Source: Deferribacter desulfuricans SSM1 (GTDB lineage: Bacteria > Chrysiogenota > Deferribacteres > Deferribacterales > Deferribacteraceae). Taken from it: a stretch of 64,000 nucleotides of DNA. How positions within the stretch are numbered: position 1 is the first letter of the stretch; each line of letters opens with the position of its first letter. The translations under genes and the position numbers were made by a program. A model generated the notes under the pieces. That model was not told the DNA's origin, made no database searches, and saw nothing but the letters and a program-made list of their open reading frames with translations. This document shows, in pieces, positions 1 through 64,000 of the stretch. Where the stretch lies: the NCBI RefSeq assembly GCF_000010985.1, contig NC_013939.1, positions 62,001 through 126,000 of the forward strand. The letters run 5' to 3'.

Positions 1-561
1 AACACTTATTTATCATACACAGAAATCAAAGCTCCTTTTGATGGAATCGTTTTAGAGAAAAAAACTGATATTGGTAATCTTGCAGCACCTGGCGCACCTC
101 TTTTGAAAATAGGTTCTAAAAAGACAGTTGTTTATGCCTTTGTAAATGAAGGGGTTTTAAATAAAATTAAAGTGGGTGATAATGTAAATGTTTTCATCCC
201 TGCTATCAATAAAGGTTATGGTGCTAAAGTGTTGGAAATAAGTCCTGATGTTGATCCAGCTACTAGAAATTTCAAAATTAAACTTACTGGTTGTGATGCT
301 TGCGTTCCTGGGATGTATGCAAAAGTGCAGGTTAAAGGTGATATGGATGATGTGATTGTTGTCCCAGAAAATGCAGTTGTTAAAAGAGGGCAGTTGGAAA
401 TAGTTTTTGTGGATAAAAATGGTAAAGCAGAGCTCAGAATTGTAAAAACAGGCAGAAAATTTGAAGATGGAATCGAAATTCTTAGTGGATTAAAGCCTGG
501 TGAGAGAATCGTTATCGAAAATGCTGATAAATTAAATGCAGGAGATATCCTGGAGGGGTAA
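1..561 (+). CDS. RND efflux periplasmic adaptor (5' partial)
   Basis: The reading frame is open from base 1, so the gene begins before the window; 186 C-terminal residues are visible. They show the end of the lipoyl/HlyD hairpin (APFDGIV near residue 11, then a Gly/Pro-rich turn and PLLKIG), a beta-barrel domain with the adaptor-type phrase DVDPATRNFKI, and a membrane-proximal domain ending in GLKPGERIVIENADKLNAGD. This is the membrane-fusion subunit that links an inner-membrane RND pump to an outer-membrane channel. It ends directly before the pump gene, whose ribosome binding site lies inside its last codons, so the two are co-transcribed and presumably translationally coupled. The exported substrate cannot be read from the sequence. 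Confidence 0.9.
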   Translation, partial: NTYLSYTEIKAPFDGIVLEKKTDIGNLAAPGAPLLKIGSKKTVVYAFVNEGVLNKIKVGDNVNVFIPAINKGYGAKVLEISPDVDPATRNFKIKLTGCDACVPGMYAKVQVKGDMDDVIVVPENAVVKRGQLEIVFVDKNGKAELRIVKTGRKFEDGIEILSGLKPGERIVIENADKLNAGDILEG

Positions 562-3500
562 ATGATGGAAAAAGATAAAGAGTTAAAAGATAAAAATCAG
601 GAAGTGGAAGCCTGTGAAATAAATGTTGATGAAGAGATTGAAGAATTAAAATATGGTATTGCAGAAAGGGTAGCAAAGGCATTTTTGCGCTCAAAAATTA
701 CACCACTTTTAATTATTGCAGCACTTTTTATCGGTATAGTTTCTGTGATTATGACTCCAAAAGAGGAGGAGCCACAGATAGTGGTTCCTATGGTGGATAT
801 ATTTGTTCCTTATCCTGGAGCTGGTGCAAAAGATGTGGAAAAAGTTGTTGTAGAGCCACTTGAAAAGCTGATGTGGGAAATCCCTGGTGTAGAATATGTC
901 TATGGGACAGCGATGAATGATATGGGGATGGTAGTAGTTAGGTTTAAAGTGGGTGAAAATGAAGAAGAAAGTATAACTAAGCTGAAAACCAAGATTGATT
1001 ACAATATGGATAGGATGCCTCAAGGCGTAATGATGCCGATAATTAAGAAGAGATCTATTGATGATGTCCCTCAGGTTGCACTGACATTTTGGTCAGAAAA
1101 GTATGATTCATATACACTTAGAAGGATAGCTGCTGAGGTGGAGCAAAGATTAAAAGAAATCCCTGACATTTCAGAAACATCTATAATTGGTGGATACAAA
1201 AGGGTTGTGAGGATTGAGCCTGATATTACAGCTCTTAAATCATATAACCTTGACCTTTTTAGACTCTATGGCGCATTGAATATGTCCAATCAGTCCCTAA
1301 ACTCTGGTGAGATTACAGCCAACAATAAAACTTTTTATATTAGAGCGGGCGGTTTTTTTCAGAGTGTAGAAGATGTTAAAAATCTTGTAGTAGGCGTTTA
1401 TAATGGCAAACCTGTTTATTTAAAAGATGTTGCAAAAGTAAGCGATGCACCAGAGATACCAGATAACTATGTTTTAATCGGTTTCAATGAAAAGATATCT
1501 CCAAATCTTTATAATGCGGTAACAATATCTATTTCAAAAAGAAAAGGTAGCGACTCAGTTGTAGTAGCTGAGCATATTTTGGATAAACTTGAAACATTGA
1601 AGAAAACTATCATCCCTGAGGATGTGAAAGTTACAGTTACTAGAAATTATGGTGATACGGCTTATGAGAAGGTTAAAACACTCATTGAGCACTTATTGGG
1701 AGCTATCCTTGCTGTTATTATTGTTATGACTCTTACAATGGGGTGGAGAGCTGGTTTTGTAGTATTTGTGGCGTTACCAGTTACTTTTGCTCTGACACTT
1801 TTTGTTTATTACATGTTTGACTACACATTAAACAGGGTGACACTTTTTGCCCTAATATTTGTTGCAGGTCTTGTGGTGGATGATGCTATCATCGTTGTTG
1901 AAAATATGGAAAGGCATTTTAAGATATCCAATAAAAATCTGCTAAAGCGGGCAATACTTGCAGTGGGTGAAGTGGGCAACCCTACTATCCTTGCTACAAT
2001 TACAGTTATTGTGGCTATTTACCCTATGGCATTTGTTAGAGGGCTTATGGGGCCTTATATGAAACCTATGCCAATTGGGGCATCTCTTGCTATGATTTTC
2101 TCACTTCTTGTGGCTTTAATTGTGACACCTTGGTTATCATATAAACTGCTTGCTGGTCACACTAAGGTAGAAGGGGATGTGGATGAAGAAGAGTATGTAA
2201 AACAGACAAAGCTTTACAAGATTTATAGTCACATACTTATTCCACTGATAGATAAACTTTCTCTTAGATTGTTATTAACAGTAGTAATGCTTGGTTTGTT
2301 TATAGGTGCTTTTATGTTTATACCTACAAAGCTTGTTGTAATGAAGATGCTCCCTTTTGATAACAAAAACGAATTACAGGTAATCATAGATATGCCAGAA
2401 GGGACACCATTAGAAGAGACTGCTAAGGTAGCCTCAGAAATAGGAAATTATCTTGCAACAGTAAAAGAGGTGGAAAACTATCAGATTTATGCTGGTATTG
2501 CAGCACCTTATAACTTCAATGGCCTTGTAAGACACTATTTTCTTAGAAGAGGCAACAATGTAGCTGATATTCAGGTAAATTTTGTTGATAAAACAGTAAG
2601 ACAACTAAAGAGCCACGACCTTGCAAAGCTGATTCGTGAGCCAATTCAAGAAATTGCAAAGAAATATAATGCAAATGTGAAAATAGCAGAGGTTCCACCT
2701 GGCCCACCGGTGCTATCTACTCTTGTTGCAGAAGTGTATGGGCCAAATGAAAAGGCAAGGTTGGAAGTTGCTAAGAAAATAAAAGAGATTTTTGAAAAGA
2801 CTGACGGAGTTGTGGATGTTGACTGGTATGTAGAAGATGACATGAAAGAGTATGTGTTTGATGTGGATAAAGAAAAAGCTGCTTTGACAGGTATTTCCAC
2901 TGAGATGGTATCAAAAACTTTATACATGGCTCTAAAAGGGATGAAGGTCGGTATTATCCATACTGGATTTGACAGAGAAGATGTGGATATAATTTTGAAA
3001 CTGCCTGAGAGTGAAAGGAATATTTTAAGTGCTATAAAAAATATAAACTTGATTTCTATGGCTGGAAAGCCTGTTCCTTTGAGCGAGCTTGTGCATATCA
3101 AAGAGAAAACAAAAGAGAAAGCAATTTATCACAAAAATTTACAGCCTGTTATTTATGTGACTGGTGATGTAGCAGGTAAAGAGGAAAGCCCTGTGTATGC
3201 GATTTTGAAAATGAATAAGGAGATAAAAAATATTACTTATAACGGCGAGCCAGTAAAACTTCTCTGGACTCATCAGCCTAAGACAACTGACCATGTAAGT
3301 GTAAAGTGGGATGGTGAATGGCAAATTACTTACGAAGTATTTAGAGACCTTGGGCTTGCTTTTGCTGCAGTGCTTGTGATTATGTATTTTGTGCTTGTAG
3401 CATGGTTTAAATCTTTTGCAACACCAATTATAATGATGATACCTATTCCATTGAGCTTGCTTGGGATTATACCAGGGCACTTTATTTTTGGTAAATTTTT

Positions 3501-3843
3501 CACAGCTACAAGTATGATTGGATTTATTGCTCTTGCTGGTATTATGGTGAGGAATGCGGTGTTGTTGATAGATTTTACAGAAGCTGCACTTGAAAAAGGG
3601 AAAGATATAAAAGAGGCTGTGGTGCAAGCAGGTGCAATCAGAACAAGGCCAGTTGTATTGACCACAGTGGCAGTTATTACTGGTGCATTGTTTATGCTGC
3701 CTGACCCAATTTTTGCAGGGCTTGGTGTATCTTTGATTACTGGTGCTGTAGTGTCAACAATTTTGACACTTGTTATTATTCCTTTAAGTTACTATTTTTA
3801 TCATAGACTTATGGTAAAATATTTTAATAAACAGGAGGTATAG
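562..3843 (+). CDS. RND efflux pump, AcrB-like inner-membrane permease
   Basis: A 1093-residue protein of the usual RND length. The first membrane helix is near residues 46-64 after a charged cytoplasmic N-terminus longer than usual. A large periplasmic loop follows, then a helix bundle at about 375-545, a second periplasmic loop, and a C-terminal bundle at about 960-1085. The proton-relay Asp pair of transmembrane helix 4 is present (VVDDAIIVVEN, D440 and D441). Start is one of two adjacent ATGs after GGAGGGG. It forms a proton-driven tripartite exporter with the preceding adaptor; no TolC-like gene is in view. The sequence does not settle drug versus metal export, but it lacks the Met/Glu-rich look of CusA-type metal pumps. 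Confidence 0.92.
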   Translation: MMEKDKELKDKNQEVEACEINVDEEIEELKYGIAERVAKAFLRSKITPLLIIAALFIGIVSVIMTPKEEEPQIVVPMVDIFVPYPGAGAKDVEKVVVEPLEKLMWEIPGVEYVYGTAMNDMGMVVVRFKVGENEEESITKLKTKIDYNMDRMPQGVMMPIIKKRSIDDVPQVALTFWSEKYDSYTLRRIAAEVEQRLKEIPDISETSIIGGYKRVVRIEPDITALKSYNLDLFRLYGALNMSNQSLNSGEITANNKTFYIRAGGFFQSVEDVKNLVVGVYNGKPVYLKDVAKVSDAPEIPDNYVLIGFNEKISPNLYNAVTISISKRKGSDSVVVAEHILDKLETLKKTIIPEDVKVTVTRNYGDTAYEKVKTLIEHLLGAILAVIIVMTLTMGWRAGFVVFVALPVTFALTLFVYYMFDYTLNRVTLFALIFVAGLVVDDAIIVVENMERHFKISNKNLLKRAILAVGEVGNPTILATITVIVAIYPMAFVRGLMGPYMKPMPIGASLAMIFSLLVALIVTPWLSYKLLAGHTKVEGDVDEEEYVKQTKLYKIYSHILIPLIDKLSLRLLLTVVMLGLFIGAFMFIPTKLVVMKMLPFDNKNELQVIIDMPEGTPLEETAKVASEIGNYLATVKEVENYQIYAGIAAPYNFNGLVRHYFLRRGNNVADIQVNFVDKTVRQLKSHDLAKLIREPIQEIAKKYNANVKIAEVPPGPPVLSTLVAEVYGPNEKARLEVAKKIKEIFEKTDGVVDVDWYVEDDMKEYVFDVDKEKAALTGISTEMVSKTLYMALKGMKVGIIHTGFDREDVDIILKLPESERNILSAIKNINLISMAGKPVPLSELVHIKEKTKEKAIYHKNLQPVIYVTGDVAGKEESPVYAILKMNKEIKNITYNGEPVKLLWTHQPKTTDHVSVKWDGEWQITYEVFRDLGLAFAAVLVIMYFVLVAWFKSFATPIIMMIPIPLSLLGIIPGHFIFGKFFTATSMIGFIALAGIMVRNAVLLIDFTEAALEKGKDIKEAVVQAGAIRTRPVVLTTVAVITGALFMLPDPIFAGLGVSLITGAVVSTILTLVIIPLSYYFYHRLMVKYFNKQEV

Positions 3844-3846
3844 ATT

Positions 3847-4038
3847 ATGACTGTTAAGGCTTTGATGAGAATAATCCCTGGATTGTTTGTTACAATAAGC
3901 GTGATTTTGGGACTTACCGTAAATAAATGGTGGTTTGCTTTTACGCTGTTTGTAGGTTTAAACCTGTTTCAATCAGGTTTTACAAATTTTTGCCCACTTG
4001 AGATTTTTTTAAAAAAGATGGGTATCCCTGAAGAGTAG
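3847..4038 (+). CDS. DUF2892 (YgaP-type) small membrane protein
   Basis: This 63-residue protein has two hydrophobic helices (about 8-24 and 27-45) and the family phrase FQSGFTNFCPLEIFLKKMGI, which is characteristic of DUF2892 proteins and of the membrane part of YgaP rhodaneses. It has a good ribosome binding site (AGGAGG) overlapping the end of the pump gene and is followed by a terminator, so it is the last gene of the efflux operon. The single Cys in the NFCPL motif is conserved in the family. Its biochemical role is unknown; an accessory function for the pump is only suggested by position. Confidence 0.85.
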   Translation: MTVKALMRIIPGLFVTISVILGLTVNKWWFAFTLFVGLNLFQSGFTNFCPLEIFLKKMGIPEE

Positions 4039-4045
4039 ATATTCT

Positions 4046-4075
4046 GCGTCCTATTATGGGACGCCTTTTTTATTT
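4046..4075 (+). terminator. Rho-independent terminator of the efflux operon
   Basis: Stem GCGTCC / GGACGC with a 7-nt loop is followed by CTTTTTTATTTT. It lies just after the DUF2892 gene; its T-tract runs into the end of the convergent nucleotidyltransferase gene. Confidence 0.85.
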
Positions 4076-5374
4076 TAAATATCTATCTAAAATGTATTTT
4101 ATCGCTTCTTCTTTTGTTGGGAGTATCCCAATTACAAGTTTTTCGTGAACATCTTTTAAGATAGTGGCGTATTTTGTTTTGTCAGGGATATTTAATTCGA
4201 TTAAAGTATTTCCATTGATTAACTCTTTTTTGCTCCAATCAAGCTCTTTAGATAGTTTTCTGATTCTTATGATTGTTTCATAAATATCGTTGATATTATG
4301 CCCTTTTGTAAGGTTATCAGCAAGTGTAAAGAGTATAATCTCCTCAAGAAGTTCCGCATTATTATATATAAATCTTTTCAGTGTGTTATCTTTTGCTTTC
4401 TCTGATGCATATATTCTAATTTTGGTATGTTTCTTTATAAGATGTAAAACTTCTTTTAAGTTCTTTTTTTTAATAGGGAATTTTTTTAAATATTTTTCAG
4501 CAATTTTTGCACTTTCTTCTTCATGCCCAACAAAGTTTTTATGATTATTTCTTTCGCCAGCTACAGCTTTACCCACATCATGAAAAAAAGCAGATAACAG
4601 CAAAATGTTTTTTGTTTCATCATTTTTGTTTAATTTGTCAGTAATATCCCTTGTTTTCTCTACAACTCTAAAAGTGTGGGTGAGCGCACAGTCCTGGTGG
4701 TATTTCCCTTGCGGGAGGCCTTCTATATTTTTAAATTCTGGAAAAAGGGTAAATAACACTTCACTATGCTGCATTAATTTTAAGGCTTTAAAGTTTGATT
4801 TACCTTTTAAAAGTTTAATCAGTTCATCATAAATTCTTTCAAAAGGGGCATTTTTCAACAGATTTTTTTCTCGAAAGATTTTTTCAAAGGTTTTATTTTC
4901 TATATCAAAATCAAGTTGAGAGACAAATCTAAAAGCCCGTAAAATCCTGACAGGATCATCATTGAAAACATCTTCATAAACATATTTGATGACTTTGTTT
5001 TTTAAATCATTGGTATCTCCGATAATATTTCCTTTTATGTCAGTAGCAAGATTATTTATTGTAAAATCCCTTTTTTGAAGATCTTCAATAATATTTTTTC
5101 CTCGAGGCTTTGATACATCGATAACAAAATCTTTTAAAATCAACCTTATATTATCTTTAAAAGGGACAGATGTTGCTTGCAGTTTCTTTTTTAAAAGCCA
5201 GGCAAAATCTTTGTAGTCTATGCCAAATGGGACTAAATCTACATCTTTTGCCTTTTTGCCAAGCAATACATCTCTAACAAATCCACCCACAAAATAAAAC
5301 TCATATTCACTTAAATCTTCTAGTACCTCAAAAAAAGGTAAAGCTTTTAGACTATCTATAATTAATTTAACCAT
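4070..5374 (-). CDS. CCA tRNA nucleotidyltransferase / poly(A) polymerase family, with HD domain
   Basis: A 434-residue class II nucleotidyltransferase. The catalytic head has the GG motif at G30-G31 (VGGFVRDVLLGK) and the metal-binding DVD at 44-46. Next come the RDFTINNLA motif and the BDPVR-like element (NDDPVRILRAFRF) that recognises the nucleotide. A C-terminal HD domain (FFHDVGKA near residue 264) resembles that of bacterial CCA enzymes with phosphohydrolase activity. It adds or repairs the CCA end of tRNA, or adds poly(A); lineages with several paralogues split C-adding and A-adding between them, which cannot be told here. It is a single gene, divergent from the phosphodiesterase gene. 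Confidence 0.88.
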   Translation of the reverse strand: MVKLIIDSLKALPFFEVLEDLSEYEFYFVGGFVRDVLLGKKAKDVDLVPFGIDYKDFAWLLKKKLQATSVPFKDNIRLILKDFVIDVSKPRGKNIIEDLQKRDFTINNLATDIKGNIIGDTNDLKNKVIKYVYEDVFNDDPVRILRAFRFVSQLDFDIENKTFEKIFREKNLLKNAPFERIYDELIKLLKGKSNFKALKLMQHSEVLFTLFPEFKNIEGLPQGKYHQDCALTHTFRVVEKTRDITDKLNKNDETKNILLLSAFFHDVGKAVAGERNNHKNFVGHEEESAKIAEKYLKKFPIKKKNLKEVLHLIKKHTKIRIYASEKAKDNTLKRFIYNNAELLEEIILFTLADNLTKGHNINDIYETIIRIRKLSKELDWSKKELINGNTLIELNIPDKTKYATILKDVHEKLVIGILPTKEEAIKYILDRYLK

Positions 5375-5477
5375 ATTAATGATATTATATTTTATTAGTA
5401 CTTTTACAAGTAGATTTTTATTTCAATTTTTTGTTGATTAATGCGGTAAAAAGTGTATTTCTTTTGTGGAGGCTATT

Positions 5478-5960
5478 ATGAGGATTTTGGTTATTTCTGA
5501 TACACATACTGATGACATAGATAAGTTGTCCTCATCCTTAATTGAAGAGTTTAATCGTTGTGATGCAATCTTGCATGCTGGGGATGTAATAGGGTATAAG
5601 CCGATTCATCAGATTGAGCATATTAACCCAAATGTGTATGCTGTAAAAGGGAATATGGATCCATTTTTTGATGAGACATTAATGCCAAAAAAGAGAACTA
5701 TTAAATTTGATGAGGTAAAGGTTGGTTTGATACATGGGGATGGTGCACCTTTTGGTTTAGAAAATAGGTTGCTTTATCAATTTGAAGGTGTGGATTTAAT
5801 TGTTTATGGCCATACACATAAGCCTTTTTGGGGTGTTCTTGGCGATGTTCACTTTTTAAATCCGGGTAGTCCAACAAATAATCGATATACAGATTTTAAT
5901 TCTTATGCTATATTGGAGATCGAAGGCAAAAATTTTGATGCAAAAATCATGAAAATTTAG
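5478..5960 (+). CDS. YfcE/MJ0936-type metallophosphoesterase
   Basis: A 160-residue calcineurin-like phosphoesterase with all five metal-site motifs in order: SDTHTD (D8, H10), HAGDVIGY, VKGNMD (in place of the usual GNCD), IHGD and VYGHTHKPF. Small enzymes of this family hydrolyse phosphodiesters with Mn or Ni in the cytoplasm; the natural substrate is not established. I start at the ATG five bases after GGAGG rather than at the in-frame GTG twelve bases upstream, which overlaps that site and would put MEAI ahead of the family-typical MRILVISDTH. It leads an operon with the FAD protein downstream (6-nt gap). Confidence 0.9.
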   Translation: MRILVISDTHTDDIDKLSSSLIEEFNRCDAILHAGDVIGYKPIHQIEHINPNVYAVKGNMDPFFDETLMPKKRTIKFDEVKVGLIHGDGAPFGLENRLLYQFEGVDLIVYGHTHKPFWGVLGDVHFLNPGSPTNNRYTDFNSYAILEIEGKNFDAKIMKI

Positions 5961-5966
5961 GGGGAA

Positions 5967-7316
5967 ATGGTGAAAGTTGCCATAATAGGTGCTGGTAGCG
6001 CAGGGATGTTTGCTGCTTATAAGCTGATACAGAATAAAAACATCTCTGTAGATATTTATGAGAAAGGTAAAAGTATTCTTGAAAGAACAAGAAAAGAGGT
6101 AATGAGCGGTTTTGGTGGTGCTGGAGCTTTTTCAGATGGCAAGCTTACTTTAACAACAGAGTTTGGTGGTTGGCTTACCGATTATATTTCAGAAGCTGAG
6201 CTTGAAAAATTGATAGATGAGGCTGATGATATATGGGTAAAGTTTAGTGGTGTGACAGAGATTGATACAAAAAGTGATTATGAAAAGATAAAAGATTTGG
6301 AATATCAGTGTAGCAGAAATAAATTGAGATTGTATGCAGCAAAAATTAGACATCTTGGTACAGACAACTGTTTACTTGCTATAAAAAGGATTTATGAGCT
6401 TTTTGAAAAAGAGGAAAATATAAATGTATATTGCAATACACCAGTTAAGGATTTGATTGTAGAAAGTGGTAAAATAAAAGGTATTGTTTTAGCCGATGAT
6501 TCAAAAAAATATTATGACAAAGTGATTATAGCTGTGGGTAGAAGTGGCAATGCTTGGATGCAGGAGATCGCAGAAAAATATGGGATAGATTCAGATATAA
6601 ACCCTGTGGATATCGGGGTTAGGGTTGAGGTTCCAAGGGCTGTCACTGACCATTTTACTAACTATTTATACGAGTTTAAGATTAAATATTACACTACAGA
6701 GTTTGAAGATGAAGTTAGAACATTTTGTGTAAATCCTGGTGGTTTTGTGGCCATAGAGAGAAATGATGGTGATATTTTAACAGTAAATGGGCATTCTTAT
6801 AAAAATAAAAAGAGTAATAATACCAATTTTGCACTACTTGTTTCTACAAAGTTTACAGAGCCTTTTAAAGAGCCTGTTAAATATGGTAGATATATTGCCA
6901 ATCTTGCAAATATGCTAAGTGGTGGAAATGTTATAGTTCAAAGATTTGGTGATCTTCTTAGAGGTAGAAGGTCGACTGTAAAGCGAATTGAAAAAAACTT
7001 TGTTGTCCCTACTCTAAAAAGTGCTATGCCAGGTGATCTGTCTTTTGTCTTGCCTTATAGGTACTTAACAGATTTAAAGGAGACAATGTTGCAGCTTGAT
7101 ACAGTAATGCCTGGTATGGCTGATCCAAATACATTGATGTATGGGGTAGAGGTTAAATTTTATTCATTGCGTATCAGGATTGATAAAAATATGAGATCTC
7201 AAAATATTGAAAATCTATATTGTGTAGGTGATGGCGCTGGTATTACACGGGGGATTATTCAGGCAAATGCATCAGGTATTATTGCAGCAAACGATATTTT
7301 GAGGGAGATACAATGA
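5967..7316 (+). CDS. FAD-dependent dehydrogenase (COG2509 type)
   Basis: A 449-residue flavoprotein with an N-terminal dinucleotide fold (IIGAGSAGMFAA, G8-G13) and a C-terminal FAD-contacting segment, YCVGDGAGITRGIIQANASG. The middle contains FGGAGAFSDGKL and GVRVEVP. This layout matches uncharacterised COG2509 (NAD/FAD-utilising dehydrogenase) proteins, not thioredoxin reductase or the HI0933 group. The electron donor and acceptor are unknown. The start could be the ATG chosen or the GTG right after it, since the G-rich ribosome binding site is very close. It overlaps the following flavodoxin-like gene by 4 nt (ATGA), suggesting a shared redox role. Confidence 0.82.
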   Translation: MVKVAIIGAGSAGMFAAYKLIQNKNISVDIYEKGKSILERTRKEVMSGFGGAGAFSDGKLTLTTEFGGWLTDYISEAELEKLIDEADDIWVKFSGVTEIDTKSDYEKIKDLEYQCSRNKLRLYAAKIRHLGTDNCLLAIKRIYELFEKEENINVYCNTPVKDLIVESGKIKGIVLADDSKKYYDKVIIAVGRSGNAWMQEIAEKYGIDSDINPVDIGVRVEVPRAVTDHFTNYLYEFKIKYYTTEFEDEVRTFCVNPGGFVAIERNDGDILTVNGHSYKNKKSNNTNFALLVSTKFTEPFKEPVKYGRYIANLANMLSGGNVIVQRFGDLLRGRRSTVKRIEKNFVVPTLKSAMPGDLSFVLPYRYLTDLKETMLQLDTVMPGMADPNTLMYGVEVKFYSLRIRIDKNMRSQNIENLYCVGDGAGITRGIIQANASGIIAANDILREIQ

Positions 7317-7849
7317 AGGTTTTTATAATCAATGGAAGCCCAAGAAAAGAAGGTAGCTCGTCTTTTGTTGCAAACAGTTTATTAGAAAAATATCCTGAAG
7401 CTAATCTTATTAATCTCAATGACTTAACTTTTAAGGGGTGTCAATCCTGTTTTAGCTGCAGAAAGAACAACACTTTTTGTGTGGTAAACGATGATTTGAA
7501 AGATATTTTACCTGAGCTTGTTGATGCTGATCTGTTAATTGTTATTTCTCCAAATTATTACGGCTTTATCAGTGGTCAACTGAAGCTGTTTCTTGATAGA
7601 TGGTATTGTTTAAAGGATGCTAACAGGGTAAGCAAATTTAAAAATGGCGCAAAAATGTTTTTTGTGATGACTCAAGGAGCTCAAAATAGAGATCATGCAA
7701 GCCTTGCTACAAACTGGCTTAAGAAAATAGCAGAGGGGTTTAATTTGAAATATTATGCGTATGTGATCCCTGGTTGTGGTAGTGAAAATGTGGATATGGC
7801 TAAGATGAAGATTGATGATTTGAAAATGCATTTGAATATGTTTGTTTAG
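7313..7849 (+). CDS. Flavodoxin-fold NAD(P)H-dependent FMN reductase / iron-sulfur flavoprotein-like
   Basis: A 178-residue flavodoxin-like fold protein. The N-terminal phosphate loop reads NGSPRKEGSSS (about residues 7-17). A Cys-rich patch, GCQSCFSCRKNNTFCVVNDD, is typical of this family (Cys clusters as in iron-sulfur flavoproteins and NAD(P)H oxidoreductases), and SPNYYGFISGQLKLFLDRW builds the second FMN loop. The spacing does not allow me to say whether an Fe-S cluster is bound. It is translationally coupled to the preceding FAD dehydrogenase by an ATGA overlap and likely exchanges electrons in the same pathway. Confidence 0.82.
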   Translation: MKVFIINGSPRKEGSSSFVANSLLEKYPEANLINLNDLTFKGCQSCFSCRKNNTFCVVNDDLKDILPELVDADLLIVISPNYYGFISGQLKLFLDRWYCLKDANRVSKFKNGAKMFFVMTQGAQNRDHASLATNWLKKIAEGFNLKYYAYVIPGCGSENVDMAKMKIDDLKMHLNMFV

Positions 7850-7857
7850 AGGTTTTT

Positions 7858-8847
7858 ATGGTTGAGCCTATTATTTGGGAAAATGGAGTATTAAAACTTC
7901 TTGATCAGAGAATCTTACCACATGAAAAAAGGTATGTTGAGTGCAATACTGCAGAAAATGTGGCAAATGCCATAAAAGATATGGTTGTTAGAGGTGCTCC
8001 TGCAATTGGTGTTACGGCTGCTTTTGGTGTAGTTTTAGGGCTCAAAGAGGGAAAAAATATAGATGAAATTTATAGTTTACTGCTCAATACAAGACCAACT
8101 GCAGTAAATCTTAAATGGGCTCTTGATAAAATGAAGGCTGCCTATGAGTATGCAGAAGGTAATATAGATTTTGTTGAAGAAAGCGCAGTTAAACTTTTTG
8201 AAAGGGATATCGAGTACAACAGAATGATTGGTAAAAGTGGGCTACAGGTTATTAAAGATGGTGATAATATTCTTACTCACTGTAATGCTGGAGCGCTTGC
8301 TACAGCTGGATATGGCACAGCTCTTGGGGTACTTAGGGCGGCAAAAGAGGCAGGTTTGAATATACATGTGTATGTAGATGAGACAAGGCCTTATTTGCAG
8401 GGTGCAAGATTGACAGCTTTTGAATTGATGGAAGAGGGGATTTCCTGTACTCTTATTTGTGATAATATGCCTGGCTTTTTGATGAAGCAAAAGAAGATAG
8501 ATAAAATAATTGTTGGTGCTGATAGAATTGCCAAAAATGGGGATACTGCAAACAAAATTGGCACTTATCAGCTGGCAGTTTTAGCATATTTTCATGATAT
8601 TCCACTTTATATTGCTGCTCCGATTTCAACTTTTGATTTTAGTATAGAATGTGGTGATGATATTGTAATTGAGCATAGAAATCCTGATGAGGTTAGAAAA
8701 GTAGGTGATAAATTGATTGCTCCAGAAAATGTTAATGTTTATAACCCTGCTTTTGATGTGACACCTGCAAATCTTATTAGTGGATTTATTACAGAGTTTG
8801 GAGTCTTCAACTCTGTTGATGAAATTTTGAATAAAATAAATGACTAA
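7858..8847 (+). CDS. mtnA: S-methyl-5-thioribose-1-phosphate isomerase
   Basis: A 329-residue member of the eIF2B-related isomerase family, close to the usual bacterial MtnA length. Diagnostic motifs are VVRGAPAIGVTAAFG near residue 45, the catalytic Cys region (THCNAGALATAG) and the catalytic Asp region (VGADRIAKNGDTANKIGT). It converts 5-methylthioribose-1-phosphate to the ribulose form in the methionine salvage pathway, or the 5-deoxyribose analogue. No mtnK, mtnP, mtnB or mtnC is adjacent, so the rest of the salvage route, if present, is elsewhere. It is placed directly before a class II aldolase in one operon, whose ribosome binding site overlaps its stop codon. Confidence 0.93.
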   Translation: MVEPIIWENGVLKLLDQRILPHEKRYVECNTAENVANAIKDMVVRGAPAIGVTAAFGVVLGLKEGKNIDEIYSLLLNTRPTAVNLKWALDKMKAAYEYAEGNIDFVEESAVKLFERDIEYNRMIGKSGLQVIKDGDNILTHCNAGALATAGYGTALGVLRAAKEAGLNIHVYVDETRPYLQGARLTAFELMEEGISCTLICDNMPGFLMKQKKIDKIIVGADRIAKNGDTANKIGTYQLAVLAYFHDIPLYIAAPISTFDFSIECGDDIVIEHRNPDEVRKVGDKLIAPENVNVYNPAFDVTPANLISGFITEFGVFNSVDEILNKIND

Positions 8848-8857
8848 GGAGGAGCTT

Positions 8858-9832
8858 ATGGGGATTAGTTACAAAGAGTTAGGGCTTGTTAACACAAGAG
8901 AGATGTTTAAAAAGGCGATGGAAGGTAAATATGCCATCCCTGCTTATAATTTCAACAACTTAGAGCAATTACAGGCTATAATTCAAGCTTGTGTTGAAAC
9001 AAGATCACCTGTGATATTGCAGGTATCAAAAGGGGCAAGACAGTATGCAAATGCTACAATGTTAAGGTATATGGCTATGGGGGCTGTGGAGTATGCTAAA
9101 GAGCTTGGCTATGAAATCCCTATAGCATTACATCTTGATCATGGTGATAGTTTTGAGTTGTGTAAGGCCTGTGTAGATAATGGCTTTTCTTCTGTTATGA
9201 TAGATGGTTCTCATTTACCTTTTGAGGAGAATATTGAGATTACTAGAAAAGTAGTGGAATATGCTCATCAGTTTGATGTGACAGTTGAAGGTGAGCTGGG
9301 AGTTTTAGCTGGTATAGAAGAGGATGTAAAAGCAGAAAAATCTCACTATACAAATCCTGATGAGGTAGAAGAGTTTGTGGAAAGGACAGGGGTTGATTCC
9401 CTTGCTATTTCTATTGGGACATCTCATGGTGCTTATAAATTCAAAGTAAAACCTGGTGAGCAGGTACCACCTCTTAGATTTGACATTTTAGAGGAGATTG
9501 AAAGAAGATTGCCAGGTTTCCCTATAGTTTTACATGGTGCTTCATCTGTAATACCTGAATATGTTGAGTTAATAAATAAATACGGAGGAAATTTAGAAGG
9601 GGCAGTTGGTGTACCTGAAGACCAGCTTAGAAAAGCTGCAACAAGTGCTGTATGTAAAATAAATATTGATAGCGATGGAAGGCTTGCTTTCACTGCGAAG
9701 GTTAGGGAGTTTTTGTGGAACAATCCAAAAGAGTTTGATCCAAGAAAATATTTAAAGCCAGCTAGAGAAGAGCTTGTGAAAATGTATAAACATAAAAATA
9801 TAAATGTTCTTGGTAGTGCAAATAAAGCATAG
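8858..9832 (+). CDS. fba: Class II fructose-1,6-bisphosphate aldolase
   Basis: A 324-residue zinc aldolase. The metal and substrate motifs are present: AIPAYNFNN (about 23-31), LHLDHGD (metal His plus catalytic Asp), VEGELG, GTSHGAYKF and VLHGASS. A C-terminal NIDSD motif binds phosphate. It interconverts fructose-1,6-bisphosphate with DHAP and glyceraldehyde-3-phosphate in glycolysis and gluconeogenesis. I start at the ATG five bases after AAGGAGG; an upstream in-frame ATG would overlap the mtnA end and precede that ribosome binding site. It is the last gene before a strong terminator. A side role on methylthioribulose phosphate, suggested by mtnA next door, is speculation. Confidence 0.93.
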   Translation: MGISYKELGLVNTREMFKKAMEGKYAIPAYNFNNLEQLQAIIQACVETRSPVILQVSKGARQYANATMLRYMAMGAVEYAKELGYEIPIALHLDHGDSFELCKACVDNGFSSVMIDGSHLPFEENIEITRKVVEYAHQFDVTVEGELGVLAGIEEDVKAEKSHYTNPDEVEEFVERTGVDSLAISIGTSHGAYKFKVKPGEQVPPLRFDILEEIERRLPGFPIVLHGASSVIPEYVELINKYGGNLEGAVGVPEDQLRKAATSAVCKINIDSDGRLAFTAKVREFLWNNPKEFDPRKYLKPAREELVKMYKHKNINVLGSANKA

Positions 9833-9862
9833 AAGGGCTGCAGAAAGCAGCCCTTTTTTATT
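9833..9862 (+). terminator. Rho-independent terminator after fba
   Basis: A nine-base-pair stem, AAGGGCTGC / GCAGCCCTT, with a 5-nt loop and a run of T. It ends the 5.5-9.8 kb operon and touches the stop of the convergent small cytochrome-like gene. Confidence 0.92.
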
Positions 9863-10205
9863 GAGTACAACTTTCTGGTTCAAATGAACCTAATCCATGG
9901 TTAGTCAAAAAAGCTTCAATGTTTTTCCAATCTTTTTCTTTAAGTTTAATAGTATCTAATTCTCCATTTTTATGTATAGCTATCAACCTTTTCCTCTTAT
10001 TTTGAAAATAATATTTCCATTGCTCAATAGTGAATGTTGATGGGGTTACATAAGTGATATCTTTCTTTTTACCGGAATGACATGTTTTGTGGCAGTATTT
10101 TTTAAATTTTCTTTTACCTGCTCGTTGGCTAACAGCGAAAGCGTTGATTGCCAAGCTTAATATAAGAATTAGAGTGGTTAAAAAGATAACGGTTTTCTTT
10201 TTCAT
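9858..10205 (-). CDS. Small exported protein with a CX3CH haem-like motif
   Basis: A 115-residue protein with a clear Sec signal peptide (MKKK, hydrophobic core to about residue 20, cleavage likely after NAFA) and a strong ribosome binding site (AAAGGAGG). The mature part begins with a basic stretch carrying KKYCHKTCHSGK: C38 and C42 followed by H43, which is CX3CH where a normal c-type cytochrome has CX2CH. The rest is charged (NKRKRLIAIHKNGELDTI) and ends with a helix resembling the C-terminal helix of small cytochromes (WKNIEAFLTNHG). I think it is a periplasmic monohaem cytochrome-like protein, but haem attachment is unproven. It stands alone. Confidence 0.6.
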   Translation of the reverse strand: MKKKTVIFLTTLILILSLAINAFAVSQRAGKRKFKKYCHKTCHSGKKKDITYVTPSTFTIEQWKYYFQNKRKRLIAIHKNGELDTIKLKEKDWKNIEAFLTNHGLGSFEPESCTQ

Positions 10206-10289
10206 GGTGGCCTCCTTTAATCAAAATAAAACACCATGTCTAATTATATCATTTATTATTTAAGTGTAAATAGAAAAATAAACAGTATT

Positions 10290-10664
10290 TTATAAAGAAT
10301 TTAGATTATTTAAAATATTATTGACCCTTTTTAACAATTCATCAGGATCAAAAGGTTTCTCTACAAAATCAACAGCTCCAAGATCAAATGATATAATCAT
10401 ATTATCCAAATTTGAAAAAGCTGTTATTACTATAACAGGCAACTCTTCATCGATACTCCGTATTTTACTCAGAAAATTTAAACCATCCATAAAGGGCATA
10501 TTGATATCAGTAATAACGAGGGAGTAGCTATTGTCCTGTATCATTGCATATGCGTCTTTACCATTGTCAACAATATCAACGGAAAACCCTTTTCTTTCAA
10601 AATAGGTTTTTAAACCCAAAAGTGTGTCTGTGTTGTCTTCAACAATAAGCAACTTATAAGGCAT
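10290..10664 (-). CDS. Single-domain response regulator (receiver only)
   Basis: A 124-residue receiver domain with no output domain. The acidic pair E9-D10, phospho-acceptor D53 (VITDINMPFMDG), T81 (VIVITAFS) and K103 (VEKPFD) are all present, so it should be phosphorylatable. Its start lies 11 nt inside the end of tatD, making it the last gene of the tmk-holB-ricT-metG-tatD operon. No histidine kinase is next to it; its partner and output are unknown. Stand-alone receivers of this kind serve as phosphate shuttles or protein-binding switches. Confidence 0.88.
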   Translation of the reverse strand: MPYKLLIVEDNTDTLLGLKTYFERKGFSVDIVDNGKDAYAMIQDNSYSLVITDINMPFMDGLNFLSKIRSIDEELPVIVITAFSNLDNMIISFDLGAVDFVEKPFDPDELLKRVNNILNNLNSL

Positions 10665-11481
10665 TTAATTCACCGAAAAGTTTTGTGAAGTTTTTCTCCG
10701 TTTGTTTTGCAAGTGTTACAATATCCACATCTTTTAATTGAGAAATAAAATTTGCAGTATAAATTGTATGAGAAGGGTCGTTTGTTTTCCCCCTTTTAGG
10801 TACAGGTGCAAGATATGGGGAGTCTGTTTCAACTAATAGATGATCAATAGGTATCTCTTTAACAGATTCTTGTATTTCAATAGCTTTTTTATAGGTAACA
10901 TTTCCAGCTACAGAAATCAAAAAATCGTTATTTAAAGCCCAATTCATTATTTTCTTATCGCCATTAAAACAGTGGATTATACCTCTTAATTTTTTTTCAG
11001 CATTCATTTCATCTAAAATTTTTATAAGGTCGTCGGTGGCATCCCTGTTATGAATAATTATCGGTTTTTGTAGAGAGATGGCAAGATCAAGAAAAATCCT
11101 GAATACATTTTGTTGAATATCTTTTGGCGCATAATTTCTGTAATAATCCAACCCTATTTCACCAATAGCGATAACTTTTTCATTTTCAGCAAGTTGTTCG
11201 AAAAGACTCAACTCTTTTATATTAAAATCAGCTGAGTCATGAGGGTGTACACCAATTGCAGCATAAACAAAATCATATTTTTTTGCTATTTCCAAAGCTT
11301 TTACAGAATCTTTGTAATTGATACCAATATTTACAATTCTATGAATTCTATTTTGTTTGCATTTTTTAAACACTTCTTCAAGGTTCGAATTTAATGGCTC
11401 AAAGTGAATATGAGAGTGGGAATCAGTGAAGAATGCCCCACTCTCTTTTAGCTTGTTTATCTGTGTTTCAATGTCTATCAT
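10654..11481 (-). CDS. tatD: TatD-family metal-dependent DNase
   Basis: A 275-residue TIM-barrel hydrolase. Metal-binding motifs are seen in order: DSHSHIHF (residues about 20-27), the Glu of AIGEIGLDYYRN, IIHNRDA, GIIHCFNGD and VETDSPYLAPVP. The N-terminus has about 18 extra residues before the first motif. The family carries out 3'-5' exonuclease or deoxyribonuclease action on DNA, with proofreading or repair roles proposed. It sits in the classic order metG-tatD, and its start overlaps the metG stop by 4 nt. Confidence 0.9.
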   Translation of the reverse strand: MIDIETQINKLKESGAFFTDSHSHIHFEPLNSNLEEVFKKCKQNRIHRIVNIGINYKDSVKALEIAKKYDFVYAAIGVHPHDSADFNIKELSLFEQLAENEKVIAIGEIGLDYYRNYAPKDIQQNVFRIFLDLAISLQKPIIIHNRDATDDLIKILDEMNAEKKLRGIIHCFNGDKKIMNWALNNDFLISVAGNVTYKKAIEIQESVKEIPIDHLLVETDSPYLAPVPKRGKTNDPSHTIYTANFISQLKDVDIVTLAKQTEKNFTKLFGELNAL

Positions 11482-13400
11482 TTTATTATACTTCCTGCTG
11501 GGACATCATTGGGCAGTTCTACAACAACATGTTTATCCCCAATCCAGGCAGCTAAAATCATCCCTTCAGATTTTACACCCATAAGCTTAGCAGGTTTTAA
11601 GTTTGAAACTACTGCAACTGTTTTCCCTTTTAAATCTTCTGGATTATAACTTTTAGCAACACCTGCCACTATCTGTCTTATGTCGTTATTTCCAAGATCA
11701 ACTTTTAGTTTTAACAACTTTTCAGATTTTTTAATTTTTTCAGCTTCTAGTATTTTACCTGCTTTTAATACCACTTTTGAAAACTGGTCTATTGTGATTT
11801 GTTCAATTTCTGGTTCTGGTTTTGTTTTTTCATTTTCAGCTTTTATTTTATCAATAAATTCTTTTTCATCTATTCTTGGGAAAAGCTGTTTAGCTTCTCC
11901 GAGTTTTAGTCCAGGTTTTAATTGTTTTACTTTTTTCAAATCTTCAAAGTCACTTTTAAATACATCTATATCGATATTTAATTGTCTTCTTATTTCTTCA
12001 GATGTTTGAGGCATAAATGGATAAATTAGTAAAGATAATATTCTTATTCCGTCCAATACTAAATAAAGAACAGATTCTAATCTATCCCTTTTAGATTCAT
12101 CTTTTGCTAACATCCATGGAGCATTTTTATCTATGTATTTATTTAGCTCTGATACAAGTTGCCAGATTGAAATGAGAGCTTTGTTGAAAGCTATATTGTT
12201 TAGATGAGTATCTACTTCATCAAAAACCTCTTCTATTTTTGCTAAAAGCTCTTTGTCTGTTTCATCTTCAACTTTATACTCAGGGATTATGCCATTAAAA
12301 TATCTTTTAACCATCCCCATTGTTCTATTTAATAGGTTTCCCAAGTCATTAGCCAGATCACCATTTATTCTGTGAATTAAAGCTTTAAAAGAGAAATCAC
12401 CATCTAAGCCAAAAGGGACTTCTCTTAACAAAAAGTATCTAATAGCGTCTACTCCAAAGGTATCCACGAGCCAGTTAGGGTCTATGGCATTGCCAAGAGA
12501 TTTACTCATTTTTTGACCTTCTACAGTCCACCAGCCATGGGCAAATACCTTTTTAGGTAATGGAAGACCAGCACTCATGAGCATTGTGGGCCAATAAACT
12601 GTATGGAATCTGAGAATATCTTTACCAACAAGATGGACATCTGCTGGCCAATATTTTTTAAACTGCTTTGTTTCATCTAAATAACCAATTGCAGAAATAT
12701 AGTTTGTCAAAGCATCTATCCAAACATAAATTACATGATTTTCGTCCCCAGGGACAGGTATTCCCCATTTAAATGATACTCTACTAACAGATAAATCTTT
12801 TAAACCTTCTTTTATGAAAGATACAATTTCATTTTTTCTGGAAGTTGGTTGTATAAAATCTGGGTTTTCTTGGATATATTTTAGTAATTCGTTCTGATAT
12901 TTTGACATTTTAAAAAAGTAACTTGGTTCTTTCAATTTATGAGTCTCTCTGCCACATGATGGGCAATGGTTACCATCTAACAACTGGGTTTCAGTCCAAT
13001 AAGTTTCACAAGGGGTGCAGTACCAACCTTCATATTCTCCCAAATAAATATCTCCATTTTCTTGCATTTTTTTGAAAATTTTTTGTACTGTTTTTTTATG
13101 CTCTTCATCAGTAGTTCTTATAAATTTATCATTGGATATATTAAGTTTTACCCATAAGCTTTTAAATCTTTCAACAACAGTATCTGCAAGCTCTTTTGGA
13201 GTAATACCTTTTTTTTGTGCTGCTTGTTCGATTTTTTGTCCATGTTCATCTGTCCCGGTCAAGAAGAAAACATCATAACCACAAAGTCTTTTATACCTAG
13301 CTAAAACGTCAGCAGCAACTGTTGTGTATGCATGACCAATATGAGGGACATCGTTTACATAATAAATAGGGGTGGTAACATAAAAGGTTTTATTGCTCAT
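11478..13400 (-). CDS. metG: Methionyl-tRNA synthetase
   Basis: At 640 residues this is the form with a C-terminal tRNA-binding domain. It has the class I signature HIGH (H20-H23), a zinc-knuckle insertion with CTPCETYW...CPSCG, and the KMSKS loop near residue 297-301. An anticodon-binding helical domain follows, then after a charged linker an EMAPII/Arc1p-like OB domain (about 535-640, KVVLKAGKILEAEKIKKSEKLLKLKVD) that helps dimerise and grip tRNA. It charges tRNA-Met and initiator tRNA; both CAT tRNAs of this window are likely substrates. It overlaps ricT and tatD by 4 nt each. Confidence 0.96.
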   Translation of the reverse strand: MSNKTFYVTTPIYYVNDVPHIGHAYTTVAADVLARYKRLCGYDVFFLTGTDEHGQKIEQAAQKKGITPKELADTVVERFKSLWVKLNISNDKFIRTTDEEHKKTVQKIFKKMQENGDIYLGEYEGWYCTPCETYWTETQLLDGNHCPSCGRETHKLKEPSYFFKMSKYQNELLKYIQENPDFIQPTSRKNEIVSFIKEGLKDLSVSRVSFKWGIPVPGDENHVIYVWIDALTNYISAIGYLDETKQFKKYWPADVHLVGKDILRFHTVYWPTMLMSAGLPLPKKVFAHGWWTVEGQKMSKSLGNAIDPNWLVDTFGVDAIRYFLLREVPFGLDGDFSFKALIHRINGDLANDLGNLLNRTMGMVKRYFNGIIPEYKVEDETDKELLAKIEEVFDEVDTHLNNIAFNKALISIWQLVSELNKYIDKNAPWMLAKDESKRDRLESVLYLVLDGIRILSLLIYPFMPQTSEEIRRQLNIDIDVFKSDFEDLKKVKQLKPGLKLGEAKQLFPRIDEKEFIDKIKAENEKTKPEPEIEQITIDQFSKVVLKAGKILEAEKIKKSEKLLKLKVDLGNNDIRQIVAGVAKSYNPEDLKGKTVAVVSNLKPAKLMGVKSEGMILAAWIGDKHVVVELPNDVPAGSIIK

Positions 13401-14104
13401 ATTTTTCCTCCACTTTCTTCATCAACTATATCTTGAAATTCTATAAATTCACCATCTTCTAAATCTTCTTCATAGGTTTCATACATTAAGCAGCACATAA
13501 GCCTACTACATACACCAGATATTTTTGATGGATTTAATATTAGATTTTGGTCTTTTGCCATTTTTATAGAAATATTTTGAAAGGTTCTTAAAAAGGTAGA
13601 ACAGCACAGCTCTCTTCCGCAAACACCTATTCCACCTAAAATTTTTGTAGCATCTCTAACTCCAACCTGCCTCATTTCGATCCTTGTTCTAAATACTCTT
13701 GCAAGATCTTTTACAAGCTCTCTGAAATCTATCCTCCCATCAGCCGTAAAGTAGAATGTTAACTTTTTTCTATCAAGCGTATATTCAGCTTTTAATAATT
13801 TCATTTCGTGTTTATGCTTTTTTACAAATTGCTTGCAAATTTCAAGAGCCTTGATTTCATCTTTTTTGTTTTGTACAAGCCTTGTTAAATCATCACTATT
13901 TGCAAGCCTTAAGACCTTTTTCATTACAGAAAGGTCTTCTATTTGAATTTTTCTGTCAGGGATGATTACTGTGGCTATATCTTCCCCTTTTTCTGATTCT
14001 ACGACTACAAAATCCCCTCTTTTAGCATTAACATTATTGGTTAAAAAATAATATATTTTCCCAGCCCTTTTAAAGGCAACACCTGTAGCATTTATCTCAA
14101 TCAC
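13397..14104 (-). CDS. ricT: PSP1-domain protein, RicT (YaaT) family
   Basis: A 235-residue protein with the Cys-rich PSP1 core: GVCGRELCCSTFL, then SGVCSRLMCCLMYE, giving the closely spaced cysteines that ligate Fe-S clusters in the Bacillus RicT-containing complex. In Bacillus it acts with RicA and RicF on RNase Y and development; in diderm bacteria the role is not well defined. Position between holB and metG is the classical conserved one. The start overlaps the holB end by 8 nt. The acidic C-terminal tail (EDLEDGEFIEFQDIVDEE) is typical of the family. Confidence 0.88.
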   Translation of the reverse strand: MIEINATGVAFKRAGKIYYFLTNNVNAKRGDFVVVESEKGEDIATVIIPDRKIQIEDLSVMKKVLRLANSDDLTRLVQNKKDEIKALEICKQFVKKHKHEMKLLKAEYTLDRKKLTFYFTADGRIDFRELVKDLARVFRTRIEMRQVGVRDATKILGGIGVCGRELCCSTFLRTFQNISIKMAKDQNLILNPSKISGVCSRLMCCLMYETYEEDLEDGEFIEFQDIVDEESGGKI

Positions 14105-14885
14105 TTTTTACCTCAATAATTTTTGTAATTAAATACCCTTTTGCTATATCAAGATTAATATTATAGTCAACACTTTTCAAAATATCCAGCAGATAATCTG
14201 TAAACTGTATCATCTTTATGCTATTTTTTTCAAAAGCTATTTTCTTTGCCTGTTTGACAATTGATGTCAAAAGGTTTTTAAGCTCTTCTCTATCATTTGT
14301 TTTATTAATCTCGTTTAGAATATTAAGTAAAGGTTCATTTTGAATATCAAAAACATTTTTTTCTTCAACCTCGTTATTAAAAATTTGAGCAATTTCATCT
14401 TTTGGCAATCTATGAAAATTAATTTTTATACATCTGGATCTAATTGTTGGGATAATCATTTCATAGTTGTGAGTTACTAAAATAAAAGTGGTATCAAGTG
14501 GCGGTTCTTCTAATGTTTTGAGCATAGCATTTGCAGCTTCTCTTTTTATTTTGTGGAAATTATCTAAAATGAAAAATTTTCTTTTACCAGTAAAAGATGA
14601 TAAAAATGCTCTTTCGTTTAAATCTCTAATATTATCAATAGTTAGGTCATTTTCATTTAATAAAATTACATCGGGATGAGTGTTTTGGTCTATTTGAATG
14701 CAGCTGTTACAACTGCACTCTTCAAAAAACTTTTCATCTTTACAATGGGCAGCTTTTGCTAAATTAATCGCGAAAAACTTTTTCCCAACTCCTTCATTTC
14801 CAGCAAATATATAAGCTGGATGGAATGTATCGTTTATCAAAATTGTTTTAAAATAACTTTTAAGATGCTTGTGCCCTACAAACAT
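14097..14885 (-). CDS. holB: DNA polymerase III delta' subunit
   Basis: A 262-residue clamp-loader AAA+ protein, somewhat shorter than E. coli delta'. It has a P-loop (AGNEGVGKKFFA, about 29-40), a four-Cys zinc module (CKDEKFFEECSCNSC), the DEAD-like region replaced by FILDNFHKIKREAANAML, and the sensor-1 SRC motif (PTIRSRCIKINF). It is part of the clamp loader that opens the sliding clamp during replication. It sits between tmk and ricT, overlapping both by 8-10 nt. Confidence 0.9.
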   Translation of the reverse strand: MFVGHKHLKSYFKTILINDTFHPAYIFAGNEGVGKKFFAINLAKAAHCKDEKFFEECSCNSCIQIDQNTHPDVILLNENDLTIDNIRDLNERAFLSSFTGKRKFFILDNFHKIKREAANAMLKTLEEPPLDTTFILVTHNYEMIIPTIRSRCIKINFHRLPKDEIAQIFNNEVEEKNVFDIQNEPLLNILNEINKTNDREELKNLLTSIVKQAKKIAFEKNSIKMIQFTDYLLDILKSVDYNINLDIAKGYLITKIIEVKSD

Positions 14886-15538
14886 AGCTTTTCGTTTACG
14901 ATTGATTTTATTTCTTTGAATAAGCTATCTATATCTCTATCACCATTAATAACTTTAACATTTTTGTAATTTTTACTATACCATAAAAAGCCTTCTCTAA
15001 CCTTTTTATAAAAATCGATACCGTTTTTTTCAAATTTACCTTCAGAATTTTCACAGTTTTGATCTTTTAATCTTTTTAGAGCTCTTTCAAGAGCTATTTC
15101 AACTGGTAAATCAATTATAATTGTCAAGTCAGGCCATTTGAATACTGTGTGCTGCTCTAAATATTGTAAAAAAGATTTCTCTAATCCACGTGCAAAGATT
15201 TGATAAGCATAAGTTGATGAGATAAATCTATCACAAATGATAGTTTTGCCACTGTTTAATCCTGGAATTATAATTTTTTTTTGATGTTCTAATCTATCTG
15301 CAGAATATAGAAGCAGTTCTGTATTAGGTTCGATATCATAATCTGTTGAAATCAATATATTTCTTAAAATAGTACCAGTTTTTGTGCCACCAGGTTCTTT
15401 AGTTAATAGAATATTTAATCCAATATTGTTAAGGTATTCTTTAAGTAATTTGCACTGGGTAGTTTTACCACACCCATCAATACCATCGATTACTAAAAAG
15501 AAACTTTTCTTAATTGGTTGCACAGTCTTCTTTATCAC
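14876..15538 (-). CDS. tmk: Thymidylate kinase
   Basis: A 220-residue P-loop kinase with Walker A DGIDGCGKTTQ (about 18-28), the DR(F/Y) motif CDRFISSTYAYQ, and a lid region with ALERALKRLKDQN. It phosphorylates dTMP to dTDP for DNA synthesis, complementing the ThyX gene elsewhere in this window. The start is uncertain: the GTG used here overlaps the upstream gene by 29 nt, and a second in-frame GTG 15 bases later would give MQPIKKSFFLVIDG, with AAGAAG just before it. Either gives an intact enzyme. Confidence 0.92.
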   Translation of the reverse strand: MIKKTVQPIKKSFFLVIDGIDGCGKTTQCKLLKEYLNNIGLNILLTKEPGGTKTGTILRNILISTDYDIEPNTELLLYSADRLEHQKKIIIPGLNSGKTIICDRFISSTYAYQIFARGLEKSFLQYLEQHTVFKWPDLTIIIDLPVEIALERALKRLKDQNCENSEGKFEKNGIDFYKKVREGFLWYSKNYKNVKVINGDRDIDSLFKEIKSIVNEKLCL

Positions 15539-16439
15539 CCTGTAGTTTTTTTATTGTATGTGGAATTGCAGGAAAAACAGTTTCAAGGTTTTCTAAAGCA
15601 CCTTTTGGACTACCTGGGACATTTATAATTAAAGAGTTTCTTCTTGTACCACACATAGCTCTTGAAATTAAAGCATGTGGTGTTTTTTCAAAACTTTTCA
15701 TTCTCATTGCTTCTGCAAAACCTGGTAGCTCTTTTTCAATAACTCTTTTTGTAATGTCTGGAGCGATATCTCTTGGAGAGATACCAGTTGAACCGTTTGT
15801 AATTATTAAGTCAAACTGTTGTAAATCTGTGAAGTCAACAAGCATATTTTCCAAAATATCTTTTTCATCAGGGATCATTTCATATCTGATAAATGAAGTT
15901 TTTAAATTTTGCTCTATGTATTCTTTAATTTTTATACCTGTTATATCTTCTCTTTCACCTTTACTCCCTTTATCACTTAATGTTATTATAGCTACACTAA
16001 AACCATCTTTTGGGAGCACCTCTATTGTGTCACCAACAGTTATTTTTCCACTATTTTTTACAACAGCGAAAATACCCTCTTTTGGCATTATGCAATCACC
16101 TGCTTGATAGTAGATGGCACACCTGTGGTGACAGATTTTACCTATCTGAGAGATTACAAATTCAATATTGTTTATTTTAAGTCTTTCACCCACCTTCATT
16201 TTGCACAGCTCAATACCTTCGGTGGTTATATTTTCTGCGAAATCACCACTTTTTACATCAAGGCCTAAGTTTCTCATCTTTTCTATACTTTCTTTTGCTA
16301 AAAAACTTACCTGTCTATGCCAGTTGCCAGCGTGTGCATCACCAACAATGCCATAATTTTCTTTTATTTCTACAGAATTTACATTGTATTTTCTTGTCCC
16401 TTTTTTCTCACTGATAGAAACAGCAAAAACTTTGCCCAT
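15510..16439 (-). CDS. MOSC domain fused to MogA/MoaB molybdopterin adenylyltransferase
   Basis: A 309-residue two-domain fusion. Residues 1 to about 143 form a MOSC domain (GIVGDAHAGNWHRQVSFL, GDFAENITTEGIEL, CHHRCAIYYQAGDCIMPKEGIFA), the sulfur-carrier fold related to molybdenum cofactor sulfurases. Residues about 145-309 form a MogA-like domain (TLSDKGSKGEREDITG, ITNGSTGISPRDIAPD, NVPGSPKGALENL), which adenylylates molybdopterin before metal insertion. A cytoplasmic role in molybdenum/tungsten cofactor maturation is implied. It heads the tmk-holB-ricT-metG-tatD operon, overlapping tmk. No other moa/moe genes are in view. Confidence 0.9.
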   Translation of the reverse strand: MGKVFAVSISEKKGTRKYNVNSVEIKENYGIVGDAHAGNWHRQVSFLAKESIEKMRNLGLDVKSGDFAENITTEGIELCKMKVGERLKINNIEFVISQIGKICHHRCAIYYQAGDCIMPKEGIFAVVKNSGKITVGDTIEVLPKDGFSVAIITLSDKGSKGEREDITGIKIKEYIEQNLKTSFIRYEMIPDEKDILENMLVDFTDLQQFDLIITNGSTGISPRDIAPDITKRVIEKELPGFAEAMRMKSFEKTPHALISRAMCGTRRNSLIINVPGSPKGALENLETVFPAIPHTIKKLQGDKEDCATN

Positions 16440-16484
16440 AAATCACCTCAATCAAATTTTATCATATAATAAATAAATCGCAGT

Positions 16485-17393
16485 TTAAGTCAAATAAGAA
16501 ATTAATATGGGTAAGGTTAGTCCAGATAAAATTGTTGAAAGAAGAATTGTTGTTGAGAGAAATTCAGGTGATCTATTGAATCTGATAGCATACATCAGAG
16601 GGAGAAGGGCGCTTGGTGCAGAAGTTTGAACAATGGCTACTTGTTTTTCTATCCCTTCAATATTCAAAAAAATTGTAATACAAATTGCCACTAAAGGTGA
16701 AATAACCAGTCTTAGAAATACTGATAAAAAAGCTGGTTTTAATAGTTTTGATGTAAATTTAATTTTGGATAGTTGAAGACCCAAAATAAATATTAGAAGT
16801 GGAATTGCTGCATTGGATAAAATTCCAAATGATTTGTCTAAAAATTCTGGAAGTCTAAGGTTAAACTCAGAAAATATTATAGCAAGTAAAAATGCGTGGA
16901 TAAGTGGTATCTTTAATACATCTTTGAACGCAAGTAGAAAATTTTTCTCATTTGATGATAACATTATGGCAAGTGTGGAAAGAGGGATATTGAATACCAC
17001 AAAATAGATAATAGAAAAGAAAACCCCTTTATTACCATATGCGAAACTAATAAGAGGCAAACCAAAATTTCCGACATTTATCATTGAAACGGACAGTATA
17101 AATGGTATTTTATATTTTGCATCGTTAATGAAAAATTTGAAAATAATTAGCGAAATAATTATCAATAATGATACTAATAAAATCATAAATATCATTGGCT
17201 TGTACAAGCTGATTAAATTAATTTTGTATGAAAGTAGAGAGTGAAATACAAAAATTGGTGCAAAAATGGTTAATGTAATATCAGTCACAAAACGAAAATC
17301 TATATCTTTTACCCTGTTATAAATAAACGCAATTGCAATAATAACAAATATTGGTAAAACAGTTTTTAAAAATATGGTAAAAAGGGTTATCAT
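16485..17393 (-). CDS. AEC family transporter (auxin efflux carrier type)
   Basis: A 302-residue integral membrane protein with about ten hydrophobic helices in two five-helix repeats, as in the bile-acid:sodium/AEC superfamily. Family phrases include VFHSLLSYKI, NVGNFGLPLISFAYGNKGV and QTSAPSALLPLMYAIRF. Bacterial AEC members transport small organic acids such as malonate or malate. Neither substrate nor partner can be assigned here, because the neighbours are a lipoprotein and the MOSC-MogA fusion. It follows the lipoprotein gene by 16 nt and is probably co-transcribed with it. Confidence 0.85.
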   Translation of the reverse strand: MITLFTIFLKTVLPIFVIIAIAFIYNRVKDIDFRFVTDITLTIFAPIFVFHSLLSYKINLISLYKPMIFMILLVSLLIIISLIIFKFFINDAKYKIPFILSVSMINVGNFGLPLISFAYGNKGVFFSIIYFVVFNIPLSTLAIMLSSNEKNFLLAFKDVLKIPLIHAFLLAIIFSEFNLRLPEFLDKSFGILSNAAIPLLIFILGLQLSKIKFTSKLLKPAFLSVFLRLVISPLVAICITIFLNIEGIEKQVAIVQTSAPSALLPLMYAIRFNRSPEFLSTTILLSTILSGLTLPILISYLT

Positions 17394-17409
17394 TATAAAA
17401 TGTTAGTTT

Positions 17410-18069
17410 TTATTCACAAACCTTTTTTATTTCCTCTACAGTTAAACCAATCTCTTTCATTTTTAATATCTTTTCAACGCTGCATTTACTTTTTTGCTCT
17501 GGCTTTTGAGGTTCATATTTTTGATTTCTAAATGTTTCAAATTTATTTTCTTCTTCAGGTATTTTATTTATTAATGATTGCAAAGCGTCTACAAGTTGTT
17601 CTGCCTGGTTGCTATCATGTATTAAGATTTTAAATGTTTGACTACATTCACCATTATCAAAGATATACCAGTTAACTTTAACTCCGTTGTTTGTGATTAC
17701 AGGTTCTTTTAAGGATGTACCATAACAGCTATAAATATTTCCGTTTATTACTTTTACATAATTAGCACCCAAAAATTTGTTAACTTTGGCTCTGTGATTT
17801 CTGTCATATAATTCCAAAGTTTTTATATAAAACTTATCTCTTTTTTTATGAACCCATGTGAAAGCGAAAAATCTATTGTCATCAGAATGGTAAGTTTTAT
17901 AATATTTATAACTGCTTGAAGGCGGATTCTTATCAAGAATTTCGCTTATTATTGCAAATTCATCTTTGTTTAAATTTTGTTTGATTAATAATTCTGGGTT
18001 TTGTTTTTTTGCACATCCAAGTATTAAAAATAAAGTGAAAACTAAAGATAAAGTTATAACCTTTTTCAT
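17410..18069 (-). CDS. Predicted lipoprotein, unknown function
   Basis: A 219-residue protein starting with MKKVITLSLVFTLFLILGC, a lipoprotein signal peptide with lipobox LILGC. I chose this ATG because AAGGGG stands just before it and the signal peptide begins here; a longer in-frame start adds 14 residues without a ribosome site and runs into the adjacent repeat element. The body has many aromatic and basic residues (YKYYKTYHSDDNRFFAFTW) and three internal Cys. The tail ends KILKMKEIGLTVEEIKKVCE, similar to short helical modules found at the ends of bacterial proteins. I do not recognise the family. Confidence 0.72.
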   Translation of the reverse strand: MKKVITLSLVFTLFLILGCAKKQNPELLIKQNLNKDEFAIISEILDKNPPSSSYKYYKTYHSDDNRFFAFTWVHKKRDKFYIKTLELYDRNHRAKVNKFLGANYVKVINGNIYSCYGTSLKEPVITNNGVKVNWYIFDNGECSQTFKILIHDSNQAEQLVDALQSLINKIPEEENKFETFRNQKYEPQKPEQKSKCSVEKILKMKEIGLTVEEIKKVCE

Positions 18070-18099
18070 TTTTGACCCCTTTTTAATTTTTTTAAAGAG

Positions 18100-18240
18100 T
18101 ATGTTGCACAATAGTCTAACTTATTGAAAATTAATATGAGATTGCTTCTTCGCTTACACTCCTCGCAATGACAGATAAGTTGATCATTGCGAGCATTAGC
18201 AAAGCAATCCCAAAATGCTAATTTTTTATTGTGCAACATA
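18100..18240. repeat. MITE-like palindromic element, copy A
   Basis: The 141-bp element is bounded by perfect 13-bp inverted ends TATGTTGCACAAT / ATTGTGCAACATA. Inside, GAGATTGCTTCTTCGC...CTCGCAATGAC is followed by TCATTGCGAGCATTAGCAAAGCAATC, so the interior also folds back on itself. It has no coding capacity. A second, diverged copy in the opposite orientation is at 35581-35711. It fills most of the gap between the lipoprotein and transketolase genes. Confidence 0.82.
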
Positions 18241-18299
18241 TTTTAAATATATATCTTTTTTATCTTAAAAGTTCAATAAAATTAAAGATAAAAGATAAA

Positions 18300-18328
18300 T
18301 TGACATAGCCTTGTTAGTTTGTTAATAG
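18300..18328 (+). promoter_or_regulatory. Predicted sigma-70 promoter of transketolase
   Basis: A perfect -35 (TTGACA) is followed after 17 bases by TAATAG, a weak -10. It lies 35 bases before the transketolase start and just beyond the MITE-like element, so transcription would start outside the element. Confidence 0.5.
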
Positions 18329-18362
18329 TTCATAATCAAAATTCTGAATACCGGAGAGTTGT

Positions 18363-20261
18363 ATGAAAATATTAAGTGAAGCAGAAATAAAAGAATTAGA
18401 AAAGATGTCTGTTTTGTGTAGAGGGGATATTTTAAAAATGACTACCCTTGCAGGAAGTGGGCATCCTGGTGGCTCGATGTCATCTATTGATATGTATTTG
18501 ACAGTATATAAAATAGCTAATATCTCCCCTGATAACTATAAAGAGCTTAATAGAGACAGAATAATTGTTTCTCATGGGCACACATCTCCAGGTGTATATT
18601 CTGCTCTTGGTAGAAATGGTTTTTTTGATATTGATGAGGCAATCGCTTATTTTAGATTGGCTGGGAGTATCTTTGAGGGGCATATAGAGAGAATGGTGCC
18701 AGGTGTAGAATGGACTACAGGTAATTTAGGGCAAGGGTTATCTGCGGCGTGTGGTATGGCTCTTGCAGCAAAGCATTTAGGTGCTGAGTATGGTGTTTAC
18801 TGTTTTATGGGTGATGGTGAGCAGCAGAAAGGTCAAGTTAGCGAAGCAAGAAGATTTGCTGTTAAATACAATTTAGATAATTTGATAGCTTTTGTAGATT
18901 ATAATAAATTGCAGATTAGTGGTAATATATCTGAGGTTATGCCTCAGAATATAAAAGATGAATATATCGCTTCTGGTTGGGCAGTTCTTGAAATAGATGG
19001 GCATAATATTAAAGAGATTGCTGATGCAATTTATCAAGCTAAAAAGATAGCAAGGCCTGTTTTGATACTAGCAAAAACTGTTATGGGTAAGGGTGTATCT
19101 TTTATGGAAAATAAAGAGGTTTATCATGGAAAACCCTTAAATGAAGAGCAACTTGATGCTGCCCTGAAAGAGCTGGGACTTGAAAATGACCTTGAAAAGT
19201 ATAAAGAGATGAGAAAACAGTTTGTTTTTGATGAATCAGCTCATGAGATTTTTAGATATGAAGTTGCTGTAGATACAGGTTTCCCAAAAACTTATGGCAC
19301 AGATGTATCTATGGATAACAGAGGTGTTTTTGGTAATGCTATTACTGAGCTAGTTCAGATAAATATGGCTGAAAATAATACTCCGATAATCGTTTTTGAT
19401 TGTGATTTGGCTGGTTCTGTTAAAACTGATAAGGTGGCAAAAGAGTTTGCAGAAAACTTTTATGAAGCAGGGATTCAGGAGCATCATACGGCAGTTTGTG
19501 CTGGAGCTGCAAGTGTAAATGGGCTTGTTTCATTTTTTGCAGACTTTGGAGTGTTCGGGATTGATGAAACTTATAATCAGCAAAGACTAAATGATATAAA
19601 TGATACAAATCTCAAAGTGGTTACAACACATGTGGGTATAGATGTTGGAGAAGATGGTAAAACTCATCAATGTATTGATTATATAGGAGCAATGAGAAAT
19701 CTCTATGGATTTAAGGTAATTGTTCCTGCTGATCCAAACCAAACGGATAGAGCTGTCAGATATGCTGCAAAAGAGTATGGGAATTTTTTAATTGCAATGG
19801 GTAGATCAAAAGTCCCGGTAATTGCAGATAAAGAAGGCAGACCATATTATGGCGATGATTATGAGTTTAAATATGGAAAAATAGATGTAATAAGAGATGG
19901 AGAAATCCCTCTTTTTAGTTATGGATCAATGCTTCATCGTGCTGTTAAAGTGTATGATATTGTTTCAAATCAAGGAGTAAATCTTGCTGTTTTGAATGTT
20001 TCATCACCTTTTAAGCTTGATTTAGAGGTTTTAGAAAGGTTTAAAGATAGTAAGATATGGTTTACTTATGAAGATCATAATGTAAACACAGGGCTTGGTT
20101 CCATTCTTGCTGATTTTATCGCTGAAAACGGATGTGGTGTAAAACTTGTAAAATTTGGAGTTAAAGGTTATTCTTATTCTGGTAAACCTGATCATATATT
20201 TGAATTAATTGGGTTGTCACCAGAAGCAGTTGCCGCAGAAATCGTGAAAAATCTAAAATAA
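18363..20261 (+). CDS. tkt: Transketolase
   Basis: A 632-residue single-chain transketolase (not split as in many archaea). The N-terminal thiamine diphosphate domain has GSGHPGGSMSS (about 32-42), SHGHTSPGVYSALGR, TTGNLGQGL and the cofactor motif MGDGEQQKGQVSE...NLIAFVDYNKLQ. The middle pyrimidine domain includes EAGIQEHHTAVCAGAA and THVGIDVGEDGKTHQ. It transfers two-carbon units between sugar phosphates in the non-oxidative pentose phosphate pathway. The ribosome site GGAGAG precedes the ATG. It is a single gene bounded by a terminator, with its own promoter. Confidence 0.95.
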   Translation: MKILSEAEIKELEKMSVLCRGDILKMTTLAGSGHPGGSMSSIDMYLTVYKIANISPDNYKELNRDRIIVSHGHTSPGVYSALGRNGFFDIDEAIAYFRLAGSIFEGHIERMVPGVEWTTGNLGQGLSAACGMALAAKHLGAEYGVYCFMGDGEQQKGQVSEARRFAVKYNLDNLIAFVDYNKLQISGNISEVMPQNIKDEYIASGWAVLEIDGHNIKEIADAIYQAKKIARPVLILAKTVMGKGVSFMENKEVYHGKPLNEEQLDAALKELGLENDLEKYKEMRKQFVFDESAHEIFRYEVAVDTGFPKTYGTDVSMDNRGVFGNAITELVQINMAENNTPIIVFDCDLAGSVKTDKVAKEFAENFYEAGIQEHHTAVCAGAASVNGLVSFFADFGVFGIDETYNQQRLNDINDTNLKVVTTHVGIDVGEDGKTHQCIDYIGAMRNLYGFKVIVPADPNQTDRAVRYAAKEYGNFLIAMGRSKVPVIADKEGRPYYGDDYEFKYGKIDVIRDGEIPLFSYGSMLHRAVKVYDIVSNQGVNLAVLNVSSPFKLDLEVLERFKDSKIWFTYEDHNVNTGLGSILADFIAENGCGVKLVKFGVKGYSYSGKPDHIFELIGLSPEAVAAEIVKNLK

Positions 20262-20300
20262 AAGAAAGAGCTCCTGATAAAGCAGGAGTTCTTTCTTATA
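20262..20300. terminator. Terminator between convergent tkt and hydrogenase protease
   Basis: A long stem, AAGAAAGAGCTCCTG / CAGGAGTTCTTTCTT with one mismatch, has a 7-nt loop and T-rich flanks on both sides. It can stop transcription from either direction. Confidence 0.85.
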
Positions 20301-20781
20301 ATTTTTGAGCAAATTTTTTTAATATCGAATCTATTTCTTCTTTTACTTTATTTTCTAATTTGTCTAAATTGTTTTCTACTTCTTTTGAAAATTCTTTATC
20401 CATATTTATATCTTTAATTTGAATTCCATACATCACTACATACTCAGATTTTATGTCAACCAGCTCTGCAGCAGTTAAAATATCTTTTAAACCCATCTGA
20501 TGTGGTGAAAGTTTGTTTTCAAATACAGCGTGAATATCTTCCCCCTCTATTTTCACCACAGTTCCTGGTGGTAAGTCTAGATCTACAGCATCGACAATAA
20601 TGAGATGAGTAACATCAGAAAGGTGGGGAACTATATCAAGCCCCAATGTCCCACCATCCATAAAGTGCAAAAATGGGTATTTATTTAAGTCATAATGCTT
20701 TTGTAATCTATAAATAATTTCTAACCCTGCAGCGTCATCATTCATTAAAAGATTTCCTAAACCCAAAACCAATATCTTCAT
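20296..20781 (-). CDS. Hydrogenase maturation protease (HyaD/HybD family)
   Basis: A 161-residue endopeptidase. It has the family start VLGLGNLLMNDDAAGLE (first nickel-sensing acidic residues about 15-19), FMDGGTLGLDIVPHL and VDAVDLDLPPG (second acidic ligand), and LSPHQMGLKD (His ligand). It trims the C-terminal tail of the large subunit after nickel insertion; the expected substrate, with its DPCLACAVH site and a 15-residue tail, is encoded two genes upstream. A terminator-like hairpin separates it from the cytochrome gene, so it may be made at lower level. Confidence 0.92.
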   Translation of the reverse strand: MKILVLGLGNLLMNDDAAGLEIIYRLQKHYDLNKYPFLHFMDGGTLGLDIVPHLSDVTHLIIVDAVDLDLPPGTVVKIEGEDIHAVFENKLSPHQMGLKDILTAAELVDIKSEYVVMYGIQIKDINMDKEFSKEVENNLDKLENKVKEEIDSILKKFAQKL

Positions 20782-20790
20782 TGCACCCTC

Positions 20791-20816
20791 AAAAAAATAG
20801 CCGCCTGATGGCGGCT
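20791..20816 (-). terminator. Intra-operon terminator between hydrogenase cytochrome b and protease genes
   Basis: On the minus strand AGCCGCC / GGCGGCT forms a 7-bp GC-rich stem with a 4-nt loop followed by a run of seven T (interrupted once). It lies in the 39-nt gap of the hydrogenase operon. Confidence 0.8.
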
Positions 20817-20820
20817 TTTA

Positions 20821-21507
20821 TTAATGATTTCTTTCAGGTTTCCAACCTGAAAAGATAGAACTAATTTCTCCAGATTGAGTCTTAAAGTCAAAAATGACTG
20901 CGGAGTATAAGTGGTTAATTACAAATCCAGCTATAAGATACATAACTAAATAATGGAAAAATCTAACCCACTGATTGCTTGCAATGGAAAATACCCATGA
21001 TGTAAGCGAGTATAGTGTTGAATTAGGATCTGCTTGAGCCCACAATGCAAAACCAGTAATTATTTGTAAAATGAAAAGATTGAAAAGAACTATGTAAGCA
21101 ACAAGTGCCACTGGGTTGTGTCCTAAAGTATGAGGAGGTTCTTTTTCCAAAAATGTGTAGTATTTGAGATAGGAGAAGAATATTTTTCTATCTTCTTTTT
21201 TAAATGGGTTGGAAAATGAATGCCAGCTTGCATATTTATTACCCACAAATAGCCAGAACAATCTCAAAAGAACACTAAAAGCAAAAATAACACCCACAAG
21301 ATAATGAACATACCTGATAGTTCCCATTACGTATACACCATATCTCGAAGAAGCAGAGATAAAAGGGTAATGAATATATAATCCTGTAAATGATAAAATA
21401 ATTATCGAAAAGAAATTTAACCAGTGGCTGATTCTAACTGGGGCTTCCCAAACATAAACAAATTTTTTAGCAGCACATTTTGGACAATCTTTATACGTAT
21501 TAGCCAT
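20821..21507 (-). CDS. NiFe hydrogenase cytochrome b subunit (HyaC type)
   Basis: A 228-residue membrane protein with four predicted helices and the family opening VYVWEAPVRISHWLNFFSI. Conserved His in helices 1, 2 and 4 (RISHWLN, RYVHYLVG, RFFHYLVMY, INHLYSAV) are the likely haem b ligands. A short N-terminal CPKCAAKK motif precedes the first helix. It receives electrons from the periplasmic hydrogenase dimer and passes them to the quinone pool. It follows the large-subunit gene by 9 nt and is followed by the intra-operon terminator. Confidence 0.92.
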   Translation of the reverse strand: MANTYKDCPKCAAKKFVYVWEAPVRISHWLNFFSIIILSFTGLYIHYPFISASSRYGVYVMGTIRYVHYLVGVIFAFSVLLRLFWLFVGNKYASWHSFSNPFKKEDRKIFFSYLKYYTFLEKEPPHTLGHNPVALVAYIVLFNLFILQIITGFALWAQADPNSTLYSLTSWVFSIASNQWVRFFHYLVMYLIAGFVINHLYSAVIFDFKTQSGEISSIFSGWKPERNH

Positions 21508-21516
21508 AATGGCCTC

Positions 21517-23229
21517 CTATAAAACCTTCACTTTAGAGCGAAGTTTGCCCTTTTCGTCATATACATGCACAGCACATGCAAGACATGGGTCAAAAGAATG
21601 AATTGTTCTTAATATTTCAAGTGGTTTATCAGGGTCAGCAATTGGGGTTCCAATTAGAGATTCTTCATATGGCCCTCTTTGCCCTTTTGCATCTCTTGGG
21701 CCAGCGTTCCAAGTGGAAGGAACTACTGCCTGATAGTTCTTTATCTGTTTGTTTTCAATAACAATCCAATGTCCTAAAGCTCCTCTTGGTGCCTCGTGCC
21801 AACCGTAACCAGCAGCTTTTGATGGCCATGTTTCTGGATCCCACTTTTCACCGTTATGAACACTTAAATCACCAGATTTTATATTTGCAACAAGCATATC
21901 TATCCATTTTGGCAATCTATTCACAGTGATAAGTGTTTCTATACCTCTTGCTGCTGTTCTTCCCAATGTTGAGAACAATACTTCAGGGCCTGCACCAAGT
22001 TTTTTCAATGCCCAGTCAACTGCATCTTTAATCTCTTTATGCCCTTTTGCATACCCAACAACCATTCTTGCCAATGGACCAACTTCCATAGGTTTATCAT
22101 CGTATCTTGGAGCTTTTACCCATGAGTATTTATTATCTACATCAAGGTATTCATATGGAGGTTTCGGCCCAGTATATTTCCAGTTTGTCTCACCATCAAA
22201 TGGATGTTTACCCTTATCATCCCCACCTGTATATTCATACCAAGAATGAGTTACATATTCAGTGATTTTTTTCTGGTCAACTTCTAATACCTTGCTAATA
22301 TCTGCATTTAAAACAATCCCTGATGGTATCCATAATCCGTTTGGATAACCAGATTGATCTTCTGGATATTCACCGTATGATAAGAAGTTTTTGACTCCAG
22401 CACCAATAGATGCCCACTCAGGATAAAACTGTGCTACAGCTAAAAGGTCAGGGATATATACTTGTTCTACAAACTCTTTTGCCATATTTACAAACTCTTT
22501 TATTTGGGCAATTCTATCAGCATTTAAAGCATTTTGGCTGTTTGGGTCAACAGGTACAGACATCCCACCAACAAGGAAAGTCTGTGGGTGTGGGTTTTTA
22601 GAACCTAAAATAGCGTGTATTTTAATTATCTCTTTTTGCAAATGTAATGCTTCAAGGTAATGAGCTACTGCCATTAGGTTTGCTTCTGGTGGTAATTTAT
22701 AAGCAGGATGCCCCCAGTAAGCATTGCCAAATGGTCCAAGTCTTCCTGTTTTAGCAAAAACAGCAATTTTGTTTTGAACAGACCTAAAGTAATCTTCACT
22801 AGAATACTTCCAATCAGATATACTTTGCTGTAATGCTGCTGTTTTCTTAGGATCAGCTTTGAGAGCAGAAACTATATCTACCCAATCCAATGCATGTAAG
22901 TGATAAAAATGGATTACGTGGTCTTGAACATTTTGAATACCGATAATGATATTTCTAATCATTTCAGCGTTAAAAGGTATTTTGATGCCGAGAGCGTTTT
23001 CTACTGCCCTAATAGATGCAATAGAGTGAACAGTGGTACATACTCCGCAAAATCTTTGAGTAAAATACCATGCGTCTCTTGGATCTCTCCCCTGAAGGAT
23101 TTTTTCTACACCTCTAAACATTGTTGAGCTTGACCAAGCATCAACAATCTTTCCATTTTCTACTTTTGCTTCTATTCTTAAATGACCTTCTATCCTTGTT
23201 ATTGGATCAACAACTATTCTATTAGCCAT
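21517..23229 (-). CDS. NiFe hydrogenase large (catalytic) subunit, group 1
   Basis: A 570-residue nickel-binding subunit. It opens with RIVVDPITRIEGHLRIE and holds the two active-site Cys pairs RFCGVCTTVHS (about 58-68) and DPCLACAVH near the C-terminus. The 15 residues after that His form the tail removed by the maturation protease encoded in the same operon. It carries out H2 oxidation in the periplasm as a dimer with the small subunit, travelling out by the partner's Tat signal. No hyp genes for metal-centre assembly are in this window. Confidence 0.96.
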   Translation of the reverse strand: MANRIVVDPITRIEGHLRIEAKVENGKIVDAWSSSTMFRGVEKILQGRDPRDAWYFTQRFCGVCTTVHSIASIRAVENALGIKIPFNAEMIRNIIIGIQNVQDHVIHFYHLHALDWVDIVSALKADPKKTAALQQSISDWKYSSEDYFRSVQNKIAVFAKTGRLGPFGNAYWGHPAYKLPPEANLMAVAHYLEALHLQKEIIKIHAILGSKNPHPQTFLVGGMSVPVDPNSQNALNADRIAQIKEFVNMAKEFVEQVYIPDLLAVAQFYPEWASIGAGVKNFLSYGEYPEDQSGYPNGLWIPSGIVLNADISKVLEVDQKKITEYVTHSWYEYTGGDDKGKHPFDGETNWKYTGPKPPYEYLDVDNKYSWVKAPRYDDKPMEVGPLARMVVGYAKGHKEIKDAVDWALKKLGAGPEVLFSTLGRTAARGIETLITVNRLPKWIDMLVANIKSGDLSVHNGEKWDPETWPSKAAGYGWHEAPRGALGHWIVIENKQIKNYQAVVPSTWNAGPRDAKGQRGPYEESLIGTPIADPDKPLEILRTIHSFDPCLACAVHVYDEKGKLRSKVKVL

Positions 23230-23249
23230 AGCTTACACCCCACTTTATA

Positions 23250-24341
23250 TTATTCTTTGTCTTCAAATTCGTTTTCTACTTTTTTCACAAGTCCACGGTT
23301 TCTAATTGCTGTAACAATACCGTGAACACCAAACACTACAGCTGAAATCCCCACAATGGTTGTTCCAATTTTTGTGGCTGTAGCTTCAACACCAAAGCCA
23401 GGTACATTTGGTAATCTTTTGTAAATTGGCGTCATAGTATCCCAAAAGCCTGGTTCACTACATCCAACACAACCGTGTCCTGCCATTACAGGCCAGCTTG
23501 TACCTTCATTCCATCTGACGGTTGGGCAGTTATGAAAAGTTTCTGGGCCTTTGCAACCCATCTTATATAAACACCATCCTTGACGATGCCCTTCATCTCC
23601 CCACTCTTCTACAAATTGACCAGCATCAAAATGTGCTCTTCTTTCACAATTATCATGGATCCGTTTACCATAAGCAAATTTTGGTCTTAAAAATTTATCA
23701 AGTGCAGGTGCAGCACCAAAAAGTAAATAATGTACAACAGTGGCTGTTAAATTATCAACATTCATTGGGCACCCAGGCAGATTGATAACTGTTTTTTCTG
23801 GGATTATCTCTTTTACAGATTTAGCACCAGTAGGGTTTGGGTAAGCAGCTGGTAAACCACCATATGCAGCACAGGTGCCAACTGCAATCACAAAGGCTGC
23901 GTTTCCACCAACCTCTTTTAGGATGTCAACAGCTGATCTCCCACCTACACAGCAATATACTCCATCATCTTCAACAGGTATTGAACCCTCAACAATGCAG
24001 ATATACTTACCTTTGTATTTTTTTACAGTTTCTTCTCTTGCTGCTTCAGCTTGATGTCCTGCTGCAGCCATGATTGTTTCATGATAATCAATAGATAAGT
24101 AATCCAAGACAAGTTCGGCTACTGTTGGCCTGTTTGCTCTTAATAAAGATTCTGAATCCCCTGCACAATCTTGAAATTCCAACCAAATAACCGGAGGTCT
24201 GTTATCATTTTCAATAGCTTCAGCAATTTTTGGTGCAAAAGCTGGAGATAGAGCTAAAGTACCTGATAAAGCAGTACAGTATTTTAGAAAATCTCTTCTG
24301 CTTATACCATATTCTTTTAAAATTTCATTGAATTTGCCCAT
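23250..24341 (-). CDS. NiFe hydrogenase small subunit with Tat signal and an Asp proximal-cluster ligand
   Basis: A 363-residue Fe-S subunit. The Tat signal has SRRDFLK (residues 14-20) and a hydrophobic stretch, and a C-terminal anchor helix lies near 325-345. The proximal cluster motif reads C59-A-G-D62-S-E-S instead of the usual CxGC; C157 (GTCAAYGG) and C191 (LPGCP) supply the other ligands. The distal cluster has HDNC plus two further Cys (GWCLYKMGCKG). The medial site has FHNC...SWPV...GCVGC with Pro, as in standard 3Fe-4S forms. The six-Cys pattern of oxygen-tolerant enzymes is absent (Gly at both extra positions). It is the first gene of the hydrogenase operon. Confidence 0.95.
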   Translation of the reverse strand: MGKFNEILKEYGISRRDFLKYCTALSGTLALSPAFAPKIAEAIENDNRPPVIWLEFQDCAGDSESLLRANRPTVAELVLDYLSIDYHETIMAAAGHQAEAAREETVKKYKGKYICIVEGSIPVEDDGVYCCVGGRSAVDILKEVGGNAAFVIAVGTCAAYGGLPAAYPNPTGAKSVKEIIPEKTVINLPGCPMNVDNLTATVVHYLLFGAAPALDKFLRPKFAYGKRIHDNCERRAHFDAGQFVEEWGDEGHRQGWCLYKMGCKGPETFHNCPTVRWNEGTSWPVMAGHGCVGCSEPGFWDTMTPIYKRLPNVPGFGVEATATKIGTTIVGISAVVFGVHGIVTAIRNRGLVKKVENEFEDKE

Positions 24342-24439
24342 AATAAAACCCCCTATAAACTGTTCTATTTAATTTTGACATATGCTTAATAAAAAATCAA
24401 CACTTTTTTATAATATTTACCAATTAGTTGCAGCAGAGA

Positions 24440-24483
24440 ATATTAGATTATTATAATATATAAATATTCAAATAATCTAATAT
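24440..24483. repeat. AT-rich inverted repeat between sugar phosphorylase and hydrogenase operon
   Basis: Perfect 13-bp arms ATATTAGATTATT / AATAATCTAATAT are separated by 18 bases; the right arm covers the stop of the phosphorylase gene. It lacks a GC-rich stem and a T-tract, so it is a weak terminator candidate at best. The rest of the gap to the hydrogenase start shows nothing I can assign. Confidence 0.55.
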
Positions 24484-26318
24484 CCCTTTAACCATAAATA
24501 ATCGTAAGGTTTTAGTTTTATTAATAAATTAGAATCTTTATAGCTTATCTTTTGCTCAGTAATCAAATTTACGAGATCGCAGTTGTTTTTAAAATAATGT
24601 TTTAAATTAATATTTAGGTCAAATTCAGCATCTGTGATGTTTACTATGACTAAAACTTTAGAGTCTTCGTATTCTCTTAGTAATGCAAAAACTCTTTTAT
24701 CTATGTTTATAACTTTTTGCTGTGCGTTTGGATGGAATGCTTTTTCTTTAACTCTTTTAGATATAACATTAATAAGCATTTTCAATGCCTTATGACTATG
24801 GCTACTTTCATTTCTTAAAATTTCATTTAACGATTTTTCACTTAATACTTTCCTGTTTATACTTCTTGTTTGCTTTTCATTTAAAACTGCTTCGGCATCA
24901 TTTTTTGATGCGAATAAACTGTGTATATATATTGCAGGAACCCCCATAAATGATAGTGCAATTACTCTAGATGAGATAAATCTTTTTAGTTTAATCATTT
25001 CATCTTCTGGCTCATCTTCGTTGTTTAATGCGCTGTACCATGTAATATTCAGTTCATAAGGGGACTCGTTCCCGTCTTTGTCAGTCCTGTATGAGATAAA
25101 GCCTCCATGCTCAAGGGTTTTTAAAACCATCATTTCTATATCTTTATCATCCAATATCCCTTTAGCAGGCAAAAGCCCTATTCCGTCATGGGAATCTAAA
25201 AAATTAAAATAAGTTGCTTCGTCAGAAACTTTTGTGATAGTTTTTGCCCAGTTTGTAAGTTTCGTCGAATCTTTTGTGTAGTATGTATATAAAACGAGTG
25301 GTGGCAAAGCAAAATTATATACCATATGTGCTTCGTCATATCCATTGCCAAAATATTTAATATTTTGTTCATGAGGGACATTTGTTTCAGTAATTATGGC
25401 CACGTGTGGTGCTACAAAACTTAAAATATCTCTAAAAAGTTTTATTGTTTCATGGGTTTGTTTAAGATGGGCACATTCTGTACCCAGTTCTTCCCACAGA
25501 TATGTTACCGCATCAAGCCTTATGATATCAGCGCCTCTTCTAACGTAGTAGAGTAAAATATCAAGCATTCTAATTAAAACCTTTGGATTTCTGTAATTTA
25601 GATCAATTTGATCTGGACTAAAAGTAGTCCAAACCAGTTTTTTACCATTTATTGTATCAAATTCTGTAAAAAGTGGGGTCGTCCTTGGCCTCAATATTAG
25701 TTTTAAATGATCTTCAGAAATCATCTCTTTTGTTGACAACACAATAAAATAATTTTGATAGTCAGGATTGCCATTTAAGAACTCCTGAAACCACCTACTT
25801 TTTGATGAAATGTGATTAAAAACGCCATCGAACATAAGCTTGAAATCTTTTTTAAGATTAATAATATCTTCCCAACTACCTATTCTTGGGTCAACCTGTT
25901 CAAAATCTATAACTGAAAAACCTCTATCAGATGAATAAGGGTAAAAAGGGAGAAGGTGTATTGTATTAATTACATTTTTTAGATATTTTTTTACAAACTT
26001 GGACAATACTTTTATCGGTTTTTTGTATCTATTTTTTATTATGTCCCCATAAGTTATCAGCACTACATCTTTTTCTGTAAAACGATCTTTTGGGTTAAAC
26101 CGTTTTTCCCACTCCTTCATTGTATCTGTTTTATGGGCATAATAAACTTTCATTATTCGTTCTACTTCTGGATACCATTTTTTGGCTTTGAAGGAGTCAT
26201 AAAGAATAGTTAGTCTATTGATAATTTTTTTCTTAAGCTCTATGGGAATTTCTAAGAGAGGTTTGCTGTAATCTGCTTCCAAAAGATGAAACTTGGAAGG
26301 ATCGAATTTTTTACTCAT
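24477..26318 (-). CDS. GH13 subfamily 18 sugar phosphorylase (sucrose phosphorylase-like)
   Basis: A 613-residue alpha-amylase-superfamily protein in the layout of sucrose, glucosylglycerol and glucosylglycerate phosphorylases. Seen are NTIHLLPFYPYSSDRGFSVIDF, the nucleophile segment ADIIRLDAVTYLWEELGT, the acid/base segment IITETNVPHEQN and the third carboxylate FLDSHDGIGLLP. The enzyme should split an alpha-glucoside with phosphate to glucose-1-phosphate in the cytoplasm (no signal peptide); the acceptor cannot be read with certainty. In thermophile-like bacteria a glucosylglycerate substrate is plausible. It overlaps the STAS gene by 8 nt. Confidence 0.85.
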   Translation of the reverse strand: MSKKFDPSKFHLLEADYSKPLLEIPIELKKKIINRLTILYDSFKAKKWYPEVERIMKVYYAHKTDTMKEWEKRFNPKDRFTEKDVVLITYGDIIKNRYKKPIKVLSKFVKKYLKNVINTIHLLPFYPYSSDRGFSVIDFEQVDPRIGSWEDIINLKKDFKLMFDGVFNHISSKSRWFQEFLNGNPDYQNYFIVLSTKEMISEDHLKLILRPRTTPLFTEFDTINGKKLVWTTFSPDQIDLNYRNPKVLIRMLDILLYYVRRGADIIRLDAVTYLWEELGTECAHLKQTHETIKLFRDILSFVAPHVAIITETNVPHEQNIKYFGNGYDEAHMVYNFALPPLVLYTYYTKDSTKLTNWAKTITKVSDEATYFNFLDSHDGIGLLPAKGILDDKDIEMMVLKTLEHGGFISYRTDKDGNESPYELNITWYSALNNEDEPEDEMIKLKRFISSRVIALSFMGVPAIYIHSLFASKNDAEAVLNEKQTRSINRKVLSEKSLNEILRNESSHSHKALKMLINVISKRVKEKAFHPNAQQKVINIDKRVFALLREYEDSKVLVIVNITDAEFDLNINLKHYFKNNCDLVNLITEQKISYKDSNLLIKLKPYDYLWLKGY

Positions 26319-26661
26319 TTTTAGTGTTATTAAATTCCTCTAAAGCTTCTTGAACAGTTTTAAACTCTTTCAAAACCTTATCTAAGTGAGTAATATTAAA
26401 GATCTCTTTTATTCTGTCGTTTGTTACAACAATTTTTACATCCCCACCATTTGCTCTACAATGTGCAATTTTTGATACAATTGCACCTAAACCACTTGAA
26501 TCAATAAATTCAGTGTTTGTTAAGTCTATGATGAATTTGTATTTTTTGTCTGCTACATATTTAGCAATTATGTCTTTTAATTCCTGAGAATTTGAGGCAT
26601 CTAGCCTAGTAGGTATTTCTATCAATATTACACCATCTTTTTCTTGAATATTATAAGACAT
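26311..26661 (-). CDS. STAS-domain anti-sigma factor antagonist-like protein
   Basis: A 116-residue SpoIIAA-type STAS domain. The key segment DLTNTEFIDSSGLGAIVSKI includes the Ser that partner kinases phosphorylate in this family. I start at the ATG with AGGAGGTG seven bases upstream; an in-frame longer start adds 17 unrelated residues. It would act as a switch in a partner-binding cascade with an anti-sigma or other kinase, but none is nearby. It is co-transcribed with the sugar phosphorylase gene (8-nt overlap). Confidence 0.88.
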   Translation of the reverse strand: MSYNIQEKDGVILIEIPTRLDASNSQELKDIIAKYVADKKYKFIIDLTNTEFIDSSGLGAIVSKIAHCRANGGDVKIVVTNDRIKEIFNITHLDKVLKEFKTVQEALEEFNNTKNE

Positions 26662-26730
26662 AAAACACCTCCTAAACAATGCTTTTATAGAATGAATAAA
26701 AATAATCGTCAAGAAATTAAAATTTAATGC

Positions 26731-27945
26731 TTATTCGTTATCCCAATCTAAAAGTCTTTGTTCACCTTCTAATTTTTTTATATCAGTTATATCTTGGGTT
26801 ACTTCTATTAAACCTTTATAAATACCTTTATCATCACGTATAGCAAAGTATTGAATAAGTATAAATTTCCCAGCCATTTGAATCCAGAAAGTTGCATTAT
26901 CCTTTTCCCCATTTTTAAAAGCCTCGATAATTTTATTAACGATATGAACACTTTCGTGAGGGTGACAGTTTTGAACTTTTCTTCCAATAATTGCTTTTGT
27001 TCTTACAAAAATACGATCTTTTGGTGTAGAAAAATATCTTACAGTATCATTTTCATCAACAAAAGTTATATCAACAGGTAAGTTGTTAAAAATCAGTTTA
27101 ATTTGCTCCACATTTAGTTGACCAGTATCTAAATCGATCAGGTTGTCAAAAATTTTATCAAACGTTTTTTCTTTAAGTTTAATAGATTTTAAGATTGATT
27201 TATCAATATTTATAAAGTGAAATCCTATATCTATTGCTTCAATAAGTGCAAACTCAAGTTTTGATTTGTCTATGTATTTATAACAAATTGGATACAATAT
27301 ATGATTTTCTCTGAAAATTAATGTGTGCATATCAAAGAATATTTTTCCAATGAAGGTGTTAAATTGTTCTATATTACTATCATCAGATTCTATTAGTTTT
27401 TGTAATGTTTTTAGATTCTTTCTTATGTCATCATGTATAGACCACATTATTTTTAAGCAACCATGATATTGAAAATACTTTTCAATAATAGGGAATAGAA
27501 TGTTTTCTTTTATATGATAATGTGTTGTAAACTTTATCAATTCATCAATTTCAAACAGCAATTTTTCTGTATTGAATATTGGTTGTTTGTGGTTAACTTC
27601 TTTCACTAATATTTTTAGCTTTTTTAACTTTTCTTGTAGTTTTAGATTGTGTTTATGTAGATAAAATAAAATTGATTTGTTGTTATAATCAGGAATAGGG
27701 TAGCTTGTTAGAGATTTGAAAAATAGATTTAAGGCTTTACTTACAGCAATTTTTACACTATTCATTTCGAAATCTTCTTTTATTAATAGGTCAAAACCTA
27801 TCATGACATCTAAAGGTGTGACTTCGGATATGAGTTTTTCATATTTATTGTATAAAAGTTTCCCTTGTGCACCTTCGATCAGTTCTTTTGTAAGGTTAAA
27901 AACTTTGTAACTGTTTTCAGATAAATTACCTATAAATTCTGACAT
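26731..27945 (-). CDS. DUF438 / hemerythrin-like / PAS protein
   Basis: A 404-residue soluble protein of three parts. An N-terminal helical DUF438-like region (1 to about 80) is followed by a hemerythrin HHE domain (about 115-235) with HYHIKENILFPIIEKYFQYHG, WSIHDDIRKN and MHTLIFRENHILYP supplying the His and Glu ligands of a di-iron site. A C-terminal PAS domain (about 290-395, NNLPVDITFVDENDTVRYFS, GRKVQNCHP) completes it. Family proteins are thought to sense or bind O2, NO or redox state; no output domain is present. It precedes the STAS gene by about 70 nt and follows the Na/Pi transporter, suggesting one transcript. Confidence 0.85.
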   Translation of the reverse strand: MSEFIGNLSENSYKVFNLTKELIEGAQGKLLYNKYEKLISEVTPLDVMIGFDLLIKEDFEMNSVKIAVSKALNLFFKSLTSYPIPDYNNKSILFYLHKHNLKLQEKLKKLKILVKEVNHKQPIFNTEKLLFEIDELIKFTTHYHIKENILFPIIEKYFQYHGCLKIMWSIHDDIRKNLKTLQKLIESDDSNIEQFNTFIGKIFFDMHTLIFRENHILYPICYKYIDKSKLEFALIEAIDIGFHFINIDKSILKSIKLKEKTFDKIFDNLIDLDTGQLNVEQIKLIFNNLPVDITFVDENDTVRYFSTPKDRIFVRTKAIIGRKVQNCHPHESVHIVNKIIEAFKNGEKDNATFWIQMAGKFILIQYFAIRDDKGIYKGLIEVTQDITDIKKLEGEQRLLDWDNE

Positions 27946-27954
27946 ACTGGCCTC

Positions 27955-29601
27955 TTAAGAAAATTCTTTAATAATTTGGGCGATATTAAATGTGTGGTCG
28001 CCCACTTTTTCAAGGTTGTTTAAAATATCCACATACACTATTCCTGCGTCCACATTACAGACACCTTCATTTAGTCTCTTCATATGATTGTTTTTAAACT
28101 CTTTTCTTAGTTCATCTATGATATTTTCATCTTCAGTGTCCACGATTTGATCATAAACTTCGCTATTATATATTTTAAGTATGTTTTCAGCAAATTTTAT
28201 GGCTACATTAAAGATCTCTTCCATCTCTTTCATCGCTTGTGGTGAAAAGTGTATATCTTTCTCTATAATTCTTTCAGTAAATTTTGCTATATTTTCAGAG
28301 TGGTCTGCAATTTTTTCTATTTCATGTAAAACATGTAGAATATTATTTATTGTTTTAGAGTTTTCTTCACTCAAAGGTTTTTGGAAAAGCTGGACAACAA
28401 AAACAGTAATATCTTTTTCCAACTGATCAACAATGTCTTCTCTAGCATATATATCGCCAATCAACTTTAAATCTCTATTAAAAAAAGCTTTCTTTGAATC
28501 TTTTAACATTGATAGTGCAATATTTGACATTCTTTCCACTTCTTTTTTTGCCTGAGCTATTGCAAGAGCAGGTGTATCAATAAGACGATCATCTATATAT
28601 ACAAACTCAGTTTTTTTCTTGTCTTCTTTTATTACTTTTTCGCATAATTTCCCTAATACACCGAGCAAAGGTAAAAATATAATTGTATTTATTACATTAA
28701 ATGCAGTGTGAAAGTTTGCTATATGTCTTGCCACATAAGGTGCTGTTCCATTAGGGTCAATATAATAAGGATCACCAGGAGTAATAACATCTATAAAATG
28801 TCCCATAATTTTTAGAAGGAAAAACATATAAAAAACACCAATAAAGTTAAACAAGAAATGGCCAAAGGCTGCTCTTTTTGCTGTGCTGTTTGCACCTATT
28901 GCTGCTAAGTTTGCCGTTATTGTGGTACCAATATTTTCACCTAAAACAAAGGCAATTGCAGCTGAATAATCAATCAAACCTGTTGTTGCAAGGGCAATAG
29001 TTATTCCCATCATTGCAGAACTGCTTTGAACAATCATTGTCAATGCAGCACCTGCAGCAATAGCAGCTAATGGATTTTTAGAGAAATAAAGAAACATATT
29101 AGTAAATTGTTGACTTTTTCTTAATGGGACAAAGGCATGCTCCATTGTTTTTAAACCTATAAATAATAAACCAAAGCCGATTAGTACTTCTCCAATATAT
29201 TGGCGCTTTTTATTTTTTGAAAATAGCCTCAGTGCAGCGCCAATTGCTACTGCTGGCAAGGCCAATTTGCCCACTTTAAATGCTATTAGCTGAGCTGTCA
29301 TAGTTGTACCAATATTTGCACCTAAAACCACACTAAGAGCCTGAGATAAATTCATCAAGCCAGCATTGACGAAACCAACAACCATAACAGTAGTAGCTGA
29401 GCTACTTTGAATAATAGAAGTTACAATCAATCCCACTATAACCCCTATTATTCTGTTTGTTGTCAGCTTTTCAAGAATACTTCTTAAACCTTTTCCTGCT
29501 GCCTTTTGCAGCCCTTCTGACATGAACTTCATACCCATTAAAAAAAGACCCAGACCACCAAAGAGACCCGATAAGACTTCAAACCAATTGATATGCGCCA
29601 T
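27955..29601 (-). CDS. Na+/phosphate cotransporter (NptA type) with PhoU-like tail
   Basis: A 548-residue protein. The membrane part has two inverted repeats, each with the family signature QSSSATT or QSSSAMM (about residues 57-63 and 192-198). The C-terminal third (about 335 onward) is cytoplasmic and helical, resembling PhoU (VERMSNIALSML, EIEKIADHSENIAKF, NLEKVGDHTFNIAQI). It takes up phosphate with sodium, with the PhoU part likely regulatory. I start at the ATG after AGGGG; the longer in-frame start lacks a ribosome site. It is the first gene of the group ending with the sugar phosphorylase. Confidence 0.9.
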   Translation of the reverse strand: MAHINWFEVLSGLFGGLGLFLMGMKFMSEGLQKAAGKGLRSILEKLTTNRIIGVIVGLIVTSIIQSSSATTVMVVGFVNAGLMNLSQALSVVLGANIGTTMTAQLIAFKVGKLALPAVAIGAALRLFSKNKKRQYIGEVLIGFGLLFIGLKTMEHAFVPLRKSQQFTNMFLYFSKNPLAAIAAGAALTMIVQSSSAMMGITIALATTGLIDYSAAIAFVLGENIGTTITANLAAIGANSTAKRAAFGHFLFNFIGVFYMFFLLKIMGHFIDVITPGDPYYIDPNGTAPYVARHIANFHTAFNVINTIIFLPLLGVLGKLCEKVIKEDKKKTEFVYIDDRLIDTPALAIAQAKKEVERMSNIALSMLKDSKKAFFNRDLKLIGDIYAREDIVDQLEKDITVFVVQLFQKPLSEENSKTINNILHVLHEIEKIADHSENIAKFTERIIEKDIHFSPQAMKEMEEIFNVAIKFAENILKIYNSEVYDQIVDTEDENIIDELRKEFKNNHMKRLNEGVCNVDAGIVYVDILNNLEKVGDHTFNIAQIIKEFS

Positions 29602-29851
29602 ATTGCAACCCCTATTAATTGAATGAATATCCTTTTCTTTTTTGCACAAAAAAGATGAATACTCAATAATTTTTAATAATAAATTTTTTTGTTATGATAG
29701 ATTACTACCTGAGAAGTCTTGCTAAAATGAGTACTATTAAATAATTATTTTAAAATGCAGTTTTAAAAGTATTTTAGAAAGTTGTTTAAGTTAATTTTTG
29801 ATTTCATATAGAAATATGATTTTTAAACTGAACGAGAATAGATATATAGAA

Positions 29852-29925
29852 TGGCGGCACAGGGACTTGAACCCCGGACCCTGCGGATATGAGCCGCATG
29901 CTCTCACCAGCTGAGCTATGCCGCC
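29852..29925 (-). tRNA. tRNA with CAT anticodon, probably elongator Met
   Basis: The sequence folds into a normal cloverleaf: acceptor GGCGGCA/TGCCGCC, D-arm AGCTCAGCTGGTGAGAGC, anticodon stem TGCGG/CCGCA around loop CTCATAT, and T-arm CCGGGGTTCAAGTCCCTG. The anticodon is CAT, so it is elongator Met or the Ile tRNA whose C34 is modified to lysidine. Overall shape favours elongator Met. CCA is not encoded. Confidence 0.9.
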
Positions 29926-29930
29926 ATATA

Positions 29931-29951
29931 AAAAAACCGGCAAAGTGCCGG
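29931..29951 (-). terminator. Hairpin between the two CAT tRNAs
   Basis: On the minus strand CCGGC / GCCGG with a 5-nt loop is followed by a run of T, lying just after the initiator tRNA. It would stop or limit read-through into the second tRNA. Confidence 0.65.
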
Positions 29952-29961
29952 ATTATTGACT

Positions 29962-30038
<77 letters not shown>

Positions 30039-30194
30039 TCAGCGAACAGTAAATATATAATTATTTTTTAAATTGTCAAGCACTTTTTCTATAATAAAAG
30101 TATAAAAATTTATAGTATGCCTATTTTTTAACCACTGTGTGTATAAAAAATGCTCATCTGCGAAAAAAATTGTTATTTAATCATATCTATTTCT

Positions 30195-30210
30195 TGGCAC
30201 AAATATTGCA
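30195..30210 (+). promoter_or_regulatory. Sigma-54 promoter of amtB
   Basis: TGGCAC, 5 bases, then TTGCA: an exact -24/-12 element of sigma-54 promoters. It ends 31 bases before the amtB ATG, giving a predicted start near 30222 and a short leader with GGAGG. I see no clear NtrC site in the about 150 bases before it. Confidence 0.9.
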
Positions 30211-30241
30211 TTAACATTGTAAAACAATGGAGGATTTAAGC

Positions 30242-31528
30242 ATGAAAAGGTTTTTAATTAGTTTGTTCTTTATTTTTACTTTTAGCTGTTTTGCTTTTGC
30301 TAATGATAATCAAACAATAAATTGGGTAGATACTGTGTGGATGATTGTGGCTACTGCATTTGTTATGCTTATGACTCCAGCTGGACTTGCTTTATTTTAT
30401 GGAGGGATGACAAGGACAAAAAATATTCTTAATACTATAGGGATGAGTTTTATGTCTTATGCTTTAGCATCTGTTTTATGGGTTATTATTTTGTTTAGTT
30501 TAGCATTTGGACATGATGTTGGTGGTTTAATTGGAGGGTTAGATTATATATTTTTTAAAAATGTAGGAATTAATGATATACAGGGGACAATACCAAAAAT
30601 TTTGTTTGCAATATTTCAAATGACTTTTGCAGGGATAACTTTGGCACTGATTAGTGGTTCTGTTGTTGAAAGGATAAAATTTAGCTTTTGGATTGTTTTT
30701 GGTGTTTTATGGTTAATCGTTGTGTATGCTCCTGTGGCTCATTGGGTGTGGGGAGGTGGTTTTATCGGTAAAATGGGTGCACTCGATTTTGCTGGCGGTA
30801 CAGTTGTGCATATAAATGCAGGTATTTCTGGTTTGGTTTTAGCTTTACTTGTTGGAAAAAGGAGGGATTATGGTAAAACAGCTATTATTCCATCATCTTT
30901 GGTTTTGACAGTTCTTGGTGCAGGTCTTTTGTGGTTTGGATGGTTTGGATTTAATGCTGGAAGTGAGTTGGCAGTTGATGGAGTTGCTGTAAATGCTTTC
31001 CTTGTAACAAACACATCGGCTGCTATGGGTGCCATTACCTGGATTGTAATTGAATGGCTTATTGCAAAACGCCCTACTATGCTTGGTGCAGTATCAGGTG
31101 CAATTGCAGGGCTTGTAGCAATAACTCCTGCTGCTGGTTTTGTGTCGGCTTCTGCATCTTTACTTTTTGGGATATTATCTGGAATCGTTGGTTTTTTAGG
31201 GGTTTTTGTAATTAAAAATAGATTTAAATATGATGATTCATTAGATGCTTTTGGTGTACATGGGTTATGTGGAATTTTGGGGGCTTTATTGACAGGTATA
31301 TTTGCAAATCCAGAGATTAATAATTTAGGTAAAGGGTTTTTGTATGGTAATCCCAGTCAACTTTGGATACAACTGGTTTCTGTAGTAATTACCATTGTAT
31401 ACTCTGGGATTTGTACACTGATACTTTTTTATATTATCAAAATTTTTATTTCACCAAGGGTTGATGATGAGTCAGAATTAAAAGGGCTTGATGAAGTGGA
31501 GCATGGCGAAAGAGGTTTTAATTTATGA
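30242..31528 (+). CDS. amtB: Ammonium transporter, Amt family
   Basis: A 428-residue protein with a cleavable-looking signal (MKRFLISLFFIFTFSCFAFA) followed by eleven membrane helices, as in AmtB. Family segments include LFYGGMTRTKNILNTI, AGITLALISGSVVERIKF, FAGGTVVHINAGISGLVLA and DAFGVHGLCGILGALLTGIF, the twin pore His being in VVHIN and GVHGL. I start at the ATG eight bases after GGAGG; an upstream ATG overlaps that site. It has its own sigma-54 promoter, which predicts induction under nitrogen limitation. The usual glnK partner is not adjacent. Confidence 0.95.
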   Translation: MKRFLISLFFIFTFSCFAFANDNQTINWVDTVWMIVATAFVMLMTPAGLALFYGGMTRTKNILNTIGMSFMSYALASVLWVIILFSLAFGHDVGGLIGGLDYIFFKNVGINDIQGTIPKILFAIFQMTFAGITLALISGSVVERIKFSFWIVFGVLWLIVVYAPVAHWVWGGGFIGKMGALDFAGGTVVHINAGISGLVLALLVGKRRDYGKTAIIPSSLVLTVLGAGLLWFGWFGFNAGSELAVDGVAVNAFLVTNTSAAMGAITWIVIEWLIAKRPTMLGAVSGAIAGLVAITPAAGFVSASASLLFGILSGIVGFLGVFVIKNRFKYDDSLDAFGVHGLCGILGALLTGIFANPEINNLGKGFLYGNPSQLWIQLVSVVITIVYSGICTLILFYIIKIFISPRVDDESELKGLDEVEHGERGFNL

Positions 31529-31560
31529 AAAGGGTATTTATGCCCTTTTCTCTTTTATTT
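31527..31560 (+). terminator. Terminator after amtB
   Basis: GAAAAGGG / CCCTTTTC stem with an AT loop, overlapping the amtB stop codon and followed by a T-rich run (TCTTTTATTTTTTT). Confidence 0.75.
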
Positions 31561-31995
31561 TTTTGTAATTGTTATTTTGGCGCATCCTAATCTGGAGTGA
31601 TGACCAATTGTATTAAAATACATATAATATGTTTTAGACTGAGTCAATTCTTCTTCACAGTTAAAAAATCTTTTTTTCTCTGGTATGTTAAAATCAGTAC
31701 ATTCAACTACAAGTTCATAATTGAAATTTCTGGTTAATAATTGACCCTGAAAATCTACTCCACTATTTTTTGTCATAATTATGTAGTTACCATCATTTTT
31801 AACTTTAAATTTTACAAGAGCTTCTGAGTTTTCTGAGAGTAAGCAAATCATAAAACTTCCATTATTTTCAAGAACATTTAAGTTCTCAGCTTTATCTAAC
31901 ATCCCTTCAATATCTGTAACTTCTTTTGCGATGGATGGTGTTACTGTAAAAGAGATAAAAACAAACAATATTAAAAAAAATATAAATCTTCTCAT
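31555..31995 (-). CDS. Small exported protein, unknown function
   Basis: A 146-residue protein with a Sec signal (MRRFIFFLILFVFISFTVTPSIA), starting at an ATG after AGGAGGG; a longer in-frame start has no ribosome site. The mature part is predicted beta-rich and soluble, with three Cys in the second half (VVECTDF, FFNCEEE, RLGCAK). The segment FMICLLSENSEALVKFKVKNDGNYIIMTKNSGVDFQG resembles pre-peptidase C-terminal or similar beta-sandwich domains, but I cannot name a family. It lies downstream of the giant lipoprotein gene, beyond that gene's strong terminator. Confidence 0.65.
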   Translation of the reverse strand: MRRFIFFLILFVFISFTVTPSIAKEVTDIEGMLDKAENLNVLENNGSFMICLLSENSEALVKFKVKNDGNYIIMTKNSGVDFQGQLLTRNFNYELVVECTDFNIPEKKRFFNCEEELTQSKTYYMYFNTIGHHSRLGCAKITITKK

Positions 31996-32046
31996 AAGTT
32001 CCCTCCTGTTCTGATAGATAATTGAATAATAAAAAAATTTCAATTA

Positions 32047-32085
32047 CAAAAAAAGGGGGGCCTCAAGATTTGAGGCCCCCTTTTT
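32047..32085 (-). terminator. Strong terminator after the giant lipoprotein gene
   Basis: Perfect 11-bp stem GGGGGCCTCAA / TTGAGGCCCCC with a 3-nt loop; the minus strand continues into eight T. It separates the giant lipoprotein gene from the small exported protein gene. Confidence 0.93.
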
Positions 32086-32087
32086 CG

Positions 32088-35000
32088 TTATTGATAAGAA
32101 GGATATATAACTTCTGTTGCATTATCAGGAGAGAAATAAGTCTTTAAATAAGAGTGTAATGGTGGGTAATATATCTGTTTGTAAGCATAAATTTTGAAGC
32201 AATAATATTTCCTTATTTCAAGAGGTGAAGGTAAAATTGACGTTGATTGTGTTTCAATATTTGTAATATCTGCAAGAATTTTGTATTGTTCAAAACTCGC
32301 TGTATTGTTAGTGCAATTGTCTGAGTAAAAGATGGTATAGCCATCTATATCTGTTGTATTGTCTGGTTTGTCCCAAGTTAGATTAAGTTTGGACAATGAT
32401 ATTCCTTGGAAATATACACTACTCTCATCTACATTAAGATTTGGTGTCCAATCAATTGATGGAATTTCACTGATTCTTACATTTGTTTTGTACTTTGTGA
32501 TTGAATCTACAAGATTAAAAGTGCTATTGAAAACTGGCATAAGAGTGAGAGTGGTTGCTAATAAGGTTTTATCACTGGTATTACTTGATGTTTGCGCATT
32601 AATTGTCTTTTGTTTGAAGTAGACGCTAAAATCAGTGATATTATATGTGTTACCACAAGCTGGAGTGTAGTTTATTTCCATTGTAATAGTTGTGTTGTCT
32701 CCACCGTTTAAAGTGCCACTATTATTATTAAATGTAATTAAAGCGTCTCCCGTGTCATTATCTGTTTCAATTAGCCAGTCTATAGGGTGGTCCCCAATAT
32801 TTTTTAAAGTAAATTGATATTGATATATTTTATTTGAAGAATTAGTACAGTCTGTATTAATTATGATGTTTTTATTCCCGATAACTTGAAGCTCACCAGG
32901 TTTATCTGTAATACCCCATGTGCTACTGGTTTCAAATTCTTTCTCTACAGTATAAAGTGGATATTCTTTCCAAAATTCAGTGTATTTACCTCTGATTTTT
33001 TCATTGATTTTATTAACCACTTTTTTGGCAACATCAGTGTTCCATGTGGATGCTGCTACTATCCTACCATAATAACCAACCCCTAAACTTCCTTCAATTT
33101 TCACACTAGTATTTAATGTTAAATTATCATTGATAATATCATCCAATTCAATAGTACCTTCGCCAGTAGCATTATCTCCTGCTTTAAGATTTAATTTTAA
33201 ATATGGTCCAACATAATTGTTCATCCCTACCCCTATCCCATAGACATAGACAGCAGGCTCTGCACCAATATAAGCAAAAGCATTTGCACCAGCATTTAAT
33301 TCAGATGTTTGGCTAAAGTTAAATCTTGATGTTAAGCTACTTTCTGCATCAACACCATTGTAAGCGAAATTGAAAACGGGGCTACATGTTCCTGAAAAAG
33401 TAATTTTAGCGTTTCCTACTATGGATGCATTGTCATAATCTTTGCCTTCACCTGCTCCTTTAATTCCGTATACTATAGGTATCTTTTCTTTAACTTTTAT
33501 AGGTATTCCATAAATTGTAAAAGTCTGATTGAATTCTAATTTGTCATAAAGAATTTTGTGAGTTGAGTATGTTTTCTTTATTTGTGCCGTTGCATTCCCT
33601 AAAATTTCTATATCAGAACCAAGAGATAAATAAATTCCATCTAAATCCACACTTACACCATTAAAACTAGCATCAGCACTCCAGCCAATGTTAAGATCTA
33701 CATAAGGTCTAAGTTTTATTGTCGCATTAATTTGAGATTTGTTATCTTCATCAAGATATTTTGAGTAATTGTCTTCAAATTCTCCACTCAAATTGAAGCT
33801 TGCATCAGTCAAGCTCCTCGTGGCGATTTCTCCAGTGTCAAGATTTATAATTAAATATTGTCTTGTTGGATTATAAGGAACTTTTGTGTTGCCAAGAGTT
33901 ATGTCTCCGTTTATATAGTGAATTGGAATTTCTGGCGTAACTGTTTCTGGTGTCACCAAAGTAGTGATATAACCTCGAGGAAAAATTTTGGTAAGAGGTA
34001 TGAATTCTGTTATTATAAGAAATATATTAGGATTAGATGTATTAATATTTTCTGAAATTACATTGTTTATAGAAATAATGTTAATAACTTTTCTAAAGAA
34101 AACAGGCTCACTCTTATTTACAATAATATCACCTGGATTTAAATTTGTTAGATTGTCAATTAGTGTTGTATCAGAAGTTTCAACAGTTATATTATCTAAT
34201 AGAGGAGAGTTTGGTTCTATATCGTTTAGAGATATATTATCATTATTACTTATATTATTAAAAGTAATGTTGGCACCTGTAATATCAATTATTTTAATAT
34301 TTCCATTTGTGATATTATCATTAAGCGTTAGTTTTGGTAAAATGACAGGTGCAATAACTCTATCTTCTTGTAAATCTTTAGCTTCACATGTTGTTCCATT
34401 ATCTTTAACTTCATCACACCCTATCCATTTGATAATTTGATAATTAACATCTAAATTTTTTATTTTCAATTGAACTATTTTTCCCATATCTTCATCAGGG
34501 TTAAACCATATTGTGTTTTTGTTAAAAATAGATTCACTCCCTTTTGAAATTTCTATATCAGCATATTTTGGTTTGATAAATTTTATCATTAGATTGTTTT
34601 TGATTTGTTCTAAAGCAGGATTATTTAATACTAAACCTGTTCCTAATCCTGTATTTAATAAGTTTTCTAATCCTTTTTTATCTCCTTTATGATAGTAAGT
34701 TGTCATTTCTTTCAATTTTGAGATTTCTATTTTTAGTGGTGTTTTTTCTGGAGTTAAAGGATTAAATTTTATCAAAGAGCCAAAGTAGCTATTTGAAGCT
34801 GACAAAAAGCTGGATATTGTTTTCGTTTCAACTAATTTATCAGATATTAAATTTAATGCATTTTCTAAATCTGATTGAGCAAGACTACAAGATTGTTCAT
34901 TACAAAGATGGCTAACATATTGATAAGCCATATCTGTTAAAACTGTAACGTTTACATTTCCGGCCTCTAAATCACTTACTTTTGCGAAGGCATGAAGTAC

Positions 35001-35348
35001 ACCTTTGTTAGTTGTTGGGGTTTCATCAATAAAACCATCATCATCAACATCAATATCATCACCACCAGATACTATTACAAGGACAATTGTATCATCGCTC
35101 CATCCATTTGTATTACTGAAATTGAAAGTACCATATCTATCAGTAGTTGTTTCTTCGCATGTATAGTTATCGGTGTAAGCTAGTTCACAGATTTTTACAT
35201 TTGCATTGTCAAGAGGTCCAAGTAAAGCATGATTGCCATCATTTAAAGAGTAGGAATCTGCGCTATTACCTCCGTTGCTGCTACAAGCAGATATCATTAG
35301 TAAAGAGAGTAAAGATAAAACAGTTAATATTTTCAAGAACTTTTCCAT
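32088..35348 (-). CDS. Giant predicted lipoprotein with C-terminal FN3-like domain
   Basis: A 1086-residue protein. The signal peptide ends at a lipobox (MISAC, C22) followed by a Ser/Gly/Asn linker. Residues about 35-130 resemble a repeated-sandwich domain (GPLDNANVKICELAYTDN, RYGTFNFSN). The middle (about 340-640) is rich in Asn, Ile, Thr and Asp. A beta-rich region at about 650-800 mentions GIPIKVKEKIPIVYGIKG. Near the end a fibronectin type III-like domain appears (LNLTWDKPDNTTDIDGYTIFYS). It is likely outer-surface or periplasmic-facing and membrane-anchored. I recognise no enzyme motif. A strong leader hairpin and the AGGAGG site precede it. Confidence 0.78.
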   Translation of the reverse strand: MEKFLKILTVLSLLSLLMISACSSNGGNSADSYSLNDGNHALLGPLDNANVKICELAYTDNYTCEETTTDRYGTFNFSNTNGWSDDTIVLVIVSGGDDIDVDDDGFIDETPTTNKGVLHAFAKVSDLEAGNVNVTVLTDMAYQYVSHLCNEQSCSLAQSDLENALNLISDKLVETKTISSFLSASNSYFGSLIKFNPLTPEKTPLKIEISKLKEMTTYYHKGDKKGLENLLNTGLGTGLVLNNPALEQIKNNLMIKFIKPKYADIEISKGSESIFNKNTIWFNPDEDMGKIVQLKIKNLDVNYQIIKWIGCDEVKDNGTTCEAKDLQEDRVIAPVILPKLTLNDNITNGNIKIIDITGANITFNNISNNDNISLNDIEPNSPLLDNITVETSDTTLIDNLTNLNPGDIIVNKSEPVFFRKVINIISINNVISENINTSNPNIFLIITEFIPLTKIFPRGYITTLVTPETVTPEIPIHYINGDITLGNTKVPYNPTRQYLIINLDTGEIATRSLTDASFNLSGEFEDNYSKYLDEDNKSQINATIKLRPYVDLNIGWSADASFNGVSVDLDGIYLSLGSDIEILGNATAQIKKTYSTHKILYDKLEFNQTFTIYGIPIKVKEKIPIVYGIKGAGEGKDYDNASIVGNAKITFSGTCSPVFNFAYNGVDAESSLTSRFNFSQTSELNAGANAFAYIGAEPAVYVYGIGVGMNNYVGPYLKLNLKAGDNATGEGTIELDDIINDNLTLNTSVKIEGSLGVGYYGRIVAASTWNTDVAKKVVNKINEKIRGKYTEFWKEYPLYTVEKEFETSSTWGITDKPGELQVIGNKNIIINTDCTNSSNKIYQYQFTLKNIGDHPIDWLIETDNDTGDALITFNNNSGTLNGGDNTTITMEINYTPACGNTYNITDFSVYFKQKTINAQTSSNTSDKTLLATTLTLMPVFNSTFNLVDSITKYKTNVRISEIPSIDWTPNLNVDESSVYFQGISLSKLNLTWDKPDNTTDIDGYTIFYSDNCTNNTASFEQYKILADITNIETQSTSILPSPLEIRKYYCFKIYAYKQIYYPPLHSYLKTYFSPDNATEVIYPSYQ

Positions 35349-35370
35349 CGAAGCCTCCTAAGGGTTTTAG

Positions 35371-35432
35371 AGTCTAACAATATAAAGATATATCACACAA
35401 TAGGTATGGATATATCTTTAGATAGTTAGACT
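35371..35432. repeat. 62-nt hairpin in the leader of the giant lipoprotein gene
   Basis: AGTCTAAC, 4 bases, then a perfect 12-bp stem TAAAGATATATC / GATATATCTTTA around a 14-nt loop, 4 bases, GTTAGACT. The outer 8-bp and inner 12-bp stems pair exactly. It ends 22 bases before the lipoprotein ATG. It has no T-tract, so it looks like an RNA structure or protein site, not a terminator. Confidence 0.7.
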
Positions 35433-35580
35433 TATTAGATTGTTTGTGTATATATTTTGTGTTTATATGCTTTAAAAGCTTTGCTATTTTTCATTATAGC
35501 ATATGTGCAAATAGTGGTCAAGTTTACATGAAAGAAAATATTAGATACAGTCAAATAAAATTATAATCAGGTCGAGGATA

Positions 35581-35711
35581 TTGCACAAACTTTACAGATT
35601 GCTTCGCTAACGCTCGCAATGACGGCATTTTGGGGAGCATTGCGAGGTAACGTAAATTACCGAAACAATCTCAAAATTAGTTTAGTTTAAAAACGTTAGA
35701 CTATTGTGCAA
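35581..35711. repeat. MITE-like palindromic element, copy B
   Basis: The 131-bp element has ends TTGCACAA / TTGTGCAA. Read on the minus strand it starts TTGCACAATAGTCTAAC, a 17-base exact match to the start of the copy at 18104 on the plus strand, and continues with the same GAGATTG...CTCGCAATG and CATTGCGAGC.TTAGC blocks. It is therefore an inverted, diverged copy. The remaining gap up to 35730 shows nothing else I can assign. Confidence 0.82.
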
Positions 35712-35730
35712 AATTCTCCTTTCTAAAAAT

Positions 35731-36084
35731 TTATATTTCAAAATATTTATTAATCCTTTTTAATATTATTTCTGGGTTTTTATTTTTCACAAAATATTCA
35801 TCTGCATAAAGAGATGAGAAATTTCTTTTATAATCTTCGTGGGCTGTTAGTAAAAATACTGGTATTTTTTCGTTTTTCTTTTTTATTTCTTTTAATATGT
35901 CTAATCCGCTTTTTTCTGGCATATTAATATCTAAAAGGATTAAATTTGGTGATTCTTCTCTAAAAATTTTCATCCCTTCAAGTCCATTTTCTGCTTCAAT
36001 TACAACGAAGCCATTTTCTTCTAAAAACTCTTTATAAAAGTTTCTTATATATGGGTCGTCATCAATAATCAGTATCTTCTTCAT
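35731..36084 (-). CDS. Single-domain response regulator (receiver only)
   Basis: A 117-residue receiver: acidic residues D8-D10, phospho-acceptor D52 (LILLDINMPEKSG), T80 (VFLLTAHE) and K100 (EYFVKNKN). There is no output domain. It overlaps the preceding histidine kinase gene by 4 nt (same strand), so the two form a cognate pair. It is the last gene of the RdgC-like/kinase set. Its downstream target is not visible; a second lone receiver of this type sits at 10290-10664. Confidence 0.9.
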   Translation of the reverse strand: MKKILIIDDDPYIRNFYKEFLEENGFVVIEAENGLEGMKIFREESPNLILLDINMPEKSGLDILKEIKKKNEKIPVFLLTAHEDYKRNFSSLYADEYFVKNKNPEIILKRINKYFEI

Positions 36085-37502
36085 AACTCACCTCTTTTAA
36101 AAAATAATTGTATTTTAGTCTGATTGTTGTCAGAGAAAATTTTTATATCACCATCGTGTGCTTCCATGATTTTTTTACATATAGGTAAACCGAGCCCTGT
36201 CCCTGATTCTTTGGTTGTATAAAATGGTGTAAATAGTTTGGCTATATCCGATTTTGGGATTCCACAGCCGTTGTCAATTATTTCTAATATTTTAAAGTTT
36301 GTGTTGGTTTCTAAGTTTATTTTGATGGTATTGTTGGTTTCATTACAAAGAGCATCTAAACTATTGTTAATTAGATTGAGTAATACTTGTAAAATTTTAT
36401 TTTTATCTATTTTAAGTGTTTCATCCCTTTTTATGTTGATTTGTACGTCAACATCTTTTTCTCTTATTTTTTCGTAGAGAATTGTTGTTGCTTCTTCCAC
36501 TAAACTCAAAACATTTACTTCGCTTATATCCAATTTTATTGCCTTAGAGTACAAGAGTAAGTCATTTATAAGGTTTTCCATTCTATTCACTTCATTTTTG
36601 ATTATATTCAGATAACCATTCAATTTTTCATCCTTGTTTAGCTTCAAAACTCTGTTGGTAAATCCGCCAATGGAAACTAAAGGGTTTTTTAATTCATGTG
36701 CTATTGTAGCAGTTAATTTGCCTAAATTTATTAAATTATTATTGTAAAACAGATTGTTTTTAAAAAATTCTAAATCATCAACAGCAAACTTATATCTTTG
36801 AATTAATGATTTTACGGTAAAAGTTATTGAAAGTATTTTGGAATAAATATTCAATAAGTTATTAATATGTGTGATGTTATTATCTTTTGTAGAAATTACA
36901 AGTAATCCTATTGGACCATTTTTTGTATATATTCCGATACCATAATTTTTAAATGGGAAAAGGTGGTTATTTAAAGAGTTGATTTCCTTTATTTGCTCAA
37001 AAAAGATAATATCACTAAATTCACTTCGTTTGTTTAGCTCAACAATCTCTTTTTTGAAATTTATGCTGTCCATAGTTGTTTTATTATTGGAGTAGTAGAT
37101 GAGACCTCTTAATTGCATAAGTTTGTTGTTTAAATAATAAAGTCCTGCGCTGTAGATATCTTGTTCTTCTGTAAGTTTTTTAATTGTATTGTTAAGAGTT
37201 TGCTCTATACTGTCATTATTGATGATATTATTGAGTAAATATGTGATATCGTTGATTGTAATGTTAGTAAAAGTAGTAGCACAACTAAGTAAGATTAATT
37301 TTATCTGTTCTAGTTGCTTATCGTTTAATCTTTTTGTAGATTTGTAAAAAAGTTCTAATTTGTAATTTTCCGCTTCAACTTCATTGAAATAATCTGCTTG
37401 TTCTGAGATTATAATGGACAAGATTAGACTGTCATAAGAAAAAATTTGAATCTTTGTAACGGTTATATCAAATAGTTCTTCAAGCAACTTTATAAGATAC
37501 AT
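36081..37502 (-). CDS. Soluble sensor histidine kinase
   Basis: A 473-residue kinase with no membrane segment. The N-terminal half (about 1-240) looks like a GAF-type sensory region (QDIYSAGLYYLNN, FPFKNYGIGIYTKNGPIGLLVIS). The dimerisation and phosphoacceptor helix has IAHELKNPLVSIGGF with H269. The ATP domain follows with N box NLINNSLDAL, DNGCGIPKSD and GTGLGLPICKKIMEAHDG. It phosphorylates the receiver protein encoded immediately downstream. There is no clear ribosome site before the ATG; a TATAAT 6 bases upstream raises the possibility of leaderless expression. Confidence 0.9.
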   Translation of the reverse strand: MYLIKLLEELFDITVTKIQIFSYDSLILSIIISEQADYFNEVEAENYKLELFYKSTKRLNDKQLEQIKLILLSCATTFTNITINDITYLLNNIINNDSIEQTLNNTIKKLTEEQDIYSAGLYYLNNKLMQLRGLIYYSNNKTTMDSINFKKEIVELNKRSEFSDIIFFEQIKEINSLNNHLFPFKNYGIGIYTKNGPIGLLVISTKDNNITHINNLLNIYSKILSITFTVKSLIQRYKFAVDDLEFFKNNLFYNNNLINLGKLTATIAHELKNPLVSIGGFTNRVLKLNKDEKLNGYLNIIKNEVNRMENLINDLLLYSKAIKLDISEVNVLSLVEEATTILYEKIREKDVDVQINIKRDETLKIDKNKILQVLLNLINNSLDALCNETNNTIKINLETNTNFKILEIIDNGCGIPKSDIAKLFTPFYTTKESGTGLGLPICKKIMEAHDGDIKIFSDNNQTKIQLFFKRGEL

Positions 37503-37507
37503 ATTTA

Positions 37508-37513
37508 ATTATA
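37508..37513 (-). promoter_or_regulatory. Possible -10 element directly before the histidine kinase start
   Basis: On the minus strand TATAAT ends 5 bases before the kinase ATG, with TTTACA 19 bases further up. If active, transcription would begin at or next to the A of the ATG, fitting the missing ribosome site. It is a short AT-rich match, so chance is possible. Confidence 0.3.
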
Positions 37514-37543
37514 GCATAATATTTGAATAAGTTGTAAATAAAA

Positions 37544-38047
37544 TTATAAGTTAATTTTTTTTCTAAATTTTTTTACTTTCTCATACCACTTGTCAGACGT
37601 TCTTATTTTAGCAAAATTTACCAACGTCTTATCAAAAAAAGCATAAACAAGTTTAAGATATAAAATTCTTTCTAATACAGTGTCTGAAATTTCTTCAGTT
37701 TTTGATATAGGCGCTTTTATTCCAGTAATTCTTAATGGTTTGGTTTTTAATGTGGCTTCAATATCTATGCTTTGAGAAGTTAATTTAATATTGAGTTGTG
37801 AGACTTTTTTTGAATTTTTTAATGCGGTAATCAGCTCCTTGTTTTCATTTAGATTTTCACTGATGATGGTGATTTTCTCCTGATAATTGCTGTTTTCTAA
37901 GTAAATTGAATGTGTAATATCATAAACTAAATTGATATCATTTATGCTTAAGGTGTTATTGCCTAAAAAATATTCTATTAAAAGATAAGTTAAATATTCA
38001 TTTTCAAGAAATGATAAATCTTTTTGTGTTGAATTTGAATTGTTCAA
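37544..38047 (-). CDS. RdgC-like protein, C-terminal half as a separate gene
   Basis: A 167-residue protein that matches, in order, the second half of the longer deltaproteobacterial RdgC type: FLENEYLTYLLIEYFLG (compare the FLTWLWF segment), LNIKLTSQSIDIEATLKTKPLRITGIKAP (compare the beta segment before KTPKI), and a final helix ERILYLKLVYAFFDKTLVNFAKIRTSDKW (compare EKLYLIE...FLALRLSPRW). It starts at TTG with its own AGGAGGG seven bases upstream, 15 nt after the N-terminal half ends, so it is translated separately. RdgC binds DNA and tempers RecA in E. coli. Family alignment is from memory of the motif layout. Confidence 0.68.
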   Translation of the reverse strand: MNNSNSTQKDLSFLENEYLTYLLIEYFLGNNTLSINDINLVYDITHSIYLENSNYQEKITIISENLNENKELITALKNSKKVSQLNIKLTSQSIDIEATLKTKPLRITGIKAPISKTEEISDTVLERILYLKLVYAFFDKTLVNFAKIRTSDKWYEKVKKFRKKINL

Positions 38048-38062
38048 AAATACCCTCCTAAT

Positions 38063-38665
38063 TTAAATTGTAGCGGGTAAGCTGTTTAAAAGGTTATCTA
38101 AAACAGAAAGCTCATCGAGATTTCTTTTCAAAATCTCAGCAAAGGTTTCTCGATATATATTGATATCAAAAGCTAATTTAAAGAGATGAGCAGTAGCATC
38201 AAAAATCTTTGAATTTAATTTGCTTATAAAGATAGAGTTGTTGTTGCTATCAAGTATTACTTCAATGAGGGTTGTTGAGGGGGTAGTAGATTGCAAGAGT
38301 GATTTTGTTACATTATTTTTTAAGAAATCTATATCGGATTTTGAAAGTTTTTCTTTGTTTGATTGGAGCATGAGTTCTCTCTTTTTCTTCTCCATCTCTA
38401 TATTAAAAAAGTTTGAATTGACCTTTTTCTCATCTAATCTGATAGTAAAAGTTATATATTCATTGAAGGCTACTTCCGCTTCATCAAAGCTTTCTATTGC
38501 TGGATACAAAAAAGGTACAAATCCATAATTTACAGGCTTTAACTCATCATAAATATTTTCAAAAGAGTATTCTTTTAATTTTTCTGTAATTTCAGTAATT
38601 GAAATGTTTAAATCTTTTTGGTATGAAAGTCTAAAAAATGTTAAGCTTCCTTTTAATAACCCCAT
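38063..38665 (-). CDS. RdgC-like protein, N-terminal half
   Basis: A 200-residue protein resembling the N-terminal half of RdgC (recombination-associated protein): opening LLKGSLTFFRLSYQ, then ITEKLKEYSFENI, YGFVPFL, a strand YITFTIRLDEKKVNSNFF and the helix KRELMLQSNKEKLSKSDIDFLKNNVTKSLL, all in RdgC order. Strand ISKLNSKIFDATAHLFKLAF follows and the chain ends soon after. RdgC forms a DNA-encircling ring that limits RecA filament formation. The ATG follows CCGGAGGATTT. It is divergent from ndk and leads into the C-terminal half, kinase and receiver genes. Confidence 0.72.
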   Translation of the reverse strand: MGLLKGSLTFFRLSYQKDLNISITEITEKLKEYSFENIYDELKPVNYGFVPFLYPAIESFDEAEVAFNEYITFTIRLDEKKVNSNFFNIEMEKKKRELMLQSNKEKLSKSDIDFLKNNVTKSLLQSTTPSTTLIEVILDSNNNSIFISKLNSKIFDATAHLFKLAFDINIYRETFAEILKRNLDELSVLDNLLNSLPATI

Positions 38666-38780
38666 AAATCCTCCGGTTGAAGAAGATATACAAAAATGTT
38701 TTTATATGCAATGAAAAAGTTGATTTTTTCAATAAAGCTGGTATTTATACACTCTCACATAATAAAAGGAGGTAAAGGAT

Positions 38781-39200
38781 ATGGCTTTAGAAAGGACACT
38801 TGCGATTATAAAACCTGATGCAGTAAAAATGGGTGTATCAGGTAAAATCATCCAAAGGATAGAGGATGAAGGGTTTAAAATTGTAGGGATGAAAAAGATA
38901 TGGATGACTAAAGATGTAGCAAAAGGGTTTTATTATGTTCACAAAGAGAAACCTTTTTATGAAGCTTTGACAGATTTTATGAGTTCTGGACCATCAATAG
39001 TAATGGTGTTAGAAAAAGAGAATGCAATTAAAGATTGGAGAAAATTGATGGGGGCTACAAATCCTGCTGATGCAGAGGAAGGGACTTTGAGAAAAGAATT
39101 TGGTAAAAATATTGATAATAATGCTGTTCATGGGTCTGATGCACCTGAAACTGCAGCATTTGAAATAAGCTATTTTTTCTCTCAGATAGAATTAGTTTAG
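38781..39200 (+). CDS. ndk: Nucleoside diphosphate kinase
   Basis: A 139-residue NDK of standard length. It begins [13 protein letters not shown] (nucleotide-contacting Lys 11-12), has the family stretches [22 protein letters not shown] and the catalytic His in [16 protein letters not shown]. It balances NTP and dNTP pools by phosphate exchange. The start follows AAAGGAGG. It precedes thrC with a terminator-like hairpin between. Confidence 0.97.
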
Positions 39201-39204
39201 TCTT

Positions 39205-39238
39205 AAGGGGAGGTTTTTACCTCCCTTTATATTTTGAG
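39205..39238 (+). terminator. Terminator-like hairpin between ndk and thrC
   Basis: AAGGGGAGG / CCTCCCTT stem with a TTTTTA loop is followed by a T-rich stretch running to the thrC ribosome site. It may lower but not abolish read-through. Confidence 0.75.
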
Positions 39239-39245
39239 GTGAGTT

Positions 39246-40632
39246 ATGAAGTATAAAAGTACAAGAGGGGATGTAAACAGTATTACTTTTAAAGATGCTG
39301 TATTAATGGGGCTTGCTGATGATGGTGGGTTACTAATTCCAGAGGAGCTTCCTCAAATTTCAAATGAAGAACTTATGTCTCTAAAAGATAAAAGTTATCA
39401 AGATGTAGCTTTTTATATTATGAATAAATATATCGATGATATCAAAGAGGATGTTTTAAAAAAGTTGATTGATAAAAGTTATAAAAATTTCGATACTGAT
39501 AAAGTGGTTCCTCTAATAGATCTTGATGATTTTTATCTTTTAGAGCTTTTTCATGGGCCAACGCTTGCTTTTAAAGACGTTGCTTTACAGTTTTTAGGCA
39601 ATTTGTTTGAATATATATTATCTGAAAGAAAACAAAACCTTAATATAATTGGAGCGACAAGTGGTGATACTGGTAGTGCTGCAATATATGGTGTAAGAGG
39701 TAAAAAAGGGGTTAAAATTTTTATTTTGCATCCTAAAGGGCGTGTAAGTAAAATCCAAGAGCTTCAAATGACAACTGTGCTTGATAAAAATGTTTTTAAT
39801 ATTGCAGTTGAAGGGACTTTTGATGATTGTCAGTTTATTGTAAAAGAGATTTTTTCTGATGTAGATTTTAAGAAAAAATATAATTTGGGTTCGATAAATT
39901 CTATAAATTGGGCAAGGGTCCTATCTCAAATAGTTTATTATTTTTATGCTTATTTGCAAACAAAAGAGAGTGATAATTTAGATAAAATTAATTTTATTGT
40001 TCCGACAGGAAACTTTGGAAATGTTCTTGCAGGTTTTTATGCAAAGAAAATGGGGTTACCTGTAAATAAACTTGTAATTGCTACAAATGAGAATAACATC
40101 TTGCATCGATTTGTTCAAAAAGGGGATTATAGTATAAAAGGTGTTGTTAAAACATACTCCCCTTCAATGGATATTCAGATTGCTAGTAATTTTGAACGAT
40201 ATCTTTATTATCTTTACGATGGAGATCATCAAAAGGTAAAGGGATCGATGGCTGCATTGAAAAATGATAAATTTATAAAATTTAACGATTTAGAGATTGA
40301 AAAAGTACATCAAGATTTTGACTCAACAACGACAACAAATGAGGAAACGTTAAATATTATAAAAACTGTTTATGAAAGAAATAATTATATTGTAGACCCA
40401 CATACTGCTTGTGGAGTGGATGGAGCATTAAAGTTAAAAGATAAACTTGATGAAAAATTTATTTGTCTTGCTACGGCTCATCCAGCCAAGTTTTTAGATG
40501 CAGTAAAAGTTGCAATTGGGAAAGAACCTGAAATCCCTGAGCGTATAAAAGAGCTGTTTAATAAAGATAAGAGAGTGTATGAGATGCCAAATGATGTTAA
40601 TGCTATAAAAAGTTTTATTGAGCAAAATATAG

Positions 40633-40640
<8 letters not shown>
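39246..40640 (+). CDS. thrC: Threonine synthase
   Basis: A 464-residue PLP enzyme of the longer E. coli/yeast-like class. The N-terminus has the phrase YKSTRGDVNSITFKDAVLMGLADDGGLLIPE; the cofactor Lys lies in HGPTLAFKDVALQFLGN (about 100-116). The phosphate-binding loop is GATSGDTGSAAIYG, with IVPTGNFGN and DPHTACGVDGA later. It makes threonine from O-phosphohomoserine. The start follows GAGGTGAGTT, and the end overlaps queA by 8 nt, so it is co-expressed with tRNA modification genes, with no threonine pathway partner adjacent. Confidence 0.95.
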
Positions 40641-43106
<2,466 letters not shown>

Positions 43107-43125
43107 TAAAGGAGTATTTTGAGCC

Positions 43126-44670
43126 ATGAAATATAAGTTTAGATGGGCTATAATTTTTATTGTAGTTATTGGATCTTTGATTTCACTTTATCCAATAAAT
43201 GAAAAGATAAAGTTGGGGTTGGACCTAAGAGGTGGTATGTATGTTTTATTGGGTGTTGACGTAGACAAGGCAGTAGACGCTAAACTTGATACGTTAGTTA
43301 CCCAAATAAAGAAAGATTTAAGAAATGAGGAAATTGGTTTTAATTTTGTAAAAAAAGAAAAAGATAAAATAGTTATAGCACTTAAAGATAATTCAGTTGA
43401 TAAAATGAAAAAATTATTAAGTAAAAATTATCCTATATTGAAGGAATCAAGTATATCTGAAAATGAACTTTTGGTTGAATATCAGTTAGATCCAAAGGAA
43501 GTACAGAAAATAAAAGATTATGCAGTTGAACAGGCAGCACAGGTTATAAGAAATAGAGTGGATCAGTTTGGGGTAACTGAGCCTATAATACAAAGGCAGG
43601 GAGAAAAGAATATTTTAGTTCAGTTGCCGGGGATTACGGATCCTGATAGAGCCTTAAAACTCATAGGGAAAACAGCGCAGTTAAAGTTTTATCTTGTTGA
43701 TGATACTGTTACTTCTTCAGATATAGCTTCAGGTAATATTCCCTTTGATGATATTATTCTTTATAAAAAAGTTATAGATAAAAGAACAGGAAAAGTGATT
43801 GAGAATACACCTTTTGCTCTAAAGAGAGACGCTGTATTGACTGGGGATTATCTTGTTGATGCAGAAGTTAGAATTTCAAGCCAGTTCAATGAGCCATACG
43901 TATTGATAAAGTTTGATAGTGCAGGTGCCAAGTTATTTGGTGAAATTACAAAGAATAATGTGGGGAAAAGGTTAGCAATTGTTCTTGATAATAACGTTTA
44001 TTCTGCTCCTGTTATAAGAGAAGCAATTATGGGTGGTGAAGCCCAGATTACTGGTAATTTTACAATGGAAGAAGCTAAGGACTTAGCTATTGTTTTACGT
44101 GCAGGTAGTTTACCTGCTCCAGTAAAAGTGCTTGAAAATAGGACGGTTGGTCCATCTTTGGGTAAGGATTCAATACAAAAAGGTATTAAAGCTTCTTTAA
44201 TTGGGTTAATCTTAGTAATAGGTTTTATGGCGGTATACTATAAATTTTCAGGTATTATAGCTGATATAGCTTTGTTGTTAAATTTGGTTATTATCTTAGG
44301 CGTTATGGGGATGTTTAAAGCAACGTTAACATTACCAGGTATTGCAGGTTTGATTTTGACAATAGGGATGTCTGTGGATGCAAACGTACTTATTTTTGAG
44401 AGAATTAGAGAAGAGGTAAGGCTTGGTAGGACGGCGTTAAGTGCAATTGAGGCAGGTTTTGAAAAGGCTATGTCCACAATTTTAGATGCAAATATAACAA
44501 CATTAATTGCGGCTGTTGTATTGTTCCAGTTTGGTACAGGGCCAGTTAAAGGTTTTGCTGTAACATTGTCTATAGGGATTCTTGCTTCAATGTTTACTGC
44601 AATTTTTGTAAGTAGAACGATATTCTTACAGCTGTATGAAACTAAAAAAAGTAGAAAGTTAAGTATCTAA
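43126..44670 (+). CDS. secD: Protein translocase subunit SecD
   Basis: A 514-residue RND-like membrane protein. It has an N-terminal helix, the signature KLGLDLRGGMYVLLGVD (about 29-45), a large periplasmic P1 domain with VIRNRVDQFGVTEPIIQRQG, then five C-terminal helices with GMSVDANVLIFERIREE. It uses proton motive force with SecF to pull exported proteins through SecYEG. It follows yajC and precedes secF by 10 nt. Confidence 0.97.
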   Translation: MKYKFRWAIIFIVVIGSLISLYPINEKIKLGLDLRGGMYVLLGVDVDKAVDAKLDTLVTQIKKDLRNEEIGFNFVKKEKDKIVIALKDNSVDKMKKLLSKNYPILKESSISENELLVEYQLDPKEVQKIKDYAVEQAAQVIRNRVDQFGVTEPIIQRQGEKNILVQLPGITDPDRALKLIGKTAQLKFYLVDDTVTSSDIASGNIPFDDIILYKKVIDKRTGKVIENTPFALKRDAVLTGDYLVDAEVRISSQFNEPYVLIKFDSAGAKLFGEITKNNVGKRLAIVLDNNVYSAPVIREAIMGGEAQITGNFTMEEAKDLAIVLRAGSLPAPVKVLENRTVGPSLGKDSIQKGIKASLIGLILVIGFMAVYYKFSGIIADIALLLNLVIILGVMGMFKATLTLPGIAGLILTIGMSVDANVLIFERIREEVRLGRTALSAIEAGFEKAMSTILDANITTLIAAVVLFQFGTGPVKGFAVTLSIGILASMFTAIFVSRTIFLQLYETKKSRKLSI

Positions 44671-44680
44671 GGGGTTAGAG

Positions 44681-45580
44681 ATGTTTGAGATTATAAAACC
44701 TGGTACAAAAATTGATTTTATGGGTAAATCTAAGCTGTTTTTTATTATTTCCGGTTTGCTAGTGTTGTTGAGTATTGTTATTATTTTTACAAAAGGGTTT
44801 AATTTAGGTATAGATTTTGCAGGTGGTACAGTTATTCAAGTTAGATTTGATTCACCCCCTAAATTAGATTTGCTTCGGGAAAATATAAAAAAATTAAATT
44901 TAGGTGATGTGGTCATTCAAAATTTTGGTGATGAAAGAGAAGTACTTATAAGGGTAGAAAAAACAAATCAAGATTTGAATGCTGTTGCAAATGATATTAA
45001 AAAAGCTTTGAGTGGAAGTTTTAAAGGGAATAAGTTTATTGTTGAGAGGGTTGAGCAGGTAGGTCCTCAAGTAGGTAGTGAGCTGCAGAAAAAAGCTACA
45101 ATGGCCGTTATATATGCTTTGATAGGGATATTGATATATGTAACGGTAAGATTTGAATTTATATTTTCTTTAGGAGCTGTATTAGCACTTTTTCATGATG
45201 TCATTATTACGCTTGGCGCATTCTCTCTTGCTTCTAAAGAGATTAATCTACCAATTGTAGCTGCAGTTTTAACTATTGTAGGTTATTCATTAAATGATAC
45301 AATTGTGGTATATGATAGAATTAGAGAAAGAATGAGAAATAGTACAGCAAAGATAAATTTGATTGATTTGATTAACCAAAGTATTAATGAAACATTGAGT
45401 AGAACATTACTGACATCATTTACAACTTTTCTTGCAGTTTTAGCACTTTATCTATTTGGTAGTGAAGTTATTAAAAACTTTTCATTTGCTCTATTGGTTG
45501 GTATAATTGTGGGGACTTACTCCTCAATTGGAATAGCAAGTGCACTTGTGTATAGTATAAAAAATATCAAAAAAGCATAA
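44681..45580 (+). CDS. secF: Protein translocase subunit SecF
   Basis: A 299-residue partner of SecD with six helices. Family segments are FNLGIDFAGGTVIQVRF (about 40-56), RVEQVGPQVGSELQKKA and the helix 4 motif VGYSLNDTIVVYDRIRERMR, the Asp of which takes part in proton conduction. It is the last gene of the queA-tgt-yajC-secDF run, ended by a terminator. Confidence 0.97.
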   Translation: MFEIIKPGTKIDFMGKSKLFFIISGLLVLLSIVIIFTKGFNLGIDFAGGTVIQVRFDSPPKLDLLRENIKKLNLGDVVIQNFGDEREVLIRVEKTNQDLNAVANDIKKALSGSFKGNKFIVERVEQVGPQVGSELQKKATMAVIYALIGILIYVTVRFEFIFSLGAVLALFHDVIITLGAFSLASKEINLPIVAAVLTIVGYSLNDTIVVYDRIRERMRNSTAKINLIDLINQSINETLSRTLLTSFTTFLAVLALYLFGSEVIKNFSFALLVGIIVGTYSSIGIASALVYSIKNIKKA

Positions 45581-45616
45581 ATGGAGAAAGGATTTTTCCT
45601 CTCTCCATTCTTTCTT
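45581..45616 (+). terminator. Terminator after secF
   Basis: AATGGAGA / TCTCCATT outer stem with inner AAGG/CCT pairing and a T-rich loop, followed by CTTTCTT. It ends the thrC-secF operon. Confidence 0.75.
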
Positions 45617-45726
45617 AAATATCATTTTATCAACTATGAATAAAATTTAAAATAAATATATTGAATTGCATGTAAATTTGAATTTCTGCCATATAAAAAA
45701 TTAAAAAACTGGTAGTTAAAAAAAGC

Positions 45727-45755
45727 TTGACATTATAAGTTATTGTGATTAACTT
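45727..45755 (+). promoter_or_regulatory. Predicted sigma-70 promoter of the rho operon
   Basis: A perfect TTGACA, then a 17-base spacer and TAACTT. It lies about 110 bases before rho in a 246-bp non-coding stretch that shows no other feature I can assign; the leader may serve rho autoregulation. Confidence 0.45.
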
Positions 45756-45861
45756 CCACGGTATACAGAGACATTAATAGGAATTTTCAAATATATGAAT
45801 TCTAAAAAGAATAATTAATTTTATCTAAAATTTCTTATCAAGAAAATAAAAGGGGTGAACT

Positions 45862-47103
45862 GTGAATTTATCAGAATTAAAAAAGAAGCCAATTGAGGAA
45901 TTGGTAACAATTGCGAATGAGTTTGATATTGAGCATGCTGACAATTTGTTAAAACAAGAACTCATCTTTGAGATATTAAAGGCTGCAAGTGAAAAAAATG
46001 GTCAAATATATGGTGAAGGTGTTTTAGAAGTATTACCTGATGGGTTTGGTTTTCTTAGATCACCTGATGCTAACTATTTACCCGGACCCGATGATATATA
46101 TGTTTCACCTGCTCAGATAAAACGCTTAGGACTTAGAAGTGGTGATACAATTCAAGGTGAAATAAGACCTCCTAAAGACAATGAGAAGTATTTTGCGTTG
46201 TTGAAAGTAGAAAAGGTAAACTGGGAAGAACCAAGGAGACAGAGAAATTTATTCGAAAACTTAACCCCGCTTTTCCCAGATGAAAGGTTGAATTTAGAAG
46301 CGTTTCCAACTGCTTATGATACAAGAATAATGAATCTTTTAGCTCCAGTTGGTAAAGGGCAAAGGGGGTTGATAGTTGCTCCTCCAAAGGCTGGTAAGAC
46401 TATGCTGTTAAAGTCTATTGCAAACAGTATTACAAAAAATCACCCAGAGGTTTATCTGATAATTTTATTAATTGATGAACGACCTGAAGAAGTTACTGAT
46501 ATGCAGAGATCAGTTCAGGCAGAGGTTGTAAGTTCTACATTTGATGAACCTGCTTATAGACATGTTCATGTTGCCGAAATGGTTTTAAATAAAGCTAAAA
46601 GATTGGTTGAACATGGTAACGATGTTTGTATTTTATTAGATAGTATTACAAGGCTTGCCAGAGCTTACAACTCTATAGAACCACCAAGTGGTAAAGTATT
46701 AAGCGGTGGTGTTGATGCTAATGCACTTCATAAACCAAAAAGGTTTTTTGGTGCAGCAAGGAACATTGAAGAGGGTGGTTCGCTTACAATTATAGCCACT
46801 GCATTGATTGATACAGGTTCAAGGATGGATGAAGTTATTTATGAAGAATTTAAAGGTACTGGTAATATGGAGCTTCACCTTGATAGAAAACTTGCAGAAA
46901 GAAGGATATTCCCAGCGATAGATATTAATAAATCTGGTACCAGAAGAGAAGAGTTGCTTCTAACAAAAGAGGAGCTTAATAAAGTTTGGATTTTAAGAAG
47001 GTTTTTGAGTAATATGAATTCGGTTGATGCGATGGAATTTTTGCTGGATAAAATTAAAGGGACAAAAACAAATAAAGAATTTTTAGAGTCGATGAGTAAA
47101 TAA
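45862..47103 (+). CDS. rho: Transcription termination factor Rho
   Basis: A 413-residue hexameric RNA helicase. It has an N-terminal helical domain ([21 protein letters not shown]), an OB-fold RNA-binding domain ([33 protein letters not shown]), Walker A APPKAGKT (about 173-180), Walker [15 protein letters not shown], and the R-loop [22 protein letters not shown]. It unwinds RNA:DNA hybrids to end transcription. It starts at GTG after AGGGGTGA and leads a long operon through rpmE to tyrS. Confidence 0.97.
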
Positions 47104-47172
47104 TTTTACTTTACAAAAGAAAATAATTTATGCTATTAAAACTGTTTCGAAAATAAAAAACGGAGGATATAA

Positions 47173-47391
47173 ATGAAAAAAGGTATTCATCCTGAGGTTA
47201 AAGAAGTTGTTTTTAAATGCGCATGTGGTAATGAGATTAGAGCATTATCCACAGCTAAGAAAACAGGTATCGCAATTTGTTCTGCATGTCACCCATTTTT
47301 TACAGGGAAGCAGAAGTTTGTAGATACCGCTGGTAGAGTTGAAAAATTTATGAAGAAATATGGGAACTATCAGGAGAATTTGAAGAAGTAG
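47173..47391 (+). CDS. rpmE: Ribosomal protein L31 (zinc-binding form)
   Basis: A 72-residue L31 with all four Cys of the zinc form: C16, C18, C36 and C39 (FKCACGN...AICSACHPFFTGKQK). It is part of the large ribosomal subunit bridging to the small one. Its ribosome site is CGGAGG. Order rho-rpmE is a common bacterial arrangement. Confidence 0.97.
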   Translation: MKKGIHPEVKEVVFKCACGNEIRALSTAKKTGIAICSACHPFFTGKQKFVDTAGRVEKFMKKYGNYQENLKK

Positions 47392-47398
47392 TTTTCTT

Positions 47399-48130
47399 AT
47401 GAAAAAGGCTAAGCTTAATGTAAAACTGCTAAAATACACAGCAGACCCAGAGCTTACTGCTGCTTTGGCTGCAAAGTTATGCTATGCTTCTGATGCTACA
47501 ATTGATGATTTGTTAAAAAAAATTGAAAAAACAGAGCAGATAAGCTTTATAGAAAAAATTGTTCGTATTGGACATCATTCTGTGTTGGAGCATGTTTCAT
47601 TTACTTTTGGTATTGAAGGTGTATCAAGAGCGTTAACACACCAGTTGGTTAGACATAGGATAGCAAGTTATTCTCAGCGTTCTCAGAGATATGTAAAACA
47701 TAAATCTGGTTTTGAATATGTATTACCTGGTTCTATTGAATCAAATTCTGAAGCTAAAAAAGATTTTGTGGAATTGATGGAAAATATTTCTAAAGTTTAC
47801 GACAAAATGGTTGAGCTTGGAATTCCTGCTGAAGATGCAAGGTATGTTTTGCCTAATGCTTGTGAAACTAAGATTATTGTTACGATGAATGCGAGAGAGT
47901 TAATACATTTTTTTAATGTAAGGTGTTGTAATAGAGCTCAGTGGGAGATTAGAGTATTAGCTGAAAAAATGCTGGATGAATGTTTGAAGGTAGCTCCATC
48001 AATTTTTAAATACGCTGGGCCAAATTGTGTTGTAGATAAATGTAAAGAAGGCGAATTTAGTTGTGGGAAAGCATCAGAAGTAAAGAAAAGATACGAAGAG
48101 TTATTAAGAAAATACGATAGATTAAATTAA
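47399..48130 (+). CDS. thyX: FAD-dependent thymidylate synthase
   Basis: A 243-residue ThyX with the family signature RHRIASYSQRSQRY (about 84-97). Flanking segments are IGHHSVLEHVSFTFGI and the C-terminal RCCNRAQWEIRVLAEKML. It makes dTMP from dUMP with flavin and folate, and so supplies the substrate of the tmk enzyme in this window. It is the non-ThyA solution. It follows rpmE by 7 nt. Confidence 0.96.
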   Translation: MKKAKLNVKLLKYTADPELTAALAAKLCYASDATIDDLLKKIEKTEQISFIEKIVRIGHHSVLEHVSFTFGIEGVSRALTHQLVRHRIASYSQRSQRYVKHKSGFEYVLPGSIESNSEAKKDFVELMENISKVYDKMVELGIPAEDARYVLPNACETKIIVTMNARELIHFFNVRCCNRAQWEIRVLAEKMLDECLKVAPSIFKYAGPNCVVDKCKEGEFSCGKASEVKKRYEELLRKYDRLN

Positions 48131-48176
48131 TCGTTTCTCTTGAATTTTTCATCTTAGACCGATTAGAGGAAATATT

Positions 48177-49085
48177 GTGAATAAAAAAAGTTTAGATGTA
48201 GGTGGTCAGGCCGTTATTGAAGGGGTTATGATGAGAGCCCCAGGGAAGTTTGTTATTGCTGTTAGAAGAGAAGACGGTAATATTGTTGTAAAGAAAAAAG
48301 AGATTCAAATAGATAATAAACCTTTGTTTAAAAAGCCTATTTTTCGTGGATTAATAGCATTATACAATGCTCTTATTTTAGGGGTAAGTGCCCTGAATTT
48401 TTCAGCTTATCATGCATTTGGGGAAGGGAGCGAAAAAGTTAGTAAAAAAGAGATGTTGTTAAGTCTGGTGTTAGGATTAGGCTTTGGCATCGGTTTATTT
48501 ATTTTTTTACCGCTATTATTAACTGATTTGATGAAACATATCTTATCAGTTTTAAAACAATCGTTTCTTGCTTACAATGCTGTGGATGGGATTATTAGAG
48601 TTATATTCTTTATATTATATATTTATATTATCTCTTTTTTCAAAGATGTGAGAAGAGTTTTTGAGTATCACGGTGCTGAGCATAAAGCTATTTATACTTA
48701 TGAAAGTGGTAAAGATCTTACGGTAGAGAATGCGAAAAACATGAGTAGGTTTCATCCAAGATGTGGAACGAGTTTCCTCTTAATTGTAATGATTGTGAGT
48801 ATTTTAATATTTTCTTTAATTCCTAAAGATGCTCATTTTGTAATAAAACTTCTTTCCAGAATTGTTTTTATACCTTTGATAGCTGGTTTATCCTATGAAA
48901 TACTCAAGTTGAGTGATAAGTATAATCATAGTAGTTTAGTTCAAATACTTATTAAACCTGGTTTATGGCTTCAAAAGTTGACAACAAAAGAGCCTGATGA
49001 AAGCCAACTTGAAGTTGCACTTGTTTCATTGAAGCTTGCTCTTGATAAAGATATGGATAATGAGGGGTTGATTTATGTTTCATAA
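48177..49085 (+). CDS. DUF1385 membrane protein (YqhQ-like)
   Basis: A 302-residue protein with the DUF1385 opening [23 protein letters not shown] and the segment [17 protein letters not shown], followed by several membrane helices. It starts at GTG after AGAGGAAA. Function is unknown; the gene regularly neighbours prfA and prmC, as here, where it overlaps prfA by 11 nt. Confidence 0.88.
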
Positions 49086-50142
49086 GTTAGAAGAGGTTCT
49101 TGAAAAATATAATATTCTAACAGAAAAACTTTCAGATCCTAATATAATGAGTGATAATAAAACGTATCAACAGATAGCAAAAGAGCATGCTGAGTTGAAA
49201 CCAATTGTTGAAAAATACCAAGAGTATAAAAAGATAAACGAGGATATAGAAGAGGCTAAACAGATATTGGAGTCTGGGGATAAAGAATTAAAAGAGTTGG
49301 CTGAGATGGAGCTTGAAGAGGGGAAAGAGAAATTAGAAAAAATAGAAAATGAATTGAAATTATTGCTTGTGCCTAAAGATCCATATGATGAGAAAAATAT
49401 ATATTTAGAGATAAGAGCAGGGACTGGTGGGGATGAAGCTACACTTTTTGCAGCGGACCTTTTGAGGATGTATATGAGATATGCAGAAAAGCACAGATGG
49501 AAAACTGAGATAGTGGATTATAACGATACAGGTGTTGGTGGATACAAAGAGGTTGTTTTGCTGATAAAAGGTAAAGGTGCCTATAGCAGGTTGAAATTTG
49601 AAGGTGGTGGGCACAGAGTTCAAAGAATCCCCGTAACTGAATCTGGTGGTAGAATACATACATCTGCTTGTACTGTCGCTGTTTTGCCAGAAGCAGATGA
49701 TGTGGAAGTAGAAATAGATCCATCCGATCTTAGAATTGATGTTTTTAGAGCCAGTGGTGCTGGTGGTCAGCATGTAAATACTACAGATTCTGCTGTTAGA
49801 ATAACACATATCCCAACAGGGATAGTTGTTTCATGTCAGGATGAAAGAAGTCAAATTAAAAACAAAGAAAAAGCTATGAAATTGCTTAAAGCAAAGATCC
49901 TTGAGATGGAAATAAGGAAACAGCAGGAAGCGATTGCATCAAATCGAAAATTACAGGTTGGCTCTGGAGATAGAAGTGAAAGAATAAGAACTTATAATTT
50001 TCCTCAAAATAGAGTCACGGATCATAGGATAAATTTAACTCTTTACAACCTTGATCAGGTTATGGAAGGGGAACTTGACGAAATTATAGATGCTTTGATA
50101 GCATATGATCAGGCAGAAAAGTTAAAAGAGATTGGATTGTAG
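49075..50142 (+). CDS. prfA: Peptide chain release factor 1
   Basis: A 355-residue RF1. The catalytic GGQ motif is in [20 protein letters not shown] (about 225-244); the stop-codon loop region includes [21 protein letters not shown]. It releases peptides at UAA and UAG. It is followed directly by prmC, which methylates the GGQ glutamine. Confidence 0.97.
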
Positions 50143-50146
50143 GTAA

Positions 50147-50983
50147 ATGTCCCTTCTAAAAGGGGATTATTACAGTTTAAGAGATATTTATAACTATTTA
50201 TCTAGTAGTTTTGACCATTTGTCATCATCTCAAATAAAAGAATTACTATCTTATTTATTTGGTTTAAATTATAGCGATCTATTTTTACATATGGATGATA
50301 TTTTTCTCATAGATGATAAAGTAAAAGAGGTTTTTTTAAAGGTAAAAAGAAAATATCCGGTAAATTACATTACACAAAATAGAAATTTTTATGGGCTGGA
50401 TTTTTATATAAATGAGGATGTGCTTATCCCAAGATATGAAACGGAAGTTTTGGTAGAAGAAGCAATTAAAAGAGTAAAAAAAGGTGTTATACTTGATTTG
50501 TGTACGGGATCAGGTTGTATCCCTATTTCTGTTATGAAAAATAGTGGAATTGATTTTGGGATAGGGGTTGATATCTCTTTTAATGCACTAAAGGTAGCTA
50601 AAGCAAATAAAAAGAGACTTTTAAGTGATAAAAAGCTAAAGTTTGTATGTTTTGATGTACTAGAAATAGATAAAATTTTTAAAGATAAAATTGAATTTGA
50701 TCTGATTACATGCAACCCTCCTTATGTTGATATAAATGGTGAGTATGAAGATTCGATTATGTATGAACCAAGTGAAGCGCTTTTTGCTGATGATAATGGA
50801 CTAAAATTTTATAAAAAGTTATTGTATAAACTGCCTAAATTATGTAAAAAAAATGGATTTATCATTTTTGAGATACCATGCGATAAATTAGATATGATAA
50901 AAAATATATTTTATGGAAAAGATATAGAGCTTGTTAAGGATTTATCAGGAAAAGAGAGGGTATTGATTTGGAAAAACTTGTAA
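50147..50983 (+). CDS. prmC: Release factor glutamine methyltransferase
   Basis: A 278-residue N5-glutamine methyltransferase. It has SAM-binding motif I ILDLCTGSGCIPISVM (about 117-132) and the catalytic NPPY in ITCNPPYVDINGEYE, with RYETEVLVEEA before motif I. It methylates the GGQ glutamine of release factors. It overlaps murA by 16 nt. Confidence 0.95.
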   Translation: MSLLKGDYYSLRDIYNYLSSSFDHLSSSQIKELLSYLFGLNYSDLFLHMDDIFLIDDKVKEVFLKVKRKYPVNYITQNRNFYGLDFYINEDVLIPRYETEVLVEEAIKRVKKGVILDLCTGSGCIPISVMKNSGIDFGIGVDISFNALKVAKANKKRLLSDKKLKFVCFDVLEIDKIFKDKIEFDLITCNPPYVDINGEYEDSIMYEPSEALFADDNGLKFYKKLLYKLPKLCKKNGFIIFEIPCDKLDMIKNIFYGKDIELVKDLSGKERVLIWKNL

Positions 50984-52230
50984 TAGAAGGTGGATATAGG
51001 TTAAGTGGCGAAGTAGAGGTTAGTGGATCAAAGAATGCATCTTTACCTATAATGGCTGCAACTATTTTAGCTGAAGGTGATTATTTTATCGATAATGTGC
51101 CTAATTTGAGAGATGTTAGAACTTTATCAAAGTTGCTCAATCTTTTAAACATTGAGACAGAACAAAAGCAAAATAGTCTTAAGATAAAAAATAATGGTGG
51201 TAATAGTTTTGAAGCTCCTTATGAGCTTGTAAAAACAATGAGGGCGAGTATTTTGGTTTTAGGTCCTCTTTTGGGTAGAAGGGGGAAAGCTAAAGTTTCT
51301 CTTCCTGGTGGATGTGCTATCGGAGAGAGGCCTGTTGATCAACATATAAAGGCGTTAAAAGCTATGGGTGCAAAAATTGAGATTGAGCATGGTTATATAA
51401 TCGCAGAGTGTGAAAGGCTAAAAGGTACTGATATCTATTTTGATTTAGTTACGGTAACAGGTACTGAAAATATTATGATGGCTGCAGCATGTGCTGAGGG
51501 TGAAACAACTATTTATAATGCTGCAATTGAGCCTGAAGTAGTTGATTTAGGCAACTTTTTAAGAAAAATGGGTGTAAAGATTGAGGGGTTAGGTACTAAA
51601 ACAGTTAAAATTTATGGGAAAGAGACTTTATCTCCAACTAATTATAGAGTAATGAACGATAGGATAGAAGCAGCGACATTGATATGTGCAGCTGCTATTA
51701 CTGGGGGTGATGTTAAGATATTGGGAGTTCCAAAAAATTGTCTTACAACTGTTATTGAAAAGTTTTTGGAAATAGGTGTTGAAATCGAAGATATAGATAA
51801 TGAAACTGTTAGGATTTTAAGCAAAAAGAAATTAAAAGCAGCAGATATTACTACTCAGGTTTATCCAGGATTCCCTACAGATTTGCAAGCACAGTTTATG
51901 GCTTTGATGACGGTGGCAGAAGGGGTTTCTGTTGTTACAGAAAATATTTTTGAAAATAGGTTTATGCATGTTGCCGAGTTAAAAAGAATGGGAGCAAATA
52001 TCAGGCTAAAAGACCGCTCTGCTATCGTTACAGGTGTTGAAAAATTGAGTGGTGCTCATGTTATGGCATCGGATTTAAGAGCAAGTGCATCTTTGGTATT
52101 GGCTGGTCTGATTGCAGAAGGGGAAACACATATTCACAGAATATATCATCTCGATAGGGGTTATGAAAAGTTTGATGAAAAATTGAATAAATTGGGTGCA
52201 AAAATAAAGAGAGTTGAAAATGGTGACTGA
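50968..52230 (+). CDS. murA: UDP-N-acetylglucosamine 1-carboxyvinyltransferase
   Basis: A 420-residue enolpyruvyl transferase. The catalytic Cys (about 117) stands in PGGCAIGERPVDQHIKALKAMG. KNASLPIMAATIL and the C-terminal RASASLVLAGLIAEG are also family marks. It makes the first committed step of peptidoglycan synthesis; the Cys form is the fosfomycin-sensitive type. It starts at TTG within prmC. Confidence 0.96.
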   Translation: MEKLVIEGGYRLSGEVEVSGSKNASLPIMAATILAEGDYFIDNVPNLRDVRTLSKLLNLLNIETEQKQNSLKIKNNGGNSFEAPYELVKTMRASILVLGPLLGRRGKAKVSLPGGCAIGERPVDQHIKALKAMGAKIEIEHGYIIAECERLKGTDIYFDLVTVTGTENIMMAAACAEGETTIYNAAIEPEVVDLGNFLRKMGVKIEGLGTKTVKIYGKETLSPTNYRVMNDRIEAATLICAAAITGGDVKILGVPKNCLTTVIEKFLEIGVEIEDIDNETVRILSKKKLKAADITTQVYPGFPTDLQAQFMALMTVAEGVSVVTENIFENRFMHVAELKRMGANIRLKDRSAIVTGVEKLSGAHVMASDLRASASLVLAGLIAEGETHIHRIYHLDRGYEKFDEKLNKLGAKIKRVENGD

Positions 52231-52846
52231 AGATTATATTAACATCGCTTTGCCAAAGGGGCGTATGGCTAACGATACAGTTGAGTTATTGGTAAATAAA
52301 GGTGTTGCAACAAACTGTATAGATTTTGATTCAAGGAAGCTGATTTTTGAAGATAATATAAACAAAATTAGATTTATGATTGTAAGAAATATGGATGTTC
52401 CAACTTATGTGGAAAAAGGGGCTTGTCATTTAGGTGTTGTGGGGAAGGATATTATAGAAGAGTTAAATTCCGATGTATATGAATTTTTAGATTTAAATAT
52501 TGGGTACTGTAGGCTTTGTGTTGCAGCATTGAATAGTTGGGATGGTGAATTTTCTCACAACTTGAAAATAGCTACAAAGTATCCCAATATTACTAAAAAG
52601 TATTTTTTTGAAAAAGGTTTTTTTGTAGAAATTATAAAACTTTATGGCTCAATAGAGTTGGCTCCAGTGGTCGGGCTTTCTGATTTAATTGTAGATTTAG
52701 TTTCAACTGGTGAAACACTAAGGAAGAATGGTTTAAAAGAAGTTGTCACAGTTATGGAATCTACTGCAAGGCTTATTGCAAATAAGAATTTAACAAAAAT
52801 TGAATCATTTAGGATAAAAAAACTTATAGAGGCTATAAATGGTTAA
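52220..52846 (+). CDS. hisG: ATP phosphoribosyltransferase, short form
   Basis: A 208-residue HisG lacking the C-terminal regulatory domain, so it should need HisZ. Family segments are IALPKGRMANDTVELL, HLGVVGKDIIEE and DLIVDLVSTGETLRKNGL (PRPP loop). It carries out the first step of histidine synthesis. I start at the ATG; a TTG six bases earlier is also in frame. No other his gene is in view; its neighbours are murA and bamA. Confidence 0.93.
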   Translation: MVTEDYINIALPKGRMANDTVELLVNKGVATNCIDFDSRKLIFEDNINKIRFMIVRNMDVPTYVEKGACHLGVVGKDIIEELNSDVYEFLDLNIGYCRLCVAALNSWDGEFSHNLKIATKYPNITKKYFFEKGFFVEIIKLYGSIELAPVVGLSDLIVDLVSTGETLRKNGLKEVVTVMESTARLIANKNLTKIESFRIKKLIEAING

Positions 52847-55079
52847 AAGAATATTTTTTATTTTTCTGTTTTTTATTTTTGCAATTTCAACGTTTGCTAC
52901 GGTGAAAATAGATGAAGTAAAAGTTAAAGGGAATCATAGAATACCTGTTGAAACCATTTTTAATTATGCAGTAAAGAGTGGTGAACCTTTTGATCTGAAA
53001 AAGATAGATGAAAGTGTTAAAAAGCTTTATAAGACAGGTCTTTTTCTAGATGTAAAAGTGGATTTATCAATTGAAGATGAAAAGGTTGTGCTGACATATA
53101 TTGTGAAAGAGAAACCTTTTATTAATAAAATTTATATCGAAGGGAACGATGAAATAAAAGAGGATACATTAAAAGAGGTTTTGTTGATTCATGAAGGGGA
53201 CCCTTTTGATAAAGCCAAAATAGAGCAGAGTATAGCGGAGATAAGAAAAAAATATGAAGATGAAAACTTTTACAATGCAAAAATTACTTATGACATTGAG
53301 GAGAGAAAAGATAACAGTGTTGATTTAATTTTTACCATCGATGAAGGAAAAGAAGCAAAAGTGGTTAAAATCAACTTCTATGGCAATAATGTGTATAAAG
53401 ATAAAGAACTAAAAAAGATAGTAGAGACTGATGAAAAAGGGTTTTGGTCGTGGCTTACAGGTAGTGGAAAACTCAAAAGAGATGAATTGGCTTTAGATAG
53501 AGAGAGAATAAGAGCCAAATATTTGAATAATGGTTATATGAGAGTAAAAGTGGCTGAACCTGAAGTAAAACTAAATGAAGATAAGACAAAAATCACAATA
53601 ACATTTAGGATAGAAGAAGGGAAACAGTATAAAGTTAGAAAGATTAGGTTTAAAGGGAATGTTCATAGAAGTGATAAAGAATTAAGAAAAAGGCTTTCGC
53701 TTAAAGAGGGTGATATTTTTTCAAGTGAAAAATTTAGAAAAGATATAGATTCTCTAACTGATGCGTTTACAGAAATAGGTTATGCTTTTGCTAATATCGA
53801 TCCAGATACTTCTATAAATGATGAAAAACAATATGTTGATATAGTTTATAATGTTGAGGAAAATGTTTTAGTTCATATAAATGAGATAATTATAGGTGGT
53901 AATACTAAAACTAGAGATAGGGTTATTAGAAGAGAATTTGATATACATGAAGGTGAAATATATAATAGCAAAAAAATAAAAGCGTCAAAAAGACATATCG
54001 AGAATACAGGTTATTTTGAAGAAGTGAATTTAGTAGAGGATCCTGTTGATAAGGATAAAATAGATTTAAAGCTTGATGTTAAAGAGAAGCCTACAGGGAT
54101 GTTTAGTTTAGGTGCAGGTTATTCAACTTTAGACGGTTTTGTAGGAACGATACAGTTATCCCAAAATAATCTCTTTGGGCTTGGTTATAAGTTGAGTTTG
54201 AAATCAGAATTTTCATCGAAAAGGACTGATTACACTTTAAGTTTTACAAATCCTTGGCTTTTTGATAGACCTATTACGTTTGGATTTGACCTGTATAATC
54301 TGAAGAGAAGTTATTATGAGTACACCAAGAAATCAAAAGGTGGTGCTTTAAGATTAGGACATGCTATAATTAAACGTAAACTTTATGCTTACTATAGGTT
54401 CGCTTATGATAAAATTAAGATTTATAACATAGATGATACAGCATCAGACTATATAAAAGACCAAGAAGGTGAAACAACTACAATAAGTTTCACCCCATCA
54501 CTTGTTTGGAGTACACTTGATAGCCCTATTGACCCATCAAGAGGGAATAGATCAAAAATATTTGTAAAATATGCTGGTGGTATATTGGGAGGGGATAACG
54601 ATTTTGTTAAACTCGGACTAGAATCTTCTCAATATTTTCCACTTTTCTGGAAATTTGTAGGGATGCTACATGGAGAAATTGGTTATTTAAAATCGTTGGA
54701 TGATGATCCTCTACCAGTTGATGAGAGGTATCGTCTTGGGGGGATGTATAGTGTAAGAGGTTTTAAATACGGAGATATTTCGCCAAAAGATGAAACTGGT
54801 TATGATTATGGTGGAGATAAATATGTGCTATTTAATGCAGAAGTAACATTTCCTATTTCAGAATCGGCAAAACTGAAAGGTGTTGTCTTTTTTGATGCGG
54901 GACAAGTTTATGATAATGGGGAAGATTATTTTTCCTATGATTTAAGGAAATCCGCTGGTTTTGGTTTTAGATGGTTTAGTCCAATAGGACCACTAAGACT
55001 TGAATATGGTAAAAAATTGGATAGAAAATCCGGCGAATCACCTGATAGGTGGGATTTTTCTATAGGTGGAATGTTTTAA
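52839..55079 (+). CDS. bamA: Outer-membrane assembly factor BamA
   Basis: A 746-residue Omp85 protein. It has a Sec signal (about 1-20, FFIFLFFIFAISTFA), five POTRA domains (about 21-345, each with a GN/H repeat phrase such as VKGNHRI, IEGNDEI, FYGNNVY, FKGNVHR, IGGNTKT), and a C-terminal 16-strand barrel. The barrel includes the family lid motif VRGFKYGDISP and ends in aromatic SIGGMF. It inserts beta-barrel proteins into the outer membrane. It overlaps hisG by 8 nt and leads the envelope genes. Confidence 0.96.
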   Translation: MVKRIFFIFLFFIFAISTFATVKIDEVKVKGNHRIPVETIFNYAVKSGEPFDLKKIDESVKKLYKTGLFLDVKVDLSIEDEKVVLTYIVKEKPFINKIYIEGNDEIKEDTLKEVLLIHEGDPFDKAKIEQSIAEIRKKYEDENFYNAKITYDIEERKDNSVDLIFTIDEGKEAKVVKINFYGNNVYKDKELKKIVETDEKGFWSWLTGSGKLKRDELALDRERIRAKYLNNGYMRVKVAEPEVKLNEDKTKITITFRIEEGKQYKVRKIRFKGNVHRSDKELRKRLSLKEGDIFSSEKFRKDIDSLTDAFTEIGYAFANIDPDTSINDEKQYVDIVYNVEENVLVHINEIIIGGNTKTRDRVIRREFDIHEGEIYNSKKIKASKRHIENTGYFEEVNLVEDPVDKDKIDLKLDVKEKPTGMFSLGAGYSTLDGFVGTIQLSQNNLFGLGYKLSLKSEFSSKRTDYTLSFTNPWLFDRPITFGFDLYNLKRSYYEYTKKSKGGALRLGHAIIKRKLYAYYRFAYDKIKIYNIDDTASDYIKDQEGETTTISFTPSLVWSTLDSPIDPSRGNRSKIFVKYAGGILGGDNDFVKLGLESSQYFPLFWKFVGMLHGEIGYLKSLDDDPLPVDERYRLGGMYSVRGFKYGDISPKDETGYDYGGDKYVLFNAEVTFPISESAKLKGVVFFDAGQVYDNGEDYFSYDLRKSAGFGFRWFSPIGPLRLEYGKKLDRKSGESPDRWDFSIGGMF

Positions 55080-55105
55080 ATTAAATATAGAAGGAGGAAT
55101 GTATT

Positions 55106-55633
55106 ATGAAGAGGAAAGTAGGTGTTTTGTTTTTAGCAATATTTTTTGTATTGATTGGTTCGGCGTATGCTGAGCTTAAAGTGGCTGTTGTGAATATGCA
55201 AAAAGCTTTAGATGAGTGTGATGCAGGTAAAGCTGCAGTGGAAGAGATGAAGAAGCTTTACAGTGCAAAGCAAAAGGAAATTTCAGAAAAGCAAAACGAG
55301 TTAAAAAAGATGCAAGAGGAAATAAATAATCAAAGCGCTCTATTATCTGAGGATGCAAAACAGGCAAAACTTGATGAGTATCAGCAAAAACTTAAAGATT
55401 TGAAAAGATATGTGGCTGATTCTAATGAAGAATTAAAAAAGAAAGAGCAAGAGTTTATATCAAAGATTGCTACCGATTTAAAAGCAGTTGTGGAAAAATT
55501 AGGTAAAGAATTAAAATATGATATAATTTTAGAAGCAAGAGAATCTGGCGTGTTGTATAATTCAGGGAAGGTTGATATAACAAGTCTTGTAATTGAAAGA
55601 TATAATAAAGAATGGCATGCTAGAAAGAAATGA
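55106..55633 (+). CDS. skp: OmpH/Skp-family periplasmic chaperone
   Basis: A 175-residue protein with a signal peptide (about 1-22, [16 protein letters not shown]) and a long coiled-coil (about 45-125, rich in Lys, Glu, Gln), followed by [21 protein letters not shown] typical of the family. It escorts unfolded outer-membrane proteins to BamA. Its ribosome site is AAGGAGGA. It overlaps lpxD by 4 nt. Confidence 0.94.
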
Positions 55634-56604
55634 AGTTAAGTGAAATTGCTAAACATTTAAAAGCAGATTTTTGTGGTGAAGATGTAGAAGTATTAGATGT
55701 TGCATCGGTTGATTTTCCAAAGGATAAAAGTATAACGTTTATTGGGAAATCTAATCTTATTGATAAACTTGATAAAAATAGTGGTTTTGTGGCTGCAATT
55801 GTAGATGCAAAACTAAAAGAGGCAAAGATCCCATTGCCTTATATCTTTGTTGATGACTTAAAATTTGCTATTAAAACAGTAATTGATCTCTTTTATCCAG
55901 ACGAGAATGTGGAACATTATATTTCTAATCATGCTATCTTAGGAGATATTTTTGTTGAGTCTCCAGTTTACATTGGTGATTTTACAAAAATTGATGATGG
56001 TGTGAAAATTGGTAAAAATAGCTTTATTGATGGTGGGGTTAAAATAGGCAAAAATGTAAGAATTGGGAAGAATTGTAAAATATATTCAAATGTAGTAATA
56101 TATTCAGATGTGCAGATCGGTGATAATGTTATTATCCATGCTGGAAGCGTAATTGGTAGTGATGGGTTTGGTTATGTGAATACTCCAACTGGACATTTAA
56201 AAATCAAACAGGTGGGTTCAGTTTTAATTGAAGATGATGTGGAGATTGGAGCTAATTGTACTATTGATAGAGGGACACTTGGCAACACAATAATAGGTGA
56301 AGGGACAAAAATCGACAATTTAGTACAAATTGGACATAATGTTAAAATAGGTAAATATTGTATTATTGTATCTCAGGCTGGTATTGCTGGTAGTTCTGAA
56401 ATTGGAGATTTTGTGATTATTGGTGGACAGTCTGGGGTAGCAGATCATGTTAAAATACCTTCAGGGACAATTATTGCTTCTAGAGCTGGGGTCCCTGGTA
56501 ACGTGAAAAAGCCTGGAGTATATTCTGGAAGCCCAATAATGGAACATAAAAAATGGTTAAAGATGAATGTAATTTTAAAGAATTTAGATAAATATTTGAA
56601 GTGA
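55630..56604 (+). CDS. lpxD: UDP-3-O-acylglucosamine N-acyltransferase
   Basis: A 324-residue acyltransferase: an N-terminal uridine-binding domain (about 1-100) and a left-handed beta helix of hexapeptide repeats. The catalytic His is in [27 protein letters not shown] follows. It adds the N-linked acyl chain, the third step of lipid A synthesis. Order skp-lpxD-fabZ-lpxA is conserved. Confidence 0.96.
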
Positions 56605-56616
56605 GGGTTAAGGAAA

Positions 56617-57045
56617 ATGGATATTAATATGATTAAAGATATTCTGCCACACAGATACCCATTTTTACTTGTTGATAGAGTGTTAGAAATGGATAATGAG
56701 ACTATAAAGGCTTTGAAAAATGTGACAATGAACGAAGAGTTTTTTCTTGGACACTTTCCTGAAAATCCAGTAATGCCAGGGGTATTAATAATTGAAGCTT
56801 TAGCTCAGGCTGGTGGTATACTTGCATTCCAATTTTATTCTGAAGAAGAAAAAAAGAATGCAAAGGTTTATTTTATGGCTATAGATAATGCTAAATTTAG
56901 GAAGCCTGTTATACCTGGTGATCAACTTATGTTAGAAGTCTCCGTTGTAAAGAGGAAAAAAGATGTTTGGAAATTAAAAGGTGAAGCTAAGGTTGATGGT
57001 GCAGTTGTTTGTGAAGCAGAATTTATGGCTATGGTGCAAAAATGA
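56617..57045 (+). CDS. fabZ: 3-hydroxyacyl-ACP dehydratase FabZ
   Basis: A 142-residue hot-dog-fold dehydratase with the active-site His in [24 protein letters not shown] (about 47-70) and the Glu in the same helix. It opens [14 protein letters not shown]. It dehydrates 3-hydroxyacyl-ACP for fatty acid synthesis and competes with LpxA and LpxD for the same acyl-ACP, which fits its place between them. It overlaps lpxA by 4 nt. Confidence 0.97.
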
Positions 57046-57812
57046 TACATAAAACAGCAGTTATAGATAAAAGTTCCGAAGTTTCTTCAAAAGCAGATAT
57101 TGGACCAAATGTTTTTATAGGGAAAAATTGTATAATACATGATAATGTAAAGATAGGTTTTGGTGCTGTTATAGAAGAGAATACTGAGATCAAAGAAGGG
57201 ACAGTTATCTCTCCAAATGCTCATTTGGGTGGAGCTCCTCAAGACATAAGCTATAAAGGTGAAGATACAAAGCTTATAGTTGGCAAAAATTGTGTTATTA
57301 GGGAGTTTGTAACAATACACCGTGCCTCAACAAAGGAGGATTGGACAACAGTTGTTGGAGACAACTGTTTTATAATGGCAAATTCTCATATAGCTCATGA
57401 TTGCAAACTGGGTAATAATATTATTTTAACAAGTTATTCAGGATTGGCTGGTCATATTCATGTGGGTGATATGGCTGTAATATCGGGCTTTGTAGCTGTT
57501 CATCAATTTGTCAGGATTGGTAAAATGGCAATGATTGGTGGGATGAGCAGAATCACTATGGATGTTCCGCCTTTCACTTTGGTGGAGGGAAGTCCAGCAG
57601 TAATTCATGGTTTAAATGTTGTTGGACTTAGAAGAAGAGGTGTAAGTTCTGATGTAAGGAATGAATTAAAAAGGCTTTTGAAAATATTTCTTGATAAATC
57701 GTTAACAAAAAATGAAGCTCTCAATGAGATGTCACAACTTGTAAAAAGTGATGAGGGGTTGGAGTTTGTTGAATTTTTAAAAGAATCTAAAAGAGGTGTC
57801 ATCAGGAGATAA
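57042..57812 (+). CDS. lpxA: UDP-N-acetylglucosamine acyltransferase
   Basis: A 256-residue hexapeptide-repeat enzyme. It has [12 protein letters not shown] at the start, catalytic His in [13 protein letters not shown], then [11 protein letters not shown] and a C-terminal helical region. It performs the first acylation in lipid A synthesis. It is followed 2 nt later by the oxidoreductase gene. Confidence 0.97.
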
Positions 57813-57814
57813 TT

Positions 57815-58762
57815 ATGATTAGGATGGGGTTAATAGGTCTTGGAAGAATGGGGAAGTACCACTTAAATCTTTATGATGAAATCCCTGAAGTAAAATTGAT
57901 GGGTATTTGTGATATAAATGAGGATGAGGTTAATAAACAATCAAAACTCACTGGTGTTAGAGGGTATACAGATTTTAGAGAAATGTTGGATTCCGTTGAG
58001 GCAGTGACAATTGCTGTCCCCACTAAATATCATTATGAAGTTGCTAAAGAGTGTTTATTAGCTGGGAAACATGTTTTGGTTGAAAAGCCTATAACAACAA
58101 ATTTAGAAGAGGCAAAAGAACTTTTTGAGATTGCTAAAAAGAATGATTTGGTTTTGAATATTGGACATGTGGAAAGATTTAATGGCGCTGTAATGGAATT
58201 AAAGAAAATTGTTAATAACCCTTATTTGATTGAGTCAAGGAGAGTAGGGCCTTTTTCTGAAAGGATGAAAAATGATAGTATTATATTAGACCTTATGATA
58301 CATGACATAGATATTATTTTAAATATATTAGAGGATGAAGTAGTAGATATACAGGCATTAGGTGGCTCTGTTTATTCAAATCTTTCAGATTTTGCATCAG
58401 TTAATATAAAGTTTAAAAAAGGGACAGTGGCAAATATCATTGTAAGTAGAGTTACGCAAAAAAAAGATAGAACAATGAGTATCGCTCAAGAGGATGCTTT
58501 TATATACCTCGATTATACTAATCAGGATATTAATATTTATAGACAGGGTGTAAGTCAGCATATTTTTGGTAATAAAGAACTAACATATAAAAATGAATAC
58601 ATTCTAGAAAGAATGTTTGTGTATAAAGATAACCCTTTAAAATTGGAAATTAAAAACTTTATTGACTGCATAGACAATAGATCTTGCAGAGTTGTATCGG
58701 TTGAACATGAGCTTAAATCATTAGAAGTTGCCCTTACTGTAGATAGCCTGTTGAGAAAGTAG
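57815..58762 (+). CDS. Gfo/Idh/MocA-family oxidoreductase in the lipid A operon
   Basis: A 315-residue dehydrogenase with an N-terminal NAD(P) fold (GLGRMGKYHL, about 7-16), the EKP motif of the family (HVLVEKPITT) and the middle NIGHVERFNGAV. The C-terminal domain is typical. Location between lpxA and lpxI is common in several lineages. One named relative, GnnA, oxidises UDP-GlcNAc at C3 so lipid A can be made on a diamino sugar, but no GnnB aminotransferase is adjacent, so the substrate remains open. Confidence 0.82.
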   Translation: MIRMGLIGLGRMGKYHLNLYDEIPEVKLMGICDINEDEVNKQSKLTGVRGYTDFREMLDSVEAVTIAVPTKYHYEVAKECLLAGKHVLVEKPITTNLEEAKELFEIAKKNDLVLNIGHVERFNGAVMELKKIVNNPYLIESRRVGPFSERMKNDSIILDLMIHDIDIILNILEDEVVDIQALGGSVYSNLSDFASVNIKFKKGTVANIIVSRVTQKKDRTMSIAQEDAFIYLDYTNQDINIYRQGVSQHIFGNKELTYKNEYILERMFVYKDNPLKLEIKNFIDCIDNRSCRVVSVEHELKSLEVALTVDSLLRK

Positions 58763-58767
58763 ATTCT

Positions 58768-59583
58768 ATGAAAACTGCAGTTTTAGCCGGTTATGGCAAT
58801 TTACCTTTAATTGCGATTAATAACCTAAAAGCTATGGGACACGAGGTTGTAACCATAGCATTTAATGAAGAGATAAATACTGATTTAAGTGGAGTTTCCG
58901 ATAAGATTTACAAATTTAGTGTTGGACAAGCCAAAAAGGTATTGGACACCCTAGAAAAAGAACGTGTTGAATCAGTACTATTTGCAGGTAAAATAAATAA
59001 GTCATTGTTGTATAGCAACTTAAAGTTTGATATGTTTTCAGTTAAGCTTCTTATGAGCTTAAAGGATAGGAAAGATGATACAATAATGCTGAAAATTGTG
59101 GAGTTATTGGAAGAAAGAGGGATTACTGTATTAAAGCAGACAGATGTTTTTAAAGATTTATTGGTAGAAGAAGGTGTTTTGACGAAAATGAAACCTACTG
59201 GGCAAGAGATGGAAGATATCTTGTTTGGTTTTAAAGTGGCAAAAGAGATAGGCAGAGTTGATATTGGGCAAACTGTAGTTGTAAAAAATAAAGCTGTAAT
59301 GGCTGTTGAAGCCATTGAGGGGACTGATGAGGCGATAAAAAGAGGGTGTAAATATGCAAAAAATGGTGGAGTTATTGTAAAAGTATCAAAACCTTGTCAA
59401 GATCTAAGGTTTGATGTCCCCACCGTAGGTATTGACACATTGAAAAATATAAAAGATAATAAAGGTAAAATACTGGCTTTAGAAGCAAACAAGACTTTTG
59501 TAGTAGATAAGGATGAATGTGTAAAGTTTGCAAATAAAAATAAAATTGTGATTGTTGGGATAAGGGGTGAAGATGAAAGCTGA
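58768..59583 (+). CDS. lpxI: UDP-2,3-diacylglucosamine pyrophosphatase, LpxI type
   Basis: A 271-residue DUF1009 protein with the family opening AVLAGYGNLPLIAINNL and the C-terminal GGVIVKVSKPCQDLRFDVPTVG. It does the LpxH-equivalent step, cutting UDP from diacylglucosamine in lipid A synthesis, by a different mechanism. The lpxB gene that usually follows is not here. It overlaps the CheX-like gene. Confidence 0.93.
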   Translation: MKTAVLAGYGNLPLIAINNLKAMGHEVVTIAFNEEINTDLSGVSDKIYKFSVGQAKKVLDTLEKERVESVLFAGKINKSLLYSNLKFDMFSVKLLMSLKDRKDDTIMLKIVELLEERGITVLKQTDVFKDLLVEEGVLTKMKPTGQEMEDILFGFKVAKEIGRVDIGQTVVVKNKAVMAVEAIEGTDEAIKRGCKYAKNGGVIVKVSKPCQDLRFDVPTVGIDTLKNIKDNKGKILALEANKTFVVDKDECVKFANKNKIVIVGIRGEDES

Positions 59584-60043
59584 GCATATTAATCCATTTA
59601 TAGAGTCAACGTTATCTGTTTTTGAGACAATGCTTGGTATAAAACCTAAAAAGAAATCAGTGGGGTTGAAAAAAGGTGATGAGCCAAGTTACGATATCTC
59701 AGGTGTTATTGGTTTGACTGGTCAGGCTGTTGGTTCTGTGGTTGTAAGTTTTCCTGAATCTTTGGCTTTAAAAGTAGTTTCTAAATTCATTGGAGAAGAA
59801 AAGGTAGATATTGATGATGATGTTATAGATGCAGTTGGAGAACTTATAAATATGATTGCGGGTGGAGCTAAAAAAATTTTTACTGATAGAGGATTAAAAT
59901 TCAAAATATCTATACCAAATGTGATAACTGGTAAAGGACACAAAATAAAAAGGCCTAGTAATGTCCCTTGTATTGCTGTTTTTTTTGAAATTGACGGTGA
60001 AATTTTTGCAATCGAGGTATCTCTAAAAGAGAATAATCAATAA
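59573..60043 (+). CDS. CheX-like chemotaxis phosphatase domain protein
   Basis: A 156-residue protein with the opening HINPFIESTLSVFETMLGIKPK and the active-site helix DAVGELINMIAGGAKKIFTDRG, whose Glu and Asn resemble the CheC/CheX catalytic pair that hydrolyses CheY-phosphate. I start at the ATG five bases after AAGGGG; a GTG six bases up lies in that site. No chemotaxis genes are adjacent; the two lone receiver proteins of this window are possible substrates, which is only a guess. Confidence 0.85.
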   Translation: MKAEHINPFIESTLSVFETMLGIKPKKKSVGLKKGDEPSYDISGVIGLTGQAVGSVVVSFPESLALKVVSKFIGEEKVDIDDDVIDAVGELINMIAGGAKKIFTDRGLKFKISIPNVITGKGHKIKRPSNVPCIAVFFEIDGEIFAIEVSLKENNQ

Positions 60044-60047
60044 GGGT

Positions 60048-60824
60048 ATGGATTATCTATTTTTTTTTATTTTAGGATTAATTTTTGGTAGTTTTTTTAA
60101 TGTAGTCATAAGCAGATTGCCTTATGGCAAATCAATAATTTCTCCAGGCTCCAGTTGCCCTAAATGTGGTTCAAAAATTAAGTGGTATGATAATATCCCG
60201 GTGATTAGTTACCTGTTGCTTAGAGGTAAATGTCGTGTTTGTGGAGTGAAAATCTCGATACAATACCCATTAGTAGAGATAATAACTGCAATTATTACAG
60301 TAGGGCTTTATTACAAATTTGGATTAAATGTTTATTTTGTGCAATACTTTGTATTAATTTCTTTGCTAATTTGTGCTGGAATTATTGATTTAATTACTGC
60401 ATTAGATAATGATTTTGAAACAGGGATAATTCCAGATGAAATTTCTTTGGGAGGGATTCCTGTAGGAATAATTTTTGGTATATTGCAAAAAAAGCTTATT
60501 ATAAGCTTGATAGGAGGGTTAGTAGGTTTTTTGTTGCTTTTTATACCAGGTTTTGTATATAAGCTTTTTACTGGAAAAGAAGGTATGGGTGGTGGAGATA
60601 TTAAATTATTTGCTATGATTGGTACATTTTTGGGTTATAAACCACTTTTTTTTATATTGTTTTTGAGTTCATTTGTAGGAGCTACCATAGGGCTTTTTTT
60701 TATATATCTATTTAAAAATAGGGAGTATCCAATCCCTTTTGGCCCGTTTATTGGGCTAGCAACAATTATATACATTTTTTTTGGTGATTATATAATCCAG
60801 ACTTATTTAAAAATGATAGCTTAA
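60048..60824 (+). CDS. pilD: Prepilin peptidase (type IV pilin leader peptidase)
   Basis: A 258-residue membrane aspartyl protease with about eight helices. The cytoplasmic zinc-type loop has two Cys pairs (SCPKCGSKI and KCRVCGVKI). Asp residues in DLITALDNDFETGIIPDE and GGGDIKLFAMIG are the catalytic pair. It opens FGSFFNVVISRLP. It cleaves and methylates pilin-like precursors of type IV pili or type II secretion. No pilin gene is next to it. Confidence 0.95.
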   Translation: MDYLFFFILGLIFGSFFNVVISRLPYGKSIISPGSSCPKCGSKIKWYDNIPVISYLLLRGKCRVCGVKISIQYPLVEIITAIITVGLYYKFGLNVYFVQYFVLISLLICAGIIDLITALDNDFETGIIPDEISLGGIPVGIIFGILQKKLIISLIGGLVGFLLLFIPGFVYKLFTGKEGMGGGDIKLFAMIGTFLGYKPLFFILFLSSFVGATIGLFFIYLFKNREYPIPFGPFIGLATIIYIFFGDYIIQTYLKMIA

Positions 60825-60836
60825 TAGGAGGGTGAT

Positions 60837-62039
60837 TTGTTACCTGTAGATGAGCAGTTAAAGTTGATCAAGAGAGGCACTGAAGAGATTATTGTAGAAG
60901 AAGAGTTAAAGAAGAAGATTGAAAAATCGTTAAAAGAAGGTAAACCGTTAAGGGTTAAAGCTGGATTTGACCCTACTGCGCCAGATTTACATCTTGGACA
61001 TACTGTATTGATACAGAAACTTAAACATTTTCAGGATTTAGGGCATCAGGTTATCTTTTTGATAGGTGATTTTACTGGTATGATTGGAGACCCAACTGGG
61101 AAATCGGAAACTAGGAAAGCTCTATCAAGAGAGGAAGTTTTGAAAAACGCAGAGACTTATAAAGAGCAGGTATTTAAAATTTTGGATCCAGAAAAGACAG
61201 AAGTGGCATTTAATAGTCAATGGATGGATAAGATGACTTCTTATGATATGATTAAGCTTGCTTCAAAGTATACCGTTGCAAGGATGCTTGAGAGGGATGA
61301 TTTTTCAAAAAGATTTTCAACTAACAAACCAATAAGCATACATGAGTTTTTATACCCCCTTGTTCAAGGATACGATTCTGTAGCGTTAAGAGCGGATGTT
61401 GAGCTTGGTGGAACTGATCAAAAGTTTAACCTTTTAGTAGGAAGGGACTTACAGAGAGATTATGGCCAAGAACCTCAAATTGCAATAACTATGCCCATAT
61501 TGGAGGGCTTAGACGGTGTTCAAAAGATGAGTAAATCGCTAGGTAATTATGTGGGGATTACAGAAGATCCTTTTACCATGTTTAGCAAGATAATGTCTAT
61601 TTCTGATGAGCTAATGTTTAGATATTATCTTTTGTTGTCTGATAAAAGTGAAGATGAAATAAATAGGATGAAAAGTGATATAGAAAATGGAAAGCTGCAC
61701 CCTATGGAAGTAAAGAAAGCTCTTGCAGCTGAGATTGTTACAAGATTCCATAGCACAAACGATGCTAAAGAGGCTAGAGAAAAGTTTGAAAAGCTTTTTA
61801 GTAAAAAAGAGATCCCAGATGACTTGCCTGAATATACTTTAGAAAAAGGTTTGAAACTTATAGATATTATAAAAAATATAAATTTTGTTTCATCAAATAG
61901 TGAGATAAGAAGATTGGCATCCCAGGGTGCTATTTATATAAATGGGAATAGGGTAGAAGATATATACAAGATTATTGAGGATGAAGAGTTTGTATTGAAG
62001 GTTGGTAAGAAGAAGTTTGCTAAAATTGTTTTGAAATGA
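60837..62039 (+). CDS. tyrS: Tyrosyl-tRNA synthetase
   Basis: A 400-residue class I synthetase of the TyrRS type with class signature HLGH ([18 protein letters not shown], about 46-63), the KMSKS loop ([12 protein letters not shown]) and a C-terminal S4 RNA-binding domain ([19 protein letters not shown]). It starts at TTG after AGGAGG. It charges tRNA-Tyr. Confidence 0.97.
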
Positions 62040-62049
62040 GGAGGTTGTC

Positions 62050-63297
62050 GTGGTCATGGTAAAACCGTTTAAAGGTGTAAGATACAATTTAGAAAAAACG
62101 TTATTGAAGCAGGTTATTGCTCCACCTTATGATGTGATTAGTCCGGAGCAGAAAGAGGTACTAAAACTTAGATCCCCATATAATGTTGTAAATTTGATTT
62201 TACCTGATGGTGAAAATAAATATGAAGAAGCAGCTAAAAAGTATGAGATGTGGAAAAAGGAGAAGATATTAATTAAAGATCCTGAGCCTGTTTTTTACCT
62301 TTACGAGCAGGAATATGAATATGAAGGTAAAAAGTATGTAAGAACTGGTTTTATAGGTTTACTAAAATTGGAAGAGTACGATAAAGGTAATGTTTTTCCT
62401 CATGAAAAGACTTTATCTGGGCCTAAAATGGACAGATTCAATTTAATGAAGGCAGCAAAAGCAAATTTTAGTCAAATTTTTGGTCTTTATATTGATAGAG
62501 ATAATTTTTTAGAGAAGATTTTTTCCAGCATAAAGAAAGAGATGCCGGTAGCTTCAGCAGTTAATGATGAAAAAGTTAAAAATAGTTTATGGCTGATTAG
62601 CGATGAGGAAATGAAGAAAAGTATTGAACAATTTATGAAAGATAAAAAAATCTATATAGCTGATGGACACCATAGGTACGAAACGGCTCTTAAATATAGG
62701 GATTATATGCGTGAATTAAATGGTGATTCTCCTGAAGATATAAAACCTTATGATTTTGTTATGATGATGTTTGTGAATTTTTATGATGAAGGTTTGAAGG
62801 TATTTCCTACGCATCGTGTTGTTGAATTTAATGATAAAATTGATGATTTTTTTGAAAAATTAAAGAGAAGCTATAAAGTTGAAAAAGTTGATGATTTTAA
62901 GGTTGCCGAAAAAAAACAGAAAGAATCAGATGTGCCTTCTTTTATTGTTTATTATAATGGGAAATTTGCTTTTATCTCGATTTTAGAAGAGGAATATGAA
63001 AAACTGCATCCGATTTATAGAAAGGTTGATACTTTTGTTTTAGAAGAAACAGTTTTAAAACCAATATTAGGTTTTACTGATGAAAAACTGCTTAAAAAAG
63101 AGGGTATATATTTTGTTCAAAATATGGAGCAGATAAAAAAATTGGAAAAAGAGAAAGATGTTTTAGCTTTTATTGTAAAAGGTGTTGATATAGAGGTAGT
63201 TAAAGAGATAGCTGAAAATGGCCTTGTGATGCCTCAAAAATCTACATATTTCTATCCTAAACTTGATTCAGGGTTAGTTTTTAACGATCTTTCTTAA
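62050..63297 (+). CDS. DUF1015 family protein
   Basis: A 415-residue protein with the DUF1015 opening KPFKGVRYN...IAPPYDVISPEQ and the central motif IADGHHRYETALKYRD. It starts at GTG, five bases after AGGAGG. The family is widely conserved but of unknown function, proposed to be an enzyme of nucleotide or sugar metabolism because of the conserved His pair; I cannot confirm this. It lies between tyrS and the UDP-glucose dehydrogenase. Confidence 0.88.
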   Translation: MVMVKPFKGVRYNLEKTLLKQVIAPPYDVISPEQKEVLKLRSPYNVVNLILPDGENKYEEAAKKYEMWKKEKILIKDPEPVFYLYEQEYEYEGKKYVRTGFIGLLKLEEYDKGNVFPHEKTLSGPKMDRFNLMKAAKANFSQIFGLYIDRDNFLEKIFSSIKKEMPVASAVNDEKVKNSLWLISDEEMKKSIEQFMKDKKIYIADGHHRYETALKYRDYMRELNGDSPEDIKPYDFVMMMFVNFYDEGLKVFPTHRVVEFNDKIDDFFEKLKRSYKVEKVDDFKVAEKKQKESDVPSFIVYYNGKFAFISILEEEYEKLHPIYRKVDTFVLEETVLKPILGFTDEKLLKKEGIYFVQNMEQIKKLEKEKDVLAFIVKGVDIEVVKEIAENGLVMPQKSTYFYPKLDSGLVFNDLS

Positions 63298-63326
63298 TAG
63301 TAAGTTTATTAATTTGGAGGTTTATG

Positions 63327-64000
63327 ATGAGAATTGCGGTTGTTGGCACTGGATATGTGGGCTTGGTTACTGGAGCTTGCTTGGCTGAATTTGGTATGTT
63401 TGTAACCTGTGTTGATATAGATAAGAAGAAGATTGATATGTTGAATAATGGTGAAATACCTATTTATGAGCCAGGACTTGATGTTATTGTTGAGAAAAAC
63501 AGTAAGGCTGGGAGATTAAAATTTACTACCGATGTAGCTCAGGCAGTTAAAGATAATCTTGTTATTTTTATTGCAGTTGGTACCCCACCTAAAGAGGATG
63601 GTAGTGCTGATCTTACTTATGTTGAAAATGTGGCAAGAGATATAGCAAAAAATATGAACGGGTATAAAGTGGTAGTAAATAAAAGTACTGTCCCTGTTGG
63701 TACAGGTCAAAGGGTTAAAAAGATTATAAAAGAAATTGTGGGTGATAAATTTAGGTTTGATGTGGTTAGTAACCCTGAATTCTTAAGAGAAGGGGCTGCT
63801 GTCAACGATTTTATGAGACCAGATAGAATAGTTATTGGTGCTGAAAGTGATGAAGCAGTGGCTATAATGAAAGATATTTATAGTGCACACTATCTTGGAG
63901 AAGCACCTTTTGTGGTTACTAATATTGAAACAGCTGAGATGATAAAGTATGCATCAAATGCTTTTCTGGCGTTAAAGATTACATTTATTAATGAAATAGC
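63327..64000 (+). CDS. UDP-glucose 6-dehydrogenase (3' partial)
   Basis: The gene runs off the window end; about 224 residues are visible. They show the NAD-binding start MRIAVVGTGYVGLVTGACLAE, then FIAVGTPPKEDGSADL, KSTVPVGTGQRV, NPEFLREGAAVNDFMRPDRIVIG and ETAEMIKYASNAFLALKITFINE, in the order of the UDP-glucose/GDP-mannose dehydrogenase family. The PEFLREG-DF spacing favours UDP-glucose. It supplies UDP-glucuronate for surface polysaccharide. I use the second of two adjacent ATGs, six bases after GGAGG. Confidence 0.93.
   Translation, partial: MRIAVVGTGYVGLVTGACLAEFGMFVTCVDIDKKKIDMLNNGEIPIYEPGLDVIVEKNSKAGRLKFTTDVAQAVKDNLVIFIAVGTPPKEDGSADLTYVENVARDIAKNMNGYKVVVNKSTVPVGTGQRVKKIIKEIVGDKFRFDVVSNPEFLREGAAVNDFMRPDRIVIGAESDEAVAIMKDIYSAHYLGEAPFVVTNIETAEMIKYASNAFLALKITFINEI

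Follow-up and report, generated by a model that had tools for sequence, protein, structure and literature searches.

A two-gene form of RdgC in Deferribacter desulfuricans and related bacteria

We find that the domains of RdgC, a ring protein described from Proteobacteria as one polypeptide chain, are carried by two consecutive genes, A and B, in a 64,000-nucleotide stretch of the Deferribacter desulfuricans SSM1 genome (hereafter the window; contig NC_013939.1, positions 62,001 to 126,000); the open-licence papers searched yielded no account of a two-gene RdgC. With its domains placed on two chains, the pair is a variant of RdgC, and it looks like a real, widespread version of the protein and not a damaged gene. 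We consider it probable that A and B together make up one RdgC as its two subunits, that they would form an A2B2 ring limiting RecA, and that the histidine kinase and receiver encoded next to them are independent of this ring.

Gene A, gene B and the domains of RdgC

A preliminary description of this DNA had reported two consecutive genes, the second with its own AGGAGGG and TTG start, and this arrangement holds: gene A (38063..38665) and gene B (37544..38047) follow one another on the minus strand, 15 nt apart. Gene A, assigned as the centre and tip subunit on the basis of Pfam, PHROG and orthologue matches, encodes 200 amino acids from an ATG start preceded by the Shine–Dalgarno sequence GGAGG (38670..38674, minus strand). 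Its residues 8–162 match positions 6–152 of the 298 in the RdgC profile PF04381 (E 1.3e-7) with 31.7 bits against a curated cut-off of 25, the sole RdgC match in the genome, and PHROG 724 matches at E 1.8e-13. Orthologues with 42–58% identity occur in 11 other genomes of the same order. The NCBIfam RdgC models did not reach their cut-off (best 30.5 bits versus 227), a search for related loci with gene A alone returned zero relatives, and a match of gene A to 2OWL in the comparison of profiles with PDB sequences (E 0.06) was discarded, standing at the same level as chance matches to SH3 domains.

Gene B encodes 167 amino acids from a TTG start (38045–38047) that lies 5 nt beyond its AGGAGGG Shine–Dalgarno sequence (38053..38059, minus strand). 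It had no match in Pfam, NCBIfam, PHROGs or the PDB sequences, and a search by fold was therefore needed. By sequence, split B genes from other genomes are relatives of gene B (E 3e-10), and blastp also aligns gene B with two fused genes in their C-terminal halves (E 6e-7 and 5e-5, well above chance). A TTG start with a purine-rich Shine–Dalgarno sequence recurs in 7 of 11 genomes (families f1, f3 and f8), with gene A starting at ATG, and may possibly set the ratio of B to A.

The structure of the gene B product was predicted with AF2 from a 76-row alignment (pLDDT 87, pTM 0.83). The model has helices at residues 12–27, 70–77, 120–149 and 153–166 and an antiparallel sheet with main strands at 38–51, 58–62, 81–90, 95–101 and 106–111 and a short extra strand at 32–35. 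The base domain of RdgC has been described as an antiparallel sheet of five strands with four flanking helices, and its centre domain as carrying a tip of two helices inserted between its strands 4 and 5 (PMC11077077). The five main strands and four helices of the gene B model correspond to the former, which, taken with this description, assigns gene B to the base and gene A to the centre and tip. The preliminary description had proposed structure prediction as a check and allowed that neither half might have an RdgC fold; with the gene B model, Foldseek instead ranked 2owl_B, 2owl_A and 2owy_A, the three RdgC chains held in the PDB, as 1–3 with probability 1.00, followed by unrelated proteins at a probability of 0.54 or less. 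Taken alone, the gene B model reaches just E 7e-3 and TMq 0.46–0.48 against RdgC.

Natural fusions extend the comparison to the whole chain. A and B form a single gene in 26 of the 80 B relatives fetched (the best 80 of at least 538), mostly in Thermodesulfobacteriota, and complete fused copies span 348–409 amino acids counted from the first start; the motif order of the long deltaproteobacterial RdgC type, read from the window in the preliminary description, is thus real. One such fusion of 375 amino acids (L125) was predicted at pLDDT 92 and pTM 0.89, and its model can be aligned with both 2OWL and 2OWY across some 350 columns (TM 0.75–0.79 by target length, E 1.4e-16 to 1.9e-15; 2owl_A, E 1.4e-16 and TMt 0.78; 2owy_A, TMt 0.79) at a sequence identity of 14–18%. 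In the part of this model to which gene A aligns, helices 85–102 and 110–127 are inserted between strands 71–80 and 131–140, so that the centre domain with its two spliced tip helices is seen on the L125 model. The two domains are joined by a linker at about residues 191–212 that is predicted with lower confidence (pLDDT 67–73), and the break of the split form coincides with it, bearing out the earlier placement of the break in the middle linker. The existence of fused homologues argues for a physical association of A and B.

RdgC of E. coli and P. aeruginosa (2OWL and 2OWY; PF04381) thus shares its fold with the A–B fusion along the whole length (TM 0.78–0.79), and its centre, tip and base follow the same order. 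It unites all of these domains in one polypeptide of about 300 residues, whereas the window has two genes, unlinked in four relatives, and the product of B is recognized by no family model. Identity between this RdgC and the fused form is about 14–18%, and ring formation and effects on RecA are putative for A and B. The single-gene homologues of Thermodesulfobacteriota (for example Smithella and Syntrophus; L111, L109 and L125) have the same two parts, alignable in sequence, but fused via a linker and mostly located by recN and an NAD kinase gene. A more distant RdgC-like fold outside Proteobacteria is known from proteins encoded beside the RdgC histones of Bacillus and Halobacteria (PMC11390915), which, unlike A and B, are single chains with extra terminal domains in a histone operon (PMC11390915).

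Distribution of the split and fused forms

The same split, which the preliminary description had proposed to seek in related genomes, was found in several groups. A and B are adjacent in 10 further genomes of the order, from three other families, and the pair also occurs in f10, a family that shares the phylum but not the class. The A–B order is kept in f1, f2, f3 and f8 with the genes 1–26 nt apart, and the pair is absent from families f4–f7 of the same order. Scanning species genomes with a B profile gave at least 538 relatives. Among the 80 best of these and 15 further loci from a domain-wide search (95 loci), we counted 59 split, 29 fused, 4 with B only and 3 with A only. A tree built from 95 concatenated pairs, which is unrooted and has long branches, requires the split or fused state to change about four times.

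Co-occurrence was assessed by applying A and B profiles to the same set of 385 genomes sampled across the domain, the window's relatives included. A was present in 32 and B in 32, with 31 in common (Fisher p 2e-43, the kinship of the genomes being ignored). Several apparent exceptions were rejected: a same-genus genome (G001) seemed to have A without B, but its contig stops 60 nt past A; a seemingly B-only genome (G263) gave a marginal match (E 7.8e-4 within a 1166-aa frame) that was taken as chance; and family f22, a candidate for A alone, has B elsewhere in the same genomes. In the three f22 genomes both genes are intact and lie in different surroundings. Four genomes have A and B unlinked: the genes are separated by 1.79 Mb on one contig in G062 and by 79 kb in G349, and found on separate contigs in G210 and G266. 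Such unlinked, intact copies rule out both gene breakage and a frameshift and indicate that A and B are separate proteins retained as a pair. The two-subunit RdgC of the preliminary description accordingly gains support from the fold, the fused homologues, the 31 of 32 co-occurrences and the four genomes in which the genes are unlinked.

Further variants were seen among the relatives. One genome (G048) has, besides a split pair, a second, single-chain RdgC of the E. coli type (L032 6588–7454; PF04381 E 6e-44) downstream of an ssb-like gene, which looks like an accessory element. The B genes at L105 5001–5987 and L155 5001–5966 carry an additional C-terminal part of about 150 amino acids, and the extended L105 protein matched no family in Pfam. 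A phage family of 181 residues, PHROG 13439, matches gene A only (window 38066–38665, E 2.3e-6), raising the possibility of phage proteins that consist of the RdgC centre domain alone. A tblastn search of phage records with the A and B of L065 gave no match.

The adjoining kinase and receiver

Downstream of gene B on the minus strand lie a soluble histidine kinase gene (36081..37502; HisKA and HATPase_c by Pfam, with orthologues) and, overlapping it by 4 nt, the gene of a lone receiver that is its partner (35731..36084; Pfam Response_reg, E 1.2e-26). PADLOC matches of the receiver were set aside as generic receiver matches. The kinase start is preceded by a putative extended −10 promoter, TGCTATAAT (37508..37516, minus strand), with the ATG 5 nt on and no Shine–Dalgarno sequence, as in leaderless genes. 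The same arrangement, TGNTATAAT followed after 5–6 nt by ATG and lacking a Shine–Dalgarno sequence, marks the kinase start in 11 of 11 genomes with all four genes; within the window, TATAAT 4–7 nt before a start is found for 1 of 57 ORFs, the kinase. One other TGNTATAAT-N4-8-ATG in the window (about 10235–10251, minus strand) precedes none of the 57 longer ORFs. A promoter scan gave matches no commoner than in shuffles, and the call thus rests on conservation across genomes. This promoter likely marks the end of the A–B unit, from which the kinase is probably transcribed separately.

The order A–B–kinase–receiver is shared by 11 genomes of 4 families. Kinase orthologues adjoin A and B in f2, f3 and f8, and the receiver beside A and B is orthologous in f1, f2, f3 and f8 (45–62% identity). 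Across these four families and f6, receiver orthologues score 152–205 bits, with the next best match at 104. Family f6, which has neither A nor B, carries the same kinase and the same receiver (152–162 bits versus at most 104 for other receivers); 5 of 5 f6 loci examined read ppdK–kinase–receiver, A and B being missing from the interval between the first two genes, and the kinase follows a terminator-like hairpin of ppdK. In most f2, f3 and f8 genomes A and B lie exactly between ppdK and the kinase (G016 differs on the ppdK side), and in the window the four genes stand together away from ppdK. Conversely, A and B occur without an adjoining kinase–receiver pair in f10 and, as a rule, in Thermodesulfobacteriota, where kinase or receiver matches are at least one gene away. 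The kinase–receiver pair therefore does not stay with A and B as would be expected of an operon under two-component control: its presence without them in f6, their presence without it elsewhere and the kinase's own promoter together show the modules to be separable, and the pair probably stands outside the RdgC pair despite its adjacency. Of the preliminary picture of a split RdgC in line with a kinase and receiver and possibly under signal control, the gene order stands, the four genes are probably not one transcription unit, and the signal control finds no support.

As a separate observation, the lone receiver and soluble kinase sit after ppdK in f2, f3, f6 and f8, and could represent a ppdK-linked signalling pair. 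The receiver (window 35731–36084, L190–L194) has a strongly conserved LTAxExxKRNFxxLYAxEY motif.

Proposed function and alternative readings

In the proposed mechanism, A would supply the centre domain with its two spliced tip helices, and B would contribute the base domain, in which four helices flank a beta sheet. The base domain pairs two monomers in E. coli RdgC (PMC11077077). A and B would most likely associate as A2B2 to give a DNA-encircling ring, as single-chain RdgC does as a dimer, and this ring would limit the loading of RecA or its strand exchange on DNA. The association of A with B, the ring, DNA binding and the restraint of RecA are what we infer from homology. E. coli RdgC restrains RecA, and loss of rdgC is harmful without priB, an effect partly relieved by lower RecA activity (PMC9713433). 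RecA is present in this genome. Among the relatives, A and B neighbour recN at 19 loci and radC at 17: the fused form lies mostly beside recN and an NAD kinase gene (L097, L150 and others), and many split forms lie beside gatB and radC, those of the Desulfobulbales type preceding them (L141, L108 and others). These neighbours fit a DNA-repair setting; in the window itself, no recombination gene is found next to A and B.

The proteins could instead form an RdgC-fold complex with another job, such as nucleoid structuring, chromosome maintenance or a RexA-like function, a reading that we regard as unlikely. It draws on RdgC-fold relatives in other roles (PMC11077077). Lambda RexA has a two-domain RdgC-like fold and binds DNA non-specifically, but is one chain acting in phage exclusion with RexB (PMC11077077); the kinetochore pair Iml3–Chl4/CENP-L–N is a DNA-binding dimer of RdgC-like fold, but is eukaryotic, has both domains on each chain and is a weak match; CENP-L/N come next after RdgC in the Foldseek list of the L125 fusion model. 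The low sequence identity to E. coli RdgC would also be compatible with another role, as would the presence of RecA and the distribution of RecO, which is found in relatives that have the pair as well as in those that lack it and does not separate the two sets of genomes. Against this, RdgC is by far the best fold match, and recN and radC adjoin the relatives' genes.

That all four genes form one signalling operon, in which the kinase–receiver pair controls a split RdgC, we judge to be very improbable. The identical gene order in 11 genomes of 4 families would suit it, and so would the position of the window's four genes away from ppdK, from which it appears that the block moved together; yet f6 keeps the kinase and receiver at the syntenic ppdK locus without A and B, f10 and Thermodesulfobacteriota have A and B without them, and the leaderless-type promoter precedes the kinase in 11 of 11 genomes. 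We give practically no credence to a local mutation, sequencing error or programmed frameshift of one rdgC. The preliminary description would have taken relatives with a single fused gene as a sign of local mutation, and such relatives do exist, but split loci outnumber fused ones among those fetched (59 versus 29), gene B has a Shine–Dalgarno sequence and a start of its own, different families and phyla share the conserved split, and the unlinked A and B of four genomes refute a local break.

For two subunits of one RdgC, the arrangement bears on how a ring gets onto DNA, a real question for this protein. The split lies exactly between the part that forms the DNA ring and the dimerizing base, and is kept across several phyla; the split state, in which the genes are sometimes unlinked, has apparently arisen or been fused anew about four times, offering a ready system for tests of ring assembly and loading. 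Gene B, without a family model here, gains a place as the base of RdgC. More speculatively, and with much less confidence than we attach to the two subunits themselves, B might be a separable clasp whose association and dissociation open and close the A2B2 ring on circular DNA. If so, ring loading would be a regulated step, which is impossible for a single-chain RdgC.
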